NCBI RefSeq assembly: GCF_006716565.1
Contig: NZ_VFPG01000002.1
Span: 558,001-622,000 of the forward strand
DNA length: 64,000 bases
Direction: 5' to 3'
Source: Nocardia bhagyanarayanae
Lineage (GTDB): Bacteria > Actinomycetota > Actinomycetes > Mycobacteriales > Mycobacteriaceae
Shown in pieces: positions 1-64,000 of this stretch. The notes under the pieces are model-generated. The model was not told where the DNA came from. It made no database searches and was given only the letters and a program-made list of their open reading frames with translations. The translations under genes and the position numbers were made by a program. The first letter of the stretch is position 1. Every line of letters begins with the position of its first letter.

Positions 1-100
1 TAAATTTCAAGTTCGAACTTGCCGAACGATGCTCACGTCACATCGCGTCCGGTGCATATTCCCAGCTCATAAGGGTCTTTCTCGCTGAGGGCCGCAAAGC

Positions 101-137
101 ACGGAGACCGTGCCAGATTCACTGGCACGGTCTCCGT
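101..137 (-). terminator. Rho-independent terminator behind the GAPDH gene
   Basis: A perfect 16-bp inverted repeat (101-116 paired with 122-137) with a 5-nt loop lies 35 bases past the GAPDH stop. Read on the minus strand it is followed by GCTTTGCGG, a short T run. It probably ends GAPDH transcription and could also work on the other strand. Confidence 0.75.
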
Positions 138-171
138 TCGGTCTTCTCGAATCGGGCTGTCGCCCCGCGGA

Positions 172-1653
172 CTACCGCGCGTCGGCCAGCTCGGGCACAT
201 CCTCGGCGCTGTCCTGCGCACCCAGACGCGGGTACGTCGGATATTCGATGCCGGAGATGTACTGCACCGTTCGCACGACCTGGCACGAGTAGCCGAATTC
301 GTTGTCGTACCAGAGGTACAGGATCACGGTGTCGCCATCGACGATGGTGGCATTGGCGTCGACGATCGACGCCGCCCGGGATCCGATGAAATCGCTCGAG
401 ACCACATCGGTGGCCGCGGTGTAATCGAGGTTGCGGCTCAACGGCCCGGACAGCGACACCTGGCGCAGGTATTCGAGCACTTCGCCGCTCGTGGTCTCGC
501 GCTCGAGCTGCAGGTTCAGGATCGCGACCGAGACGTCCGGCGTGGGGACGCGGATCGAGTTGCCGGTGATCTTGGCCTTGAAGTCCGGCATCGCCTTGGC
601 GACCGCGGACGCCGCGCCGGTCTCGGTGAGCACGAGGTTGAACGGCGCGGAGCGACCACGACGGTCGGCCTTGTGGAAGTTGTCCAGCAGGTTCTGGTCG
701 TTGGTGAACGAATGCACCGTCTCCACGTGACCGCGGACGATGCCGTACTCGTCGTCCATCGCCTTGAGCGGCGGAACGATCGCGTTGGTCGTGCACGACG
801 CGCACGAGACGATCCGCTCCGACAGGTCCAGCCCGCGGTGGTTGACGCCGTGCACGATGTTCGGAACGTCGCCCTTGCCCGGCGCGGTCAGAACGACCTT
901 CGCGATGCCCGGACGCAGGTGCTGCGACAGGCCTTGACGGTCACGCCACTTGCCGGTGTTGTCGATCAGGATCGCTTCGTCGATTCCGTAAGCGGTGTAG
1001 TCGATCGCCGTCGGGTCATCGCTGTAGATGAACTTGATGACGTTGCCGTTCGCGATGATCGTGTCGTTGTCGGCGTCGACCTTGATCGTTCCGTTGAAAC
1101 TGCCGTGCACCGAATCCCGCCGCAGCAGGGAAGCGCGCTTGGCCAGGTCGCCCTCGCCGCCCTTGCGCACCACGACGGCACGCAGATTCAGCCCGTTGCC
1201 GGACCCGGTCTTCTCGATGAGCAGGCGAGCGACCAGCCTGCCGATACGGCCGAAGCCGTACAGGACCACGTCGCGCGGGCCCTGCGGTTCGGCCTTGTTG
1301 CCGTCGGTGACGTCGGCCAGCACCGCGGCCGTGAACTCGGGAATCGATAGTCCGCGTTCGTCGGTGCGATAGGCCATGACCAGGCGACCGAGATCGATCT
1401 TGCACGGCCCCAGATCCAGCAGGCTGAGCGCTTCCAGGAACGGCAGCGTCTCGTCGATCGACAGCTCCTCGCCCTCGATCTGCCGCGCGAAGCGGTGCGT
1501 GCGCAGGATGCTGATCACCGATTTGTTCACCAGCGACCGGCTGTGCAGGAGGATGGTCACCCCCTTTTCGCGATACAACCGTCCAATGATCGGAATCATC
1601 GCCTCCGCCGAAGCCTCGTGAGCGTTCCAGCGGTCAAGATGGTCTGTAGTCAA
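172..1653 (-). CDS. Glyceraldehyde-3-phosphate dehydrogenase, long form (GapB-like)
   Basis: NAD(P)-dependent oxidation of glyceraldehyde 3-phosphate to 1,3-bisphosphoglycerate, or the reverse in gluconeogenesis, in the cytosol. The protein has 493 residues against about 335 for the classical enzyme; the extra length is an N-terminal helical extension of about 125 residues. The Rossmann motif GFGRIGR sits at 133-139, the catalytic motif SCASCTTN at 283-290 (Cys287), and the helper His at 314 in VHSFTNDQ. The start is a TTG preceded by GAGGA with a 7-base gap. Long GAPDHs of this type occur in Corynebacterium (gapB/gapX) and relatives. Cofactor preference and metabolic direction cannot be read from the sequence. 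It is not in an operon. Confidence 0.92.
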   Translation of the reverse strand: MTTDHLDRWNAHEASAEAMIPIIGRLYREKGVTILLHSRSLVNKSVISILRTHRFARQIEGEELSIDETLPFLEALSLLDLGPCKIDLGRLVMAYRTDERGLSIPEFTAAVLADVTDGNKAEPQGPRDVVLYGFGRIGRLVARLLIEKTGSGNGLNLRAVVVRKGGEGDLAKRASLLRRDSVHGSFNGTIKVDADNDTIIANGNVIKFIYSDDPTAIDYTAYGIDEAILIDNTGKWRDRQGLSQHLRPGIAKVVLTAPGKGDVPNIVHGVNHRGLDLSERIVSCASCTTNAIVPPLKAMDDEYGIVRGHVETVHSFTNDQNLLDNFHKADRRGRSAPFNLVLTETGAASAVAKAMPDFKAKITGNSIRVPTPDVSVAILNLQLERETTSGEVLEYLRQVSLSGPLSRNLDYTAATDVVSSDFIGSRAASIVDANATIVDGDTVILYLWYDNEFGYSCQVVRTVQYISGIEYPTYPRLGAQDSAEDVPELADAR

Positions 1654-1899
1654 CGCGCGTCCTCGGGGTTCCCTCGATCTGTACGACGATTGATGCTAGC
1701 CAGCCCCGTGCTATCACAAGGCCCCGCTACCACCCTGTGAGGAGCCGCGGGTGCTGCGGAACATAATCGGCGCCCACGGCGCGGCAGGGCGGAACAAGGC
1801 CCGAGGCGGACCCGCTGAGCGGCCGGGGGCGCCGAAACCCGTTGCGACTCCAGGACACAGCGCGGCCGCAGGACTTGGTCTCGAGGCGAAGCCCGAACC

Positions 1900-2895
1900 T
1901 CTGCGTCGAATCGGAGAGCCCGGGTGGGAGCATCGGTCGAAGTGGCGCTGCGTGGGGTGAGCCGAGCGCGGGCGTCCGGCGCGAAATGACTTTGTCTGGG
2001 CAAGTGGGTGGGTGCCGCGGCGAAGTGGCTTTGGCTGGAGCCGGCCAAGGTTGGCCTGGAGGCAAAGCGGCTCCGATGGGTGAGCCTGAGGTAGGGATCG
2101 AAGGCTGGCTTTGGATGTATGAGTCGAGGTGGGAGCTCAGGCCGAAGCGGCGCTGCGTGGGTCAACCGAAGCGGGCGTCCATTGGGGAAGCGGCATTCGG
2201 CAGTAAGCAGAGATGGGTCGTCGGCCGGAGGCGGTTCGGGCGGTGAGCCGCGGGTGGGTCTGGGCTGAGCGGCTTTGCGGGGGGGTGAGCCGAGGAACAG
2301 GCGCTGGGATAGAGCGGCCTCGGATAGGCAAGCCCCGAACTGCGGGTCCGGGGGCGAAGCCCGCCGGGTGGGGTGGGTGAGCGGGGCGGTGCCAAGCGGC
2401 TTTGCGTCGGCAAGCCGAGGGGCAGGCGCGGGGTCGAAGCGGCTTCGGGTGGGTGAGCGCCTGAAGTAGGGATCGGAAGGCTGGCTTTGCGTGGCGGAGC
2501 CGAGAACACGCGCTGGGGGCAGAGCGGCCTCGGTAGGCAAGTCCCGAGCTGGCGGTCCGGGGCAAAGCCCGCCGAGTGGATGGGTGAGCCGGGGAGACTC
2601 GGTCTAAGCGGCTTTGCGTCGGCAAGCCGAGGGGCAGGCGCGGGGTCGGAGCGGCTTCGGATAGGCGAGCGCTGAGCTGGAGTCCTGGAGTCCGAGGCGA
2701 AGCGGCTTCGAATACGTGAGCACCCGAGGCGGCGGACCGGCTTTCGGTAGGCGAGCCACGGTAAGCGATGGGAGCCGAAGCGGCTTCGAGTAGGTGAGCC
2801 CCGCAGTGTGGGTCCGGAGCCGGAGCGGCTTCGGGTAGGTGAGCCCCAAACTTGGGGGTCCGGGGGCAAAGCCCGCCGGGCGGGGCGTGGGGGCT
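1900..2895. repeat. Degenerate tandem and interspersed GC-rich repeat field
   Basis: About 1 kb without a credible gene, built from variants of a 23-mer close to AGCGGCTTCGGGTAGGTGAG plus C-rich ends. Copies start near 2395, 2438, 2607, 2650, 2701, 2779 and 2824, often 41-45 bases apart, with poorer copies further left. A larger unit of about 212 bp is repeated: 2394-2448 and 2606-2660 agree at 54 of 55 positions. A second motif around GGTCCGGGGGCAAAGCCCGC recurs near 2344, 2556 and 2856. Many copies contain the self-complementary core CCGAAGCGGCTTCGG. Several long open frames cross the region on the minus strand, but all are repetitive Arg/Pro/Ser-rich frames caused by the repeats. Confidence 0.85.
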
Positions 2896-2967
2896 GCGCC
2901 CCCACAAAACACGACGGAGCGAACCCAGCGCACGCCCTCCGTGAGCAGAGTTCACCCATTCGCGGAG

Positions 2968-3039
2968 TGGGCGCAGAGGGGATCGAACCCCCGACCGCTG
3001 GTGTGTAAAACCAGTGCTCTACCGCTGAGCTATACGCCC
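2968..3039 (-). tRNA. tRNA-Val (anticodon UAC)
   Basis: Read on the minus strand, a 72-nt cloverleaf closes. The 7-bp acceptor stem GGGCGTA/TGCGCCC has one G-T pair, the D arm is GCTC...GAGC, the anticodon stem CTGGT/ACCAG encloses loop TTTACAC (anticodon TAC), and the T arm carries GTTCGATC. The discriminator is A and no CCA is encoded. It lies between the repeat field and ahpE. Confidence 0.97.
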
Positions 3040-3070
3040 GTCTCCGTCGGCGGGGCCGACGGGCAACGGT

Positions 3071-3535
3071 CTATGAATCTAGCGCGGCGAGCGCTTTCTC
3101 CCAAGCCGCCTGGTCACGGGGCTCTCCGGGGCCGTTCATCTCGGAGAACCGGATGTAGCCGTCGCGGTCGACGACGAAGGTGCCGCGGTTGGGGTAGCCG
3201 GACTTCTCGTTGAAGACGCCGTACGCCTGGGCGATGGCGCCGTGCGGCCAGAAGTCGGAGAGCAGGGGGAAGGTGTAGCCCTGTTCGGCGGCCCAGATCT
3301 TGTGGGTGGGCGGCGGGCCGACGGAGATGGCGAGGATCTCGGCGTTGTCGTTCTGGAACTTGGGCAGCTCGTCGCGCACCTTGCACAGCTCGCCCTGGCA
3401 GATGCCGGTGAACGCCAGCGGATAGAACACGATCAGCACGTTCTTCTTGCCGCGATAGTCCGACAGCGTGACGTGCTGGTTGTTCTGATCCCGCAGCGTG
3501 AAATCCGGCGCGAGGGTGCCCACCTCGAGCGGCAT
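3071..3535 (-). CDS. ahpE: Peroxiredoxin AhpE
   Basis: Thiol peroxidase that reduces hydrogen peroxide, organic peroxides and peroxynitrite in the cytosol. The 154-residue protein closely resembles M. tuberculosis AhpE (Rv2238c, 153 residues), sharing for instance PLAFTGICQGEL and SVGPPPTHKIWA. Peroxidatic Cys46 lies in TGICQGEL. Unlike the one-cysteine M. tuberculosis enzyme, it has a second cysteine, Cys51, in the C-x4-C spacing known from BCP-type peroxiredoxins. The start MPLEVG is chosen because GGAGGA precedes it by about 6 bases; an upstream in-frame ATG overlaps that ribosome site. It follows a lipoprotein gene and a DUF3052 gene on the same strand, as in M. tuberculosis. Confidence 0.95.
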   Translation of the reverse strand: MPLEVGTLAPDFTLRDQNNQHVTLSDYRGKKNVLIVFYPLAFTGICQGELCKVRDELPKFQNDNAEILAISVGPPPTHKIWAAEQGYTFPLLSDFWPHGAIAQAYGVFNEKSGYPNRGTFVVDRDGYIRFSEMNGPGEPRDQAAWEKALAALDS

Positions 3536-3608
3536 ACGCGAGTCCTCCATCGGTTCGGGTCTCTGCCGGGCGGCGACAACACCGCCCGGCGAAACCATAG
3601 CGAAAGGG

Positions 3609-4031
3609 TCAGCGCTGCTTCGACGGCGCCTTGGGCTGGACGAGGCGACTGCCGGTCCAACCGCCCAGGCTGATCGCCGAGGTCTGCGTCAGACCCGCGG
3701 TGGGTGCGGCTTCCGCGATCTCGCTCGGGTCGACGTGCCCAGGCTGACCGGTCTTGGGGGTGAGGACCCAGATGAAACCATCGTCGGCGAGCGGGCTGAT
3801 GATCTCCATCAGCTCGTCGGCGAGATCGCCGTCGCCCTCGCGCCACCACAGCAGCACGGCGTCGACCACCTCGTCGGAGTCCTCGTCGACCATCTCCCCA
3901 CCGCTGGCGTCCTCGACATCAGCCCTCAGGTCGTCGTCGGTATCCTCGTCCCAGCCCAGCTCCTGGACCACCATGCCGTGTGTAATGCCAAGCTTCTGAG
4001 CGTAGTTCTGCGCGTCCGCCGCGGCGACCAC
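3609..4031 (-). CDS. DUF3052 domain protein
   Basis: Conserved actinobacterial protein of unknown function, about 140 residues and acidic. It resembles Rv2239c in sequence and in position just upstream of ahpE. The conserved segments LGWDEDTDDD, LLWWREGDGDL and WVLTPKTGQPGHV are visible. No signal peptide or membrane segment is seen. The GTG start is preferred because GAGGAGG lies about 8 bases upstream; an ATG 48 bases earlier (position 4079) would add 16 residues that do not look conserved. It probably shares a transcript with ahpE, 73 bases downstream. Confidence 0.85.
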   Translation of the reverse strand: MVAAADAQNYAQKLGITHGMVVQELGWDEDTDDDLRADVEDASGGEMVDEDSDEVVDAVLLWWREGDGDLADELMEIISPLADDGFIWVLTPKTGQPGHVDPSEIAEAAPTAGLTQTSAISLGGWTGSRLVQPKAPSKQR

Positions 4032-4148
4032 GGTGGTGTCCTCCTCAACTCCCGACAATAGATAGTTGCAAGCGAACATGGTTATCGGCTCGAGCGCAAG
4101 CCGATCGGCCGAAAATGATCACCGAATGTCGCGTCGGCCGCCGTGTCG

Positions 4149-4706
4149 TCAGCGTTTCGGGCACGCGTCGCGGACCGCGTTGCGCGCGTCGTTCACCCGT
4201 TTGCTCGCCTCGTTGAGCGGGCCGACCGGCGCGGTGTAGGTCATCGTGCGGGTCTCCGCGGCCAACGCGCGTGCGGCGACGACGTATTCGTTCAATTTCG
4301 CGACGAGGTCGTCGGGCAGCGCGCCCGCCGCGGCGTTCACTCCGGTCTCGACCTTCGTCGCCGCGTCCTCGAGGGTTTGCGCGGCCAGATCGCGCTTGGC
4401 GGCGTAGTCGGGAGCGTTGGAATCGTGCGCGTCGACGAAGGCGTTGTAGGTCGTCACTCCGACGCCGGTCGTGGTGGGGAACTGCGCGCAGTTGTCGTTG
4501 ATCGCCTGCGCTTGCGCCGCGGCCCGCCGCGAGGAGGTGGCCGCGGCCGACGAAGCCGCCGCTTCGGTCTTGTACGCGGCCAGCTCCGAAGTGTTCGGAT
4601 GAGCGGTGCCCGCCACCCGTTCGGCACAGCCGGCGACCGTCAATCCGGCCGCGACCGCGGCGGTCGCGCACACCAGTCCGAACCCGCGTGGGTTCAGCAG
4701 CTTCAT
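4149..4706 (-). CDS. Putative lipoprotein of unknown function
   Basis: The N terminus is a lipoprotein signal: a short basic start, a hydrophobic run, then the lipobox VAGC with the lipidated Cys at about residue 27. The remaining ~160 residues are Ala-rich and mostly helical, with a heptad-like stretch around residues 45-70. Family unknown; it occupies the place of Rv2240c between aceE and the DUF3052 gene. The start is an ATG with GGGGAGG a few bases upstream. It is divergent from aceE and probably the first gene of the transcript running to ahpE. Confidence 0.75.
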   Translation of the reverse strand: MKLLNPRGFGLVCATAAVAAGLTVAGCAERVAGTAHPNTSELAAYKTEAAASSAAATSSRRAAAQAQAINDNCAQFPTTTGVGVTTYNAFVDAHDSNAPDYAAKRDLAAQTLEDAATKVETGVNAAAGALPDDLVAKLNEYVVAARALAAETRTMTYTAPVGPLNEASKRVNDARNAVRDACPKR

Positions 4707-4986
4707 CGTCCTCCCCGCTCTTGTTTCGTCCATCGGCGGTAATAGAAAACAGGTGGTCAGGCCAGCTGGGCGACACCACGTACCCGGCGCTCAGCGGGGC
4801 AACTCGGGAGTAACCCATTTCCTGCAAACGGTACTGGATTTCCTGCTGACATGATGACCTGGGACGCATCCTCGGCAAGGATGGAGGGTGCGCCCGAACC
4901 TTACGTAACGGGTGGTCCGCCCACCAGCGCGCCCGCCCGGGGAAACAGACGCCATCAGCTTGTCCACCCCTGTACGAGGAGCAGAT

Positions 4987-7905
4987 TTGACCGACCTGAT
5001 CGACTCTTCCGTTCCAGCGAAATCCGCTGGAACCAATGCCGCCCCCGCCCCCGTCGCAGGCCGCGAAGCAAATGGTTCGCAGCCGCAGTCGGGTGGTCGT
5101 GTGCGGGTGATCCGCGAAGGGGTGGCGTCCTACCTGCCGGACATCGACCCGGAGGAGACGAGCGAATGGCTCGAGTCCTTCGACGAAATGCTCGACCGCG
5201 AGGGCCCCGGCCGGGCCCGCTACCTCATGCTGCGCCTGCTCGAGCGGGCCGGTGAGCGCCGGGTCGCGATCCCCTCGCTGACTTCGACCGACTACGTCAA
5301 CACCATTCCCACCGAGAACGAGCCGTGGTTCCCCGGCGACGAGGAGGTGGAGCGGCGCTACCGGGCCTGGATCCGCTGGAACGCGGCCATCATGGTGCAC
5401 CGCGCGCAGCGACCCGGCATCGGCGTCGGTGGCCACATCTCGACCTACGCGTCCTCGGCCGCGCTGTACGAGGTCGGCTTCAACCACTTCTTCCGCGGCA
5501 AGAACCATTCCGGCGGCGGCGACCAGATCTTCATCCAGGGTCACGCCTCGCCCGGCATCTACGCGCGCGCCTTCCTGGAAGGCAGGCTCAGCACCGACCA
5601 GCTCGACGGTTTCCGTCAGGAGTACAGCCACGGCGGCCTCGGCCACGGCCTGCCCTCCTACCCGCACCCCCGGCTGCTGAACAACTTCTGGGAGTTCCCG
5701 ACGGTGTCCATGGGCCTCGGCCCGATGAACGCCATCTACCAGGCGCGGTTCAACCACTACCTGCACGATCGCGGTATCAAGGACACCTCCGACCAGCACG
5801 TCTGGGCGTTCCTCGGCGACGGCGAGATGGACGAGCCGGAGTCGCGCGGCCTCGCGCACGTGGCGGCCATGGAGGGCCTGGACAACCTGACCTTCGTGGT
5901 GAACTGCAACCTGCAGCGCCTGGACGGTCCGGTGCGCGGCAACGGCAAGATCATCCAGGAACTGGAGTCGTTCTTCCGCGGCGCGGGCTGGAACGTCATC
6001 AAGGTGATCTGGGGCCGCGAGTGGGACGCGCTGCTCGGCGCCGACCGCGACGGCGCGCTGGTGAACCTGATGAACACCACGCCCGACGGTGACTTCCAGA
6101 CTTACAAGGCCAACGACGGCGCCTACGTCCGCGACCACTTCTTCGGCCGCGACCCGCGCACCAAGGCGCTCGTGCAGAACATGTCCGACCAGGACATCTG
6201 GAACCTCAAACGCGGCGGCCACGACTACCGCAAGGTGTACGCCGCCTACGCCGCCGCGATGGCGCACAAGGGTCAGCCGACGGTGATCCTGGCGAAGACC
6301 ATCAAGGGCTACACCCTCGGCAAGCACTTCGAGGGCCGCAACGCCACGCACCAGATGAAGAAGCTGACGTTGCAGGATCTCAAGGACTTCCGCGATCTGC
6401 AGCGGATCCCGATCTCCGACGCCGAGTTGGAGAAGGATCCGTACCTGCCGCCGTACTACCACCCCGGTATGGAGGCGCGCGAGATCCAGTACATGCTGGA
6501 TCGGCGCCAGGCGCTCGGCGGTTTCCTGCCCGAGCGGCGCAGTCTGGCAAAGCCGCTGCAACTGCCGGGTGACGAGGCATACCGCTCGGTCCGCAAGGGC
6601 TCCGGCAAGCAGAACGTGGCCACCACGATGGCGCTGGTTCGCTTGATGAAGGAACTGTTGCGCGACAAGGAGATCGGCAAGCGGATCGTGCCGATCATCC
6701 CCGACGAGGCCCGCACCTTCGGTATGGACTCGTGGTTCCCTTCGTTGAAGATCTACAACCGCAACGGTCAGCTGTACACATCGGTCGACGCGGAATTGAT
6801 GCTTGCCTACAAAGAGAGCGCGGTCGGGCAGATCCTGCACGAGGGCATCAACGAGGCCGGTTCGACGGCGTCGTTCACCGCGGCGGGCACGTCGTACGCG
6901 ACGCACGGCGAGCCGATGATCCCGCTGTACATCTTCTACTCGATGTTCGGCTTCCAGCGCACCGGTGACGGATTGTGGGCCGCCGCCGACCAATTGGCGC
7001 GCGGTTTCGTCCTCGGAGCTACCGCCGGGCGTACCACGCTGACCGGTGAGGGCCTGCAGCACAACGACGGCCACTCGTTGCTGCTCGCCTCCACCAATCC
7101 CGCTGTGGTGACCTACGATCCGGCCTTCGCCTTCGAGATCGCGCACATCGTGCGCGACGGTCTGCGCCGGATGTACGGCGGTGGCGCCACGCCGCCGCAT
7201 CAGGCCGCGCTGCCGGGCACCGAGCCCATGGAGCGGCCGGACACCGACACCTTCGGCGGCGAGGACATCTTCTACTACATCACCCTCTACAACGAGCCGT
7301 ACCAGCAGCCCGCCGAGCCGGAGAACCTGGACGTCGCCGGTCTGCTGAAGGGCATCTACCTGTACCGGCGCGGCGGCGAGGGCGACGTGCGCGCCCAGAT
7401 CCTGGTCTCCGGGGTCACGGTGCCCGACGGTCTCCGGGCGCAGGCGCTGCTCGCCGAGGAGTGGGGTGTGCAGGCCGATGTCTGGTCGGTGACGTCGTGG
7501 GGCGAGCTGCGCAAGGAGGCGCTGGCCAAGGAGATCGCGGCGCTGCGCAAGCCTGGCGAGGATCCCGGCGTCCCGTACGTCACCGAGGCGTTGTCGCGGG
7601 TCGAGGGCCCGTACGTCGCCGCGACCGACTGGATGCGCGCGGTGCCCGATCAGGTGCGCAAGTGGGTGCCCGGCGATTTCACCACGCTCGGCACGGACGG
7701 TTTCGGCTTCTCCGACACCCGGCCCGCGGCGCGGCGCGTCTTCAACGTGGACGCGCAGTCGATCGCGGTCGCGGCGCTGGAAGGTCTGGCGCGGACGGGC
7801 AAGATCGACGAGTCGAAGGCGGTGGAAGCGGCCGCGAAGTACCGCATCGACGATGTGGACGCCGCGCCGAAGGCGGCGGTGAGTTCGGACGAAGATCTCG
7901 CATAG
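4987..7905 (+). CDS. aceE: Pyruvate dehydrogenase E1 component (AceE, homodimeric type)
   Basis: Thiamine-diphosphate enzyme that decarboxylates pyruvate and acetylates the lipoyl E2 subunit, feeding acetyl-CoA to the TCA cycle and lipid synthesis. About 972 residues from the chosen TTG start (GAGGAG, 5-base gap). The ThDP motif [10 protein letters not shown]...[14 protein letters not shown], the conserved [15 protein letters not shown] near the N terminus and [10 protein letters not shown] in the pyrimidine domain are all present. An earlier GTG at 4912 lacks a ribosome site. Compared with the M. tuberculosis and C. glutamicum enzymes there is an extra loop of about 20 residues after RRMYGGG (around residue 745). 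It stands beside the FAS-II genes as in M. tuberculosis, and mabR begins 11 bases after its stop. Confidence 0.96.
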
Positions 7906-7916
7906 CGGAATATTGG

Positions 7917-9251
7917 ATGGTGGAACGTAAACCGCCGCGGCCCCGTCGGATCACCGAAGGCTCCTCCGAGCACGAGGTGTATCTGCCGACCGGTGCGCTC
8001 TCCCCGAACCGGCAGAACCGCGATCCGCTCCCGGACACGCTGCTCAAACGGGTGAAGCAGTTCTCGGGTCGGCTCTCCACCGAGGCGGTGGGGTCGATGC
8101 AGGATCGCTTGCCGTTCTTCGCCGATCTGGACGCCGCGCAGCGCGCGGGCGTCCAGATGCTGGTGCAAACCGCGGTGGTGAACTTCCTGGAGTGGCTGCA
8201 GGATCCGGACAGCGACATCCGGTTCAGCCTGGACGCCTTCCAAGTCATTCCGCAGGATCTGGCGCGGCGGCTGACGCTGCGCCAGACCGTCGACATGGTC
8301 CGCGTGGCCATGGAGTTCTTCGAACAGTGGCTGCCCGCGCTCGCGCGCAACGACCGGCAGCTGGTGGCGCTCACCGAGGCGGTGCTGCGATACGGGCGCG
8401 AGCTCGGTTTCGCGGCCGCCTCGGTGTACGCCAGCGCCGCGGAATCGCGCGGCGCGTGGGACACCCGCCTCGAGGCGCTCGTGGTGGACGCGGTGGTGCG
8501 CGGTGACACCGGCCCGGACATGCTCTCCAGGGCGGCGACACTGAACTGGGACGCCACCGCGCCCGCCACCGTCCTCGTCGGCACGCCGCCGGGGGAGCAG
8601 GGCGTCTCGTCCGTCGGTTCGGTGCACGCCATCGCGGCCCGGCACGGGCGCGCGGCGCTCGCGGTCGTGCAGGGCACCCGGTTGGTCATGGTGGTGAGCG
8701 GACATCTCGGCGACGCCGGATACGTCTCGCCGTTCCTCGCCGACCTGCTCGCCGAGGTGTTCTCGGACGGTCCGGTGGTCATCGGGCCGACCACCCGAAC
8801 CCTCGGTGCGGCGCACGCGAGCGCCGTGGAGGCGTTGGCGGGTATGGAGGCCGTGGTGGGCTGGCGCGGGGCGCCGCGGCCGGTGCACGCGGCGGAGCTG
8901 TTGCCCGAACGCGCTTTGTTGGGCGATCGAGGTGCGATCGACGCGCTGAACGAGTATCTTGTCCTCCCGTTGGCCGCCGCTGGATCGGCGCTCGCGGACA
9001 CCCTCGATGCCTATCTGGATTGCGGGGGAGCCGTAGAGACGTGCGCCCGTCAGCTGTACGTCCATCCAAATACCGTTCGCTATCGACTCAAACGGATCGC
9101 CGAGATAACCGGCCGGGATCCGATGAATCCGCGGGACGCCTACGTACTCCGGATCGCAGCAACGGTTGGTCGTTTGACACGAACGCGTAACGAATCGTCG
9201 ACTCCAAGCCCAGAGGTAACTCCGATCCCGATCGGTCACGAGGGCCTGTAA
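7917..9251 (+). CDS. mabR: PucR-family transcriptional regulator, MabR-like
   Basis: A 444-residue protein matching the M. tuberculosis MabR (Rv2242) in architecture and genomic slot, between aceE and fabD. MabR is known to regulate the FAS-II operon in response to long-chain acyl-CoA. The C-terminal 65 residues form the PucR-type helix-turn-helix (TLDAYLDCGGAVETCA... then VHPNTVRYRLKRI). The central part is the GGDEF-like/CdaR-type region. The start ATG lies 11 bases after the aceE stop, so it is probably co-transcribed with aceE. The likely target is the inverted repeat at 9293-9313 in front of fabD. The assignment rests on synteny and family; DNA binding is inferred. Confidence 0.88.
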   Translation: MVERKPPRPRRITEGSSEHEVYLPTGALSPNRQNRDPLPDTLLKRVKQFSGRLSTEAVGSMQDRLPFFADLDAAQRAGVQMLVQTAVVNFLEWLQDPDSDIRFSLDAFQVIPQDLARRLTLRQTVDMVRVAMEFFEQWLPALARNDRQLVALTEAVLRYGRELGFAAASVYASAAESRGAWDTRLEALVVDAVVRGDTGPDMLSRAATLNWDATAPATVLVGTPPGEQGVSSVGSVHAIAARHGRAALAVVQGTRLVMVVSGHLGDAGYVSPFLADLLAEVFSDGPVVIGPTTRTLGAAHASAVEALAGMEAVVGWRGAPRPVHAAELLPERALLGDRGAIDALNEYLVLPLAAAGSALADTLDAYLDCGGAVETCARQLYVHPNTVRYRLKRIAEITGRDPMNPRDAYVLRIAATVGRLTRTRNESSTPSPEVTPIPIGHEGL

Positions 9252-9292
9252 CGCCGAAGGGGAGTCGGTCGATCGGGACGACCCACGTGGGA

Positions 9293-9313
9293 TTTTGTGG
9301 GACCCCCACAAAA
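9293..9313. promoter_or_regulatory. Perfect inverted repeat upstream of fabD, probable MabR operator
   Basis: TTTTGTGGG (9293-9301) is repeated in perfect inversion as CCCACAAAA (9305-9313) around a 3-base centre. With one bulged A the symmetry extends to flanking GGG/CCC. It lies between the mabR stop and the fabD GTG, 66 bases before the latter. As I recall, the half-sites TTTTGT and ACAAAA correspond to the published M. tuberculosis MabR site, although a longer spacer is reported there; here the spacer is 9. There is no T run behind it, which argues against a terminator. Confidence 0.7.
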
Positions 9314-9379
9314 CCCATCGGCAAGCTTCATTCGCGCCGACATCTCGTGCGGCCGGGCTCACAGTGTTTTCTTAGAGGC

Positions 9380-10294
9380 GTGATCGCGTTGTTCGCCCCT
9401 GGACAGGGGTCCCAGACACCCGGCATGCTCGCGCCTTGGCTCGACCTTCCCGGCGCGAATGATCGCCTCGCCATGTGGTCCAAGGCCGCCGGCCTCGACC
9501 TGGTCCGTCTCGGCACCACCGCGACGGCCGAGGAGATCGTCGACACCGCCGTGACTCAGCCGCTTGTCGTCGCCGCCGCGCTGCTGGCGTACGCCGAGAT
9601 CGATCGAGATTCGCTTCCGGCCGCTACGATCGTCGCGGGACATTCGGTCGGCGAGTTCGCCGCCGCTGCCGTCGCCGGCGTGATCAGCTCCGACGAGGCG
9701 GTCACCCTGGCCGCCATCCGCGGTGCGGAGATGGCCAAGGCGTGCGCGCTGGAGCCGACCGGAATGTCCGCGGTACTCGGCGGCGACGAAGCCGCCGTCC
9801 TCGAACGACTCGCGGAACTGGACCTCGTTCCGGCCAACCGGAACGCGGTCGGCCAGATCGTGGCCGCGGGCAAGCTGGACGCCCTCGCGGAACTCGCCGC
9901 GAATCCGCCGGAAAAGGCGCGGGTTCGGGCGCTGTCCGTGGCGGGCGCCTTCCACACCGCGTTCATGGCTCCGGCCCAGGACGCGGTGGCGGAGGCCATC
10001 GCCAAGATCACGCCCAACGACCCGACCCGGGTGCTGCTGTCGAACTTCGACGGGCAGCCGGTCGCCTCGGGCAAGGACGCGATCGAAAAGCTCGCCGCAC
10101 AGGTCACCCGACCCGTGCGCTGGGATCTGTGCACCGAGACCGTCCGACAGGCCGGCGTCTCGGCGGTGGCGGAGCTGCCACCGGCCGGAACACTGGTCGG
10201 CATCGCGAAACGAGAGCTGAAGGGCACGCCGAACCTGGCGCTGAAAACCCCCGAGGACCTCCCCGCGTTGGCCGAACTGTCGACCTCCGGCTAG
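9380..10294 (+). CDS. fabD: Malonyl-CoA:ACP transacylase FabD
   Basis: Transfers malonyl from CoA to acyl carrier protein for FAS-II elongation of meromycolate chains. 304 residues, very close to M. tuberculosis FabD, beginning VIALFAPGQGSQTPGM. The nucleophile Ser89 lies in GHSVG, and the partner His lies in GAFHTAFMAP near residue 194. The GTG start is chosen by family length; an ATG 93 bases upstream would run through the operator-like repeat. First gene of fabD-acpM-kasA-accD6, and probably controlled by the mabR product. Confidence 0.96.
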   Translation: MIALFAPGQGSQTPGMLAPWLDLPGANDRLAMWSKAAGLDLVRLGTTATAEEIVDTAVTQPLVVAAALLAYAEIDRDSLPAATIVAGHSVGEFAAAAVAGVISSDEAVTLAAIRGAEMAKACALEPTGMSAVLGGDEAAVLERLAELDLVPANRNAVGQIVAAGKLDALAELAANPPEKARVRALSVAGAFHTAFMAPAQDAVAEAIAKITPNDPTRVLLSNFDGQPVASGKDAIEKLAAQVTRPVRWDLCTETVRQAGVSAVAELPPAGTLVGIAKRELKGTPNLALKTPEDLPALAELSTSG

Positions 10295-10418
10295 CTTTCC
10301 TGCGCGACCGCGCATCGAAAAAATGCGAGGTCGTGACCGAACCGACGGTAACCCCCGGCGGCCTCGGCCCGAAAAACACAGAAGAAGCCCTACAAAGTAA
10401 CAAGAAGGGAGCCACCAA

Positions 10419-10718
10419 GTGGCCGCTCTGACCCAGGAACAAATCGTCGAGGAACTCGGCAAGATCATCGAAGAGGTCACGGGCATCGAGCCCTCCGAGG
10501 TGACGATCGAGAAGTCCTTCGTCGATGACCTGGACATCGACTCGCTGTCCATGGTCGAAATCGCTGTGCAGACCGAGGACAAGTACGGTGTGAAGATCCC
10601 GGACGAGGATCTGGCCAGCTTGAAGACGGTCGGCGACGCTGTCGCCTACATCCAGAAGCTCGAGGCCGAGAACGCTGACGCGGCCGCGGAGCTCAAGGCC
10701 AAGTTCGACGCCGAGTAG
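10419..10718 (+). CDS. acpM: Meromycolate-type acyl carrier protein AcpM
   Basis: Carrier of growing acyl chains in FAS-II. 99 residues, longer than ordinary ACPs (about 78) because of a charged C-terminal tail (AENADAAAELKAKFDAE), the hallmark of AcpM. The phosphopantetheine attachment site is Ser42 in the DSL motif within DLDIDSLSMVE. The GTG start follows AAGAAGGGAG with a suitable gap. It sits 124 bases after fabD and 9 bases before kasA. Confidence 0.97.
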   Translation: MAALTQEQIVEELGKIIEEVTGIEPSEVTIEKSFVDDLDIDSLSMVEIAVQTEDKYGVKIPDEDLASLKTVGDAVAYIQKLEAENADAAAELKAKFDAE

Positions 10719-10727
10719 GGCCGAAAA

Positions 10728-11978
10728 GTGACCACTCCTTCCACCTTGAACGGGAATTTCCCCAACGTCGTCGTAACGAGCCTGGCGGCGACCACGTCGA
10801 TCGCGGGCGACGTCGATGCGACGTGGAAGGGACTCCTCAACGGCGAGAGCGGCATCGACGTTCTCGAGGATTCCTTCGTCGAGGAATACGACCTGCCGGT
10901 CCGCATCGGCGGCCACCTGAAGGTCAACCCAGACACCCTGCTGAGCAGGGTCGAGATCCGTCGCATGGCCTATGTCGAGCGACTCGCGACCGTCCTCGGA
11001 CGCGAGGTGTGGAAGAACGCCGGCAGCCCGGAGGTCGACCCCGACCGTCTGGGTGTGGCGATCGGCACCGGTCTCGGCGGCGGCGACGCGCTGATCGACT
11101 CGGTCGACAAGCTGAAGAACGGCGGCTACCGCAAGATCTCGCCGCTCGCTGTTCAGATGGTCATGCCGAACGGTCCGTCGGCCTGTGTCGGACTCGAGCT
11201 GAAGGCCCGGGCAGGAGTGGTCACTCCGGTCTCGGCGTGCTCGTCCGGATCGGAAGCCATCGCCAACGCGTGGCGGATGATCGTGATGGGTGACGCCGAC
11301 ATGGTCGTCACCGGCGGCGTCGAGGGCTTCATCGACTCGGTGCCGATCGCGGCGTTCTCCATGATGCGGGCGATGAGCACGCGCAACGACGACCCCAAGG
11401 GTGCGTCGCGTCCGTTCGACAAGGACCGCGACGGCTTCGTCTTCGGCGAGGCCGGTGCGCTGATGACCATCGAGACCGAGGAGCACGCCAAGGCGCGCGG
11501 TGCCACCATCCACGCCCGTCTGCTCGGCGCAGGCATCACTTCGGACGGCTTCCACCTGGTCGCCCCGGATCCCGAAGGCACCGGCGCCGCCCGCGCGATG
11601 ACCCGCGCGATGCAGACCGCGGGCCTGTCCAAGCAGGACATCACGCACATCAACGCGCATGCCACCGCGACGCCGATCGGCGACACCGCGGAGGCGAACG
11701 CGATCCACAAGGCCGTCGGCAACCACCCCTCGGTGTACGCGCCCAAGTCGGCGCTCGGCCACTCGATCGGCGCCGTCGGCGCGCTCGAGTCCGTGCTGAC
11801 CGTGCTCAGCATCCGGGACGGCATCGTCCCGCCGACGCTGAATCTCGAGAACCAGGACCCGGAGATCGACCTCGACGTGGTGAAGGGCGAAGCCCGCCGC
11901 CAGGAGATCGAGTACGCGATCAACAACTCCTTCGGTTTCGGTGGGCACAATGTCGCGCTCGCCTTCGGTCGCGCATAG
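10728..11978 (+). CDS. kasA: Beta-ketoacyl-ACP synthase KasA
   Basis: Condensing enzyme that extends acyl-AcpM with malonyl-AcpM. 416 residues, the same length as M. tuberculosis KasA. The catalytic triad is Cys171 (PVSACSSG), His310 ([11 protein letters not shown]) and His344 ([10 protein letters not shown]); the C-terminal GFGGHN loop is also present. GTG start, 9 bases after acpM. Mycobacteria carry a second synthase, kasB, directly behind kasA; here a 15-bp hairpin and then accD6 follow instead, so KasA is the only condensing enzyme of the cluster. Confidence 0.97.
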
Positions 11979-12005
11979 CCGCACGACTGACTGCAACAAC
12001 GATCC

Positions 12006-12045
12006 CCGGTGGGGTCGGGCAACAGAACTGGCCCGACCCCACCGG
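12006..12045. terminator. Perfect 15-bp hairpin between kasA and accD6
   Basis: Positions 12006-12020 and 12031-12045 are exact reverse complements around a 10-base loop. The stem is very GC-rich (CCGGTGGGGTCGGGC) but no T run follows. It could be a processing site, a partial terminator or an mRNA stabiliser that lowers accD6 expression relative to kasA. It occupies the place where kasB stands in mycobacteria. Confidence 0.65.
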
Positions 12046-12101
12046 TGGTTCGACATACGCAGCCGCTGTTGCGGCACTCTCTTGATTGAGGAGAAAACGC
12101 G

Positions 12102-13535
12102 ATGACAATCGTGGCTCCCGCGTTTCAACCAGAAACTGCGACCGATCCGCGTGACCCGCTGGGCCGGCTCCAGCGTTTCTTCGATCCCGGCACGGTTCTC
12201 CCGCTACACCCGCGCGACAAGTCCGGCGTCCTCGCCGCGATCGGCGAGGTGGACGGCGTACGCACCGTGGCCTACTGCTCCGACGCGACCGTCATGGGTG
12301 GCGCGATGGGCGTCGAGGGCTGCAAGCACATCGTCGACGCGATCGACACCGCCATCGAGTCCGGCGTTCCCGTCGTAGGCCTCTGGCACTCCGGTGGCGC
12401 CCGGCTCGCCGAGGGCGTCGAGGCACTGCACGCGGTCGGCCTGGTCTTCGAGGCCATGGTTCGCGCGTCCGGTCTCGTTCCGCAGATTTCCGTGGTGCTC
12501 GGCTTCGCCGCCGGTGGCGCCGCCTACGGTCCCGCCCTCACCGACATCGTGATCATGGCCCCCGAGGGCCGGGTCTTCGTCACCGGCCCCGACGTGGTGC
12601 GCAGCGTGACCGGCGAGCAGGTCGACATGGCGACCCTCGGCGGTCCGGAGACGCACGGCAAGAAGTCCGGCGTGTGCCACATCGTCGCCGACGACGAGGC
12701 CGACGCGATGCACCGCGCCCGTCGCCTGGTGTCGATGTTCGCCGAGCAGGGCGAGTTCGACCTGAACGCCGCCGCGCACGGCGACATCGACCTGAAGGCG
12801 ATGCTGCCGGAGTCGGCCAAGCGCGCCTACGACGTCAAGCCGCTCGTGCACGAGCTGCTCGACAACGTCGACGGCGAGTCCACGTTCGAGGAACTGCAGG
12901 CCGGATACGCCCGCAGCATGGTCGTCGGCCTCGGCCGTCTCGGCGGCCGCACCGTCGGCGTGCTCGCCAACAACCCGCTGCGCCTGGGCGGCTGCCTGAA
13001 CTCCGAGAGCGCCGAGAAGGCGGCTCGGTTCGTGCGGCTGTGCGACGCGTTCGGCATTCCGCTGATCGTGGTCACCGACGTGCCCGGCTACCTGCCCGGT
13101 GTCGGCCAGGAGTGGGAGGGCGTGGTGCGCCGCGGCGCGAAGCTGCTGCACGCCTTCGCCGAGGCCCGCGTCCCGCGCGTCACCCTGGTGACCCGCAAGA
13201 TCTACGGCGGCGCCTACATCGCCATGAACGCCCGCTCGCTGGGCGCGACCGCGGTGTACGCGTGGCCGGGGTCCGAGGTCGCCGTCATGGGCGCCAAGGC
13301 CGCGGTCGGCATCCTGCACAAGAAGGCACTGGCCGCCGCTCCCGAGGAGGAGCGCGAGGCGCTGCACGAGCGGCTCACCGCCGAGCACGAGAAGATCGCG
13401 GGCGGCGTCGAGCGCGCCATCGCGATCGGGGTGGTGGACGAGGTCATCGACCCGGCCAAGACCCGCAGTGTCATCGCCGCCGCGCTGGCCGCCGCGCCCG
13501 CGCGCAAGAGTCACCACAAGAACATCCCGCTGTGA
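12102..13535 (+). CDS. accD6: Acyl-CoA carboxylase beta subunit AccD6
   Basis: Carboxyltransferase subunit that, together with an AccA-type biotin subunit encoded elsewhere, carboxylates acetyl-CoA (and propionyl-CoA) to malonyl-CoA for FAS-II. 477 residues with the two crotonase-like halves: GLWHSGGARLAEGVEALH and GFAAGGAAYGPA in the N domain, VPGYLPGVGQEW and KIYGGAYIAMN in the C domain. ATG start with GAGGAGAAAACGCG upstream. Last gene of the FAS-II cluster, as in M. tuberculosis, and followed by a strong terminator. Confidence 0.95.
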   Translation: MTIVAPAFQPETATDPRDPLGRLQRFFDPGTVLPLHPRDKSGVLAAIGEVDGVRTVAYCSDATVMGGAMGVEGCKHIVDAIDTAIESGVPVVGLWHSGGARLAEGVEALHAVGLVFEAMVRASGLVPQISVVLGFAAGGAAYGPALTDIVIMAPEGRVFVTGPDVVRSVTGEQVDMATLGGPETHGKKSGVCHIVADDEADAMHRARRLVSMFAEQGEFDLNAAAHGDIDLKAMLPESAKRAYDVKPLVHELLDNVDGESTFEELQAGYARSMVVGLGRLGGRTVGVLANNPLRLGGCLNSESAEKAARFVRLCDAFGIPLIVVTDVPGYLPGVGQEWEGVVRRGAKLLHAFAEARVPRVTLVTRKIYGGAYIAMNARSLGATAVYAWPGSEVAVMGAKAAVGILHKKALAAAPEEEREALHERLTAEHEKIAGGVERAIAIGVVDEVIDPAKTRSVIAAALAAAPARKSHHKNIPL

Positions 13536-13547
13536 TGTGAGGACTCC

Positions 13548-13586
13548 GCTTGGGCCCCGGGAAACCTCCCGGGGCCCAAGCTTTTT
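13548..13586 (+). terminator. Strong Rho-independent terminator of the FAS-II operon
   Basis: A 14-bp perfect stem (13548-13561 with 13568-13581), a 6-base loop and then TTTTT (13582-13586). It begins 13 bases after the accD6 stop. Confidence 0.95.
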
Positions 13587-13604
13587 CGCTCGAAGGAGGC
13601 CGTC

Positions 13605-13835
13605 GTGCCGGAATGCTACGAGGTCGGCAAGGTGCACAGCTGCGAGTTCTGCGGCACCGAGGAACAGACGATCGGTTCCCGCGCCGCCCTCGCGGACGCG
13701 CAGTCGCTGGCCGAACAGGACGCGCATCGGCCGCTGGAGTGGCATCGCGTGCTGGAGACGGAGCCGTGGCCGTTGCGTGCCGATCCCGAGGACGGGCACT
13801 TCGAGTACGTCATTCACCGGCGCGCGGACGCCTGA
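13605..13835 (+). CDS. Small hypothetical protein with a CxxC pair
   Basis: A 76-residue protein from a GTG start preceded by GAAGGAGG with a 5-base gap, a near-ideal ribosome site. Residues 13-16 are CEFC within VHSCEFCGTEE, one half of a zinc knuckle; Cys4 could contribute. The rest is acidic and hydrophilic without membrane segments. I do not recognise the family. The gene begins only 18 bases after the accD6 terminator, so it must rely on read-through or a promoter hidden in the hairpin region. Confidence 0.6.
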   Translation: MPECYEVGKVHSCEFCGTEEQTIGSRAALADAQSLAEQDAHRPLEWHRVLETEPWPLRADPEDGHFEYVIHRRADA

Positions 13836-13919
13836 ACCCGCATTCGCTGCGGCCATGCGCGGTCCGACGACGGACTGCGTCCGACAGCGCCTATCAGTGG
13901 GGCTGAGTAGCATCGAGGG

Positions 13920-14387
13920 GTGCGTTACGAGGATCTTGCCGACGAGCCGTGTTCGATCACGCGGCCGCTGGTGGTTCTCGGTGACCGGTGGACGCTGGTC
14001 ATCCTCAAATACGCGTTCTCCGGGATTCGCCGGTTCAACGCCTTCCAGAGCGCGCTCGGCATTTCCCGCAGCAGGTTGCAGGATCGGCTGGACCGGCTGA
14101 TCGAGCACGGCATTCTGGTGAAGCGACCGGCAGCGGTCGGCGCGCACGAGGAGTATCGGCTCACCCAGAAGGGTCACGACATCTACCCGATCCTGATGGC
14201 GATCCGGGATTGGGGCGACACGTACATGGCGCCGGACGGCCCGCCGGTGCACTACCGGCACGGTAACTGCACCGGTGAGGCCCATGTGCGGCTCGAATGC
14301 GACGTCTGCGGAAGCGAAATCACCGCCCGCGACGTCAGCCCCGAGCCGGGGCCGGGGCTGACCGGGGAGGATCGCCGGGTCGGTTGA
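13920..14387 (+). CDS. HxlR-family transcriptional regulator
   Basis: A 155-residue winged-helix regulator. The typical HxlR opening (CSITRPLVVLGDRWTLVILK, with the N-terminal Cys at about residue 11) is followed by the recognition region GISRSRLQDRLDRL and the wing EEYRLTQKGHDIYPIL. After residue 118 comes a tail rich in Cys (CTGEAHVRLECDVCG), which may bind metal. The GTG start sits 7 bases after a TAGCAT hexamer, compatible with a leaderless transcript. It is convergent with the nitroreductase gene 28 bases downstream. Target unknown; HxlR proteins often sense quinones or aldehydes through the N-terminal cysteine. Confidence 0.9.
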   Translation: MRYEDLADEPCSITRPLVVLGDRWTLVILKYAFSGIRRFNAFQSALGISRSRLQDRLDRLIEHGILVKRPAAVGAHEEYRLTQKGHDIYPILMAIRDWGDTYMAPDGPPVHYRHGNCTGEAHVRLECDVCGSEITARDVSPEPGPGLTGEDRRVG

Positions 14388-14415
14388 CCCGCTCTCGCCG
14401 GAAGCGGTGGTTCGA

Positions 14416-15111
14416 TCAGTCGGTGAACCAGGTCGCGACCTGATCGGTTTCCTCGCGGCGGGTGCGGAAGCCGTTCACGGGGTGGTCGCTGTCGGGATAG
14501 CCGAACGAGATGGCGGCTACTATTCTCCGGCTCTCGGAGAGCTCGAAATACTCACGGAGAAAAGGGGAGTACGACGCGAGCGCCGCCTGTGGTGCGGCGC
14601 CGAGGCCGAGGCTCTGGGCCGCGAGCAGGAAAGTGCCGATATAGAGGCCGCAGTCGACGGCGCCGTAGACGCCGAGATCGGCCTCGGTGCTGATGATCGC
14701 GACATGCGGGGCGTCGAAGAGTTCGAAGTTCCGCATCGCCTGTCGCATCGTGCCCGCTTGATCGCCCTTGACGATTCCGACGCTCTCGTACAGTTGCAGG
14801 CCGCATTCGCGCCGACGGTCGCGGTAGACGCCGGTGTAATGCGCGGGGAACGCGAAATCCGGTGCGGGTGCTGAACTTTGGACGTGTTCCAGCAGTTCTT
14901 TGCGGAACCGGTCGGTGGCGGCGCCTTCGGTGACCGCGACCTGCCACGGTTGGGTGTTGCACCAGGATGGGGTGCGCTGGGCCGCCCGCAGCAGGGCCTC
15001 GATCGTCGGGCGCGGTACTCGGTCGGGGCGGAACTGTCGGCAGGTCCATCGCTCGTCGAGGATTCGGGTCAAGGTCGCGAACGCGTCGGTGGGCGCAGTG
15101 GTCGGGCTCAT
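14416..15111 (-). CDS. Nitroreductase-family FMN oxidoreductase
   Basis: A 231-residue flavoprotein of the nitroreductase fold, which reduces nitro groups or quinones with NAD(P)H in the cytosol. The signatures are RRSxR-like WTCRQFRPDRVP near the N terminus, AQRTPSWCNTQPW for FMN binding, and the C-terminal GYPDSDHPVNGFRTRR. The ATG start is chosen because GGAGG lies 7 bases upstream; the frame is open a further 228 bases but without family similarity. Physiological substrate unknown. Confidence 0.9.
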   Translation of the reverse strand: MSPTTAPTDAFATLTRILDERWTCRQFRPDRVPRPTIEALLRAAQRTPSWCNTQPWQVAVTEGAATDRFRKELLEHVQSSAPAPDFAFPAHYTGVYRDRRRECGLQLYESVGIVKGDQAGTMRQAMRNFELFDAPHVAIISTEADLGVYGAVDCGLYIGTFLLAAQSLGLGAAPQAALASYSPFLREYFELSESRRIVAAISFGYPDSDHPVNGFRTRREETDQVATWFTD

Positions 15112-15237
15112 GAACCCGCCTCCTTCGATTGGTTCTATTTCGAGACTGAATGCTAGCCGGTATGGTCTCATTTCGGAACTGCCCCGGTTCTGGGCATCAG
15201 CACTCCCGCGGCCCTTCCACGAGGCACAATCCCACCC

Positions 15238-17109
15238 ATGGGTTCGCACACCCGCGCCGCGCGGGAGCGCAAACGGCATGGGCGGCACTACACCCCGCCC
15301 ATGCTGGCGCGTTTCCTCGCTCGGCGGCTGCTCGCACATATGCCGCGTCCCAGCCTCGATAGCGAACTACGTGTCCTGGATCCGGCGTGTGGTGACGGGG
15401 AGCTCCTGCTCGCCTTGCATCGGGAAGCCGCGGCCTGCCTGCCCGGCGTCCGGCTCCGGCTCACCGGCTACGACCTGGACGAAGCCGGACTCGCCGTGGC
15501 GCGGACTCGGGCGATGGTGGAGGGCGTCCGGGTCGACTGGCGTGCGGGCGACTTCCTCTCCGACGCCGGGGACCTGGACGACGGCTCGTTCGACGCGATC
15601 ATCACCAACCCGCCCTACGTGCGCACCCAGCAGCTCGGCGGCGCCACCGCTCAGTTGCTGAGCAGGCAGTACGGGCTGCGCGGTCGCATCGACCTCACCC
15701 ACCCTTTCGTCGCCGTCGCGTCACGGCTGCTCACCCCGGGTGGCGCGTTGGGACTGTTGTGCGCCAACCGTTTTCTGACGACGAAGGCGGGCGCCAACAT
15801 TCGCGCCATCCTGCTCGGCGAACTGTCCCCGGTCGAGCTCTACGACCTCGGGGACACCAAGCTTTTCGCGGCCGCCGTGCTGCCCGCCGTCACCATCGCC
15901 ACCCGTGGGCGTAGCGGCGCGGTGTGTCGTCACGTCTCGGCCTACGAGGTGCCGTTCGATGAACTGCTCTGCCACACAGATCTTTTCGAAGCGCTGATCG
16001 CGGAGTCCGGCTCCCTGGTCCGGCACAACGGGCGGACCTTCGCGGTAGAGGTCGGCACCCTGGCGACGGGCGCGTCGGCAGGCGTCGCCGCACACGGCCG
16101 AAGCGGGAACACACAGACCGCGTGGCGGATGTCGCTGCCGAGCGTGGACTCCTGGCTCGCCCGCGTCGGCGCGGGCACCTGGCGGAGCTTCGGTGAGGTG
16201 GCCCGCATCCGGGTCGGCATCAAGACGACCGCGGACCGGGTGTTCATCTCCGATCGCTGGGCCAAGGTACGCCCGCGGCCGGAGGACGAGTTGCTCTTGG
16301 AGCTGATCACCCACCACGATCTGGCGCCGTGGCGGATCGAGCGGGCCGCCGACACCCGCGTGCTCTATCCCTACGACACCGCCGCCCCGCGTCGCGTCCC
16401 GGTGGACCTGCGCGAATTCCCTGGTGCGGCAGCGTATCTGCGGAGTCACGAGCCGACACTGGCCGCGCGCAAATACCTCACCGAGAGCGGCCGGGAGTGG
16501 TTCGAGATCTGGGTGCCGCAGCGGCCCAACCTGTGGCGGGTGCCGAAACTGGTGTTCCCCGATATCAGCGAACGGCCGCGTTTCGCGCTGGACCGGTCCG
16601 GGGCGGTGGTGAACGGTGACTGCTACTGGATCTCGCTCGAGGATCTCGGCGCCGCCGAGCGGGCCGAGCGGCTGGCGTATCTCCTGATGGGCGTGGCGAA
16701 TTCGGCGCTCGGTCTGCGCTACTACGACGCCGTGTGCGGTAACCGCCTGTACTCGGGCAGGCGGCGGTGGATCACGCAGTACGTGTCCCGGCTGCCGCTG
16801 CCCGATCCGGATCTGGCGGCGTCCCGGGAGATCGCGGCGCTGGTCGCCGAGCTCGTCGACGGTGACCGCGCACCCGACGACGCCGCGCGACACCGGCTCG
16901 ACGAACTGGTGAACGCGGCGTTCGGGTTGGACTCAGGCGGACGCGCGGACGCCGACCATCGGCAGCAGGGTGCGCCGGGCGAACGCGCGACCGGCCTCCG
17001 CGTCGCCGAGCGGGATGAGGCCGTCGGGGGTGAGCGCCAGCGAGAGCGCCAGTCGGGCCATGATCTCGGCGACCAGGTCGGCGTCGAAGTCGGCGTCCCC
17101 GGCGCGTAG
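15238..17109 (+). CDS. Orphan DNA methyltransferase, Eco57I/TaqI-type (N6-adenine)
   Basis: SAM-dependent DNA methyltransferase of the gamma class. Motif X-like HYTPPMLARFLA is at residues 17-28, the SAM-binding motif DPACGDGELL at 48-57, an acidic motif GYDLDEAG near 78, and the catalytic NPPY at 124-127, which points to N6-adenine (or N4-cytosine) methylation. The C-terminal half (about 310-560) resembles the TaqI-like target recognition domain. There is no nuclease domain and no restriction gene beside it. The natural C-terminal core ends near NAAFGLD (position 16935); the frame then runs on for about 58 low-complexity residues through the 3' end of the opposing TetR gene. Target sequence unknown. 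Confidence 0.88.
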   Translation: MGSHTRAARERKRHGRHYTPPMLARFLARRLLAHMPRPSLDSELRVLDPACGDGELLLALHREAAACLPGVRLRLTGYDLDEAGLAVARTRAMVEGVRVDWRAGDFLSDAGDLDDGSFDAIITNPPYVRTQQLGGATAQLLSRQYGLRGRIDLTHPFVAVASRLLTPGGALGLLCANRFLTTKAGANIRAILLGELSPVELYDLGDTKLFAAAVLPAVTIATRGRSGAVCRHVSAYEVPFDELLCHTDLFEALIAESGSLVRHNGRTFAVEVGTLATGASAGVAAHGRSGNTQTAWRMSLPSVDSWLARVGAGTWRSFGEVARIRVGIKTTADRVFISDRWAKVRPRPEDELLLELITHHDLAPWRIERAADTRVLYPYDTAAPRRVPVDLREFPGAAAYLRSHEPTLAARKYLTESGREWFEIWVPQRPNLWRVPKLVFPDISERPRFALDRSGAVVNGDCYWISLEDLGAAERAERLAYLLMGVANSALGLRYYDAVCGNRLYSGRRRWITQYVSRLPLPDPDLAASREIAALVAELVDGDRAPDDAARHRLDELVNAAFGLDSGGRADADHRQQGAPGERATGLRVAERDEAVGGERQRERQSGHDLGDQVGVEVGVPGA

Positions 17110-17550
17110 TTCACGCAGCTTCTCCGCCAGGTAGCCGCGACCGACGGCCAGGATCGGGCCGCCCTCGGTGGTGAGTCGCGGCAGGATCAGGTCCGGTTCG
17201 GTGCGCAGTAGCCTGCGCAGCAGTTCGTTGCCCGCGATCGCCGTGATGAACGCGACGAAGATCTCCACCAGCTGGTTCTCGGTGCCCTCGACGGTGCGTA
17301 CCCGCTTGTCGATCTCGGCGACGAAACGCTGCGCCTCCCGCACGCTCACTGCTTCGACCAGGTCGTTCTTCGATTCGTACCGCCGGTAGAGTGTCGCCGG
17401 GCTGATGCCCGCCCGGCGCGCGATCTCGCCCATGCTGGTGCGCTTGATCCCGAAGTCCAGGAACGCCGAGAGAGCGCTCTCCAGAAGTTTCTCGCCGTCG
17501 CTGACGGGCTTGTCGAGGATGCGCTGGAGCATGGACGGAACGGTGGGCAT
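16933..17550 (-). CDS. TetR-family transcriptional regulator
   Basis: 205 residues. The N-terminal helix-turn-helix covers about residues 18-65 (LLESALSAFLDFGIKRTSM..., then ISPATLYRRYESKNDLV). The ligand domain has no recognisable subfamily. Its last 177 bases overlap the end of the methyltransferase frame on the other strand. It stands alone, and the upstream region holds no evident palindrome that I would call an operator. Target unknown. Confidence 0.9.
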   Translation of the reverse strand: MPTVPSMLQRILDKPVSDGEKLLESALSAFLDFGIKRTSMGEIARRAGISPATLYRRYESKNDLVEAVSVREAQRFVAEIDKRVRTVEGTENQLVEIFVAFITAIAGNELLRRLLRTEPDLILPRLTTEGGPILAVGRGYLAEKLRELRAGDADFDADLVAEIMARLALSLALTPDGLIPLGDAEAGRAFARRTLLPMVGVRASA

Positions 17551-17746
17551 CGATTCTCCAGTCGTTCGCGCGGAAACCGGTGCGCTACGGCGCCGCGACG
17601 GTGCGGGTGATGGACGTTCATTATTTCACCAGCGCGCGAAGCGGGGGTTGGAGATGGTCTCGGCCTACCGGTCGATCTGGTCACCCGGTACGCCGGGTCC
17701 TGTCACGAACGCGTGCTCGACTTGGCCTTGCGTCGAAACCGCGAGC

Positions 17747-17932
17747 TCACTGCCGGGGCAGATCCAAATCCGCCATTTCCTTCTCGATCGCGTTCGCGGC
17801 GAAATCCACTCCGCGGGAACGCAATTCGTGGACGCGGCGATGAAGCGCCTCGATCCCGCCCGGCTGCGCCGCGATGTCGGCCACGCTGATCCGCCCCTTC
17901 GGCCGGTGCATACTCGAGTCCCGGTACGACAC
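17747..17932 (-). CDS. Small hypothetical protein, 61 residues
   Basis: A small gene starting at GTG with GGAGGT six bases upstream, an excellent ribosome site. The product is soluble and charged, starts VSYRDSSMHRPKGRISVADIA and ends in an alternating charged helix (FAANAIEKEMADLDL). No known family recognised. It lies alone between the TetR gene and the carbonic anhydrase gene, all on the minus strand, with gaps of 196 and 129 bases. Confidence 0.6.
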   Translation of the reverse strand: MSYRDSSMHRPKGRISVADIAAQPGGIEALHRRVHELRSRGVDFAANAIEKEMADLDLPRQ

Positions 17933-18061
17933 CGTGATACCTCCTGCCTGTCACGCATCACGCTCGCCGTGCCGACGGTCTCGTCGAGCCGCCGGACGCC
18001 GAGCATGCAGGCAAAATGTTATCAGCCGTTATTGCTGGACACTTGAACAGTGTGCGATGTA

Positions 18062-18577
18062 TCACAGCACTTTCGCGCTGCGGTGATTGGCCATGTTGTG
18101 TAGATAGACCGCACCGTTGAGCCGGATTCCGTCCTGCTCCGCCTCGCTCAACTCGCGGCGCACCTTGCCGGGCACACCGGCCACGAGCGAGCCGGGCGGG
18201 ATCTGCGCGCCCTCGGGAATCAGCGCGTTGGCGGCGATCAGGCTGCCCGCGCCGATCACCGCGCCGTTCAGCACCGTGGCGCCCATGCCGACGAGCACGT
18301 CGTCGCCGACGGTGCATCCGTGCAGAATCGCGTTGTGTCCCACCGACACTCCGCTGCCGACGGTCAGCGGGAATCCGGGGTCGGCGTGCAGCACACAGCC
18401 GTCCTGGATGTTGGTGCGCGCACCGACGGTGATCTGTTCCAGGTCGCCGCGCAGCACCGCGCTGTACCACACGCTCACCTCGGCGCCGAGCCGCACGCGC
18501 CCGATCACCGTGGCGTTGGGGGCGAGCCAGGCGCTCTCATCGATCTCCGGCGCGAAACCGCCGACCTCAATCCTCAT
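18062..18577 (-). CDS. Gamma-carbonic anhydrase-like hexapeptide-repeat protein
   Basis: 171 residues of left-handed beta-helix, with repeats such as VIGRVRLGAEVSVW, VGSGVSVGHNAIL and VGDDVLVGMGATV, followed by a C-terminal helix. The three metal-binding histidines of the gamma-CA family are placed at 64, 81 and 86 (LHADPG, GHNAILHG). It may hydrate CO2 or act as a relative such as PaaY; which one cannot be read here. The ATG overlaps the stop of the AraC-family gene by 4 bases (ATGA), so the two are translationally coupled. Confidence 0.9.
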   Translation of the reverse strand: MRIEVGGFAPEIDESAWLAPNATVIGRVRLGAEVSVWYSAVLRGDLEQITVGARTNIQDGCVLHADPGFPLTVGSGVSVGHNAILHGCTVGDDVLVGMGATVLNGAVIGAGSLIAANALIPEGAQIPPGSLVAGVPGKVRRELSEAEQDGIRLNGAVYLHNMANHRSAKVL

Positions 18578-19569
18578 GCTGGCAACGTAGCCGCGCGGCG
18601 CCCGCCGTCGCGCACGGGGGCGTCGGCCGCGGCGCGGAAGAGGGCGCGGTGCGCGGCGGGACTGGTGCCGAGCAGGCGGCGGAAATGGTGGCGCAGGCTC
18701 ACCGCCGTCCCGAAGCCGGTCTCGGCGGCGATGCGGTCCACGGTGTCGTCGGTGGATTCGAGGAGCAGCCGGGCGCGGTCGGCGCGCTGGTGCAGCAACC
18801 ACTGCTGCGGACTGCTTCCGGTCCGTTCGCGGAAGCGCCGGGTGAAAGTCCGCCGCGCCATCACCGCGACCGCGGCCCACGCGTCCAGATCGATCGGGTC
18901 GCCGAGATGTGTTCGCGCCCAGACCATGGCGCGCTCGATGGGGTCGTTCTCGGCTTGGTCGGGCACGGCCACCGGGATGTACTGCGCTTGCGATCCGCTG
19001 CGGTGCGGCGCGGTGACCAGCGCCCTGGCCAGCTCGGTGGCGGCGCGGCTGCCGTGATCCTCCCGGACCAGGTGCAGGCAGCAGTCCAATGCCGCGGCGA
19101 CGCCCGCGGAGGTGATGACATCGCCCAGATCGGACCACAGCGTGTCGGCGCGTACCCGCACCGCCGGATAGGCGCGTGCCAGGTCGGCGGCCGTCGCCCA
19201 GTGCGTGGTGATCTCCCGGCCGTCGACGAGACCGCTCGCGGCGATCGCCCAGGCGCCGAGGCACAGGCCGACGATGCGTGCGCCGCGCGCGTGCGCCTCC
19301 TGTAGCGCGTCCCGCAGTTCGTCGGAGATTCCCGCGCCGCGCGTCCAACTGGGCACGACGACGGTGTCGGCGCGCTCGAAGGCGGCGAGGTCGTCGGCTA
19401 CGTGGATGTCGAAACCGCCTGGGGTGCACAGGATTCCAGGCTGTTCGGCGCAGACCCGCACCGTGTACGGCGCCCGTCCGTCCGTGCCGACCCGGCCGAA
19501 GACCAGTCCGGGTACGGAGAGGTGGAACGGGCTGATCCCGTCGTAAGCGAGCACGGTCACCGAATGCAT
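18574..19569 (-). CDS. GlxA-type transcriptional regulator (DJ-1/PfpI plus AraC HTH)
   Basis: 331 residues. Residues 1-190 form a DJ-1/PfpI amidotransferase-like domain with the nucleophile-elbow Cys in GLCLGAWAIA. Residues 215-320 are an AraC double helix-turn-helix (IDLDAWAAVAVMARRTFTRR; FGTAVSLRHHFRRLLGTSP). Such regulators respond to small amine or amino-acid derived ligands. It is divergent from a metallo-hydrolase gene across 71 bases and coupled to the carbonic anhydrase gene; either neighbour is a plausible target. Confidence 0.9.
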   Translation of the reverse strand: MHSVTVLAYDGISPFHLSVPGLVFGRVGTDGRAPYTVRVCAEQPGILCTPGGFDIHVADDLAAFERADTVVVPSWTRGAGISDELRDALQEAHARGARIVGLCLGAWAIAASGLVDGREITTHWATAADLARAYPAVRVRADTLWSDLGDVITSAGVAAALDCCLHLVREDHGSRAATELARALVTAPHRSGSQAQYIPVAVPDQAENDPIERAMVWARTHLGDPIDLDAWAAVAVMARRTFTRRFRERTGSSPQQWLLHQRADRARLLLESTDDTVDRIAAETGFGTAVSLRHHFRRLLGTSPAAHRALFRAAADAPVRDGGRRAATLPA

Positions 19570-19640
19570 GGCCCGATATTAGCGATACGCGGCTCACGGG
19601 CCACTATCCGCGTGATCGCGCGGCGGCGACGATCGACGTC

Positions 19641-20408
19641 ATGACCGAAACGATCGAACGCACCGCCCTGGAAGTCCTGCACATCGGCGGGCCCACCGTC
19701 CGCTTCCGCTACGGCGGCAGCACCTGGCTGACCGACCCCACTTTCGACGAACCCGGCGACTATCCGGGCCCGATCACCCTGCACAAGCTGACCGGCCCCG
19801 CCGTGCCGGTCGAGGAGATCGGCGCGGTCGACGTGGTGCTGTTGTCGCACGATCAGCACGCCGACAACTTGGACACCAAGGGCCGCGCACTGCTCGCCAC
19901 CGTCGACACGGTGTTCTCGACGACCGAGGCCGCCGAGCGGTTGAGCGGCGTTCGGGGACTGTCCGCATGGGAGCGCGCCCGGGTCGGCGCGGTCACCGTC
20001 ACCGCGGTGCCCGCGCTGCACGGGCCGGAGGGGTGCGAGCCGTTCAGCGGAACGGTCACGGGGTTTGTCCTGGAGGCCGCGGGGGAGCCAACGGTCTACG
20101 TGTCCGGTGACAACGCCTCGGTGGAGCTGGTCCGTGAGATCGCCGAGCGGTTCGAGCGGATCGACATCGCGTTGCTCAACGTCGGGGCCGGGAACGTGGG
20201 ACGGTTCGGGGACGTCGACGTGACGTTGAACGCCAGAACCGCGGTGCGGGTCGCCGAGTCGCTCGGAGCGGCGATCATCGTGCCGGTGCACGCGGAAGGG
20301 TGGGCGCACTTCACCGAGACGCTGGATCACCTGGTTCGCGTTTTCGACTACGCGGGGCTCGGCGATCGGCTGCGTATCCCACCGGTGGGTGAGGTCGTCG
20401 CCGTCTGA
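19641..20408 (+). CDS. Metallo-beta-lactamase fold hydrolase (UlaG-like)
   Basis: 255 residues. The metal-binding motif appears as SHDQHADN (His70, Asp71, His73, Asp75), a variant of HxHxDH seen in UlaG/YycJ-like members. Further ligands are probably the His in ALHGPEG, the Asp in YVSGDNAS and the His in VPVHAEGW. Substrate unknown. It is divergent from the GlxA-type regulator, a common arrangement for regulator and target, and alanine dehydrogenase follows 62 bases downstream on the same strand. Confidence 0.85.
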   Translation: MTETIERTALEVLHIGGPTVRFRYGGSTWLTDPTFDEPGDYPGPITLHKLTGPAVPVEEIGAVDVVLLSHDQHADNLDTKGRALLATVDTVFSTTEAAERLSGVRGLSAWERARVGAVTVTAVPALHGPEGCEPFSGTVTGFVLEAAGEPTVYVSGDNASVELVREIAERFERIDIALLNVGAGNVGRFGDVDVTLNARTAVRVAESLGAAIIVPVHAEGWAHFTETLDHLVRVFDYAGLGDRLRIPPVGEVVAV

Positions 20409-20470
20409 AGTTCGGCCGAGGTGTGCGCGCCGTCGTGGCGAACCGTCGGCGGGTGGTCCACGATGGCGAT

Positions 20471-21586
20471 ATGAGGATCGGAGTGCCACGGGAGGTCAAA
20501 GAGCAGGAGTTCCGGGTCGCGCTGACCCCCGCGGGCGCCGGGGAGCTGGTTCGGCAGGGGCACCAGGTGCTGGTCGAATCGGGTGCGGGCGTCGGGTCGG
20601 GATTCGCTGATCGGCACTATGCCGACGCGGGAGTCACCCTGGTGGACGGCCCCGACGCGGTGTGGGCGGACGCCGAACTGGTGCTGAAGGTGAAAGAGCC
20701 GATCGCTCAGGAGTATCCGCGGATGCGCCGCGACCAAGTGCTGTTCACCTACCTGCATCTGGCCGCCTCGCGGGACTGCACCGAGGCCATCCTGCGCTCC
20801 GGCATCACCGCCCTCGCCTACGAGACGGTGCGCGCCGCCGACGGTTCGTTGCCGTTGCTCGCGCCGATGAGCGAGGTCGCGGGCAGGTTGGGTCCGCAGG
20901 TCGGCGCGTATCACCTGATGGCGCCGCTCGGCGGGTCCGGCGTGCTGCTCGGCGGAGTGCCCGGCGTGCGGCCCGCCGATGTGGTCGTGCTCGGCGGCGG
21001 CGTGGCGGGGACCAATGCCGCGACCATGGCCGCGGGGATGGGCGCGCGGGTCAGCGTGCTCGACACCAACCTGGTGAAGCTGCGCGAAATCGACGCGCGG
21101 TTCCAGGGGCGGATCACCACGGTGGCGTCGAATGCCGCCGAGGTCGAGCGCGCGGTGCTCGGCGCCGATCTGGTCATCGGGTCGGTGCTCGTGCCGGGTG
21201 CGCGGGCACCGAAGCTGGTCAGCGAGGAGATGGTGGCGGCGATGCGGCCCGGGTCGGTGCTGGTCGACATCGCCATCGACCAGGGCGGCTGTTTCGCGGG
21301 TTCGCGGCCGACCACGCACGCGGATCCGACTTTCCGCGTCGCGGACGCGCTGTACTACTGCGTCGCGAACATGCCGGGCGCGGTTCCGCATACCGCCACC
21401 GTCGCCCTGACCAACGCCACCCTCCCGTACGTGCGCGCCATCGCGGACCAGGGGTGGCGCGACGCGTGCACCACCCACCCGGACCTCGCCCACGGTCTCG
21501 CCGCCGACGCAGGACGCCTGCTTTCCGCCGAAGTCGCGGCGGCTCACGGCTATCCCGTCACGGAGACGGTCGGCCTCGCCGGTTGA
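20471..21586 (+). CDS. ald: Alanine dehydrogenase
   Basis: Interconverts L-alanine and pyruvate plus ammonia with NAD. 371 residues, the same as M. tuberculosis Ald. It starts [20 protein letters not shown]. The pyruvate-binding Lys75 lies in LKVKEP and the catalytic His96 in FTYLHLAA; the NAD-binding loop is [13 protein letters not shown] and the second signature is DIAIDQGGC. An upstream in-frame GTG at 20423 was not used because the family begins at this ATG. It may share a transcript with the metallo-hydrolase. Confidence 0.97.
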
Positions 21587-21616
21587 CCCCGCGCCCGCAC
21601 AGGTGCGGCGTGGGGG
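21587..21616. terminator. GC-rich hairpin between convergent ald and sigma factor genes
   Basis: An imperfect inverted repeat, CCCCGCGCCCGCAC facing GTGCGGCGTGGGG with a 2-base loop, fills the 35-base gap between the two convergent stops. No T run is present on either side. Probably a bidirectional terminator. Confidence 0.5.
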
Positions 21617-21621
21617 AGCCG

Positions 21622-22566
21622 CTACGCCTGGTCCGGGCCGAGGAACCAATCGGGGGTCTCGGTTTCCGGGAGTTCGCGCAGTTTGTCCGGGTTGCGGACG
21701 ATGTGCAGCGCGACGATGCGGCCGTCGTCGACGGTGAAGGAGAAGACGCCGGTATGGGCGCCGTCGAAGACGACGAGACCGGGCTGGCCGTTGACCAGCA
21801 CCGAGCGGCCCCACGCGCCGCGCGCGGACGGCGCGTTGTACCAACCGAGCAGCAGCTTCGCCACCAGCTCGGCGCCCTGCACACCCTTGCGGATGGCGGG
21901 CACCTTGCCGCCGCCGTCGGCGGTCAGGCTGACGTTGGCGTCCAGCACGCCGAGCAGGGCGCCGAGATCCCCGGACCGCCACGCCACCGCGAACGCCGAG
22001 ACCACTTTCTCCTGCTCGTCGGGCGAGGCGGGGAAGCGAGGCGTGCCGTCCTCGACACGTTTGCGGGCGCGCGAGGCGAGCTGGCGGACCGCGGCCGGGG
22101 TGCGCCCCACCACCTCGGCGACCTCCGGACCACTCATACCGAACACGTCTTGCAGCACGAACGCGGTGCGCTCGGCGGGGGAGAGGGATTCCAGCACGAC
22201 GAGCAGCGCGGTGGTGACCCGCTCGTCCTGGGTGATCCGATCGGCCGGATCTTCCACGGTGGTGACCTCCGGCTCGGGCAGCCAGTCGCCGACGTACTGT
22301 TCGCGGCGGGCGCGGGCCGAGCCGAGCTGGTCGAGCGCCAACCGGCCCGTCACGGTGGTCAGCCAGGCGCGCAAGTTGTCGATCTCGGCCGCGGCGCCCG
22401 CCTCGTGCTGGCGTTGCAACCGCAGCCAGGCCTCCTGCACCACGTCGTCCGCGTCGGCGAGGCTGCCCAGCGTGCTGTAGGCGAGCCTGCGCAGATACGG
22501 CCGATGCTCCTCGAAGCGGCGCGCCAGCTCGGCGGTGTCGAGGGGCTCGGGCTTCTCGGATGTCAC
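21622..22566 (-). CDS. ECF sigma factor, SigJ-like (ECF41 type with SnoaL domain)
   Basis: 314 residues from the GTG start. Region 2 (RRFEEHRPYLRRLAYSTLGS, then DADDVVQEAWLRLQ) spans about residues 14-80, region 4 (LSPAERTAFVLQDVFGMS) about 115-175, and a C-terminal SnoaL-like domain about 190-300. This is the layout of SigJ/ECF41 factors, in which the C-terminal domain modulates activity instead of a separate anti-sigma factor. A GTG with GGTGG upstream was preferred to an ATG at 22653; the resulting length is close to SigJ (312). Divergent from cobD. Confidence 0.9.
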   Translation of the reverse strand: MTSEKPEPLDTAELARRFEEHRPYLRRLAYSTLGSLADADDVVQEAWLRLQRQHEAGAAAEIDNLRAWLTTVTGRLALDQLGSARARREQYVGDWLPEPEVTTVEDPADRITQDERVTTALLVVLESLSPAERTAFVLQDVFGMSGPEVAEVVGRTPAAVRQLASRARKRVEDGTPRFPASPDEQEKVVSAFAVAWRSGDLGALLGVLDANVSLTADGGGKVPAIRKGVQGAELVAKLLLGWYNAPSARGAWGRSVLVNGQPGLVVFDGAHTGVFSFTVDDGRIVALHIVRNPDKLRELPETETPDWFLGPDQA

Positions 22567-22692
22567 TGCAACCACCGTTCGGTCGGGCGGCCCCGTAGCG
22601 GGGTCGTAGCGGGCGTCGTCGATATGACGAGGCAGGACCACAGAGTGTGACATCCCGGCGGGCCCCGCGGTCGCGCCCGCTACTCTCGCCAG

Positions 22693-23640
22693 GTGCACAC
22701 GGGGATCTCGGCCGGTAGCGGTCTGCTGCTCGGCTTCGCGCTGGATCGCGCGTTCGGCGACCCGCGCCGGTGGCATCCGGTAGCCGGATTCGGTGCGGCG
22801 GCAAGCGCGCTCGAATCACTGACCTACGCCGATCGACGGGTGGCGGGTGCGATGCACGAGGCGGTCGCGGTCGGTGCCGTGATCGGTCTCGGGCTCGCGG
22901 CGCGGCGGGGCGGCATCGTCACCACCGCGCTCGCCACCTGGACCGTGCTCGGCGGACGCAGCCTGGCGGCCGCCGGTCGCGCCATGGCCGATCACCTGGA
23001 GTCGGGCGATCTGGCCGCGGCCCGCGCGCTGCTGCCCTCGCTGTGCGGGCGCGACCCGTCGGTGCTCGACGCTGACGGATTGGCCCGCGCCGCACTGGAA
23101 TCCATCGCCGAGAACACCTCCGACGCCACCGTCGCGCCGTTGTTCTGGGGTGCGGTGGCGGGCGTGCCCGGTCTGCTCGGTTATCGGGCGATCAACACCC
23201 TCGACGCGATGGTCGGCTACCGCAACGACCGCTACCACCGCTTCGGCTGGGCGGCCGCCCGGCTCGACGACGTCGCGAATCTCGCGCCCGCACGCGTGAC
23301 CGGACTGCTGACCGCGGGGCTCGCGCCGCTGGTCGGTGGACGTCCCGGCGCGGTGCTGCGCGCTTGGCGGCGCGACGCGGCACGACATCCCAGCCCGAAC
23401 GCGGGCGTCGTCGAGGCCGCGATGGCGGGTGCGCTGGGTGTTCGGCTCGGCGGTCGCACGCAATACCGGTACGGGACGGAACTGCGGCCCACGCTCGGCG
23501 ACGGGCCCGCGCCGGCGGTTCCGGATCTGCGGCGGGCGGTGCGGATGTCTGAGGCCGTTCAGGTGGGAGCGGTGGTTCTGGCCGCGGGCGCGGCGTCGGT
23601 ACTGCCCACGCTGCGGCGACGGCTGTCAGGCTCGCGCTGA
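22693..23640 (+). CDS. cobD: Adenosylcobinamide-phosphate synthase CobD (CbiB)
   Basis: Attaches aminopropanol (or its phosphate) to adenosylcobyric acid in cobalamin synthesis. A 315-residue membrane protein. The family signatures are FALDRAFGDPRRWHPV at the N terminus, SIAENTSDATVAPLFWG and YRAINTLDAMVGYRNDRY in the middle and HPSPNAGVVEAAMAGALG near the end. Several hydrophobic segments are visible. GTG start; divergent from the sigma factor gene across 126 bases. Its cobalamin partner cobC lies about 3 kb further on. Confidence 0.96.
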   Translation: MHTGISAGSGLLLGFALDRAFGDPRRWHPVAGFGAAASALESLTYADRRVAGAMHEAVAVGAVIGLGLAARRGGIVTTALATWTVLGGRSLAAAGRAMADHLESGDLAAARALLPSLCGRDPSVLDADGLARAALESIAENTSDATVAPLFWGAVAGVPGLLGYRAINTLDAMVGYRNDRYHRFGWAAARLDDVANLAPARVTGLLTAGLAPLVGGRPGAVLRAWRRDAARHPSPNAGVVEAAMAGALGVRLGGRTQYRYGTELRPTLGDGPAPAVPDLRRAVRMSEAVQVGAVVLAAGAASVLPTLRRRLSGSR

Positions 23641-23827
23641 CTCGCGGTTGTCGCCCGCGCGCGATTCCGTCGGCCGTCCGCGGTTCTCACGCGGCCGAGG
23701 AGTCGATTCGCCCGGCTGCCAAGGCTTCTCGAAGGCGAAAAGTTCGTCCGTCATCCGCTGGCTACGGCGAGCACAGCGCCGAAAATCACTTGCCCGCGCC
23801 CCGAGGTCCGCTCCTAAGATCGGCCGC

Positions 23828-24646
23828 GTGACCGACACCAGCGCCGCCGACTTGGTCGAGCAGAACAAACGACACTGGGACGAGCGCGTTCCGATCAACG
23901 CCGCGAGTTCGTTCTACGACCTCGATGGGTTTCGCGCGGGAGACGAGGACTTCGATCCGTTCCAGCTGGACGAAGTCGGTGATGTCGACGGCCTCGATCT
24001 CGTTCACCTGCAATGCCATATCGGTCTGGACAGCCTGTCCTGGGCGCGGCGTGGTGCGCGGGTCAGCGGTCTGGACTTCTCCGCACCGGCGATCCGCAAG
24101 GCAGCCGAGCTCGCCGACGAGATCGGACTCGGCGACCGCGCCAGATTCGTCTCGGCCGATGTGTACGACGCCGTCGACGCGCTGGGCGCCGCCGCGTTCG
24201 ACCTCGTCTACACCGGCATGGGCGCGCTGATGTGGCTGTCCGATATCCAGCGCTGGGCGCGCACCGTCGCCGGTCTGTTGCGTCCGGGCGGACGGCTCTA
24301 CCTGGTCGAAATGCACCCGGTGTCCGACGTCCTCGACGACGCCAGCGGCACCGCCGTCACGGGCGACTACTTCGCGCGCGATGCCCGCACATACGAATTG
24401 CGCGGCTCCTACGCCGATTGGGACGCGCAGACCACGCACAACACCGTCACCGAGTGGCACCACACGCTCGGTGATGTCGTCAGCGCCGTCGCGGGCGCCG
24501 GGTTGCGCATCGAGTTCGTGCACGAGCACGACGTGATCCCGTTCCGGCGCTACGGCACGCTCGTCGCCGACGGGACGCGGTTCCGCTATCCCGATCCATC
24601 CCGGCGCTTGCCGTTGCTGTATTCGTTGGCCGCGACCGCCGTGTGA
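23828..24646 (+). CDS. Class I SAM-dependent methyltransferase
   Basis: 272 residues. The SAM-binding core reads LVHLQCHIGLDSLSWARRGA (motif I with LQCHIG), GLDFSAPAIRKA and FVSADVYD, followed by FDLVYTGMGALMWL and LLRPGGRLYLVEMHP. This is the common small-molecule methyltransferase fold; substrate unknown. The GTG start begins right at the conserved region. Directly behind it lies the broken sterol desaturase gene. Confidence 0.85.
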   Translation: MTDTSAADLVEQNKRHWDERVPINAASSFYDLDGFRAGDEDFDPFQLDEVGDVDGLDLVHLQCHIGLDSLSWARRGARVSGLDFSAPAIRKAAELADEIGLGDRARFVSADVYDAVDALGAAAFDLVYTGMGALMWLSDIQRWARTVAGLLRPGGRLYLVEMHPVSDVLDDASGTAVTGDYFARDARTYELRGSYADWDAQTTHNTVTEWHHTLGDVVSAVAGAGLRIEFVHEHDVIPFRRYGTLVADGTRFRYPDPSRRLPLLYSLAATAV

Positions 24647-24689
24647 CAACGCCCGGCCGGAGCGAAGGCCGAGGGACGCCTGACGGGCG

Positions 24690-24979
24690 AGAGTTCGAAT
24701 ACGCCGTCGCACCACCGCGTGCACCACGGTTCCAACGATGCCTACCTCGACAAGAACTACGGCGGCATCCTCATCATCTGGGACCGGCTGTTCGGCACCT
24801 TCCAGCCCGAAGTGGAGCGGGTGCGCTACGGGCTGACCAAGAACATCGAGACGTTCAACCCTGTTCGCGTCGCCACGCACGAATTCGCCGCGATATGGCG
24901 GGATGTGCGGGGTGCGCGAAGCTGGCGGGCTCGGGCGGGGCATGTGTTCCGCGGGCCGGGTTGGGCGCCCGCCGAGTGA
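24690..24979 (+). pseudogene. 3' remnant of a sterol desaturase / fatty acid hydroxylase gene
   Basis: The reading frame contains the C-terminal part of the fatty acid hydroxylase superfamily: TPSHHRVHHGSNDAYLDKNY with the third histidine box (HRVHH), then GGILIIWDRLFGTFQPE and a normal-looking end. The membrane-spanning N-terminal two thirds with the first two histidine boxes are missing; what precedes is unrelated sequence right up to the methyltransferase stop. A GTG inside the histidine box could start an 86-residue frame, but it would lack the metal site. A deletion relic, probably not functional. Confidence 0.75.
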
Positions 24980-25122
24980 GGCGTTCCGGTCATCGATTGC
25001 ACGTGACGCCCGCGATGGTCCGGTAGGCGAGCGGGCAGGAGCGTTGCTTCCCTGCCCGTGCGCGGTTCACGGCCGGGCGGTCGGCGGGCGCGGTGTCCGC
25101 GGATCGCGTTCGCAGGCCGACC

Positions 25123-26007
25123 TCAGGAGCGGTTGCGTCCGTATCGGTCGGCGAGTTTGGCCTCGGTCGTCGGCCGCGCGGGCGGTTCGGGCGCGGTGGG
25201 TTCGGTCGGCGTGGGTTCCGTCGGCGTCGGCTGGGCGGCCGCGGCCTTCTCCCTGCGGCGTTCGCGAATTTCCGCGTAGACGAAGTAGCCGAGGCCCAGC
25301 GGCGCCATGATCCCGAAGGCCAGCCACTGCAACCCGTAGGAGAGGTACGGGCCCGCGTCGAGCTGGGGGAGCGGGGTCGGGGTGAACGCGCCCGGCTGGT
25401 TCTCCGTGAGCTGGAGGTACCCACCGCGCTCGCCCGCGGGGATCGGGGTGAGCGGCTGACCGAGCACCTCGGATCCCTGCGTGGTGTCGATCGAATACAC
25501 CTGGCGGTAGCCGTCCTGGGTGAGCGGCGTCCGGTCCGCGCTCACGCCCTCCGACATGCGGACCCGGCCCTCGAGGCGCTGCGGCCCCGCGGGCGGTTCG
25601 GGGATCTGCGGCGGCCGCGAGGTTCCGTCCACACCGGCGACCAGACCGCGGTCGACGAGCAGCGTGCGCCCGTCGTTCAAGCGGAACGCCGCGAGCACCG
25701 CGTAGCCGGGCGCGCCGTCCAGGTGACGCAGGCGCACCAACACCGTCGAATCGGGCAGGTAACTGCCGGTGGCCGTGACGCGCCGCCATTCGGTGTGCTC
25801 CGCGCCGGGGGTGTCGAGCACCGTGGTCACGTCGACCGGGTCGGCGCGCACCGAGTCGGCGATCAATTGATTGCGGTGCTCGGTGGCGGTGTTCTTGCCG
25901 AGCTGCCACGGCGCGAGCACGGTGAAGCACAGGTAGGCGAAGGCCGCCACCAGCGCGGCGAGGATCAGCCAGCTGGGGCGCAACAAGAACGCCAGGCGGC
26001 GCATCAC
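25123..26007 (-). CDS. SURF1 family protein
   Basis: Assembly factor for haem-copper cytochrome c oxidase in the cytoplasmic membrane. 294 residues. A first membrane helix at about 12-33 and a second at 228-250 flank an extracytoplasmic SURF1 domain with the signatures APWQLGKN, WRRVTATGSYLP, LVDRGLV and the closing SYGLQWLAFGI. The C-terminal tail is Pro/Thr-rich and disordered (TPTEPTPTEPT repeats). Its start overlaps the ptpA stop by 4 bases, so the two are coupled, as in the Rv2234-Rv2235 pair. Confidence 0.93.
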   Translation of the reverse strand: MMRRLAFLLRPSWLILAALVAAFAYLCFTVLAPWQLGKNTATEHRNQLIADSVRADPVDVTTVLDTPGAEHTEWRRVTATGSYLPDSTVLVRLRHLDGAPGYAVLAAFRLNDGRTLLVDRGLVAGVDGTSRPPQIPEPPAGPQRLEGRVRMSEGVSADRTPLTQDGYRQVYSIDTTQGSEVLGQPLTPIPAGERGGYLQLTENQPGAFTPTPLPQLDAGPYLSYGLQWLAFGIMAPLGLGYFVYAEIRERRREKAAAAQPTPTEPTPTEPTAPEPPARPTTEAKLADRYGRNRS

Positions 26008-26507
26008 GGCCGCCCGTCCGCGACGGGGACGCGGTCCAGCGCCGCGCGCACCCAGTCCAGCAGGCCGGGGATCGCGGCCTCGATCTGCGCGCGGACGAGT
26101 TCGAAGTCGGCGGCGGTGCCGTAGTACGGGTCCGGCACGTCGGGGCCGTCGGCTTCGGGATCGAAACTGCGCAGCAGCTTGCGGCGGTCGGACGGGACGC
26201 CCAGCCGGGCCAGTGCCCGCTCGTGCCCCGTGTCCAGGGCGATTAGCAGGTCGGCCGCGCGGTGATCCGCGCCGACGACGGCGGCAACGTGGCCGGTCGG
26301 ATAGCCGTATTTCAGCAGTGTCTCGGTGGTGCGCGGGTCGGCGTCGTCGCCGACGTGCCAGGAGCCGGTGCCCGCGCTGCTCACCCGCACCCGGTCGGCC
26401 AAGCCGGCGCGGCGCAAGTGGTGCGCGAACATCTTCTCCGCCATCGGCGATCGGCAGATATTGCCGGTACAGACGAACGAGACGTGCAGGTCACCCACGA
26501 CAGCCAT
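26004..26507 (-). CDS. ptpA: Low-molecular-weight protein tyrosine phosphatase PtpA
   Basis: Cysteine phosphatase acting on phosphotyrosine. 167 residues. The P-loop CTGNICRS is at 13-20 (catalytic Cys13, Arg19) and the general acid Asp126 in DPYY. In M. tuberculosis PtpA is secreted into macrophages and is phosphorylated by the kinase PtkA encoded next to it; here no ptkA is adjacent and cobC stands instead, divergently, across 44 bases. It is the first gene of the ptpA-SURF1 transcript. Confidence 0.94.
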   Translation of the reverse strand: MAVVGDLHVSFVCTGNICRSPMAEKMFAHHLRRAGLADRVRVSSAGTGSWHVGDDADPRTTETLLKYGYPTGHVAAVVGADHRAADLLIALDTGHERALARLGVPSDRRKLLRSFDPEADGPDVPDPYYGTAADFELVRAQIEAAIPGLLDWVRAALDRVPVADGRP

Positions 26508-26551
26508 TCTGGCCGGTCACCTCGTTCGCCCGCCACGTAGGGTGTGATCCC

Positions 26552-27595
26552 GTGCCCTCCGACACAGTCGACACCGCGCTGCTTCGCCACCACGGCGACG
26601 TCGACGCGCGCCCGGGCATGCTCGATTTCGCGGTCAATGTGCAGGGCAGCGAGCCGCCGTCGTGGTTGCGCGAACGCCTCGCCGTCCGCCTGACCGACCT
26701 CGCCCGCTACCCGAGCGCCGCCGACGACCTGGCCGCCCGCACCGCCGTCGCCGCCCGGCACGGCCGCCACCCGGACGAGGTGCTGCTGCTCGCGGGCGCG
26801 GCCGAAGGTTTCGCGCTCCTGCCGAAACTCGCTCCTCGCCTCGCGGCGGTGGTGCACCCGTCGTTCACCGAACCGGAACTCGCGCTGCGCCAGGCCGACG
26901 TTCCCGTCGCGCGGGTGCTGCTCGAACCGCCCTACACCCTCGACCCGCTCGCGGTGCCCGACGAGGCCGATCTCGTCGTCCTCGGCAATCCGACCAACCC
27001 GACCTCGGTCCTGCACCCGGCCGAAGCCCTCCGTGCCCTGCGCCGACCCGGCCGTCTCGTCGTCGTCGACGAGGCCTTCGCCGACGCCGTGCCAGGCGAA
27101 CCGGCATCTCTCGCGACCACCGCGACCCCCGACATCCTCGTCCTGCGCAGCCTCACCAAGACGTGGGCGCTCGCGGGTCTCCGCTGCGGCTATTTCCTCG
27201 GCGCCCCCGACCTGCTCGCCCGTCTCGACCACGGCCGCCCGCACTGGCCCCTCGGCACCCTCCAGCTCGAGGCGATCGTCGCCACCGCCGCACCGCTCGC
27301 CGTTGCCGAATCCGACCGCCATGCGATGGCTCTCGCTGCGGCCCGCGAGATGATGGTCGAACGTCTCACCGGCCTCGGCGTGCACGTCCATACGCCCGCG
27401 CACGCGCCGTTCCTCCTTTTGCGTGTCGCCGATGGGGAATCGTTGCGTCAGCACCTGGCCGATCTTGGAATCGCGGTGCGGCGCGCCGACACGTTCCCCG
27501 GGCTCGGGCCGGACTACCTGCGCGTGGCGGTACGAGATGACGCCGCCGTGGAGCGGTTGTGCGCTGCCATCCGCACCGCGCCCGGACGCGTCTAG
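26552..27595 (+). CDS. cobC: CobC-like aminotransferase (threonine-phosphate decarboxylase family)
   Basis: PLP-dependent fold-type I enzyme of 347 residues, related to histidinol-phosphate aminotransferase and matching Rv2231c (CobC) in context. The PLP-binding Lys lies in LRSLTKTWALAGLRCGY; also visible are NPTNPTS and VVDEAFAD. It probably supplies the aminopropanol phosphate arm for cobalamin, working with CobD. GTG start. NIF3 follows after 167 bases. Confidence 0.9.
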   Translation: MPSDTVDTALLRHHGDVDARPGMLDFAVNVQGSEPPSWLRERLAVRLTDLARYPSAADDLAARTAVAARHGRHPDEVLLLAGAAEGFALLPKLAPRLAAVVHPSFTEPELALRQADVPVARVLLEPPYTLDPLAVPDEADLVVLGNPTNPTSVLHPAEALRALRRPGRLVVVDEAFADAVPGEPASLATTATPDILVLRSLTKTWALAGLRCGYFLGAPDLLARLDHGRPHWPLGTLQLEAIVATAAPLAVAESDRHAMALAAAREMMVERLTGLGVHVHTPAHAPFLLLRVADGESLRQHLADLGIAVRRADTFPGLGPDYLRVAVRDDAAVERLCAAIRTAPGRV

Positions 27596-27762
27596 CGCGC
27601 GAGTCTCGCGGCGGATGCGGCTCGACAGGTGACAGGGTTCGCTTGTCCGGCTGTGCAAGAGCAGGGAACCGGGTGCGCTGTCCGCGCGAGAACATCGGAC
27701 TGGATGATGGAGGGCGGCCGGTTCGCGCCGGGACGGGAGTTCGGGAGGAGTGAGGTAGGCGG

Positions 27763-28887
27763 ATGGTGACGACGCTGGCGGATCTCATCGGGGTGCTGGA
27801 CGCGGCGTATCCGCCGAAGCTGGCGGAGTCGTGGGACTCGGTCGGATTGGTGTGCGGTGATCCCGAAGACGAGGTCACCAGGGTGTTGTTCGCGGTGGAC
27901 GCGACCGCCGAGGTCGTCGACGAGGCCATCGACTGGCGCGCCCAGGCCTTGGTGGTGCACCATCCGCTGCTGCTGCGCGGCGTCGACACCGTGGCCGCCG
28001 ACACCGCCAAAGGCGCTCTGCTGCACCGTCTCATCCGTTCCGGATGCGCCCTGTTCACCGCCCACACCAACGCCGACTCCGCCGACCCCGGCGTCTCGGA
28101 CGCGCTCGCCGCGGCGATCGGGCTGACGGTGACCGCTCCGCTGGACCCGAAACCCACGGCGGCGGTGGACAATTGGGTCGTCCAAGTCCCGCGCACCCAC
28201 ACCGGCACGGTGCTGAACGCCCTTTTCGCCGCGGGCGCGGGCGGTAGCGGCAACTATCACGACTGCGCGAGCTGGGCCCCGAGCACCGGACAGTTCCGTC
28301 CCATGCCGGGCGCGAATCCGGCGATCGGCACGATCGGCGAGCTGCAACACGTCGATGAAAACCGCGTCGAGGTCCTCGCACCGCCCGCCGCTCGCGGCGC
28401 GGTGTTGGCCGCCCTGCGCGCGGCGCACCCGTACGAGGACCCGGCCTACCACGTCACCGAGCGCGCTGCCCTGCCGTCCGGGCTCGGCATCGGACGCGTC
28501 GGCACCCTGCCCGAACCGGAACCCTTGCGCGCCTTCACAGCTCGCGTCTCCGCCGCGCTCCCCGCCACCGTCTGGGGTGTCCGGGCCGCGGGCGATCCGG
28601 ACCGGATGATCGAGCGCGTCGCGGTGTGCGGCGGCGCGGGCGACTCCTACTTGGCCGCGGCCACCCGCCTCGGCGTCGACGCCTACCTCACGTCCGACCT
28701 GCGCCACCACCCCGCCGACGAACACCTCCGTAAAGGCGGACCCGCCCTCGTCGACGCCGCCCATTGGGCCACCGAATTCCCTTGGTGCGCGCAAGCGGAA
28801 GGCATTGTCGCCGCGGCGCTTCCCGACTTGGAGACCCGCGTCTCGACCCTCCGCACCGACCCGTGGACCGTGGGCGCCGCGGACTGA
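27763..28887 (+). CDS. NIF3-like dinuclear metal protein (YbgI/YqfO family)
   Basis: 374 residues of the NIF3 family, hexameric proteins with a two-metal site. The N-terminal half shows [12 protein letters not shown] and the metal ligands in [10 protein letters not shown] and [10 protein letters not shown]. An inserted PII-like domain occupies roughly 130-235, ending [11 protein letters not shown], and the C-terminal half ends with the ligands in [11 protein letters not shown] and ALVDAAHW. Exact activity is uncertain; it is often annotated GTP cyclohydrolase 1 type 2, which I would not assert. The order cobC-NIF3-zinc-ribbon-RNase HI matches Rv2231c-Rv2228c. Confidence 0.92.
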
Positions 28888-28941
28888 CAGTTCCTCGCCG
28901 TTCCCCGGAATCGAAGGGCCGGAAGCGGGTACAACTACCGC

Positions 28942-29586
28942 ATGAGTTACCCGGTGGATTTCGGGATCCTGCAGATCGGTTTGATCCTGCTGATCCTGAT
29001 CGCGGTCGCGCTGCTCGTTTCGGCGCTGGTGAAGGTGCGCAGGGTCGGGCCGCGGGTGCTGCTCGGCCGGGGCGCGGGCGGGCTCGTGCTCCTCGTCGTC
29101 GCGGTGCTGCTGCTATGGGTGGCGACCCTCATGCAGACGTACCTGGGACTGAGCGGCGAGATCAAAGCCGCGCACGTGGTGGTGACCGAGGTTGCGGGCG
29201 AGGAACATCAGCTCGAGGTCGACCTCACGCTCTACGGCGACGACGACGACCCGGAGCGGCGCGAGAAGTTCCGCGTCCAGGGCGATCTGTGGGTGCTGCA
29301 AGCCAACATTGTGGAGCTGGAGCCCTGGGTGAACGCCCTCGGCTTCCACTCCGGCTACCAGGTCACCCGCCTGTACGGCCAGCGCCTCGACGGCGTCGCC
29401 ACCACCCAGAACCACATCTTCCTCAACGGCGGCGACGCCGAATTCTTCGCCGACATGCGCGACGGAAAGTGGTGGACCGACCCCTTCGTCCGCTCCGCCT
29501 ACGGCAACGCCGTCATCGCGACCCCCGGCGAATACGACGTCTACATCTCCCGCGACGCCATCAAGACCCGCGCGCCCGGGAGTTGA
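28942..29586 (+). CDS. Membrane protein of unknown function with two N-terminal helices
   Basis: 214 residues. Transmembrane helices are predicted at about 8-29 and 43-65, followed by a soluble domain of about 145 residues with mixed beta strands (VTEVAGEEHQLEVDLTLYG, FRVQGDLWVLQANIVEL). The soluble part probably lies outside. No family recognised; it is inserted between NIF3 and the zinc-ribbon gene, which are neighbours in M. tuberculosis. Confidence 0.8.
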   Translation: MSYPVDFGILQIGLILLILIAVALLVSALVKVRRVGPRVLLGRGAGGLVLLVVAVLLLWVATLMQTYLGLSGEIKAAHVVVTEVAGEEHQLEVDLTLYGDDDDPERREKFRVQGDLWVLQANIVELEPWVNALGFHSGYQVTRLYGQRLDGVATTQNHIFLNGGDAEFFADMRDGKWWTDPFVRSAYGNAVIATPGEYDVYISRDAIKTRAPGS

Positions 29587-29834
29587 TCCGATGCCGCGGG
29601 GCTGCCCATAGGCCAACGCCACGGCGGCGCGGCGCACCGGGCGGCAGACGTGTGACGGGTCGGAAATCGCCCACAGATCCCAACCGGACAACCCAGACAC
29701 ACCCGCCGCGTCAACTCGCCCCCTCGACCGGTCTCGGAGCCAACCGCTCCGTAGCCGGGGTACGGTTGAGCACTGGCATTCGCCGCCCGGCGGATACCGC
29801 CGACCCGTCCACAGTGCTCAGGAGTTTGTCCGCG

Positions 29835-30572
29835 TTGAATGTCGAACCACCGATCCAGGCCAAGCTGCTTCAGCTCGCGGCTGTCGACGCCGAACTGACG
29901 CGGATCGCGCATCGGCGCTCCGTCCTGCCCGAGCAGCAGGAGGTGGCGCGGCTGGAGGGGGAGCGCAACAAGCACAAGGACGCCGCGGTGGCGGTGGAGA
30001 TCGTGCTGGACGACCTCGATCGCGACATCAGCAAGCTCGAGGGCGAGATCGAGGCGGTCCGCAAGCGCGAGGAGCGCGACCGCGGCATGCTGACGGCCGG
30101 TTCCGTTAACGCCAAACAGCTTTCGGAGCTCCAGCACGAGCTGGGCAGTCTGGAGCGGCGGCGCGGCGTGCTGGAGGACGAACTCCTGGAGGTGATGGAG
30201 CGCCGCGAGGCGTCCGCCTCCGATCACGACCACGCGGGCGCCCGCCTGAGCAAGACCGAAGACGAGCTCGCCGACGCGCAGCGGCTGCGCGACGAGGCGC
30301 TCGCGGATCTGGATGTGGCGCAGCAGCGCTGCGCGGACGAGCGGTCCAACCTGGTCGGACTGTTCCCCGCGGAGCTGCTGAACGCCTACGACAAGCAGAA
30401 GGCCGAGCGCGGTGTCGGCGCGGCGCTGCTGCAAGCGCGCAAGTGCGGCGCGTGCCGGATCGAACTGGACCGCGGCGAGATCGCGCGCATCGCGAAGACC
30501 GCGCCCGATGTGGTGGTGCGCTGCCCCGAATGCAACGCGATCTTGGTGCGCACCAAGGAATCCGGTCTGTGA
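29835..30572 (+). CDS. Coiled-coil protein with C-terminal C4 zinc ribbon (CT398 type)
   Basis: 245 residues, the length of Rv2229c. Residues 15-175 are a long antiparallel coiled coil rich in Glu, Arg and Leu (for instance GELE/LERRRGVLEDELLEVMERR). The end is a zinc ribbon with CGAC and, about 24 residues later, CPEC. The TTG start (AGGAG about 10 bases upstream) is chosen for length. The role is unclear; members are thought to bridge nucleic-acid or secretion partners. It precedes the RNase HI fusion by 37 bases. Confidence 0.9.
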   Translation: MNVEPPIQAKLLQLAAVDAELTRIAHRRSVLPEQQEVARLEGERNKHKDAAVAVEIVLDDLDRDISKLEGEIEAVRKREERDRGMLTAGSVNAKQLSELQHELGSLERRRGVLEDELLEVMERREASASDHDHAGARLSKTEDELADAQRLRDEALADLDVAQQRCADERSNLVGLFPAELLNAYDKQKAERGVGAALLQARKCGACRIELDRGEIARIAKTAPDVVVRCPECNAILVRTKESGL

Positions 30573-30609
30573 CCTGCGGGTCCGATCGTCCGGGTGCCGA
30601 GGAGGTCCG

Positions 30610-31956
30610 GTGAGTTACGAGCACGTGATCGTCGAGGCGGACGGTGGTTCGCGGGGCAACCCCGGCCCCGCTGGGTACGGCGCGGTCGTCTTCGCCGCCG
30701 ACCACGTCGCGGTGCTCGCCGAACGGCGGGAAAGCCTCGGCATCGCCACCAACAACGTCGCCGAGTATCGCGGGCTGATCGCGGGCCTGGAGGCCGCCGC
30801 CGAGCTGGGCGCGCGCACGGTGGACGTGCGGATGGACTCCAAGCTCGTCGTCGAGCAGATGTCGGGCCGCTGGAAGGTCAAGCACGCGGCGATGATCCCG
30901 CTGGCCGACCGAGCCCGCCGCCTGATCGCGGGCTTCGACCGGGTCGACTTCACCTGGATTCCGCGCGCTCAGAACTCGCACGCCGACCGCCTGGCCAACG
31001 AGGCGATGGACGACGCCACCCTGGTCGACGAGGTCCGTGCCGCGACCGGCTCGGCGCACAGCGCGCCAGCGACGGTCGCCGGTGCGGAGGCCGCCGCCGA
31101 GCAAGACCTGGCGACCACCGAAACCCCGGGCAGCGAGCCCGAGCCCGGAGTCCCACCACGTACCGGAACGGCTGCGTCCGGCGTCGGCGACCGAGACGCC
31201 GAAACGGCAACGGCCGCGGCATCTTCCGCGCGTGGCGCCGAACACAACGCCCCCAGCCGGATCGACGAAGTCCGCGCCGCCCGCGTCGACCCCGCGAACA
31301 CCGAGACCGCCTCCACCAGCCCCGGCTGGACGGGTGCGACCGGCCGCCCGACCCGCCTGCTCCTGCTCCGCCACGGCCAGACCGAACTCTCCGTGCAGCG
31401 GCGCTATTCGGGCCGCGGCAACCCGCCGCTCACTCCGCTCGGCCGTGAACAGGCCGCGCGCGCCGCGAAAATGCTTGCGGCCAAAGGTGATATCGCCGCG
31501 GTTCTGAGCTCGCCGCTCGGTCGCGCGCGGGAGACCGCGGAGGCCGCGGCCGCCGCGTTGAACGTGCCCGTGCGCACACACGATGGGCTCATCGAGACAG
31601 ACTTCGGCGCCTGGGAGGGCCTGACGTTTCTCGAAGCGGCGCAACGCGATCCGGAGTTGCACGCGCGCTGGCTCGGCGACCCGTCGGTGGCGGCGCCGGG
31701 CGGCGAGAGTTTCGACGAGGTTCGCGAGCGGATCGAGGCCGTACGCCGCGACCTGGTAGCGCTGTATCAGGGGCAGAACGTGCTGGTGGTCAGCCACGTG
31801 ACGCCGATCAAGACGCTGTTGCAGCTGGCGCTCGGAGTGGGCCCGTCGCTGCTGTACCGGCTGCATCTGGATCTCGCGTCGCTGTCCATCGCCGAGTTCT
31901 ACCCGGACGGCGGGTCCTCGGTGCGGCTGGTCAACGACACCTCCTACCTGTCCTGA
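30610..31956 (+). CDS. Bifunctional RNase HI / phosphoglycerate-mutase-like phosphatase
   Basis: 448 residues in two domains, as in Rv2228c. Residues 1-140 are RNase HI (catalytic acids Asp11 in VEADGGSRGN, Glu52 in AEYRGL, Asp76 in RMDSKL, Asp126 in NSHADRL), which cuts RNA in RNA-DNA hybrids. Residues 248-445 are a histidine phosphatase with LLLRHGQTE (His255) and a second His in VVSHVTP; in mycobacteria this half has alpha-ribazole phosphatase (CobC-like) activity in cobalamin synthesis. The two are joined by an unusually long Ala/Thr/Glu-rich linker of about 105 residues; Rv2228c is only 364 residues in total. GTG start with GGAGG. Confidence 0.94.
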   Translation: MSYEHVIVEADGGSRGNPGPAGYGAVVFAADHVAVLAERRESLGIATNNVAEYRGLIAGLEAAAELGARTVDVRMDSKLVVEQMSGRWKVKHAAMIPLADRARRLIAGFDRVDFTWIPRAQNSHADRLANEAMDDATLVDEVRAATGSAHSAPATVAGAEAAAEQDLATTETPGSEPEPGVPPRTGTAASGVGDRDAETATAAASSARGAEHNAPSRIDEVRAARVDPANTETASTSPGWTGATGRPTRLLLLRHGQTELSVQRRYSGRGNPPLTPLGREQAARAAKMLAAKGDIAAVLSSPLGRARETAEAAAAALNVPVRTHDGLIETDFGAWEGLTFLEAAQRDPELHARWLGDPSVAAPGGESFDEVRERIEAVRRDLVALYQGQNVLVVSHVTPIKTLLQLALGVGPSLLYRLHLDLASLSIAEFYPDGGSSVRLVNDTSYLS

Positions 31957-32250
31957 ACGCCCGGCCCGAAGGCCCTTGCCCGACCTGACCGACGCATCGG
32001 CGGCCATCTCCGGGTACGGTGGCGCGGCACACATCGCATTGCGCGCACCGGCCGCTACCCCAACGCTGAGGTAGCCGACAGTCAACCGAGGCTGCGTACT
32101 CGGTTCGCTCCGCTCCCGCGCGGAAAGGGCCGGAACGAGCATCGCGTCACCGTTGGTGTCGGTGCGATGCCGCACGATGTGTGGGGTGGGTCGATTCCTC
32201 GATCGAAATCGAGTGTCGGCCTGTGTCTTTCGAGAAGGAGAGTTACTGCT

Positions 32251-32955
32251 GTGAGATTCAGGTGGATGGCGGCCGTGACGGCCGTCGTCGCGGGTGTGGG
32301 CGCCGCCGTCTCGGGCGCCGCGCAGGCCGCTCCGGGGAGCGCGGTGCTGGGCGGAAGCTCCGGCCTCGTCTTCGAGAACAACTCCGCGTGTTCGCTCACC
32401 GCCATCGGCCACGACAACGCCGGTCGTCTGGTGGGCCTCACCGCGGGCCACTGCGCGCCCGCCGGTACGCGGCTGGCGTCGGAGACGGCGCTGGATGTGG
32501 GCGCGGTCGGTGTGGTGGCCTACTCCGACAACGGGGAGGGGCTGGATTTCGCCGTGTTGCAGTTCGATCCGGCGAAGGTCACGCCGGTTCGCACGGTCGG
32601 CGCCACCACGATCAGCGGGATCGGCCCGACGCCGGGTCCCGGCACCACCGTGTGCTCCAACGGTCGCACCAGCGGCCCGGGTTGCGGTGTCGTCTGGGGC
32701 AACCTGGACGAGACCATCACCCTGAACCAGGCCTGCTCGAAGCCCGGTGACTCCGGCGGCCCGGTGACGGTCGGCGACCGCCTGGTCGGCATGAACCAAG
32801 GCAGGCTGACCGGCCTCGCGGGCATCGGCTTCGACGTGCCGTGCACCACCGCGGCCAACCCGATCCACTCACCGGCGTTCTTCGCGCCGATCGACGTGAT
32901 CCTCGCCGCCGTCAACGCCGTCGGCGGCGTCGGCGCCGGATTCCGTCCGATCTGA
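32251..32955 (+). CDS. Secreted trypsin-like (S1) serine protease
   Basis: 234 residues with a signal peptide (VRFRWMAAVTAVVAGVGAAV...AQA, cut near residue 26) and no pro-domain of streptogrisin size. The triad is His67 (LTAGHC), Asp99 (GLDFAVLQ) and Ser168 (KPGDSGGP). Cys47-Cys68 and others can form disulfides, fitting an exported enzyme. The GTG start follows AAGGAG with a suitable gap. Its last 87 bases overlap the end of the opposing regulator gene. Substrate unknown. Confidence 0.9.
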   Translation: MRFRWMAAVTAVVAGVGAAVSGAAQAAPGSAVLGGSSGLVFENNSACSLTAIGHDNAGRLVGLTAGHCAPAGTRLASETALDVGAVGVVAYSDNGEGLDFAVLQFDPAKVTPVRTVGATTISGIGPTPGPGTTVCSNGRTSGPGCGVVWGNLDETITLNQACSKPGDSGGPVTVGDRLVGMNQGRLTGLAGIGFDVPCTTAANPIHSPAFFAPIDVILAAVNAVGGVGAGFRPI

Positions 32956-33774
32956 GTCGTTTCCGGCCGAACCCTTCACCGTCGCGTCCCCGCGCTGCTG
33001 TCGCAGGGCCGCGGCGGTGAATTCGTCCAGGGGATAGAACAATTCGATGGCGAGTTCGGACAGCGTCACGTCCGCGGGCGCGCCGAACGTCGCCATGGTG
33101 CTGAACATCGCCATCTCCCCGAGCGGCGTCCTGATCCGGACCGGCACCTGGAACGGACCCGTCGGCGCCGCGCGATCCGCCGCCGGATCCGACGGCGCCG
33201 GATAGCCCAGCACCTCGTCGTACAGCGCGCGCAGACGTTCGTCGCCGGTCGCGTCGGCCTGGCGGCCCAGCCGTTCCAGGAACAGCTCGCGCACCTGTGT
33301 GGGATTGGCCAGCCGCGCGACCAGACCGTCCGGATGCAGCACCAGCCGGTAGACGTTCGGCCGCGGCGTCAGCAGATGCTCCGGAACGCCCGCCGTGAGC
33401 ACCGACATCGCGGAGTTGCCGGTGACCACGTTCCACCACCGGTCCACCACCACCGCCGGATAGGGCTCGTGCGCGGCGAGCATGGTCGCCACCGCCGAGC
33501 GCACCGCGGTCAGCTCGGCGTCGTCGAGGCTGGACTCGCGGTAGGCGGGTGCGAAACCGGCGGCCAGCAGCAGCGTATTGCGTTCCCGCAGCGGCACATC
33601 CAGGGCTTCACACAGCCGGAGCACCATCGCCCTGCTCGGCGCCGCTCGCCCGTTCTCCAGGTATGACACGTGGCGGGCCGAGCTGTCCGCGGCCAGCGCC
33701 AGATCAAGTTGGCTCAGCCGCCGCCGCTGCCGCCAGTCGCGCAGCAGCGGGCCGATCCGGGCTCCGTTCTTCAC
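32869..33774 (-). CDS. XRE-family regulator with MmyB-like ligand domain
   Basis: About 301 residues. The helix-turn-helix is at the very N terminus (RIGPLLRDWRQRRRLSQLDL, then RHVSYLENGRAAPSR). A PAS-like MmyB domain follows (YPAVVVDRWWNVVTGNSAM..., TPLGEMAMFSTMATFGAP), reported in this family to bind fatty-acid-like ligands. The GTG start fits the usual spacing before the HTH; an ATG at 33807 is an alternative with GGAGG only 2 bases away. The last ~30 residues, overlapping the protease gene, are Asp/Gly/Arg-rich and non-conserved. Divergent from a small membrane protein gene, its probable target. Confidence 0.88.
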   Translation of the reverse strand: MKNGARIGPLLRDWRQRRRLSQLDLALAADSSARHVSYLENGRAAPSRAMVLRLCEALDVPLRERNTLLLAAGFAPAYRESSLDDAELTAVRSAVATMLAAHEPYPAVVVDRWWNVVTGNSAMSVLTAGVPEHLLTPRPNVYRLVLHPDGLVARLANPTQVRELFLERLGRQADATGDERLRALYDEVLGYPAPSDPAADRAAPTGPFQVPVRIRTPLGEMAMFSTMATFGAPADVTLSELAIELFYPLDEFTAAALRQQRGDATVKGSAGNDSDRTESGADAADGVDGGEDHVDRREERR

Positions 33775-33885
33775 GTCAGCAGGGTAGCCATCGCGCCACG
33801 CCCACATGACCTCCGAGGTTATTGAGACGCTTACCGCGCCTCGGCATCGTGGGTGTCGGAAACGATCGACCGACAGGAGATGGAC

Positions 33886-34290
33886 ATGAGCACGGCAGCA
33901 CTCGCCGCCCCAGCCACCGACCCGTTGCGCACCGCACTGCGCGTCGACGGCTGGAGTACCGGCGCGTTCGGCGTCGTCATGCTGGGCGGAGCGGCCGCGC
34001 TGCGCGACCCGCTCGGGCTGCCGACGGCCTGGTCGATTCCGTTCGGGGTCGCGATGGTGGGCGGTGCGCTGGCGCTGCTGCTGATCGCGGGGTACCCGCG
34101 GATCCCCGCGCGGCACGCGAAGGCGGTCGTCGCGGTGAACGCGCTGTCGGCGGCGGGGATGGTGGCGTTCGCTTTCTCCGGGGTGCTCGAGCTGACCTGG
34201 TTGGGCGTGGTGTTCCTGCTGATCGGCGCCGCCGTGGTCGCTGCGTTCGCTGCGACGGAATACACCGCGTTGCGGCGGGCGGCGCGGTGA
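33886..34290 (+). CDS. Small four-helix membrane protein
   Basis: 134 residues with four hydrophobic segments (about 24-42, 47-66, 75-95 and 100-121). No known family recognised. The ATG start has AGGAG six bases upstream; a GTG at 33853 would swallow that site. The stop overlaps the next gene as GTGA, so both are translated together, and the pair diverges from the MmyB-like regulator across 111 bases. Confidence 0.8.
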   Translation: MSTAALAAPATDPLRTALRVDGWSTGAFGVVMLGGAAALRDPLGLPTAWSIPFGVAMVGGALALLLIAGYPRIPARHAKAVVAVNALSAAGMVAFAFSGVLELTWLGVVFLLIGAAVVAAFAATEYTALRRAAR

Positions 34291-34802
34291 GCGGCCCGGA
34301 TGCTGGGCGCGCCGAGCGTGCCTCGGAGGGCGCGGTGGGGTGTTCGACAGCCGCGTTCTCGGATTCGGCGGAACGCGCGGAGTTTGCCGCGCCGGACCAT
34401 ACGGCCGACCGAGCCCGATTGCTGGATCTGCTGGCCGCGCAGAGCACCGCGTGGGCCGCGGGTGACGGTGCGGCGTTCGCGGCGACGTTCACCGAGGACG
34501 CCGACTTCGTCTCGGTCATCGGCGAATTCGTCCGCGGCCGCGCCCGATTGGCCGAGGTCATGCAGGAGGGATTCGACGGCTTCATGAAGGGCACGCGGCT
34601 CTCGACTCCACGGCAGACCACTATCCGATTTCCGGCGCCGGATGTGGCCGTGCTCGTCACCAACGGCGTTTGTGTGCTGCGGGATGCCGCGAATACCAGC
34701 CGCCCGGAGGACCTTTCGATCCAAACCCGCACCGCCGTGCGCGTGAACGGAGAGTGGTTGTTCACGACATTCCAGAACACCCGCGTCCGATCGGCGCCCT
34801 GA
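34287..34802 (+). CDS. SnoaL-like / SgcJ-type small hydrolase fold protein
   Basis: 171 residues. The last ~125 form a SnoaL/NTF2-like domain (LLAAQSTAWAAGDGAAFAAT, FTEDADFVSVIGEFVRG, RTAVRVNGEWLFTTFQNTR). This fold serves enzymes and scavengers of many kinds, so the role is open. The N-terminal ~45 residues look disordered. Its GTG start overlaps the stop of the membrane protein gene by four bases. Confidence 0.82.
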   Translation: MSGPDAGRAERASEGAVGCSTAAFSDSAERAEFAAPDHTADRARLLDLLAAQSTAWAAGDGAAFAATFTEDADFVSVIGEFVRGRARLAEVMQEGFDGFMKGTRLSTPRQTTIRFPAPDVAVLVTNGVCVLRDAANTSRPEDLSIQTRTAVRVNGEWLFTTFQNTRVRSAP

Positions 34803-34845
34803 CGCGCGGCCGCGGTGACGGCCTCGGATTCCGTCCCGCGAGGAT

Positions 34846-35430
34846 CTACGCCGCGACGGGGTCGAGGTCCGGTCCGAGGACCGCCTCCAGCTTCGTCAGG
34901 AAGCGGGCGAAATGCGGATCGGACTCCGGAACGGCGAATCGGTCGATATCCCACCACTGTCCACCGGCGAACTCCCGCGGGTCCAGCCGGTACTCGCGGG
35001 TGCGATCGCCGCGGATCACGTACCAGAGGCTCACGTCCTCGTGACCGCCGCCGATGCCGACGGTCGTGGTCACGGTGAGGAACAATGGCGCGGGACCCAC
35101 CACATCGAAGTCGGCGGCGATGCCGAGTTCCTCGCCCGCCTCCCGCCGGGCCGCCGCGAACGGATGCTCACCGGGGTCGAGATGGCCACCCATCGGCAAC
35201 CACAAACCGGCCAGCCGATGCCGCCCGAGGAACACCGCACGCGACGCCGGGTCGACCAGCACCGTGTACGCCACCAGATGTCGCGGCGGTACCGCCGGTT
35301 TCTCTCTGCGGAACACGTCGTCGGTCGACGCCAGCCAGTCCAGCGCCGTCGCGATGTGCTCGCGCTCGAGCTCGTCGCCCGGGTCGATCCCGCGGACGAT
35401 CTCGGCAACCACGGCAGTCGCTGCGTTCAT
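34846..35430 (-). CDS. Nudix hydrolase
   Basis: 194 residues. The Nudix box GX5EX7REUXEEXGU is met by GGHLDPGEHPFAAARREAGE followed by ELGI. It cleaves a nucleoside diphosphate linked to another group; the exact substrate cannot be named. The ATG start is chosen over an open frame extending 177 bases upstream, because the family begins near VVAEIVRGIDPGDELE. It stands alone between two plus-strand genes. Confidence 0.9.
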   Translation of the reverse strand: MNAATAVVAEIVRGIDPGDELEREHIATALDWLASTDDVFRREKPAVPPRHLVAYTVLVDPASRAVFLGRHRLAGLWLPMGGHLDPGEHPFAAARREAGEELGIAADFDVVGPAPLFLTVTTTVGIGGGHEDVSLWYVIRGDRTREYRLDPREFAGGQWWDIDRFAVPESDPHFARFLTKLEAVLGPDLDPVAA

Positions 35431-35517
35431 GGCCCGCGACTGTAGCGGCGGGCACCGACAACCTGTTTGTTCCGCACCGACCCGGGTACGCGACGTCGAA
35501 GCGACAAGGAGGTACCC

Positions 35518-35838
35518 ATGGACCCGCGACACCCCACCGACCCGGACACCGACAAGCTGCACGACCTCGTCGACACCGCCAAAGACAAGGCCACCGACGC
35601 CAAACACCGCGCCGAGGACCGCAGCGCGGCCGCCGCGCTCGCGGCGACCGATCTGGTGGATCGTGCGAGGACCCGGGTCCTCGACGCGGCCGAGCGCGGT
35701 GAGGAGGCGCTGCCCGAACCGGTCGCCGAGCGCGGGCGAGACATCGCCGCCGCCGTCCGCGAACGCCCACTGCCGTTCGCGCTGGGCGCCCTCGCCGCGC
35801 TCCTCGTCCTGTGGCGGACACTGCGCCGCGCACGCTGA
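35518..35838 (+). CDS. Small Ala/Asp-rich protein with a C-terminal membrane anchor
   Basis: 106 residues. The N-terminal 80 are charged and helical (KDKATDAKHRAEDRSAAAAL), similar in style to stress-related tether proteins, and a single helix ends the protein (FALGALAALLVLW followed by Arg residues). ATG start with AAGGAGG six bases upstream. No function is claimed. Confidence 0.75.
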   Translation: MDPRHPTDPDTDKLHDLVDTAKDKATDAKHRAEDRSAAAALAATDLVDRARTRVLDAAERGEEALPEPVAERGRDIAAAVRERPLPFALGALAALLVLWRTLRRAR

Positions 35839-35853
35839 CGCGCCGGCCGACGT

Positions 35854-36423
35854 CTATTCGACGAACACTTCCCACACCCGCGACTCGGCCGCGGGCGATG
35901 GCGTGCCGTCCCAGGGATGTACCTGGAAATCAGGATCGCGAACTTCCATGCGGCCCTGCATATCCGGACCAACGCAGGCGACCGACAAAGCGGCCGTGCG
36001 AGTTCCGAGCTCATGCCGTTTCAGCGCACGTGCGAGATCGGTCGCCACGGGAACCAGTCCGTCGAGATCGGCGGAACCGGGCAAGCACAGATCCAGCGTG
36101 AGGTCGACCTGATCCGGACGAGCGGTCGAGACCCGCGCCCCACCGGAGGACACCTGCACGTTCTGCGGCAGCCGCAGCCCCGACACGAACGCCGAGAAGC
36201 TAGGGTCGGAAATCATCTGCGGCCCGGTCGGCATCGTGCCGTCGCAATCCTCGATCGGCGCCCAAGCCACCGGACCTGAGTCGTCGATCGTTCGGCAACC
36301 GGTGAGCATCGCGATGGTGCCAAGCGCTGCAACGACTTTCGCCGATCGGCGTCTCGCTCGCTCGCGTGGATCGATGGTCGCCCCAAAGCTCGTCGGAGTG
36401 CGCCGCGGCAGTGCGACGCGCAC
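35854..36423 (-). CDS. Putative lipoprotein of unknown function
   Basis: About 189 residues. After an unusually long basic N region comes a hydrophobic stretch and the lipobox MLTGC, with the lipidated Cys near residue 43; the true start may lie closer, e.g. at a GTG just before VAALG. The mature part (about 145 residues) has three further cysteines and no family I recognise. The GTG start used here overlaps the stop of the TrmH gene (TAGTG), implying coupled translation. Confidence 0.7.
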   Translation of the reverse strand: MRVALPRRTPTSFGATIDPRERARRRSAKVVAALGTIAMLTGCRTIDDSGPVAWAPIEDCDGTMPTGPQMISDPSFSAFVSGLRLPQNVQVSSGGARVSTARPDQVDLTLDLCLPGSADLDGLVPVATDLARALKRHELGTRTAALSVACVGPDMQGRMEVRDPDFQVHPWDGTPSPAAESRVWEVFVE

Positions 36424-36941
36424 TAGCAAAGCCCCGCAAGCTTATACAACACCAGCGACCCCGCCACCGCCACGTTCAGACTGTGCCCGGTGCCCACCAT
36501 CGGAATCTCCACCGCCACATCGAGCAACTCCAGTCCCTCGGGCGGAATCCCGTCGAGCTCGTGCCCCAGCACCATGACCGTGCGCTTCCGCGCCGTCGGC
36601 AGATCGGCCAGCCGGATGGATTCGTCGGTGAGCTCCACGCCCACCACGGCCGAACCACCCGCCCGCTGCCGCGCAAGCCAGCGATCCACGCGTCCGTCCA
36701 CCCAGTGCACACACTGCCGGTGGCGCAACGTATTTCCCTGATTCAGCGCGTCGGGCACCCACGGGCGGCGCGGCACGGCAAGGCACGCGCCGACGGCGTC
36801 GCAGGTGCGCAGCAGGGTGCCGAGATTAGCGCTGTGCTTGGGCCACAGCGGCGCGGCGATCAAATGGTTCCAGCAGCCGTGCGCGCGTTGCCGCCGCTGT
36901 TTGCGCAGTTCCGGGCGGGTGCGTACCCGCGCGGCGCTCAT
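36423..36941 (-). CDS. TrmH/SpoU-family RNA methyltransferase
   Basis: 172 residues of the SPOUT fold with a deep knot. The signatures are HSANLGTLLRTCDAVG (motif 1), TVMVLGHELDGIPPE (motif 2) and IPMVGTGHSLNVAVAGSLVLY (motif 3, with the SAM-binding knot). It transfers a methyl group to a ribose of tRNA or rRNA; closest in size to TrmL-like members. Target nucleotide unknown. First gene of a two-gene transcript with the lipoprotein. Confidence 0.9.
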   Translation of the reverse strand: MSAARVRTRPELRKQRRQRAHGCWNHLIAAPLWPKHSANLGTLLRTCDAVGACLAVPRRPWVPDALNQGNTLRHRQCVHWVDGRVDRWLARQRAGGSAVVGVELTDESIRLADLPTARKRTVMVLGHELDGIPPEGLELLDVAVEIPMVGTGHSLNVAVAGSLVLYKLAGLC

Positions 36942-37085
36942 CGGTGGACGGGAAGACCCTTCCCGAGGGAGACGAAGAAGTTCATCGCGTCGATGCTTCG
37001 CGGCGCATCGGGGCCATCGCAGAAGGAATCCGGCGCCTACGACGATACCCGCCCCGGCGCACCGGAAGTACGCCGGGGACGGTGC

Positions 37086-37973
37086 TCACGGCCGCAGTAC
37101 CGAGACCAGGAACTCGGTCTGGTCGTAGACCGCCTGCTCGAAGACGTCGTCGAAGTACACGTCGAAATGCCCGACCGGATAACGCTTCACGACCGCGTGC
37201 TTGGTGCGTTCGGCCGCCTTCAGCGCGGGCTTGGCCGGCGCGATGGAATCGTTGTCGGCCACCGCGTAGAACACCGGCATCTTCAGCGCCTTGGCGTGCC
37301 GGCCGGGCGAATCGAACAGCGCGGGAAAGGCAACGCGCGCGGCCACTTTCGGGTCGTAGGTCGCGCTCTCCTCGGCCAGCCTGCCGTAACCCTCCGGCAC
37401 GTCGGTGGCGCTCATCAGCGCCGCGGACCGCTTGCGCCCGGCAAGCCGAATCCGCACCGGCTTGCGCCGCAGCGGCCCGATCAGCAGATCGGTGGCGGCG
37501 ATGGTGGCGACCTTGGTCATGCTGATCGGCCCCTTGGCCCATGCCGAAGCCCATCCGCTGGTGAACGGCACTTGGGCGACCACGGCGGCGATGTAATCGT
37601 CCTCCGGCGCTACCGTCAGCACGTGACCGCCGCCGAACGACGTGCCCCACAGCGCGATTCGGGTCTTGTCGATGCCGCGCAGGGTGCGCGCGTACGCGAT
37701 GGCCGACCGCCAGTCCTCCCGCTGCCGCGCGATGTGCAGCAGCTGGCGCGGATCACCTTGGCTCGCACCGAAATGTCGGTAGTCGAACACCAGCACGGCC
37801 ATGCCCGCCGCGGCGAATCGACGGGCGTACCTGTCCAAACCCATGTCCCGCGTGCCCCCCAGACCATGCCCCATCACCACGAGCGGACGGGGCTTGGGGA
37901 CGCCTGCGGGAGGGTACAGCCAGGCGGCGCATTGCTGGCCACCTGAGGGAAAACTGACCTCGAGACGTTCCAT
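37086..37973 (-). CDS. Alpha/beta hydrolase
   Basis: 295 residues. The oxyanion region GHGLGGTRDMG is followed by the nucleophile elbow GTSFGGG (Ser near residue 110), a likely catalytic Asp in AVADNDSIAP and the His in YPVGHFDVY. It belongs to the broad family of acetyl-xylan esterase/dipeptidyl peptidase-like hydrolases. Substrate unknown. The ATG start is placed at MERLEVSFPSGGQ; upstream residues are not family-like. Divergent from rnpB across 60 bases. Confidence 0.88.
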   Translation of the reverse strand: MERLEVSFPSGGQQCAAWLYPPAGVPKPRPLVVMGHGLGGTRDMGLDRYARRFAAAGMAVLVFDYRHFGASQGDPRQLLHIARQREDWRSAIAYARTLRGIDKTRIALWGTSFGGGHVLTVAPEDDYIAAVVAQVPFTSGWASAWAKGPISMTKVATIAATDLLIGPLRRKPVRIRLAGRKRSAALMSATDVPEGYGRLAEESATYDPKVAARVAFPALFDSPGRHAKALKMPVFYAVADNDSIAPAKPALKAAERTKHAVVKRYPVGHFDVYFDDVFEQAVYDQTEFLVSVLRP

Positions 37974-38032
37974 GACGTCTAACCGTACTGGCGCGAGCGG
38001 CCGCTCACCTGCCGGGGAGTATCCTGGCACGC

Positions 38033-38454
<422 letters not shown>

Positions 38455-38585
38455 CACACGCCCAAGTGGCCCGGCACGGTGTGCCGAGGAAGTCCGAGTT
38501 CACGACGATCGGTGTCGACGGAACGCCGTCGAACCGCCGGATGCGGGCCGCGCACCGAGGCTCCCGGCCCGCATCGGCGACGGGC

Positions 38586-38969
38586 TCAGCAGAGGTACTT
38601 GGCCGTGGTGTAGATGGCCTGGGCTTCTTCCTTGGTCGCGGCCGTCTGGCCGGACTTGGTGCGGTCGACGGTGGACTGCACGATGGCGTCCTCGGCCTTG
38701 CCGTCCTTGATGTCCTTGCAGGTCGCGGTGAAGATCTCCGCGATCTGTGCGTCGCTGCGACCCTCCGCCAGCTTCGGGAAGGCGCTGCGGTAGCTCACCA
38801 CGAACATGCCGGCCTTGGCGTTGTCGGGCACGGCGGCGCCGCTGGTCTGGGCGGCGGGGGAGGCGGAGGTGGACGACGCGGCGGTGTCCTTGTCGTCGCT
38901 GCTGCAACCTGCGATGAGCAGGGCGAACAGGGAGGTGCTGACCGCGATGGCGGCGGAAGTTCTTCTCAC
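38586..38969 (-). CDS. Small lipoprotein of unknown function
   Basis: About 127 residues. A basic start, a hydrophobic run and the lipobox LIAGC place the protein on the outer face of the membrane. A Ser/Ala-rich linker leads to a domain of about 75 residues with two cysteines (TATCKDIKDGK and the final YLC), in the style of DUF732-type actinobacterial exported proteins. The GTG start was chosen next to a TAGCAT hexamer 7 bases upstream, suggesting a leaderless transcript; a GTG 21 bases earlier is also possible. Confidence 0.7.
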   Translation of the reverse strand: MRRTSAAIAVSTSLFALLIAGCSSDDKDTAASSTSASPAAQTSGAAVPDNAKAGMFVVSYRSAFPKLAEGRSDAQIAEIFTATCKDIKDGKAEDAIVQSTVDRTKSGQTAATKEEAQAIYTTAKYLC

Positions 38970-38999
38970 GGTGCCGGATGCTAGCGGCACCGGACGAAA

Positions 39000-39030
39000 G
39001 TCGCCTTCCGTGTGGTTAACGGAAGGCGAC
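39000..39030 (-). terminator. Hairpin behind the 30-residue peptide gene
   Basis: A perfect 12-bp stem (39000-39011 with 39019-39030) around a 7-base loop. On the minus strand it is followed by TTTCG. It lies 24 bases past the stop of the small peptide frame and just before the lipoprotein start. Confidence 0.65.
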
Positions 39031-39054
39031 CGGCGTGTGGCGTTATCTGTGAGA

Positions 39055-39147
39055 TCAGGTGGGATCGACCATGAAGACCTGCGCCCAGTATGCGGCCTGC
39101 TCCGGGCCGAGCAGCGGCATCAGGTAGTCGAAGATGATCGATGACAT
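39055..39147 (-). CDS. Possible 30-residue peptide
   Basis: An ATG frame whose product begins MSSIIFDYLMPLLGPEQAAY and ends VFMVDPT: amphipathic, with aromatic and hydrophobic residues unlike a random GC-rich frame. GGGAG lies 10 bases before the ATG; a three-codon frame (ATGCACTGA) ends on the start codon (TGATG). The hairpin at 39000-39030 follows. No known family. It is too short to be certain. Confidence 0.45.
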   Translation of the reverse strand: MSSIIFDYLMPLLGPEQAAYWAQVFMVDPT

Positions 39148-39385
39148 CAGTGCATAACTCCCAATTGTCGACGTACGGGGTCATTTCGGAATGGGCGGCG
39201 AGATCACGGCCCGCACCGGCCCCGAACAGTAGCAGTTGCGCGCGACACGACGGGTGCGGCCGGGCGATTCGTACGGAACTGGCCTAAAGGTGACCGACGT
39301 CATACAGTAGTCGCCGTTGGCAGGCCCGATGCCGGGCAGCAGCGGGCCGATTCATACTTCGATTGCGGAAGCAGGTCTCAACTCT

Positions 39386-39718
39386 ATGCGGGTAGTTCGT
39401 TCACTGGTCGCCGGCGCGCTCATCGCCGGGGCCGCATCGGTTTTCGCCGCGCTGGGCGCCGGGTCCGCCAATGCGGTCGCGGTGACTCCGCTTCCCGGCG
39501 GGGTGCAGGTCGATCTCAGCCCTGCCGACACCAGGTGGGTGGCCGACAACAATTTCGGCCGCACGCTCGCCGGTCTTCCGCACCCGTCGGCGGCGTCGTT
39601 CGGTGAGGCGCTCGACGCCGCGGCCGACCTGTCGTCGACCTACCCGACCGGGCGGGTGACGTTCACGGTGTTCGGTCCGTTCAACGAGCTGAACGGCACG
39701 ATGCTGGCACTGCAGTAA
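39386..39718 (+). CDS. Small exported protein of unknown function
   Basis: 110 residues with a clear signal peptide (MRVVRSLVAGALIAGAASVF, cut near SANA-VAV at about residue 30). The mature part is about 80 residues without cysteines and ends VFGPFNELNGTMLALQ. No family recognised. The ATG start fits the signal peptide. The RNB nuclease gene starts 11 bases after its stop, so they may share a transcript. A TACAGT hexamer near 39305 could be part of a promoter. Confidence 0.75.
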   Translation: MRVVRSLVAGALIAGAASVFAALGAGSANAVAVTPLPGGVQVDLSPADTRWVADNNFGRTLAGLPHPSAASFGEALDAAADLSSTYPTGRVTFTVFGPFNELNGTMLALQ

Positions 39719-39729
39719 CGTATTTCTAC

Positions 39730-41166
39730 GTGGAACTGCACCAGCGGATCATCTCGGCGCCGGTCGATTTCGGCGCCATCCGATCCGAATTCGGTCTGGC
39801 CTCGGCGTACCCCGCCGAGGCCACCGTGGAAGCCCGCGGCGCGGTGGACGCGTTCGCGGGCGACCGGATCGATCGCACCGACATCGAGCTGGTGACGATC
39901 GACCCGCCGGGCGCCATGGATCTCGACCAGGCGCTCCACCTGGAGCGCACCGGCTCCGGCTTCACACTGCACTACGCGATCGCCGACGTCGGCGCCGTGA
40001 TCGCCCCCGACGGCGCGCTCGCCAGAGAATCGGGCGTGCGGGGCCAGACTTACTACCTCCCGGACGGCACGGTGCCGTTGCATCCGCCCGTCCTCTCGGA
40101 AGGCGCGGCGAGCCTGCTGCCCGAGCAGACCAGGCCCGCGGCCCTGTGGACCATCGAACTCGACGAGAACGCCGAACCGCTGACCTACTCGGTGGTGCGC
40201 GCGACCGTCCGCTCCCGCGCGCGACTCGACTACGCGGGCGTCCAAGCCGACGCCGACGCGGGCACCCTGCACCCCTCGATCGCGGCCCTGCCGGAATTCG
40301 GCACGCGGCGCATCGAGGCCGGACTCGCTCGCGGCGCGATCGGGCTGCGCCTGCCCGCGCAGAGCGTCATCCGCGACGACGCGAACGACGGCCATTGGCG
40401 GCTCGTGGTGGAGCCGCGTACCGCGGCCGACGACTGGAACGAGCAGGTCTCCCTGCTGACCGGCATGTGCGCGGCGCGCATCATGCTCGACGGCGCCGAC
40501 GCCGACGGGCAGCGGATCGGCCTGCTGCGCACCATGCCGCCGCCCAGCGAATCCGCCATCGCGTCCATGCGCCGCACCGCCGCCGCGCTGGCCGTGGCCT
40601 GGCCCGCTGATCAGCCGGTCGGGCGCATGCTGGCCGGGCTCGATCCCAACAGCCCCGCCGCCCTCGTGCTCATGTCAGAGGCGACCGGCCTGCTGCGCGG
40701 CGCCGGGTACACCGTGGTGAACGGGTCGACGCCGGAGATCTTGGCGCACAGCGGGATCGGCGCGCCCTACGCGCACGTGACCGCTCCGCTGCGCCGCCTC
40801 GCCGATCGCTTCGCCACCGAGATCTGCTTGGCCCATTGCGCGGGAACGCCTGTGCCGCAATGGGTTCGGGACGGACTCCAGCCGACCGCCGACACCATGA
40901 AGCGCACCGACAGTGTCTCGGGCAAAGTGGACCGCGCCTGCATCGATCTCACCGAGGCCAGCCTGCTCGCCCAACGCCCCGACGCCGTGTTCGACGCGGT
41001 CGTCATCCGCGAGGCCAACGGCAACCGACCCGCGGAGGTCTTCATCGCCGACCCGCCGGTGCTCGGACCCTGCACCGGAGGCCCGAAGGAAGGCGCGTCG
41101 GTCCAGGTCCGGCTCGTCTCCGCCGACCCGGTCACCCGCAAGGTCGGCTTCGCCTTCCCCGCCTGA
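39730..41166 (+). CDS. RNB-domain 3'-5' exoribonuclease
   Basis: 478 residues of the RNase II/R catalytic domain. The metal-binding acidic motif is TIDPPGAMDLDQAL (about residues 57-70), followed by the family signatures HYAIADVGAVI and the substrate channel segment. It lacks the cold-shock and S1 domains of RNase R and so resembles the short actinobacterial RNB proteins. It degrades single-stranded RNA. GTG start. Confidence 0.92.
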   Translation: MELHQRIISAPVDFGAIRSEFGLASAYPAEATVEARGAVDAFAGDRIDRTDIELVTIDPPGAMDLDQALHLERTGSGFTLHYAIADVGAVIAPDGALARESGVRGQTYYLPDGTVPLHPPVLSEGAASLLPEQTRPAALWTIELDENAEPLTYSVVRATVRSRARLDYAGVQADADAGTLHPSIAALPEFGTRRIEAGLARGAIGLRLPAQSVIRDDANDGHWRLVVEPRTAADDWNEQVSLLTGMCAARIMLDGADADGQRIGLLRTMPPPSESAIASMRRTAAALAVAWPADQPVGRMLAGLDPNSPAALVLMSEATGLLRGAGYTVVNGSTPEILAHSGIGAPYAHVTAPLRRLADRFATEICLAHCAGTPVPQWVRDGLQPTADTMKRTDSVSGKVDRACIDLTEASLLAQRPDAVFDAVVIREANGNRPAEVFIADPPVLGPCTGGPKEGASVQVRLVSADPVTRKVGFAFPA

Positions 41167-41226
41167 CTCGGCGCTCACACCGACGCGGACCTCGACCGCT
41201 GGGGAGCGTGCGCTGAAATCGCGAAA

Positions 41227-42096
41227 TCACCAGAGGCTGGTCGAAAGGGCCTCGGCTGTTTCCGGGTAGCGGGCAAGGGCGCGGTCGGCCGCGGCGTTCT
41301 CCGCGACGGTGAGACGGCGGTAGACGGTCATGTCCTCGCCCGCGGCTTCGGCTTCCGCCGCGCGCTCGATGATCGCCGCGCCGGATTCGACCGCGTCGCG
41401 GTGGTCGCCGAGCACGGTTTGCAGGCGCTTGGCGCGACCGCCGAGATCGGCGGCGGCCTCGCCGATGACCTGCTCGGCGGCCTCGCAGGAGTAGCGTAAA
41501 CGCTTGGCGCTCTTGCGGATATCGTGCAACGCTTCGATGCGTTCCGGCCCGGGCACCGTCGGCTCGTGCCGGATCAGCGCCGCCACCCGCTCGTGGTCGC
41601 GCAGCAGCACGACGCCGAAGAAGTCGGCGGCGGGCGCCGCGGCGCGGGCGGGCCGTAGCGGCGGGTCGGTACGCCAGCGGGTCAGTCGTTCACGCAACGC
41701 GCGATAGCGGTCGGTGTCGAGTGCGGTGAGCACCTCGGCGTGCGCGGCGTCGTAGCGTGCGCGTTCGGCGCCGACGAGACGCTCGGTGACCGCGTCCGGC
41801 ACTTCCTCGTTCTGATCGTCGAGCAGATCGGCGAAGCGGTCGGCCCGCACCTCCGCGTCACGGGCGACGCCGAGGAGGGTGGCCAGCCACTTCAGCTCCG
41901 CGCCGATCTCGGCTGCCGGAGCTTTGTCGAACAAGCCGCGATACGAGCGGAGCACACTGCGCAGCCGCCGGGTGGCGACCCGCATCTGGTGCACCGAATC
42001 CGATGCGTCCGCGCGTACCTCGGGCTCGGCGGCCAGCAACCGGTCGATGTCGTCCCGCAGCGCGGCGATCAGGGCTTCTCCGGCAGCGGCCGCCAC
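41227..42096 (-). CDS. CHAD domain protein
   Basis: 289 residues of two alpha-helical repeats forming a CHAD domain, a polyphosphate-binding fold. Conserved histidines and basic residues lie in SVHQMRVATRRLRSVLRSY and LHDIRKSAKRLRYSCEAAE. In M. tuberculosis (Rv2226) the domain is fused to a CYTH domain; here there is no CYTH part and the start follows the proline iminopeptidase stop by 3 bases. GTG start. Confidence 0.92.
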   Translation of the reverse strand: MAAAAGEALIAALRDDIDRLLAAEPEVRADASDSVHQMRVATRRLRSVLRSYRGLFDKAPAAEIGAELKWLATLLGVARDAEVRADRFADLLDDQNEEVPDAVTERLVGAERARYDAAHAEVLTALDTDRYRALRERLTRWRTDPPLRPARAAAPAADFFGVVLLRDHERVAALIRHEPTVPGPERIEALHDIRKSAKRLRYSCEAAEQVIGEAAADLGGRAKRLQTVLGDHRDAVESGAAIIERAAEAEAAGEDMTVYRRLTVAENAAADRALARYPETAEALSTSLW

Positions 42097-42099
42097 GGC

Positions 42100-43508
<1,409 letters not shown>

Positions 43509-43676
43509 CGGTACCTCTGCTCGTGTCGAGAATGTCGGCATCGAGTCTGCCATTGTTTCCCGCGCACGGCCCGCAGCGTGCGTAGGGCTGAGGCGGTTCA
43601 GCCCCGCAGATGATGCGGCCGGCGCTGCAACGGGGAGCGGGCCGCGTTCCCGCGGCCCGGTGTGGGCCGGCGGCTG

Positions 43677-43709
43677 GTCGAGCGGCGCCAGTGGTGCGCG
43701 CCGCTCGAC
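43677..43709 (-). terminator. Hairpin terminator behind panB
   Basis: A 12-bp perfect stem (43677-43688 with 43698-43709) and 9-base loop, 12 bases past the panB stop. A second hairpin (43638-43646 with 43651-43659) follows. T runs are poor, as is common in actinobacteria. Confidence 0.6.
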
Positions 43710-43721
43710 TGGTTCGGTCGA

Positions 43722-44582
43722 TCAGAAGCTGTGCTCGGGTCCAGGGAACGTGCCGCGGCGCACCTCGTCGGCGTAAGCCGCTGCCGCCGAGCGCAATTGG
43801 TCGCCGACCTCGGCGAAGCGCTTGACGAACTTGGCGGTCTTGCCGCTGGTGTAGCCCGCCATGTCCTGCCAGACCAGCACCTGGGCGTCGCAGTCGGCGC
43901 CCGCGCCGATGCCGACGGTCGGGATGGTCAGCTTGCGGGTGACCTGCCCGGCCAGCTCGGCGGGAACCATCTCCATCACCACGGAGAACGCGCCCGCCTC
44001 CTGCACCGCGATGGCGTCGGCGATGAGCTGCTCGGCGCCGTCGCCGCGGCCCTGCACCCGGAAACCACCGAGGGTGTTGACGCTCTGCGGCGTGAAGCCG
44101 ATGTGCGCCATCACCGGGATGCCCGCGGCGGTGATCAGCGCGATCTGCTCGGCGACTCGCTCGCCGCCCTCGAGCTTCACCGCGTGCGCACCGCCCTCCT
44201 TCATGAACCGCGTCGCCGTCGCCAGCGCCTGCTGCGGGGAGGACTCGTAGGTGCCGAACGGCAGATCGGCCACCACCAACGCGTGCGGCGCGCCGCGCAC
44301 CACGCCGCGCACCAGCGGGATCAGCTCGTCCACGGTGATGGGCACCGTGGTGTCGTAGCCGTACACCACGTTGGCGGCCGAGTCGCCGACCAGCAGTACG
44401 GGAATGCCCGCCTCTTCGAACAGGCGGGCGGAGGAGTAGTCGTAGGCGGTGAGCATCGCCCAGCGCTCACCGGCGGCCTTCATCTGCTGAAGGTGGGGGA
44501 CACGCGTCTTGCGCCGCGCCTTCTTGGTCTCGGTCTGAGCCGCGCCGTAGGCAGGGGTTTCCGCATCGGATACGGACATCAT
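43722..44582 (-). CDS. panB: 3-methyl-2-oxobutanoate hydroxymethyltransferase PanB
   Basis: First committed step of pantothenate synthesis: transfers a hydroxymethyl group to alpha-ketoisovalerate. 286 residues forming a TIM barrel. The metal and substrate sites lie in [35 protein letters not shown] and [12 protein letters not shown], and the catalytic Glu in [10 protein letters not shown]. Two adjacent ATGs follow AAAGGGACG. It corresponds to Rv2225, next to the CHAD and Hip1-type genes in M. tuberculosis too. Confidence 0.97.
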
Positions 44583-44869
44583 CGTCCCTTTCGTGTTGTC
44601 GCCTCGAGGCCCTGGCCGGGTCCCCGGGTTTCCTGACGCTTTCAGTGTGCCACCCGTCTCGGCGCTCGCTTAAGGGCGTCGTCCGGTGCGATTGGTCACA
44701 GGGCAGTGCGGTGGTCTCGGCGCTGATGGCCGCTGTTCACGAGGGCCGGTCCGCAGGGCTTTGCCGTGTCTTCGCTCGCGGTGCGCGAGGACAGATCTGC
44801 GAGGCCTGACGAGGGGCCGGGCGGATGGGGGAGGAACCATTCGGCAACCCCTCCTGGCAGGATCGAAGT

Positions 44870-46399
44870 ATGGGATTGCGTGGGCGTGGTGTGCTGGTGG
44901 CGGCGGTGCTGACCATGGTCGCGGCCGGGTGCGCGACCGAGCGGGCGCAGCCGCAGGGGCCGTTGCCCGCACCGGCGGCCGGGTTGGAGCGGTTCTACCA
45001 GCAGACGCCGCAGTGGGAGGAGTGCGTCGGGTTCGCGGGGCCCGATGACCGCTTTCCGCCGAACGCGCAGTGCACGCGGATCACGGTGCCGGTCGATTAT
45101 GCGGACCCGGCGGGGCCGACGGCGCAGGTCGCGCTGAGCAGGGTGCCCGCATCGGGGGCGAAGATCGGTTCGCTGCTGATGAATCCGGGCGGACCCGGCG
45201 TGTCGGGGTTGTCGATGGCGAGCCTTGCGAATCGGACGCCGCTGTCGGAGCGCTTCGACCGGGTCGGGTTCGATCCGCGCGGAGTCGGCGCGTCGACGCC
45301 CGCGATCGCGTGCCTGACGCCGCAGGAGGCCGACGCCGAACGTGCCGAGCGCCCCGAGGACAACACGCCCGAGGGCATCGCGGCCGCGGAGGCGGAGAAC
45401 AAGGAGTACGCGGACAAATGCGTCGAGCGCACCGGTGACGAGCTGCTCGCGCACGTCGGCACCCGCGAGGTGGTCCAGGACATGGACGTGATCAGGGCGG
45501 TGCTCGGCGACCCGAAGCTGAGCTACCTGGGCTATTCGTACGGCACCAAGCTCGGCTCGCTGTACGCGGAGAAGTTCCCGGACCGGGTGCGGGCGCTGGT
45601 GCTGGACGGCGCCGTCGACTCCTCGCAGGATCCGGTCCAGGAGTCGCTGCGCCAGGCGGCGGGCTTCCAGACCGCGTTCGACGCCTACGCCCAGGCCTGC
45701 GCGACGGAACCGGACTGCCCGCTCGGCACCGACCCGGCCCAGGCCGTGGCACGGTTCCGCGACCTGGTGAACCCGCTGTGGGACAAGCCCGCCGAGACCA
45801 CCGACCCGCGCGGCCTCAGCTACAACGACGCCATGACCGGCGTCACCCAGACGCTGTACTCCGACGACCTGTGGCAGGTGCTGACCCTCGGCCTGGACGA
45901 ACTGCGCGACGGCCGCGGCGACACCCTCCTGCAACTGGCCGACATGTACGACGGCCGCCGCGACGACGGCACCTACAACAACACCCAGGACGCCTTCAAC
46001 GCCATCCGCTGCGTCGACGATCCGCGGGTCACCGATCCGGCGGTGGCGGGCCGTCAGGACACCGAGTACCGCAAGGCCGCGCCGTTCCTCGACGACGGAC
46101 GCGGCACCGGCCAGGCCCCGCTGGAACTGTGCTCGAGCTGGCCGGTGCCCAACAGCGGCAACCCGCACCGGATCGCCGTCGAAGGTCTGCCGAAGGTCGT
46201 GGTGGTGTCGACGACCGATGACCCGGCCACGCCGTACCAGGCGGGCGTCGACCTGGCCACCCAGCTGGACGCCGCGCTGATCACCTTCAACGGCAACCGC
46301 CACACCGCCGCGCTGGTGGCGGGCAACCAGTGCCTGGACGCAGCCGTGATCGCCTACCTGGTCGATTTGAAGGTCCCCGCGCCCGGACTCACCTGCTGA
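44870..46399 (+). CDS. Lipoprotein serine hydrolase of the TAP/Hip1 (CaeA) family
   Basis: 509 residues. The lipobox VAAGC near residue 24 anchors it to the cell envelope. The alpha/beta hydrolase core carries NPGGPGVSG (oxyanion), Ser223 in GYSYGTKLG, an acid at 450 or 451 in TTDDPATPY and His478 in GNRHTA; the C-terminal TAP-like segment covers the last ~110 residues. Rv2223c and Rv2224c (Hip1) are the M. tuberculosis counterparts; Hip1 cleaves the envelope protein GroEL2. Here there is a single copy. The ATG has AGGA 8 bases upstream. Confidence 0.9.
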   Translation: MGLRGRGVLVAAVLTMVAAGCATERAQPQGPLPAPAAGLERFYQQTPQWEECVGFAGPDDRFPPNAQCTRITVPVDYADPAGPTAQVALSRVPASGAKIGSLLMNPGGPGVSGLSMASLANRTPLSERFDRVGFDPRGVGASTPAIACLTPQEADAERAERPEDNTPEGIAAAEAENKEYADKCVERTGDELLAHVGTREVVQDMDVIRAVLGDPKLSYLGYSYGTKLGSLYAEKFPDRVRALVLDGAVDSSQDPVQESLRQAAGFQTAFDAYAQACATEPDCPLGTDPAQAVARFRDLVNPLWDKPAETTDPRGLSYNDAMTGVTQTLYSDDLWQVLTLGLDELRDGRGDTLLQLADMYDGRRDDGTYNNTQDAFNAIRCVDDPRVTDPAVAGRQDTEYRKAAPFLDDGRGTGQAPLELCSSWPVPNSGNPHRIAVEGLPKVVVVSTTDDPATPYQAGVDLATQLDAALITFNGNRHTAALVAGNQCLDAAVIAYLVDLKVPAPGLTC

Positions 46400-46704
46400 C
46401 GTCAAGTCGACTTGCCGCCACTGCGGTGCCCGGTCGGCAGCCGCGTCGAAGTCGTCGTGGATGTGCGCTGCGAAAGGGAATCGATGGCCATACTCTTCCG
46501 TCCGCATCCGCAGACGTTGTCGCGACAGCACTTCCGAAACGATCAGCGGTGAACGTTCCAGCGAACGTCGAATCGGGGAGGACTGCTCACCGACCGGTCC
46601 GCACTTCGGTGAACTTCGTTCCGAATAGCCCCTCGCAGACCCGAAACGCAATCCTGAGGTCGTACGTAACACGGATTTAACGCCAGGTGCTTACGCTCGC
46701 GGAC
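46400..46704. other. 305-base gap in front of glnA2
   Basis: No gene seen. Near its right end is GTAAC-n6-TTAAC (around 46669-46684), half of a GlnR-type pattern but without the second pair found before glnA1; I would not call it a site on this alone. An in-frame start at 46687 would add six residues to GlnA2 and is not supported by the family. Confidence 0.5.
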
Positions 46705-48045
46705 ATGGATCGCCAGAAGGAATTCGTGCTGCGGACGCTCGAAGAGCGGGACATCCGCTTCGTGCGTCTCTGGTTCACCGACGTCTTGGGCTACCTGAAG
46801 TCCGTCGCCATCGCTCCCGCCGAGCTCGAGGGCGCCTTCGAGGAGGGTATCGGCTTCGACGGCTCGGCCATCGAGGGCTTCGCCCGGGTGTCGGAGGCCG
46901 ACATGGTCGCGCGCCCGGATCCTTCCACCTTCCAGGTGCTGCCCTGGGCCACCAGCAAGGGCCACCAGCACTCCGCGCGCATGTTCTGCGACATCACCAT
47001 GCCCGACGGTTCCCCGTCCTGGGCCGACCCGCGCCACGTGCTGCGGCGGCAGCTGAACAAGGCGGGCGATGTCGGGTTCAGCTGCTACGTGCACCCGGAG
47101 ATCGAGTTCTTCCTGCTCGAGAACGGTCCGCAGGACGGAACTCCGCCGCGGCCCGCCGACAGCGGCGGCTTCTTCGACCAGGCGGTGCACGACTCCGCCC
47201 CCAACTTCCGACGCCACGCGATCGACGCGCTGGAATCGATGGGCATCTCGGTGGAGTTCAGCCACCACGAGGGCGCGCCCGGTCAGCAGGAGATCGACCT
47301 GCGCTACGCCGACGCGCTGTCCATGGCCGACAACGTCATGACCTTCCGCTACCTGATCAAGGAAGTGGCCATCGACGAGGGCGTGCGCGCCACCTTCATG
47401 CCCAAGCCGTTCGCGCAGTACCCGGGCTCGGCGATGCACACGCACATGAGCCTGTTCGAGGGCGAGAACAACGCGTTCGCCGACCCGGACGACCCGATCA
47501 ACCTCTCCGAGACCGCCCGCGCGTTCATCGCGGGCATCCTGGAGCACGCGCCCGAGATCAGCGCGATCACCAACCAGTGGGTGAACTCCTACAAGCGGCT
47601 CATTCACGGCGGCGAGGCCCCGACGGCCGCTTCCTGGGGCCGGTCGAACCGCTCCGCGCTGGTGCGCGTGCCGATGTACACGCCGAACAAGTTGTCCTCG
47701 CGGCGCGTCGAGATCCGCAGCCCAGATTCCGCCTGCAACCCCTACCTGGCGTTCGCGGTGCTGCTCGCCGCGGGTATGCGCGGCATCGAGAAGGGCTACA
47801 CGCTGCCGCCGGAGGCCGAGGACGACGTGTGGGCGCTGACCACCGCCGAGCGCCGCGCGATGGGCTTCCGCGAGCTGCCGGGCACCCTCGACGAGGCGCT
47901 GCAGGCGATGGAGCGCTCGGAGCTGGTCGCCGAAACCCTCGGCGAGCACGTCTTCGACTTCTTCCTGCGCAACAAGCGGCGGGAGTGGGCCGACTACCGC
48001 AGCCAGGTGACCCCGTTCGAGCTGAAGGAGTACCTCGGACTGTGA
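46705..48045 (+). CDS. glnA2: Glutamine synthetase GlnA2
   Basis: ATP-dependent ligation of ammonia to glutamate. 446 residues, identical in length to M. tuberculosis GlnA2 (Rv2222c), beginning MDRQKEFVLRTLEERDIRFV. Metal and ATP sites: FDGSAIEGF, HPEIEFFLL, HHEGAPGQQEIDLRYADA and NQWVNSYKRL. The loop that carries the adenylylation tyrosine in GlnA1 reads AEDDVWALTTAE here, with Trp in place of Tyr, so GlnE cannot adenylylate it there. glnE starts 35 bases after its stop. Confidence 0.96.
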   Translation: MDRQKEFVLRTLEERDIRFVRLWFTDVLGYLKSVAIAPAELEGAFEEGIGFDGSAIEGFARVSEADMVARPDPSTFQVLPWATSKGHQHSARMFCDITMPDGSPSWADPRHVLRRQLNKAGDVGFSCYVHPEIEFFLLENGPQDGTPPRPADSGGFFDQAVHDSAPNFRRHAIDALESMGISVEFSHHEGAPGQQEIDLRYADALSMADNVMTFRYLIKEVAIDEGVRATFMPKPFAQYPGSAMHTHMSLFEGENNAFADPDDPINLSETARAFIAGILEHAPEISAITNQWVNSYKRLIHGGEAPTAASWGRSNRSALVRVPMYTPNKLSSRRVEIRSPDSACNPYLAFAVLLAAGMRGIEKGYTLPPEAEDDVWALTTAERRAMGFRELPGTLDEALQAMERSELVAETLGEHVFDFFLRNKRREWADYRSQVTPFELKEYLGL

Positions 48046-48080
48046 CGTAGACGGGCCGCCGGGCCATGTAGTTTAAGACT

Positions 48081-51000
48081 ATGGTCCGGCCACCGTCTGC
48101 GCGCTCCGCTGTTCCCGGTGTCGGTCGGCTCGGATTGCTCGAGCCGACGGCCGCAGCCTCGCTGCGCGAATTGGGCTGGGACAACGTCGAAAGTATTCCG
48201 GTCCTCTGGTCGTTGTCCAGGGCGCCCGACGCCGACCTGGCGCTGAGCACCCTGATGCGCCTCCGTGAGGGGCTCGGAAACGATTGGGCTGTATTGGATT
48301 CCGCGCTGCGCACCGATAAGTCCTTGCGCGGCAGGCTGTTCGCGCTGCTCGGCTCGTCGAGCGCCTTCGGCGACCACATGGTGGCCGAGCCCGCCTCGTG
48401 GCAGTTGCTGCGCCGCCCGGAGCTGCCGAAGCGCGACGAGGTCCTCGCGGATCTGCTCGACGCCGTCGACGCGGTGCCCGAGGAAGGGCCGAACGCAGGC
48501 CCCATGCTGTTTCGAGCGGGGATCGCCGGGCCCGAAGCGGTGGCGCTGCTGCGCAGGCGCTACCGAGACCAGCTGATGCTGCTGGCCGCGCTGGATCTGG
48601 CGGCCACCGTCGAGAACGAGCCGGTGCTGCCGTATCAGACCGTCGGCAGGCATCTCACCGATCTGGCCGATGCGGCGCTCACCGCGGCGCTCGCGGTCGC
48701 GGTCGCGCGGGTATGCAAGAACGGGCCGTGCCCGGTCCGGCTCGCCGTGATCGCGATGGGCAAAAGCGGTGCGTGCGAACTGAATTACGTCAGCGACGTG
48801 GACGTGGTGTTCGTCGCCGAACCCGCCGACGCCACCGCGACCCGGCTGGCCGCCGAGATGATGAGCGTGGGCAGTCTGGCCTTCTTCGAGGTGGACGCGG
48901 CGCTTCGCCCGGAGGGCAAGCAGGGCGCGCTGGTGCGCACCCTGGAATCGCATATCGCCTACTACAAGCGGTGGGCGCGCACCTGGGAGTTCCAGGCGCT
49001 GTTGAAGAACCGGCCGATGACCGGCGACCTCGAACTCGGGCATCAGTACCGGGACGAGGTGATGCCGATGGTCTGGACCGCTTCGGAGCGACCCGATTTC
49101 GTCGCCGACGTGCAGGCGATGCGCCGCCGCGTGGAAGACCTGGTGCCCGCCGACCTGCGCGAGCGCGAACTGAAGCTCGGCCACGGCAGCCTGCGCGATG
49201 TCGAATTCGCCGTCCAGCTCCTGCAATTGGTGCACGGCCGGGTGGACGAGTCGTTGCACGTGCAGGGCACCGTCGAGGCGTTGACGGCGCTCGCCGCGGG
49301 CGGTTACGTCGGCAGGGACGACGCCGCCAACCTCACCGCCTCCTACGAATTCCTGCGCCTGCTCGAGCATCGCCTCCAGTTGCAGCGGCTCAAGCGCACC
49401 CACACGCTGCCCGCGGCCGACGACGAGGAGGGCATGCGCTGGCTGGCCCGCGCCGCGCACATCCGTCCCGACGGCAGGCAGGACGCGGTCGGCGTGCTGG
49501 CCTCCGAGATCCGCCGAAACGCCGTGCGGGTGCGGCGGTTACACGCGAAGCTGTTCTACCGTCCGCTGCTGGACGCGGTCGCGCGGATGGACTCCGACGC
49601 GCTGCGGCTGAGCCCGGACGCGGCCATCCGGCAGCTGGCCGCGCTCGGCTACGCGGCGCCGGAGAACGCCCTCGGCCACCTCAAGGCGCTCACCGGCGGG
49701 GTCTCCCGCAAGGGGCGCATCCAGGCACTGCTGCTGCCCACCCTGCTCGAATGGCTCGGTGACACACCGAATCCCGACGCGGGCCTGCTCGCCTACCGCC
49801 GGGTGTCGGAAGGGCTCGACGACCAGATCTGGTTCCTGCGCGAACTGCGCGACGAGGGCGCGATCGCGCAGCGGCTGATGATCGTGCTCGGCTCCTCGGA
49901 ATACCTGCCCGATCTGCTGATCAACGCGCCGGAAACGATCCGCATGTACGCCGACGGTCCCGGCGGGTCGCTGCTGCTCGGACCGCAGCCGGAGGACGTC
50001 GCGCGCGGCATTCTCAACGCGGCGACCCGGTACGAGGACCCGAAACGCGCTGTGGCGGCGGCCCGTTCGCTGCGCCGCCACGAACTGGCGAGGGTCGCGT
50101 CGGCGGATCTGCTCGGCATGCTCGAGGTGCCGGAGGTGTGCCATGCCCTGTCGTCGGTGTGGGTCGCGGTGCTGGAAGCATCGCTGGCGGCGGTGATCCG
50201 AGCGAGTGAGGCGGAGACCGGCGCGCCGGCGCCCGCCGATTTCGCGGTGATCGGCATGGGCAGGCTCGGCGGCATGGAACTGGGTTACGGCTCGGATGCC
50301 GACGTGCTGTTCGTCTGCGATCCGCGTCCGGGCGAGGACGAGACCAAGGCCGTCAAATGGGCCATCGGCGTCGCCGAAAAGGTGCAGCGCATGCTCGGCG
50401 CGCCGAGCACCGACCCGCCGCTGCACGTCGACGCGGGCCTGCGACCGGAGGGCCGCAACGGCGCCTTGGTGCGCACCCTCGCCGCCTATCGCGCCTACTA
50501 CGAGCAGTGGGCGCAGCCGTGGGAGGTGCAAGCGCTGCTGCGCGCCCACCAGATCGCGGGCGATCAGGACCTCGGGTTGCGGTTCCTGCACGTCATCGAC
50601 AAGGTGCGCTACCCGGTGGGCGGCGTCTCGGCCGAGGCGGTGCGCGAGATCCGCCGGATCAAGGCCAGGGTCGACTCCGAACGCCTGCCCCGCGGCGCCA
50701 ACCCGGCGACGCACACCAAGCTGGGTCGCGGCGGTCTGGCCGACATCGAATGGACCGTGCAGCTCATGCAGCTGCGCCACGCCCACGAGGTGCCCGCGTT
50801 GCACAACACCTCCACGCTGCAATCGCTCGACGTCATCGAGGAGACCAAGCTGCTAGACGCCGAGGATGTGGCGCTGCTGCGCGACGCCTGGCTCACCGCG
50901 ACCAAGGCCCGCAACGCGCTGGTCCTGGTGCGCGGCAAAGCCACCGATCAATTGCCGGGCCCCGGCCGTCTGCTCTCGGCGGTCGCGCGCGTGGCGGGGT

Positions 51001-51092
51001 GGCGCAACGACGACGGCAGCGAGTTCCTGGACCACTACATGCGGGTGACGCGGCGGGCGAAAGCGGTGGTCGAGCGAGTTTTCGGGGCGTGA
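48081..51092 (+). CDS. glnE: Bifunctional glutamine synthetase adenylyltransferase/deadenylylase GlnE
   Basis: Adds and removes AMP on the regulatory tyrosine of glutamine synthetase according to nitrogen status. 1003 residues with two nucleotidyltransferase halves. The first (deadenylylase) has [20 protein letters not shown] around residues 225-245; the second (adenylylase) has [20 protein letters not shown] around 725-745. Both keep the D-x-D metal pair. Each half is followed by a GlnD-PII helical bundle with [14 protein letters not shown] and [14 protein letters not shown]. Co-directional with glnA2. Confidence 0.97.
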
Positions 51093-51098
51093 GGCGGG

Positions 51099-51371
51099 TC
51101 AGTCGCCGACGTGCTGCATCCGGCAGACGAAATCGCGCAGCGCCTTCCGGTCCTCCTCCGGTCCCTGTCGTCCGCCCTCGACGGTCACCGTCACCCTGCT
51201 GCCCGCCGTCATCGGCAGCTCGTCCCATGCCACCGGCAGGACCAGCGCGTGCACGTCGCGCCCGCCGCAGCTGACGGTGATGCGCGAGGTGTAGCGGCCG
51301 GCGATGTCCGCGAGTTCCTGGGCTTCGTCGGCGGACAGCGGCCCGACGGCCGTGAATTCTTCGACGTACAT
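51099..51371 (-). CDS. Small HPr-like protein without the phosphorylation histidine
   Basis: 90 residues. From residue 17 onward the order of helix and strands and the spacing follow HPr (AQELADIAGRYTSRITVSCG, GRDVHALVLPVAWDELPM, AGSRVTVTVEG, then a C-terminal helix). The HPr active-site motif GLHARPA is missing; the corresponding loop reads TAVGPLSADEA. A fold-level resemblance only, not a proven homology. ATG start with AAAGGGG upstream. It converges with glnE, 6 bases between the stops. Confidence 0.65.
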   Translation of the reverse strand: MYVEEFTAVGPLSADEAQELADIAGRYTSRITVSCGGRDVHALVLPVAWDELPMTAGSRVTVTVEGGRQGPEEDRKALRDFVCRMQHVGD

Positions 51372-51482
51372 CTACAGCCCCTTTCCGCGGAGATGATGCC
51401 GCCAGTGTAGGAATTGTGCGGATCCTGTGGCGTTATGCGGCGCGAAAGGTTTCTCCAGGAGAACCCGCCTAGGGTCGATCGC

Positions 51483-52424
51483 ATGCGTGTATGGGTGAAC
51501 CGGGTGCTGCTCGGTCTCGGGTGGTGTGCCCTCGTCGTCGGACTCGCCGGCATCGTTCTGTATTTCAGCACTTGGCAGCGGCGGTTGCCGGTGCTCGTCG
51601 CCTCCGGGGCGTCGTATCTGATGCTGGGTGCGGTGCTGGGACTGCTGCTGTTCGTCGTAGCGCGCGGGTGGCGCAGCGCGGCCGCCGCGGGCGTCGTCGT
51701 GGCCGGGGTGTTGTGGACGCAGCTGCCGCTGTTCGTGCCGGACGGGCGGGCGGCGAGCGGGCCGGAGATCCGGCTGCTCCAGTCGAATCTGCTGTTCGGC
51801 GGCGCCGACCTGCCCGTGGTGGTGCGGGAGGTGCGCGAGCGCCGCGTCGACGTGCTCACCGTCGAGGAGCTGACGCCCGAATCGGCGGCGCGGCTGACCA
51901 CCGAACTGGCCGGCGACCTTCCGTACCACTACCTGGAACCCGGGAAATGGGGCGCGGGCAGCGGCATCTTCAGTCGGTATCCGTTGCGCGACACCAAGAA
52001 ATACGACGGCTTCGTGATGGCCAACCTTTCGGCCACCATGGAGCACCCGCAGCGCGGCCCCGTCGCCGTCTACGCCTTCCACCCGATGCCGCCGCCGCTG
52101 GACTTCGCGGCGTGGAGCGCGGAGATGCGCCGCGTCCGCGAAATCCTCGACGCCCAAACAGGTCCGGCTGTCGTCGGCGCGGATTTCAATGCGACGCGGG
52201 ATCATTCGGCCTTCCGCGACCTGGTGCGCGGCCGGTTCGATTCCGCCGCCGAGCTCGCCGGCGCGGGTCCGCTGCCCACCTATCCCACCGACCGGGCCTG
52301 GGGACCGGTGATCGGGATCGACCACATCCTGGTCGCGGGCGGCACCGCCGAGGAGATGGAGAGCCTGTCGATCCCGGGATCGGACCACCGCGCGGTGTTC
52401 GCGGTACTGCGGCTCGACGCCTGA
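51483..52424 (+). CDS. Membrane-anchored endonuclease/exonuclease/phosphatase family protein
   Basis: 313 residues. Three hydrophobic helices at about 8-27, 38-60 and 65-82 are followed by an EEP catalytic domain facing outward. It shows LLQSNLLFG, VDVLTVEELTPES (metal Glu), the central His in YAFHPMPPP, GADFNATRDHSAFRD (catalytic Asp/Asn) and GSDHRAVFAVL. The family includes nucleases and phosphodiesterases acting on DNA or lipids; which is unknown. The ATG start fits the first helix. Confidence 0.88.
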   Translation: MRVWVNRVLLGLGWCALVVGLAGIVLYFSTWQRRLPVLVASGASYLMLGAVLGLLLFVVARGWRSAAAAGVVVAGVLWTQLPLFVPDGRAASGPEIRLLQSNLLFGGADLPVVVREVRERRVDVLTVEELTPESAARLTTELAGDLPYHYLEPGKWGAGSGIFSRYPLRDTKKYDGFVMANLSATMEHPQRGPVAVYAFHPMPPPLDFAAWSAEMRRVREILDAQTGPAVVGADFNATRDHSAFRDLVRGRFDSAAELAGAGPLPTYPTDRAWGPVIGIDHILVAGGTAEEMESLSIPGSDHRAVFAVLRLDA

Positions 52425-52560
52425 ACACCGGGCGCGCAACGTGATACGCGCGCACGGGAGTCAGCGATTACCATGTGAACGCTCGACCGGCGGTGTGGGT
52501 AGACCACCGTCCGGCGGCGGCGCGGGCGGGTGCCCGCGCAGGACCGGGGAGGAAGACCTG

Positions 52561-54015
52561 ATGAGGACCAAACGGCTGCGGTTGGCCGCTATCGCGGTGC
52601 TGGTGGCGGTCGGCGCGACGCTCGCGGGCTGTGGGAGTTCGCAGACCACGACGAGCTCGGAGAACGCCGCCGCCATCGATCCGGACAACCCGTGGATGCT
52701 CGCGGGCGCGGCCACCAACACCGGCCCGAGCGGCCCGCGTCCCGGCGTCCCCGACGCGCCGCTGACCGCGGAGAACGGCGACGGGGGACCGGTCGACCAG
52801 CTCGCCCTCAATGCCATCGCCGACATCGAGGAGTTCTGGAAGGCCCAGTACGCCAAGACTTTTCCCGGCACCTTCAAGCCGGTGAACAAGTACATCTCCT
52901 GGGACGCCCGTGCCCCCAAGGACCAGTCGGTGAAGTTCTGCAAGACCGATACCCACAAGCTGGTCAACGCCGCCTATTGCGGGCTCGACCACACCATCGG
53001 CTGGGACCGCAGGGTGCTGCTTCCGCTGCTGGAGGACAAGTACGGTCCGATGTCGGTGGTGATGGTGCTCGCGCACGAGTACGGCCACGCCATCCAGGGT
53101 CAGGCCAAGATCGCCGGCCTGTTCACCGGCGCGCTGGTCAAGGAGCAGCAGGCCGACTGCCTGGCGGGTGTGTTCCTGCGGCACGTCGCCGAGGGCGATT
53201 CGCCGCACTTCACCATGAACATGACCGACGGTTTGGACGGCGTGCTCGGCGCCACCATCGCCGTGCGCGACACCGATCCCAGCGACCCGGACAACGTGCA
53301 CGGTTCGGCGTTCGAGCGGGTGACCGCCGTGCAGCTCGGTTACACCGACGGCGCGGAGGCGTGCAAGAAGATCGACAGGAAGGAGATCGAGCAGCGCCGC
53401 GGCGGTCTGCCGGTGACCTTCGAGGTCGACGACGAGGAGAGCCAGCAACTCCCGGTCGACCAGGCCTCGCTGACCAGCGTCGGCCAGGCGCTGCTGAAGA
53501 ACTTCCCGATCGCCGACGCGCCGCAGTTCGACTACTCCGGCGTGGTCCGCAACTGCTCCAAGGTCACCACCACCGAACCGGTGTCGTACTGCCCGAGCTC
53601 GAACAAGATCGGCACCGATATTCCGGAACTGGCCGAGCGCGGCGGTCCGCTCGACGGTGACGACGAGCCGTTGTCGGCCGTCGTGCAGGGCGATTACAAC
53701 GCCTTCGTGGTGTTCGTCTCCCGCTACATGCTCGCCGTCCAGCAGGACCGCAAGCTTTCGCTGACCGGCGCGGAGACCGCGGGCCTGCGCACCGCCTGCC
53801 TCAGCGGCGCGTTCACCACCAAGCTGAGCGAGCCGACCAGCGATCCGCGCCTGTCGGCGAACGACCTCGACGAGGCCGTCTCCGGCCTGCTCGCCGACGG
53901 GCTCGCCGCCGCCGACGTAGACGGCAAGGTCGTCAAGAGCGGCTACCAGCGGCTCGAGGCGTTCCGAACCGGCGTGCTGGACGGCGAGCAGGCCTGCATG
54001 ACCAAGTTCAAGTGA
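52561..54015 (+). CDS. Lipoprotein neutral zinc metallopeptidase
   Basis: 484 residues. Lipobox TLAGC near residue 21. The zinc motif HEYGH is at 172-176, followed by the third ligand in KEQQADCLAG. This is the putative neutral zinc metallopeptidase family (YpfJ-like). The C-terminal 200 residues have paired cysteines and no named domain. It probably acts at the outer face of the membrane. ATG start with GGGAGGAAGACC upstream. Substrates unknown. Confidence 0.9.
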   Translation: MRTKRLRLAAIAVLVAVGATLAGCGSSQTTTSSENAAAIDPDNPWMLAGAATNTGPSGPRPGVPDAPLTAENGDGGPVDQLALNAIADIEEFWKAQYAKTFPGTFKPVNKYISWDARAPKDQSVKFCKTDTHKLVNAAYCGLDHTIGWDRRVLLPLLEDKYGPMSVVMVLAHEYGHAIQGQAKIAGLFTGALVKEQQADCLAGVFLRHVAEGDSPHFTMNMTDGLDGVLGATIAVRDTDPSDPDNVHGSAFERVTAVQLGYTDGAEACKKIDRKEIEQRRGGLPVTFEVDDEESQQLPVDQASLTSVGQALLKNFPIADAPQFDYSGVVRNCSKVTTTEPVSYCPSSNKIGTDIPELAERGGPLDGDDEPLSAVVQGDYNAFVVFVSRYMLAVQQDRKLSLTGAETAGLRTACLSGAFTTKLSEPTSDPRLSANDLDEAVSGLLADGLAAADVDGKVVKSGYQRLEAFRTGVLDGEQACMTKFK

Positions 54016-54021
54016 GCCGGT

Positions 54022-54053
54022 CCGCCGCGGCCGGACCTATCCGGCCGCGGCGG
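54022..54053. terminator. Hairpin between convergent metallopeptidase and ribH
   Basis: A perfect 13-bp stem (54022-54034 with 54041-54053) with a 6-base loop, overlapping the last codons of ribH. No T run. Probably serves both genes. Confidence 0.6.
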
Positions 54054-54504
54054 GCAGCGCGCGCAGCGAGCTGAGCGTGGTCGCCAGTGCGCGGGCGGCC
54101 TCGGCGCCCTTGGTCACGAAGTGCCCGGTGAAGTAGTCGACGTGCTCGCTGTGCTCGTGGAAGTGGTGCGGGGTGAGCACCACCGAGAAGACCGGCACGT
54201 CGGTGTCCAGCTGCACCCGCATCAGCCCGTCGATCACGGCCGAGGCCACGAAATCGTGGCGGTAGATGCCGCCGTCGACCACCAGCGCGGCGGCCACGAT
54301 CGCCGAGTACTTGCCGGTCTGCGCGAGCCGCTTGGCGTGCAGCGGAATCTCGAACGCGCCTGGCACCTCGAAGACATCGATGGTGGCCGGGTCGAAGCCG
54401 AGATCGGTGTACTCGGTGGTGAAGCCCTCCAGGGCCTTGCCGACGATCGAGCTGTGCCAGGTGGCGCGGACGAACGCGACGGATCCGGTCGGTGTGGTTC
54501 CCAT
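54037..54504 (-). CDS. ribH: 6,7-dimethyl-8-ribityllumazine synthase, type II (RibH2-like)
   Basis: Penultimate step of riboflavin synthesis. 155 residues. The catalytic loop shows PHHFHEHSEHVDYFTGHFV with the His-rich stretch, and the N-terminal strand FVRATWHSSIVGKALEGF with the Trp and His typical of the type II (RibH2, Brucella/Mesorhizobium) branch rather than the usual actinobacterial RibH. It stands apart from other rib genes, next to lipid and peptide hydrolases. Confidence 0.88.
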   Translation of the reverse strand: MGTTPTGSVAFVRATWHSSIVGKALEGFTTEYTDLGFDPATIDVFEVPGAFEIPLHAKRLAQTGKYSAIVAAALVVDGGIYRHDFVASAVIDGLMRVQLDTDVPVFSVVLTPHHFHEHSEHVDYFTGHFVTKGAEAARALATTLSSLRALPAAAG

Positions 54505-54513
54505 GACCGGATC

Positions 54514-55353
54514 TTACGGCTGAGTAACGTGCGCCTCCAGCCATGCCACCACATCGATGAGCACCCGATCTTGCTCCGGCTCGTTGAAGACCTCGTGGTA
54601 GAGCCCTTCGTAGCGGATCACGGTCAGGTCCTTCGATCCTGCCTCGCGCTCGATCAGATCAGAACTCGACGGCGCGGCGAGGGCGTCGGCGGTGCCGTGC
54701 AGCACCAGCAGCGGGACGGTGATCTTGTCCAGCCGCCGCTTGACCGTGGTGGTCGCGTTCAGGATCTCGGTCCCCGTGCGCGCGGGCAGCTTCCCGCGGT
54801 AGACCAGCGGGTCGGCGTCATAGGCCGCGACCACCGCTGGGTCGCGACTGATCATCGACGAATCCAGTTTCAGCACACCGAGATTCGGCGTCAGCTTGGA
54901 CAGCACCGGCGCCAGTAGCCGCTGCACCGGGTTGCCGACCTCGATGTCCAGCGGCGGCGCGGAGAGCACGATGCCCGCCACGTCGATCGGCGCGCGAGTG
55001 GCCAGGTAGAGCACGATCAGGCTGCCCATCGAGTGCGCGAGCAGGAACTTCGGCACGCCGGGGTGCTCGCGGGCGGCGATGTCGAGCATGCCCTCCACGT
55101 TGTCGGCTGAGCCCTCCATCGAGCCGATGTTCGCCTTGCTGCCCGCCGACTTGCCGTGGCCGAGGTGGTCGAGCGCGTAGACCGCGAAACCCGCTTCGGC
55201 CAACCGCTTCCCGACATGGCCGTAGCGGCCGGAATGCTCGGCGATGCCGTGCACCAGCACGATCACGGCCTTGGTCGTGGTCTCGGGAAGCCAAGCGCGC
55301 CAAGCGATCCGGCTGCCCGTGCCTTCGAAATCGCCATCCTCGGTGCGGGTCAC
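54514..55353 (-). CDS. Monoacylglycerol lipase (Rv0183-like)
   Basis: 279 residues, the same length as the M. tuberculosis monoacylglycerol lipase Rv0183. It shows VLVHGIAEHSGRYGH (oxyanion), nucleophile Ser108 in LLAHSMGSLI, Asp in VLHGTADALAAP and His in EGLYHEVFNE. It cleaves monoacylglycerols, helping to use host or storage lipids. The GTG start (GAGAGGAA upstream) overlaps the stop of the M20 peptidase gene by 4 bases, so both are coupled. ribH follows 9 bases downstream. Confidence 0.92.
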   Translation of the reverse strand: MTRTEDGDFEGTGSRIAWRAWLPETTTKAVIVLVHGIAEHSGRYGHVGKRLAEAGFAVYALDHLGHGKSAGSKANIGSMEGSADNVEGMLDIAAREHPGVPKFLLAHSMGSLIVLYLATRAPIDVAGIVLSAPPLDIEVGNPVQRLLAPVLSKLTPNLGVLKLDSSMISRDPAVVAAYDADPLVYRGKLPARTGTEILNATTTVKRRLDKITVPLLVLHGTADALAAPSSSDLIEREAGSKDLTVIRYEGLYHEVFNEPEQDRVLIDVVAWLEAHVTQP

Positions 55354-56726
55354 CTGCGTTCCTCTCGGGTCGATTCGTGCGCGAGTTCCTCGATCAGCCG
55401 TCGATTGAACTCGATGAGCCGAGCGTAGTTCACCCGGGAGATGCGCTCGTCCGTTCCGTGGATTGTCGCCAGGTCGGCCTGGGTCAGCACGATCGGCGCG
55501 AAGTTGCACCGGGTGGCGGCGAGGTCGTCGTAGTGGCGTGAGTCGGTGGCGCCGGGCACCAGACCGGTGGTGACCGCGATGCCGGGAACGATGTGCTCGG
55601 CGAGCCGGGCGATCACTTCGAACGCGGGGCCCGGCGCGGTGGTCCGCGACGGTTCCGACGACATCCCGACCAGCTCGAGCTGCACGCCGGGATCACGAAT
55701 CACCTTGCGGCAGTGGTCGAGCACCCCGGCCACCGAATCGCCTGGCAGGATGCGGAAATTGACCAGCGCCTCGGCGCGCTGGGGCAGCACGTTCGCCTTC
55801 ACGCCGCCGCTGATCACCGTCGGTGCGGTGGTGGTGCGCACCAGCGCCTCGGTCTGCGGGCGGGCGGCCATGATCCGGGTGATCATCGGTCCCGCGAGCC
55901 CGGCGATCCCGAGCAGCCGCCTGCGCGTCTCCGGCATCGCCGCGCGCAGGCGGGACAGCATGTCGGCGATCACCGGCGTCAGCCGCAACGGCATGGGATG
56001 GTCCTGGACCCGTCCCACCGCCCTGGCGATCCGGCCGACGGCGGTCTGCCTGCCCGGCATCGAAGAATGCCCGCCCGTCTCCTGGACCCGCAGTCGCACG
56101 GTGGCATAGCCCTTCTCGCCCAGCATGATCGAGGCCACCGGCCGGTCGACGCCGTCGGCGACGCCCTCGGTGATCACACCGCCCTCGTCCAGCAGCAGGT
56201 CCGCCCGCACCCCGAGCCGCCGCAGGTGCTCCGCCATCCGGACGGCGCCTTCGTCGCCGAAAACCTCCTCGTCGTGCCCGAACGCGAGGTAGACGGTGTG
56301 CCGGGGTCGCAGACCCGCGGCCAGCGCGGCTTCCACCGCCTCCAGGATGGCGATCAGCCTGCTCTTGTCGTCGATGGCGCCGCGACCCCAGACGAACTCC
56401 TCGTCCACGACGCCGTCGAAGGGCGGGTGCGTCCAGCGGCGCGCGTCGTCGACCGGCACCACGTCCTGGTGGGCGAGCAGGATCGCGGACACCCGATCCG
56501 GCTCCGCGCCCGGCCAGCGGTAGAGCCTGCTGTGGCCGAACAGTTCGAGCTCCAGTTCGGCGTGCACCAGCGGAAACGAGCGCTCCAGGTGCGCGGCGAG
56601 CTGCGCGAAGGCTTCGTCGGCGGCGCCGGTCGAGTCCTCGGTGGAGACCGTGGCGCAGCGTAAGGCCGCGGCGAGCCGCTCGGCGACGCGGTCGTCGACC
56701 CCGGCGGGTGTGGTTTCCGGTGTCAT
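55350..56726 (-). CDS. M20-family metallopeptidase (PM20D1/carboxypeptidase S-like)
   Basis: 458 residues. Two-zinc site: LLAHQDVVPVDD (His and catalytic Asp), WGRGAIDDKS (bridging Asp), GHDEEVFGDEGA (catalytic Glu pair), and the late His in ATDSRHYDDL. The dimerisation domain insert begins GEKGYATVRLRVQETGGHSS. Members hydrolyse N-acyl amino acids or peptides. The ATG start is MTPETTPAG; a longer frame lacks similarity. It heads the transcript M20-lipase-ribH. Confidence 0.92.
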   Translation of the reverse strand: MTPETTPAGVDDRVAERLAAALRCATVSTEDSTGAADEAFAQLAAHLERSFPLVHAELELELFGHSRLYRWPGAEPDRVSAILLAHQDVVPVDDARRWTHPPFDGVVDEEFVWGRGAIDDKSRLIAILEAVEAALAAGLRPRHTVYLAFGHDEEVFGDEGAVRMAEHLRRLGVRADLLLDEGGVITEGVADGVDRPVASIMLGEKGYATVRLRVQETGGHSSMPGRQTAVGRIARAVGRVQDHPMPLRLTPVIADMLSRLRAAMPETRRRLLGIAGLAGPMITRIMAARPQTEALVRTTTAPTVISGGVKANVLPQRAEALVNFRILPGDSVAGVLDHCRKVIRDPGVQLELVGMSSEPSRTTAPGPAFEVIARLAEHIVPGIAVTTGLVPGATDSRHYDDLAATRCNFAPIVLTQADLATIHGTDERISRVNYARLIEFNRRLIEELAHESTREERR

Positions 56727-56862
56727 CGGGCACCGGTGGGGTTCGTGAGCATCACTGCATTCTTCAACACTCGGAGCGGGATGGGAGACCGGACGGTCGG
56801 TGCGGTCGGCACGGAGAGGTCCGGGTGGCTGCGCGACCGCCACCGATCCAGCGCGCCTCACG

Positions 56863-58533
56863 TCACCGTGTCACGGGCAGGTCGACGGCGGTCGCAGGGT
56901 TGTTCAAGAGGCCCGGGTCGATCGGGAAGCTCTTCTCCACGCGCCACCTGGCGTGCCAGTCGGGGGTGCCGCTAGGGAGATCGGGGCTGCGCGGCGTGGT
57001 CAGCACCGGGAGTTCGAGGCGCGCGGAATGCACGGTGACGACGGCGTTGCTCGGTGCGTGCGACCACACGTCGTCGATCACGTCGGTGATCTTCGCGCCG
57101 AGCCGGTGCCCGGCGGCCAGCGGCCAGTCCTGGGCGAGCAGCCGGAGGTCGGTGTCCGGGCGCACCGGGGAGATGCCGCGGGTGATGATGGTCGCGCGGC
57201 CGTCGGGGGCGATGTCGTAGAGTTCGACGGTCACCGTGGCGGATTCGGGCCCCGCGAGCTGGAGCTTCGCCGTCGCCACGCCCGACACGTGGGTTGGTTC
57301 CGCCAAAGGTTGTGAGACCGACCAGATCTCGCGGTCGCGGCCCGGAAGTAGCCCGCGGTCGGTGTAGGAGCCGGTTCGCAGCTGCACCGTGATGCCCTCG
57401 GAATCCGCAGGCGGCCAGGCGGTTTCGGAGCGCCAGCCGCCGTCGAACTGGTTGACTCGCACCCGAGGGCCTGGGACCTCGGTGTCCTTGCCCGCGACGT
57501 GCCGGTCGAAGAACGCCATGAGCTCGGCGTCGAAAAACGGTGTGCCGCATTTCTCGTGACAATCGGTGTGACCCCACTGGCCGAACCAGGCACGGTGTTC
57601 GCCGGAGCCGAGACCTTGCCACATCTCGAAGACGCGATCCGCCCGTGTGTTGCCGTCGAGGAAGCCCTGGGCGACGAACAGCGGAATGGTGTTGCCGCGC
57701 AAGTCGTCGACCAGGTCGCGCTCGATCCATCCGGGATTGGCGGCATTGTGGTCGGTGGTGAGGTCGACATAGCGTTCGGCGCAGCCCGGCGGCATGCTCA
57801 CGGCGTTGGCCTGGTATTCGGGGGAGTCGCCCCAGTGCGCGGGGGTCGACGCGATCGCGAGATGCTCCAGCCCGACCTGATCGGCGGGCCGGATACCGTT
57901 GTCCGTCACCGGTTTTCCGGAGAACTTCCAGGAGACGCCACGCATGTACAGGTAGGAGTACGGGTCGACCACCGGCGCGAACGCGGCCACCGCGGCGAGA
58001 CCCTTCGGCTTGGCCGCCAGCGCCAGCATGCCCGTCCACGCCTCGTAGGAGGTGCCGGTCATGCCGACCCGTCCGGTCGACCACGGCTGGGCGGCGGCCC
58101 ATTCCACCGCGGTCACCACGTCCGATCGCTCGCCGGGCCCGCCGTAGTCCGGACAGCCGTTCGAGCCGCCGAACCCGCGCAGATCGACGAGCACGTAGGT
58201 GTAGCCCGCGCGCAGCGCCTGCTCGACCGGCAGGTTCTCGACCGACGGGCCGCCCTCCGGCAGCGGATGGGTCAGGTAGGCCAGGTGCGAGCGGTACGGA
58301 CTCACCGTCAGCAGCACCGGCGTCTTGGTTTCGTCGGCGATGCCGGGCGGGCGCAGCACGTCGGCGTGCAGGCGGGTGCCGTCCGGGGCGGTCAAGTACG
58401 TCTGCCACCAGGTGAACGGGACACCGGGCTGTTCGGCCACGGCGGGCACAGCCATCCCGAGCACCAACGCCACCCCGGCTACCGCCCGCGCCACCACAGA
58501 ACCCACTCGCACCAGAGGACTATCGTGCGTCAC
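56863..58533 (-). CDS. Secreted CocE/NonD-family serine hydrolase (X-Pro dipeptidyl-peptidase-like)
   Basis: About 556 residues. A signal peptide (ARAVAGVALVLGMAVPAVAE) is cut near residue 30. The catalytic domain has LVDLRGFGGSNG, the nucleophile elbow GMTGTSYEAWTGML, Asp in VAQGFLDGNTRAD and His in FGQWGHTDCH; the C-terminal 200 residues are the jelly-roll PepX-C domain. It hydrolyses esters or X-Pro peptides outside the cell. The GTG start is a compromise; a second GTG 18 bases later is equally possible. Confidence 0.88.
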   Translation of the reverse strand: MTHDSPLVRVGSVVARAVAGVALVLGMAVPAVAEQPGVPFTWWQTYLTAPDGTRLHADVLRPPGIADETKTPVLLTVSPYRSHLAYLTHPLPEGGPSVENLPVEQALRAGYTYVLVDLRGFGGSNGCPDYGGPGERSDVVTAVEWAAAQPWSTGRVGMTGTSYEAWTGMLALAAKPKGLAAVAAFAPVVDPYSYLYMRGVSWKFSGKPVTDNGIRPADQVGLEHLAIASTPAHWGDSPEYQANAVSMPPGCAERYVDLTTDHNAANPGWIERDLVDDLRGNTIPLFVAQGFLDGNTRADRVFEMWQGLGSGEHRAWFGQWGHTDCHEKCGTPFFDAELMAFFDRHVAGKDTEVPGPRVRVNQFDGGWRSETAWPPADSEGITVQLRTGSYTDRGLLPGRDREIWSVSQPLAEPTHVSGVATAKLQLAGPESATVTVELYDIAPDGRATIITRGISPVRPDTDLRLLAQDWPLAAGHRLGAKITDVIDDVWSHAPSNAVVTVHSARLELPVLTTPRSPDLPSGTPDWHARWRVEKSFPIDPGLLNNPATAVDLPVTR

Positions 58534-58693
58534 CTGGGTTGGCGTCCAGCCCCGGAATCTGGGGTGCGGCGGTGAGGCTTGTCGCCGAAGCGCATCAATC
58601 CCGCGAACCTTCCATCGCGCCACCGAGATTCGGTCTGGTGTCTCAGCCACGTCGGCGTATGATCGGGCTCCAGTGCGATCGACCGGGGGAAAG

Positions 58694-59146
58694 ATGAGCG
58701 AGCCGGTGACCACGGATTGGGACCGATTCGTGCAGGCACTGGCCCGCTGTCTAGCCCAACTGCCCTCGCGCGCGACGCTGATCATTGCCGCGCCGGGCAA
58801 CCGCTACGTCCAGTTCGTGCAGTACGACATCAAGCTGTCCGCCGAACTCGCGGGCAACCGCTATCTGGACCGGCCGATGTCGTCGGACGCCGAGCGCATG
58901 CTGCGCGAACTCGGCTGGCAGGAACCGGTTTCCCGCCGCGAGATCGACAACTGGCAGCGCAGCCTCTTCTGGCCGCTCGCCGACAAGGTGCTACTCGACT
59001 TCGCCCGATCCGTCGCCCTCGGCCTGCACCACGCCCTCGGCGTCCACGCGCCCACCGAACTGCGCGCCATGGGCTGGACCGAAGCCTCCGGCGACCTCGA
59101 CCTCACCGTCCTCGGCCTCATTTCGAAACCCACCACGAACAACTGA
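58694..59146 (+). CDS. TY-Chap-type small protein (YbjN/secretion-chaperone-like)
   Basis: 150 residues of alternating strands and helices, starting WDRFVQALARCLAQLPSRAT with ATLIIAAPGNRYVQFVQYD, the opening typical of actinobacterial TY-Chap domains related to type III secretion chaperones. The conserved Leu-Gly-Trp and Trp of the central part are present (LRELGWQEP, NWQRSLFWP). No secretion signal. Partner unknown. The ATG follows GGGGGAAAG. Confidence 0.8.
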   Translation: MSEPVTTDWDRFVQALARCLAQLPSRATLIIAAPGNRYVQFVQYDIKLSAELAGNRYLDRPMSSDAERMLRELGWQEPVSRREIDNWQRSLFWPLADKVLLDFARSVALGLHHALGVHAPTELRAMGWTEASGDLDLTVLGLISKPTTNN

Positions 59147-59152
59147 ACACCA

Positions 59153-59186
59153 CCGAGCCCCCGCCACCCGTGTGGCGAGGGCTCGG
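59153..59186. terminator. Bidirectional hairpin between convergent genes
   Basis: A 15-bp stem with one mismatch (59153-59167 with 59172-59186) and a 4-base loop, filling the gap between the TY-Chap and phosphatase stops. Confidence 0.75.
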
Positions 59187-59197
59187 GATCGGAGGTG

Positions 59198-60088
59198 TCA
59201 GCTGACGAGGTTCTTGCGCAGTTTCAGGATCGTGCCCGGATCGAGGCCGAGTCCCTGGGTGAGGAACTTGCCGAAATCGCCGTAGCTCTGCTCCATCTGC
59301 TGGATCGCGGTGTTCAGGTAGGCGTCGCGCACCTCCTGCAGCGGGATCAGCAGGTCCGGATTCTGCATCAGCCCAGCCTGTTTCACCTGCTCGCGCAGTT
59401 TGGCGTCGGCGGCGGCGCGGTACTGGTTGGACAGCAGGTAGTCCTGGCGCGCGGTGCTTTCCGGCACGCCGACCGCGCGCAGCACCACGTAGGTGAGCCA
59501 GCCGGTGCGGTCCTTGCCCGCCGTGCAGTGGTAGAGCGTGGCCCGGTCGGAGTTCGCCAGATCTCGGATGGTCTGCCCGAATGCGTTGCGGGAGGCCTCA
59601 CTCAGGAAACTGCGGTACACCCCCGCCATGATCTGCTCGGCCCGACCGCCGCCGAGCAGCTCCTCCTGCTTCTGCGGATCTCGCGACTGGATCGCCTGCA
59701 ACATCTGCTGGAACAGACCGGTGTCGTCGATCGGCCGCGCCACCGCCTGCACCCCCGCGGGCAACTTGTCCGGTCCGGCGAACTGCACCTCCGCCGGAGT
59801 CCGCAGATCCACGGCCGCACGGAGATTCAGCGTGCCGAGCTTCTGCACATCCGCCTCGGTCAACTTCTCCAGCGAATCGGCCCGAAACGCCTTGCCCGAC
59901 TTGACCCTCGCCCCGTCATACGTCCGATATCCGCCGATATCCCGAACATTGACGGCCCCCTGCAATTCGATCCGCGTCGCCGACGCCTCCACCGTCGGCT
60001 CGGCCACCGCACTCGGCGGAAGGGGAGTGGAAACGAGGGCCAGCGCACTGAACGCTGCACCGATGAGAGCAATGAATGAAATCTTCAT
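59198..60088 (-). CDS. Exported tyrosine/dual-specificity phosphatase (MptpB-like)
   Basis: 296 residues. Signal peptide at 1-29 (MKISFIALIGAAFSALALVS..., AVAE). The phosphatase domain begins NVRDIGGYRT, a segment typical of the MptpB family, with the P-loop HCTAGKDRTG at 187-196 (Cys188, Arg194), where the Lys is typical of phosphoinositide-active members. M. tuberculosis PtpB is secreted and dephosphorylates host phosphoinositides and proteins; here the signal peptide suggests export too. An ATG 84 bases upstream would spoil the signal. Confidence 0.9.
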   Translation of the reverse strand: MKISFIALIGAAFSALALVSTPLPPSAVAEPTVEASATRIELQGAVNVRDIGGYRTYDGARVKSGKAFRADSLEKLTEADVQKLGTLNLRAAVDLRTPAEVQFAGPDKLPAGVQAVARPIDDTGLFQQMLQAIQSRDPQKQEELLGGGRAEQIMAGVYRSFLSEASRNAFGQTIRDLANSDRATLYHCTAGKDRTGWLTYVVLRAVGVPESTARQDYLLSNQYRAAADAKLREQVKQAGLMQNPDLLIPLQEVRDAYLNTAIQQMEQSYGDFGKFLTQGLGLDPGTILKLRKNLVS

Positions 60089-60323
60089 GCCGGGCGACAC
60101 TAGAACGCGTTCTAAGGAACCTCTCAGCTTCCCGCACTCCCACCCACTCACCGGGATTTCCAACCCGCCCAACGGGATCCACTCTTCCCTGTCTGTCGTC
60201 GAATGAGCGAGTACCCGCGCAGTGTGGGGCGACGCTTAACGCTACCATACGGAAACATATTGCCCGGCCACAGGGCTCAACGATACGAACGAAATTGTCG
60301 AGTCTGACGGTAGGTAATCGGAG

Positions 60324-60725
60324 TTACACGTCGGCGGTTTCGATGCCGCCGTTGTTGGTTCGAGTCATCGCCGCAAGGGCAACGCGGGCAGCCGTCAAGA
60401 CCGCGCCCCACCGTGGGTCACCGACATAAACCGAGTCAGGCGAATTCCCAAGATCGTCAAGAAGCGGTGACAACACTCGATCGAGCTTCGCGAGCGCGCC
60501 GAGCTCGTCGTTGTCGATCAATACAGTACCAATTCTCCGTCTGGGATCTGGAAGTACTGCGCAGTCGTCGTACAGGGTATGGATGCGCTGATCGAGATCG
60601 TCGTAGAAGCCCTCGTGCGGATACTGACGCTCCAGCCAAACCCGTTGCTGATACTCACGGTCGGCCAGGGCCCGGATGGCGGACAAAACATTTGCGCGCA
60701 TCTCCGGGAATTGCACTTCGTTCAT
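60324..60725 (-). CDS. Hypothetical protein, SCO4402-like
   Basis: 133 residues. The pattern FPEMRANVLSAIRALADREY followed by QQRVWLERQYP, LDQRIHTLYDDCAVLPDP and SVYVGDPRWGAVLTAARVAL resembles a family of small Streptomyces and Nocardia proteins (SCO4402-like) that often lie near toxin or contact-dependent loci; function unknown. An ATG at 60791 would add 22 residues and overlap the preceding frame. GC content is visibly lower than in neighbouring genes. Confidence 0.7.
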   Translation of the reverse strand: MNEVQFPEMRANVLSAIRALADREYQQRVWLERQYPHEGFYDDLDQRIHTLYDDCAVLPDPRRRIGTVLIDNDELGALAKLDRVLSPLLDDLGNSPDSVYVGDPRWGAVLTAARVALAAMTRTNNGGIETADV

Positions 60726-60784
60726 GGATGGTCCCAACTGCTCCACGGCGGGCATCACGCCCAGATTTGGGCCGCCGCCTGTAG

Positions 60785-61171
60785 TCACCATCCATCACCC
60801 CCGTTGACCATTCGGCCCAACCATAGCAGCACCGACGCCGCGGTAGAGGCCAAGCATCGCGCTATCAGCGCGATCCAGTCCGACACCTTCGTATGGTTGG
60901 CTTGGAAGGGATTGCGCCAGGCTATTTCCAATGACCAGTCGAGCGGCTGGTGCCACGTGAAGTGTCCGTCGCCGTGGTGGGCGATGCTGATGAGCTCCCG
61001 GCTGATCGTGGCGCTGCGGACCACCGCGCGCAGGCCCAGGGGCCAGACAGCCCAGAGCGGGTGAGCAAGTAGGGCGAGGGAGATAATGGAATTCAGCGAG
61101 CGGGGCCGCAGGACACGCGAAAAGCCCTGTAGAACAAAGGAACAGATCGACCGCCTGAACAAACTGAGCAA
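60785..61171 (-). CDS. Doubtful Trp-rich membrane-like frame
   Basis: Up to 128 residues with two hydrophobic stretches (SIISLALLAHPLWAVWPLGL and IALIARCLASTAASVLLWLG) and nine tryptophans. The start is unclear (a TTG, no good ribosome site) and the beginning overlaps the MafI-like gene on the other strand. It could be a real membrane protein preceding the SCO4402-like gene, or an accident of the lower-GC region. Confidence 0.3.
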   Translation of the reverse strand: MLSLFRRSICSFVLQGFSRVLRPRSLNSIISLALLAHPLWAVWPLGLRAVVRSATISRELISIAHHGDGHFTWHQPLDWSLEIAWRNPFQANHTKVSDWIALIARCLASTAASVLLWLGRMVNGGDGW

Positions 61172-61436
61172 GGACTCCCGCAGTCTGCTGGAACAGCTTG
61201 CCGACCGGTTGCCGCCTGAAGCACTTGCTCAATATCGAACCTTCAGCGATGTTGGTGAGTGGGGTGAACTGGTCGACGGTCTTTGTGCCAGCCTCGTGAA
61301 GCGGCGGATCCCGGTTACCGCCGCAGAACGCGACAGTTTGGCCGAACTGATGGCGATGTTCGAGAACCGCGAAGATTACGCGTATCTCAGTGACCCCGAA
61401 CGAGTCTTGCCGCAGCTTACTGTCGTCCCCATGTAA
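61086..61436 (+). CDS. MafI-like immunity protein
   Basis: 116 residues. The segment LLEQLADRLPPEALAQYRTF, then VGEWGELVDGLCASLVKRRIPV and AERDSLAELMAMFE, follows the helical pattern of MafI immunity proteins, which neutralise polymorphic toxins. Its ribosome site GAGGGAG lies four bases before the ATG. No toxin gene with a matching C-terminal domain is in the window. Low-GC surroundings suggest transfer. Confidence 0.65.
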   Translation: MEFSERGRRTREKPCRTKEQIDRLNKLSKDSRSLLEQLADRLPPEALAQYRTFSDVGEWGELVDGLCASLVKRRIPVTAAERDSLAELMAMFENREDYAYLSDPERVLPQLTVVPM

Positions 61437-61601
61437 ATCAGCTGCGGAGCGCCTCGAGCATGCGGCCAGATCGTCATCCGTGGATAGCGGTCCTTCCAGA
61501 CTTTGCACACTTGCGGCCACAGCGCCGCGCTCGTCGGCAGTGGCGACGCGTGCGATCATCGACCGTTCCGTGCCATGCCGCATGAACACCCGGAAACGGG
61601 A

Positions 61602-61635
61602 CGAGCCCTCCCGCACCGAAGTGCGGAAGGGCTCG
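61602..61635 (-). terminator. Terminator behind glnA1
   Basis: Hairpin of CGAGCCCT and CCGCAC segments with one unpaired base and a TTCG-type tetraloop on the minus strand, followed by TCCCGTTTCC. It lies 22 bases past the glnA1 stop. Confidence 0.8.
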
Positions 61636-61657
61636 AAACGCCTTGCCGTACGCCGAC

Positions 61658-63094
61658 TTACACGTCGAAGTAGAGCTCGAACTCGTACGGGTGCGGACGC
61701 AGGTTCACCGGCGCGATCTCCTGGGTGCGCTTGATGTCGATCCAGGTCTCGATCAGGTCCGGGGTGAAGACGTTGCCCTCGGTGAGGTAGTCGTGGTCCT
61801 GCTCGAGGCGGTCGATGACCGAAGCCAGGCTGGTGGGGGCCTGCGGGATGTTCTTGGCCTCCTCCGGCGGGAGCTCGTAGAGGTCCTTGTCGACGGGGGC
61901 CAGCGGCTCGATCTTCTTCTTGATGCCGTCCAGGCCGGCCATCAGCATGGCGGCGAAGGCCAGGTACGGGTTGCCCGAGGAGTCCGGCGCGCGGAACTCG
62001 ATGCGCTTGGCCTTCGGGTTGTTGCCGGTGACCGGGATGCGGACCGCGGCAGAGCGGTTGCGCTGCGAGTACACCAGGTTGATCGGGGCCTCGTAGCCCG
62101 GAACCAGACGGTGGTAGGAGTTCACGGTCGGGTTGGTGAACGCCAGCAGCGACGGCGCGTGGTGCAGGATGCCGCCGATGTAGTGACGCGCGATGTCCGA
62201 CAGACCGCCGTAGCCGGCCTCGTCGTGGAACAGCGGCTTGCCGTCCTTCCACAGCGACTGGTGCACGTGCATGCCCGAGCCGTTGTCACCGAAGAGCGGC
62301 TTCGGCATGAAGGTGACGGTCTTGCCTTCCTGCCACGCGGTGTTCTTCACGATGTACTTGAACAGCTGCAGGTCGTCGGCAGCGTGCAGCAGGGTGTTGA
62401 AGCGGTAGTTGATCTCCGCCTGGCCCGCGGTGCCGACCTCGTGGTGGCCGCGCTCGAGCTCGAAGCCCGCGTTCTGCAGGTTGGTCGAGATCTTGTCGCG
62501 CAGGTCGACGTAGTGGTCGTACGGCGCGACCGGGAAGTAACCGCCCTTGTTGCGGACCTTGTAGCCGCGGTTCGGGGTGCCGTCGAGGTTGAACTCGGCG
62601 CCGGTGTTCCAGGAGCCGGAGATCGAGTCGATCTCGTAGAAGGCGCCGTTCATGTTCGACTCGTAACGGATCGAGTCGAAGATGTAGAACTCGGCCTCGG
62701 GACCGAAGTACGCGGTGTCGGCGATGCCGGTCGACCGCAGGTACTCCTCCGCCTTGCGCGCGATGTTGCGCGGGTCACGGGAGTAGGCCTCGCGGGTGAA
62801 CGGGTCGTGGACGAAGAAGTTCAGGTTCAGCGTCTTGGCGGCGCGGAACGGGTCGATGCGCGCGGTGGTGTAGTCGGGGAGCAGGAGCATGTCCGACTCG
62901 TCGATCGACTGGAAGCCACGGACGGACGAACCGTCGAACGCTAGACCCTCTTCGGCGAGGTCGGCCGTGAAGGCCTTGGCCGGGATCGAGAAGTGCTGCT
63001 GCACACCGGGAAGATCGCTGAAGCGGATATCGACGTACTCGATGTCCTCTTCCTTGATGTACTGGATGACCTCATCGGCCGTGCTGAACGTCAC
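61658..63094 (-). CDS. glnA1: Glutamine synthetase GlnA1 (type I-beta)
   Basis: Main ammonia-assimilating enzyme, dodecameric, cytosolic. 478 residues as in M. tuberculosis GlnA1 (Rv2220). Active-site segments: [49 protein letters not shown] and [17 protein letters not shown]. The adenylylation site is Tyr406 in [13 protein letters not shown], the substrate of GlnE encoded about 10 kb away. GTG start with AAGGAG five bases upstream. A four-element GlnR-type box lies 77-114 bases before the start. Confidence 0.97.
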
Positions 63095-63170
63095 TTGTTC
63101 TCCTTACGGATCGGTTCCCAGCCAGTGTCGATTGCATGGGTTCGTCGCGACCAGACGCTATGGATGCGGT

Positions 63171-63208
63171 GTTTCCCTACAGTCAAGGCTGTGTTTCGCC
63201 AGTGTTAC
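63171..63208 (-). promoter_or_regulatory. GlnR-type tandem binding site in front of glnA1
   Basis: Read on the minus strand the site is GTAAC-n6-GAAAC-n6-TTGAC-n6-GAAAC, four 5-mers exactly 11 bases apart. This is the actinobacterial GlnR consensus (gTnAC-n6-GaAAC, repeated with a 22-base period). The element TTGACT can double as a -35 box, with CATAGC 18 bases on as a weak -10. It predicts nitrogen-dependent control of glnA1. Confidence 0.85.
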
Positions 63209-63414
63209 ACGTGCGCCTGGTCGAGTGGCGATGGCCACCCGGGCTCGACAAGCATGGTAGTCCTGCTGTTCGCGGCCTGTCCTGTGAGGCTGAACTCCCC
63301 TGCGCGCCGCCGGGCGGAATGCGGTCGCCGCATGTCAGGCGCTGTCGGACGCGGTTCGTCCGCAAACCTGCGCCGGGCCGAGGGCGGGCGAGGTGTCCGC
63401 CTATCCTGGAGGCC

Positions 63415-63867
63415 ATGGCACGCATCACCGGATCCTGGCTTTCCGGACCTTCGGCGGACCCCGGTGACCCGGCTACGCCGGAGTTTCCCGGCGAACACCT
63501 CGGCCTGCCTCGCGACGGCGCGGGCTCGCTGGCTGGTATGGGCCGCCGGATCGCCGCGCTGTTCGTCGACTGGATGATCGCCGTCGGCGTCTCGGCGCTG
63601 ATCGTGCGCGGTGTGAACGCCAACCTTCCGCTGCTCATCTGGTTCGTCATCGGCGTCGCCGCCGTCACGTTGTTCGGGTTCACGCCGGGGCAGTACTTCC
63701 TGCGGCTGCGGGTGGTGCGGATCGATGCGGCCGCCCCGGTCGGGTTCGTGCGGGCGTTGGCGAGGCAGGTGCTGCTGATTTTCGTGGTGCCCGCGTTGTT
63801 CACCGATGGTGACGGCCGCGGCATGCACGACCGGGCGACCGGGACCGCGCTGGTGAAGTCGCGCTGA
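63415..63867 (+). CDS. RDD family membrane protein
   Basis: 150 residues with the RDD pattern: Arg in AGMGRRIAALFVDW, an Asp two positions before the first helix end, and FGFTPGQYFLRLRVVRID, then HDRATGTALV near the end. Three membrane segments at about 47-66, 70-89 and 113-130. Some RDD proteins act as Na+/H+ antiporters; no function is asserted. ATG start with GGAGG close by. It neighbours glnA1 in M. tuberculosis as well (Rv2219A). The last 133 bases of the window hold no feature I can support. Confidence 0.88.
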   Translation: MARITGSWLSGPSADPGDPATPEFPGEHLGLPRDGAGSLAGMGRRIAALFVDWMIAVGVSALIVRGVNANLPLLIWFVIGVAAVTLFGFTPGQYFLRLRVVRIDAAAPVGFVRALARQVLLIFVVPALFTDGDGRGMHDRATGTALVKSR

Positions 63868-64000
63868 CGCGCCGGCGTCGGGTTTTCGTGCTGGCGGCGT
63901 CTGTCCTGTTCGCGTCCGACGGCGCGAAGGCTCTGCTTGGGGTGGCGGGCTGGCGCGGAAGTGGCGTGCTGGGCGGTGAGGGCTGACGCGCTGGGGTTGG

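Follow-up and report, generated by a model that had tools for sequence, protein, structure and literature searches.

The inverted repeat between mabR and fabD in the window (the whole 64,000-nucleotide stretch of DNA analysed in this study) is, judged from its sequence, very probably an operator of the regulator MabR. The explanation that best covers the observations as a whole, and in which we have high confidence, is that the repeat serves MabR as operator for the fabD (FAS-II) operon, where a MabR dimer would bind and activate the operon in response to acyl-CoA. The operator reading rests on the sequence, conservation, spacing and position of the repeat, on its being nearly single-copy, and on the adjoining orthologous MabR; binding by MabR, activation and the acyl-CoA response are expected by analogy with published mycobacterial work.

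The repeat is real at 9290–9316. On the + strand it consists of the left half-site TTTTGTGGG at 9293–9301, the centre ACC at 9302–9304 and the right half-site CCCACAAAA at 9305–9313. Beyond the arms there is a mismatch at 9292/9314, followed by two G–C pairs at 9291/9315 and 9290/9316, and both of these outer pairs fit the extent given in the preliminary description. The repeat is held in a 128-bp gap that runs from the mabR stop codon (9249–9251) to the GTG start codon of fabD (9380), and the middle base of the centre is 77 bp upstream of the position at which that start codon begins.

The MabR recognition sequence of M. tuberculosis has been reported as 5'-TTTTGT(N)9ACAAAA-3' (PMC5541348; this paper and PMC11617747 are cited throughout from excerpts of their text), and in the 23-mer GTTTTGTTGGTTATATACAAAAA of PMC11617747, TTTTGT and ACAAAA are likewise 9 bases apart. 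The window repeat shares with the fasII operator of M. tuberculosis MabR (Rv2242) the half-sites TTTTGT/ACAAAA, the spacing of 9 and the place between mabR and fabD. The half-sites had been compared in the preliminary description to those of mycobacterial MabR, and they agree with the published sequence (PMC5541348). The two operators differ in the inner triplets, which are GGG and CCC in the window, where the 9-bp arms are perfect, and TGG and TAT in the M. tuberculosis 23-mer (PMC11617747). Exact half-sites arranged as an inverted repeat, the nine-base spacing, the location between mabR and fabD, and conservation, the last with exceptions, were all found. The proposal of a candidate MabR operator at this place is strongly supported at the sequence level by the half-sites, the N9 spacing, the conservation and the adjoining orthologous MabR. 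FasR of the Streptomyces coelicolor fabD operon is an orthologue with 42% identity to MabR, and the inverted repeats to which it is directed in the fasII promoter are described as highly similar (PMC5541348). A search of the literature, judged by titles and the starts of abstracts, found no paper on the mabR–fabD operator of Nocardia.

The exact motif TTTTGT-N9-ACAAAA is present as a single copy in the 7.56-Mb genome of the organism, at the fabD site, against a chance expectation of 0.007 calculated from base composition. The extended motif TTTGTRGG-N3-CCYACAAA, which was derived from the family and other-family alignments, also occurs once. Exact inverted repeats with an arm of 9 and a loop of 0–10 numbered 30 in the window (nested hits at one place being counted separately), compared with a mean of 10.3 in 12 first-order resamples, and the repeat before fabD is the only one among these 30 in which at least 5/9 of the arm is A/T. 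When up to 3 mismatches to the core motif were allowed, the window gave 1 match against 1.58 in shuffles, which is no excess. With up to 2 mismatches, the genome gave 12 forward matches and the reversed control also 12; a second operator or a regulon in this genome was therefore dropped, and the fabD site alone stands out. The mismatch-tolerant counts show no excess, and it is the exact match, together with the conservation seen in other genomes, that carries the case for the repeat. A number of about one site per genome points to direct action of MabR at a single promoter. In the excerpt of PMC5541348, consensus MabR sites are stated to be absent upstream of mabA-inhA and fabH.

The proposed check of conservation across genomes, carried out by name for Nocardia, found the N9 spacing conserved. 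The named-genome set comprised the best 80 of 486 matches, all of them from Nocardia and several species being present more than once; L303, one of the 85 loci of that comparison, was left out because no fabD was found. In these best 80 of 486 confirmed hits, N9 was the best spacing in 80/80 loci, the distance from the site to fabD was 65–66 bp in 80/80, and the outer TTTTGT/ACAAAA was exact in 77/80. The arms were perfect over at least 9 bases in just 17 of these 80 loci, so it is not the perfection of the arms that has been conserved. That the operator keeps its distance from fabD across loci supports the GTG at 9380 as the start of this gene.

In the same family, MabR was matched at E 1e-60 in at least 168 of 181 genomes. 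The 135 family loci were made up of 131 located by the position of MabR, the window's own included, and 4 located by a pattern hit (L173–L176). This set presumably covers Rhodococcus and Gordonia among other genera, and some of its genomes are also named genomes, so the family and Nocardia sets are not independent. An N9 score of at least 10/12 was found in 131/135 family loci, compared with 0.5 in shuffled regions, and in 127/131 after the four loci picked by pattern hit were removed. Below 10/12 were L092 and L137 (both 9), L170 (8) and L169 (7), of which the last two belong to genus g8 with its N8 spacing. L301 and L302, from two further genera of the family, were looked at separately from the 135 loci and scored 9/12 at 66 bp before fabD. 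In 109/135 family loci, the N9 site near fabD has no more than one mismatch to the extended motif, the inner GGG/CCC being conserved in part only. Seven family loci (L057, L058, L162, L164, L168, L171 and L172) had a distance of 78–81 bp; an in-frame start codon 12–15 bases upstream restores 65–66 bp, and their fabD may start there.

Across the 181 whole family genomes, with one mismatch allowed, the extended motif was found once in 137, twice in 1 and not at all in 43, and its reversed control was present in 8/181. Two of the matches were in genus g3 (G138 and G149), in whose 13 genomes no MabR appeared among the matches listed at E 1e-60. Therefore, a motif match alone is no proof of a MabR site, and a few of the matches are background. 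The match in G138 was rejected as an operator and taken as chance; it lies inside the open reading frame at 827–2215 of L177, which by eye resembles a peroxidase.

A true spacing variant was seen in genus g8. Both of the two genomes of this genus in the sample (G007 and G037) carry, once per genome, an N8 site of the form ATTTGTAGA-NN-TCTACAAAT, found in L304, L305, L300 and L169. By eye, it is at the usual place before fabD in both genomes, with L300 at 66 bp. L299, the locus of the other g8 genome, did not come out as N8, since an equally scoring chance match at N1 took precedence. The N8 site of genus g8 is a real variant, and this genus is the place to ask how spacing relates to the arrangement of subunits.

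The sample of the class contained 148 genomes, of which 120 had a MabR match; 10 of these were in the window's family, and 60 of the remaining 110 were used. Five of 197 loci (L177, L178, L184, L186 and L187) were left out because no fabD was found. In all 57 other-family loci with a recognisable fabD, the best hit of the extended motif was 63–67 bp before fabD. The mismatches to this 16-base motif ranged from 0 to 6, and 49/57 loci had no more than 3, compared with 0.1 in shuffled regions. L179 and L181, which we guess may be Streptomyces, carry TTTTGTCGGGGGTCCACAAAA at the operator. In 14/57 loci (e.g., L059, L060, L072 and L201), the mabR stop codon TAG is inside the operator (TTTGTAGG), which means that the operator and the coding end of mabR overlap there.

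The same letters could in principle act as an RNA hairpin, that is, as a terminator or attenuator of mabR and not as a DNA-binding site, and we give this a very slim chance. The repeat could fold into nine pairs with a 3-base loop, and 41 bases separate it from the mabR stop codon. In the family, formation of the outermost pair exceeds expectation (80 compared with 63.1 of 126), as does that of the pair at columns 6/14 in the other families (35 compared with 28.7 of 48), but a symmetric DNA site explains both figures equally well. Against a hairpin, the inner pairs show no co-variation in the family (paired and expected, 87/84.5, 103/102.5 and 111/111.3 of 126), and at most of the outer positions the base itself is invariant, which goes beyond mere pairing. 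A terminator-like site was not found in 9150–9450, nor was a T-run after the stem. The hairpin or intrinsic terminator was rejected because the stem has no T-run and the inner pairs vary uncompensated; these uncompensated pairs, the lack of a terminator-like site and the TAG within the operator in 14/57 loci favour a DNA-binding site.

If the repeat is bound by a protein, the protein might be a regulator other than MabR, for which we see a slim chance. There are more conserved blocks in the same promoter, so other proteins may bind there, and FadR has been suggested for fasII, although without conclusive in vivo evidence according to the excerpt of PMC5541348. However, it is for MabR that a recognition sequence with this half-site and spacing has been published, and after replacement the repeats no longer bound MabR (PMC5541348). 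The preliminary description had proposed MabR, holding at the same time that the spacing of 9 differs from a longer mycobacterial one and would imply a different arrangement of regulator subunits in this genus. The N8 sites show that the spacing can vary in genus g8, and nothing in favour of a genus-specific spacing was found for Nocardia. About 126/135 family loci have N9 as their best spacing (ties split), and the spacing published for M. tuberculosis is also N9 (PMC5541348, PMC11617747). The claimed difference is thus wrong, a subunit arrangement particular to this genus has no ground, and the genus-specific reading, being refuted by the published site, is left with practically no probability. 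With the claimed anomaly gone, the geometry of the operator is common to Nocardia and M. tuberculosis.

In our view, a MabR operator of this kind is most likely occupied by a MabR dimer, on half-sites of the form TTTTGTRGG-N3-CCYACAAAA that are separated by about one helical turn. From this upstream site, whose centre is 77 bp before the start codon, MabR would activate the fabD promoter, and the activation would respond to long-chain acyl-CoA in the way described for mycobacteria. Early work with overexpression pointed to repression and later work to activation (PMC5541348, PMC11617747); the direction adopted for the proposed mechanism is that of the later mycobacterial paper. Transcription of fabD would begin at the start codon or very close to it. 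For M. tuberculosis, we assume that the transcript start is the fabD start codon, from the arithmetic of a published probe and the first fabD codons. This probe has its reverse primer in fabD and reaches 33 bp past the transcription start (PMC5541348), a layout that suggests a transcript start at the start codon. The M. tuberculosis site is at -87 from the transcription start (PMC5541348), and the window repeat begins 87 bp before the fabD start codon (9380-9293). The M. smegmatis MabR site at -147 and the S. coelicolor FasR site at approximately -67 from the transcription start (PMC5541348) fit neither this layout nor one fixed distance to the transcription start, and the fixed distance holds to the start codon only.

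Conservation in the promoter was not limited to the operator. Alignment columns were counted from the operator start, with only loci whose site is 63–67 bp before fabD, which left 126/135 family and 48/57 other-family loci, thinned to 40 and 41 non-redundant sequences, respectively. Three further blocks were seen on the + strand of the window. The block CAAGCTTCAT is at 9322–9331 (family consensus cAagGTTCAT; columns 34–38 with T 100%, T 95%, C 85%, A 75% and T 85%), the block CGACATC is at 9338–9344 (columns 45–51) with its ACA in 40/40 non-redundant family sequences, and the block GTGTTTTCTT, just before fabD, is at 9364–9373 (columns 71–75 and 78–79 conserved to 92–100%, columns 76–77 to 60–70%). 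In the 40 family sequences, TTCAT (34–38), ACA (47–49, 100%) and GGTGTT..CT (70–79, less at 70, 76 and 77) were far above the null. The 41 sequences of other families were more weakly conserved outside the operator, with TT.GT at 34–38 and the single columns 43, 45, 53, 72, 73, 79, 81 and -14. A consensus scan of 9150–9450 gave no sigma-70-type promoter match. The block GTGTTTTCTT is possibly a -10-like element, and TTCAT, ACA and GGTGTT are candidates for a promoter element or the site of a second factor.

In a wider view, which we offer tentatively and rate at somewhat below an even chance, the mabR–fabD promoter could be a rigid module throughout the class, whether the bacteria have mycolic acids or not. 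Such a module would combine an extended half-site of 9 bp, TTTTGTRGG, with roughly one operator per genome and a distance of 84–88 bp (mostly 86–87) from the operator start to the fabD start codon. The family blocks TTCAT, ACA and GGTGTT would then show where a second factor binds or where the polymerase makes an activator-dependent contact, and the centre that is one base shorter in genus g8 would be a natural test of the dimer geometry. The known operator is sharpened by these data, in that the half-site runs inward as RGG/CCY, its position is nearly fixed and there is about one site per genome. This would aid the prediction of MabR/FasR sites across actinomycetes.

The gene mabR (7920–9251, + strand) encodes a PucR-type regulator of 443 aa with the Pfam domains HTH_30 at residues 358–414 and GGDEF_2 at residues 195–309. 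Compared with the solved domains of Rv2242/MabR, its product matched the C-domain 9f80 at E 5e-95 and the N-domain 9fb1 at E 2.1e-56. The C-terminal HTH, the GGDEF-like domain and the MabR N-terminal domain that define a MabR of the PucR family are all present. The closest named mabR genes among the best 80 of 486 matches, with 99% identity, are those of Nocardia lijiangensis, N. amikacinitolerans and N. xishanensis, which places the window in the genus Nocardia. Of 12 aligned MabR proteins, 10 share the HTH segment VHPNTVRYRL; in L301 and L302 it reads VHANTVRYRL, with A for P. In genomes of family f18 (e.g., G303, G318, G333 and G374), MabR matches as two separate pieces within a single open frame, a pattern that points to an insertion between the domains of the protein.

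A pyruvate dehydrogenase E1 gene precedes mabR. On the other side of the operator and on the same + strand are fabD, which encodes malonyl-CoA:ACP transacylase from its GTG start (9380–10294; Pfam Acyl_transf_1), an acyl carrier protein gene, acpM-like by position (10419–10718; PP-binding), a beta-ketoacyl-ACP synthase gene, kas-like by position (10728–11978; ketoacyl-synt and Ketoacyl-synt_C), and an acyl-CoA carboxylase carboxyltransferase gene, accD6-like by position (12102–13535; Carboxyl_trans). The M. tuberculosis operon is listed with both kasA and kasB in the excerpt of PMC11617747, whereas in the window (10728–13535) there is one ketoacyl synthase gene between the acyl carrier protein and carboxyltransferase genes.
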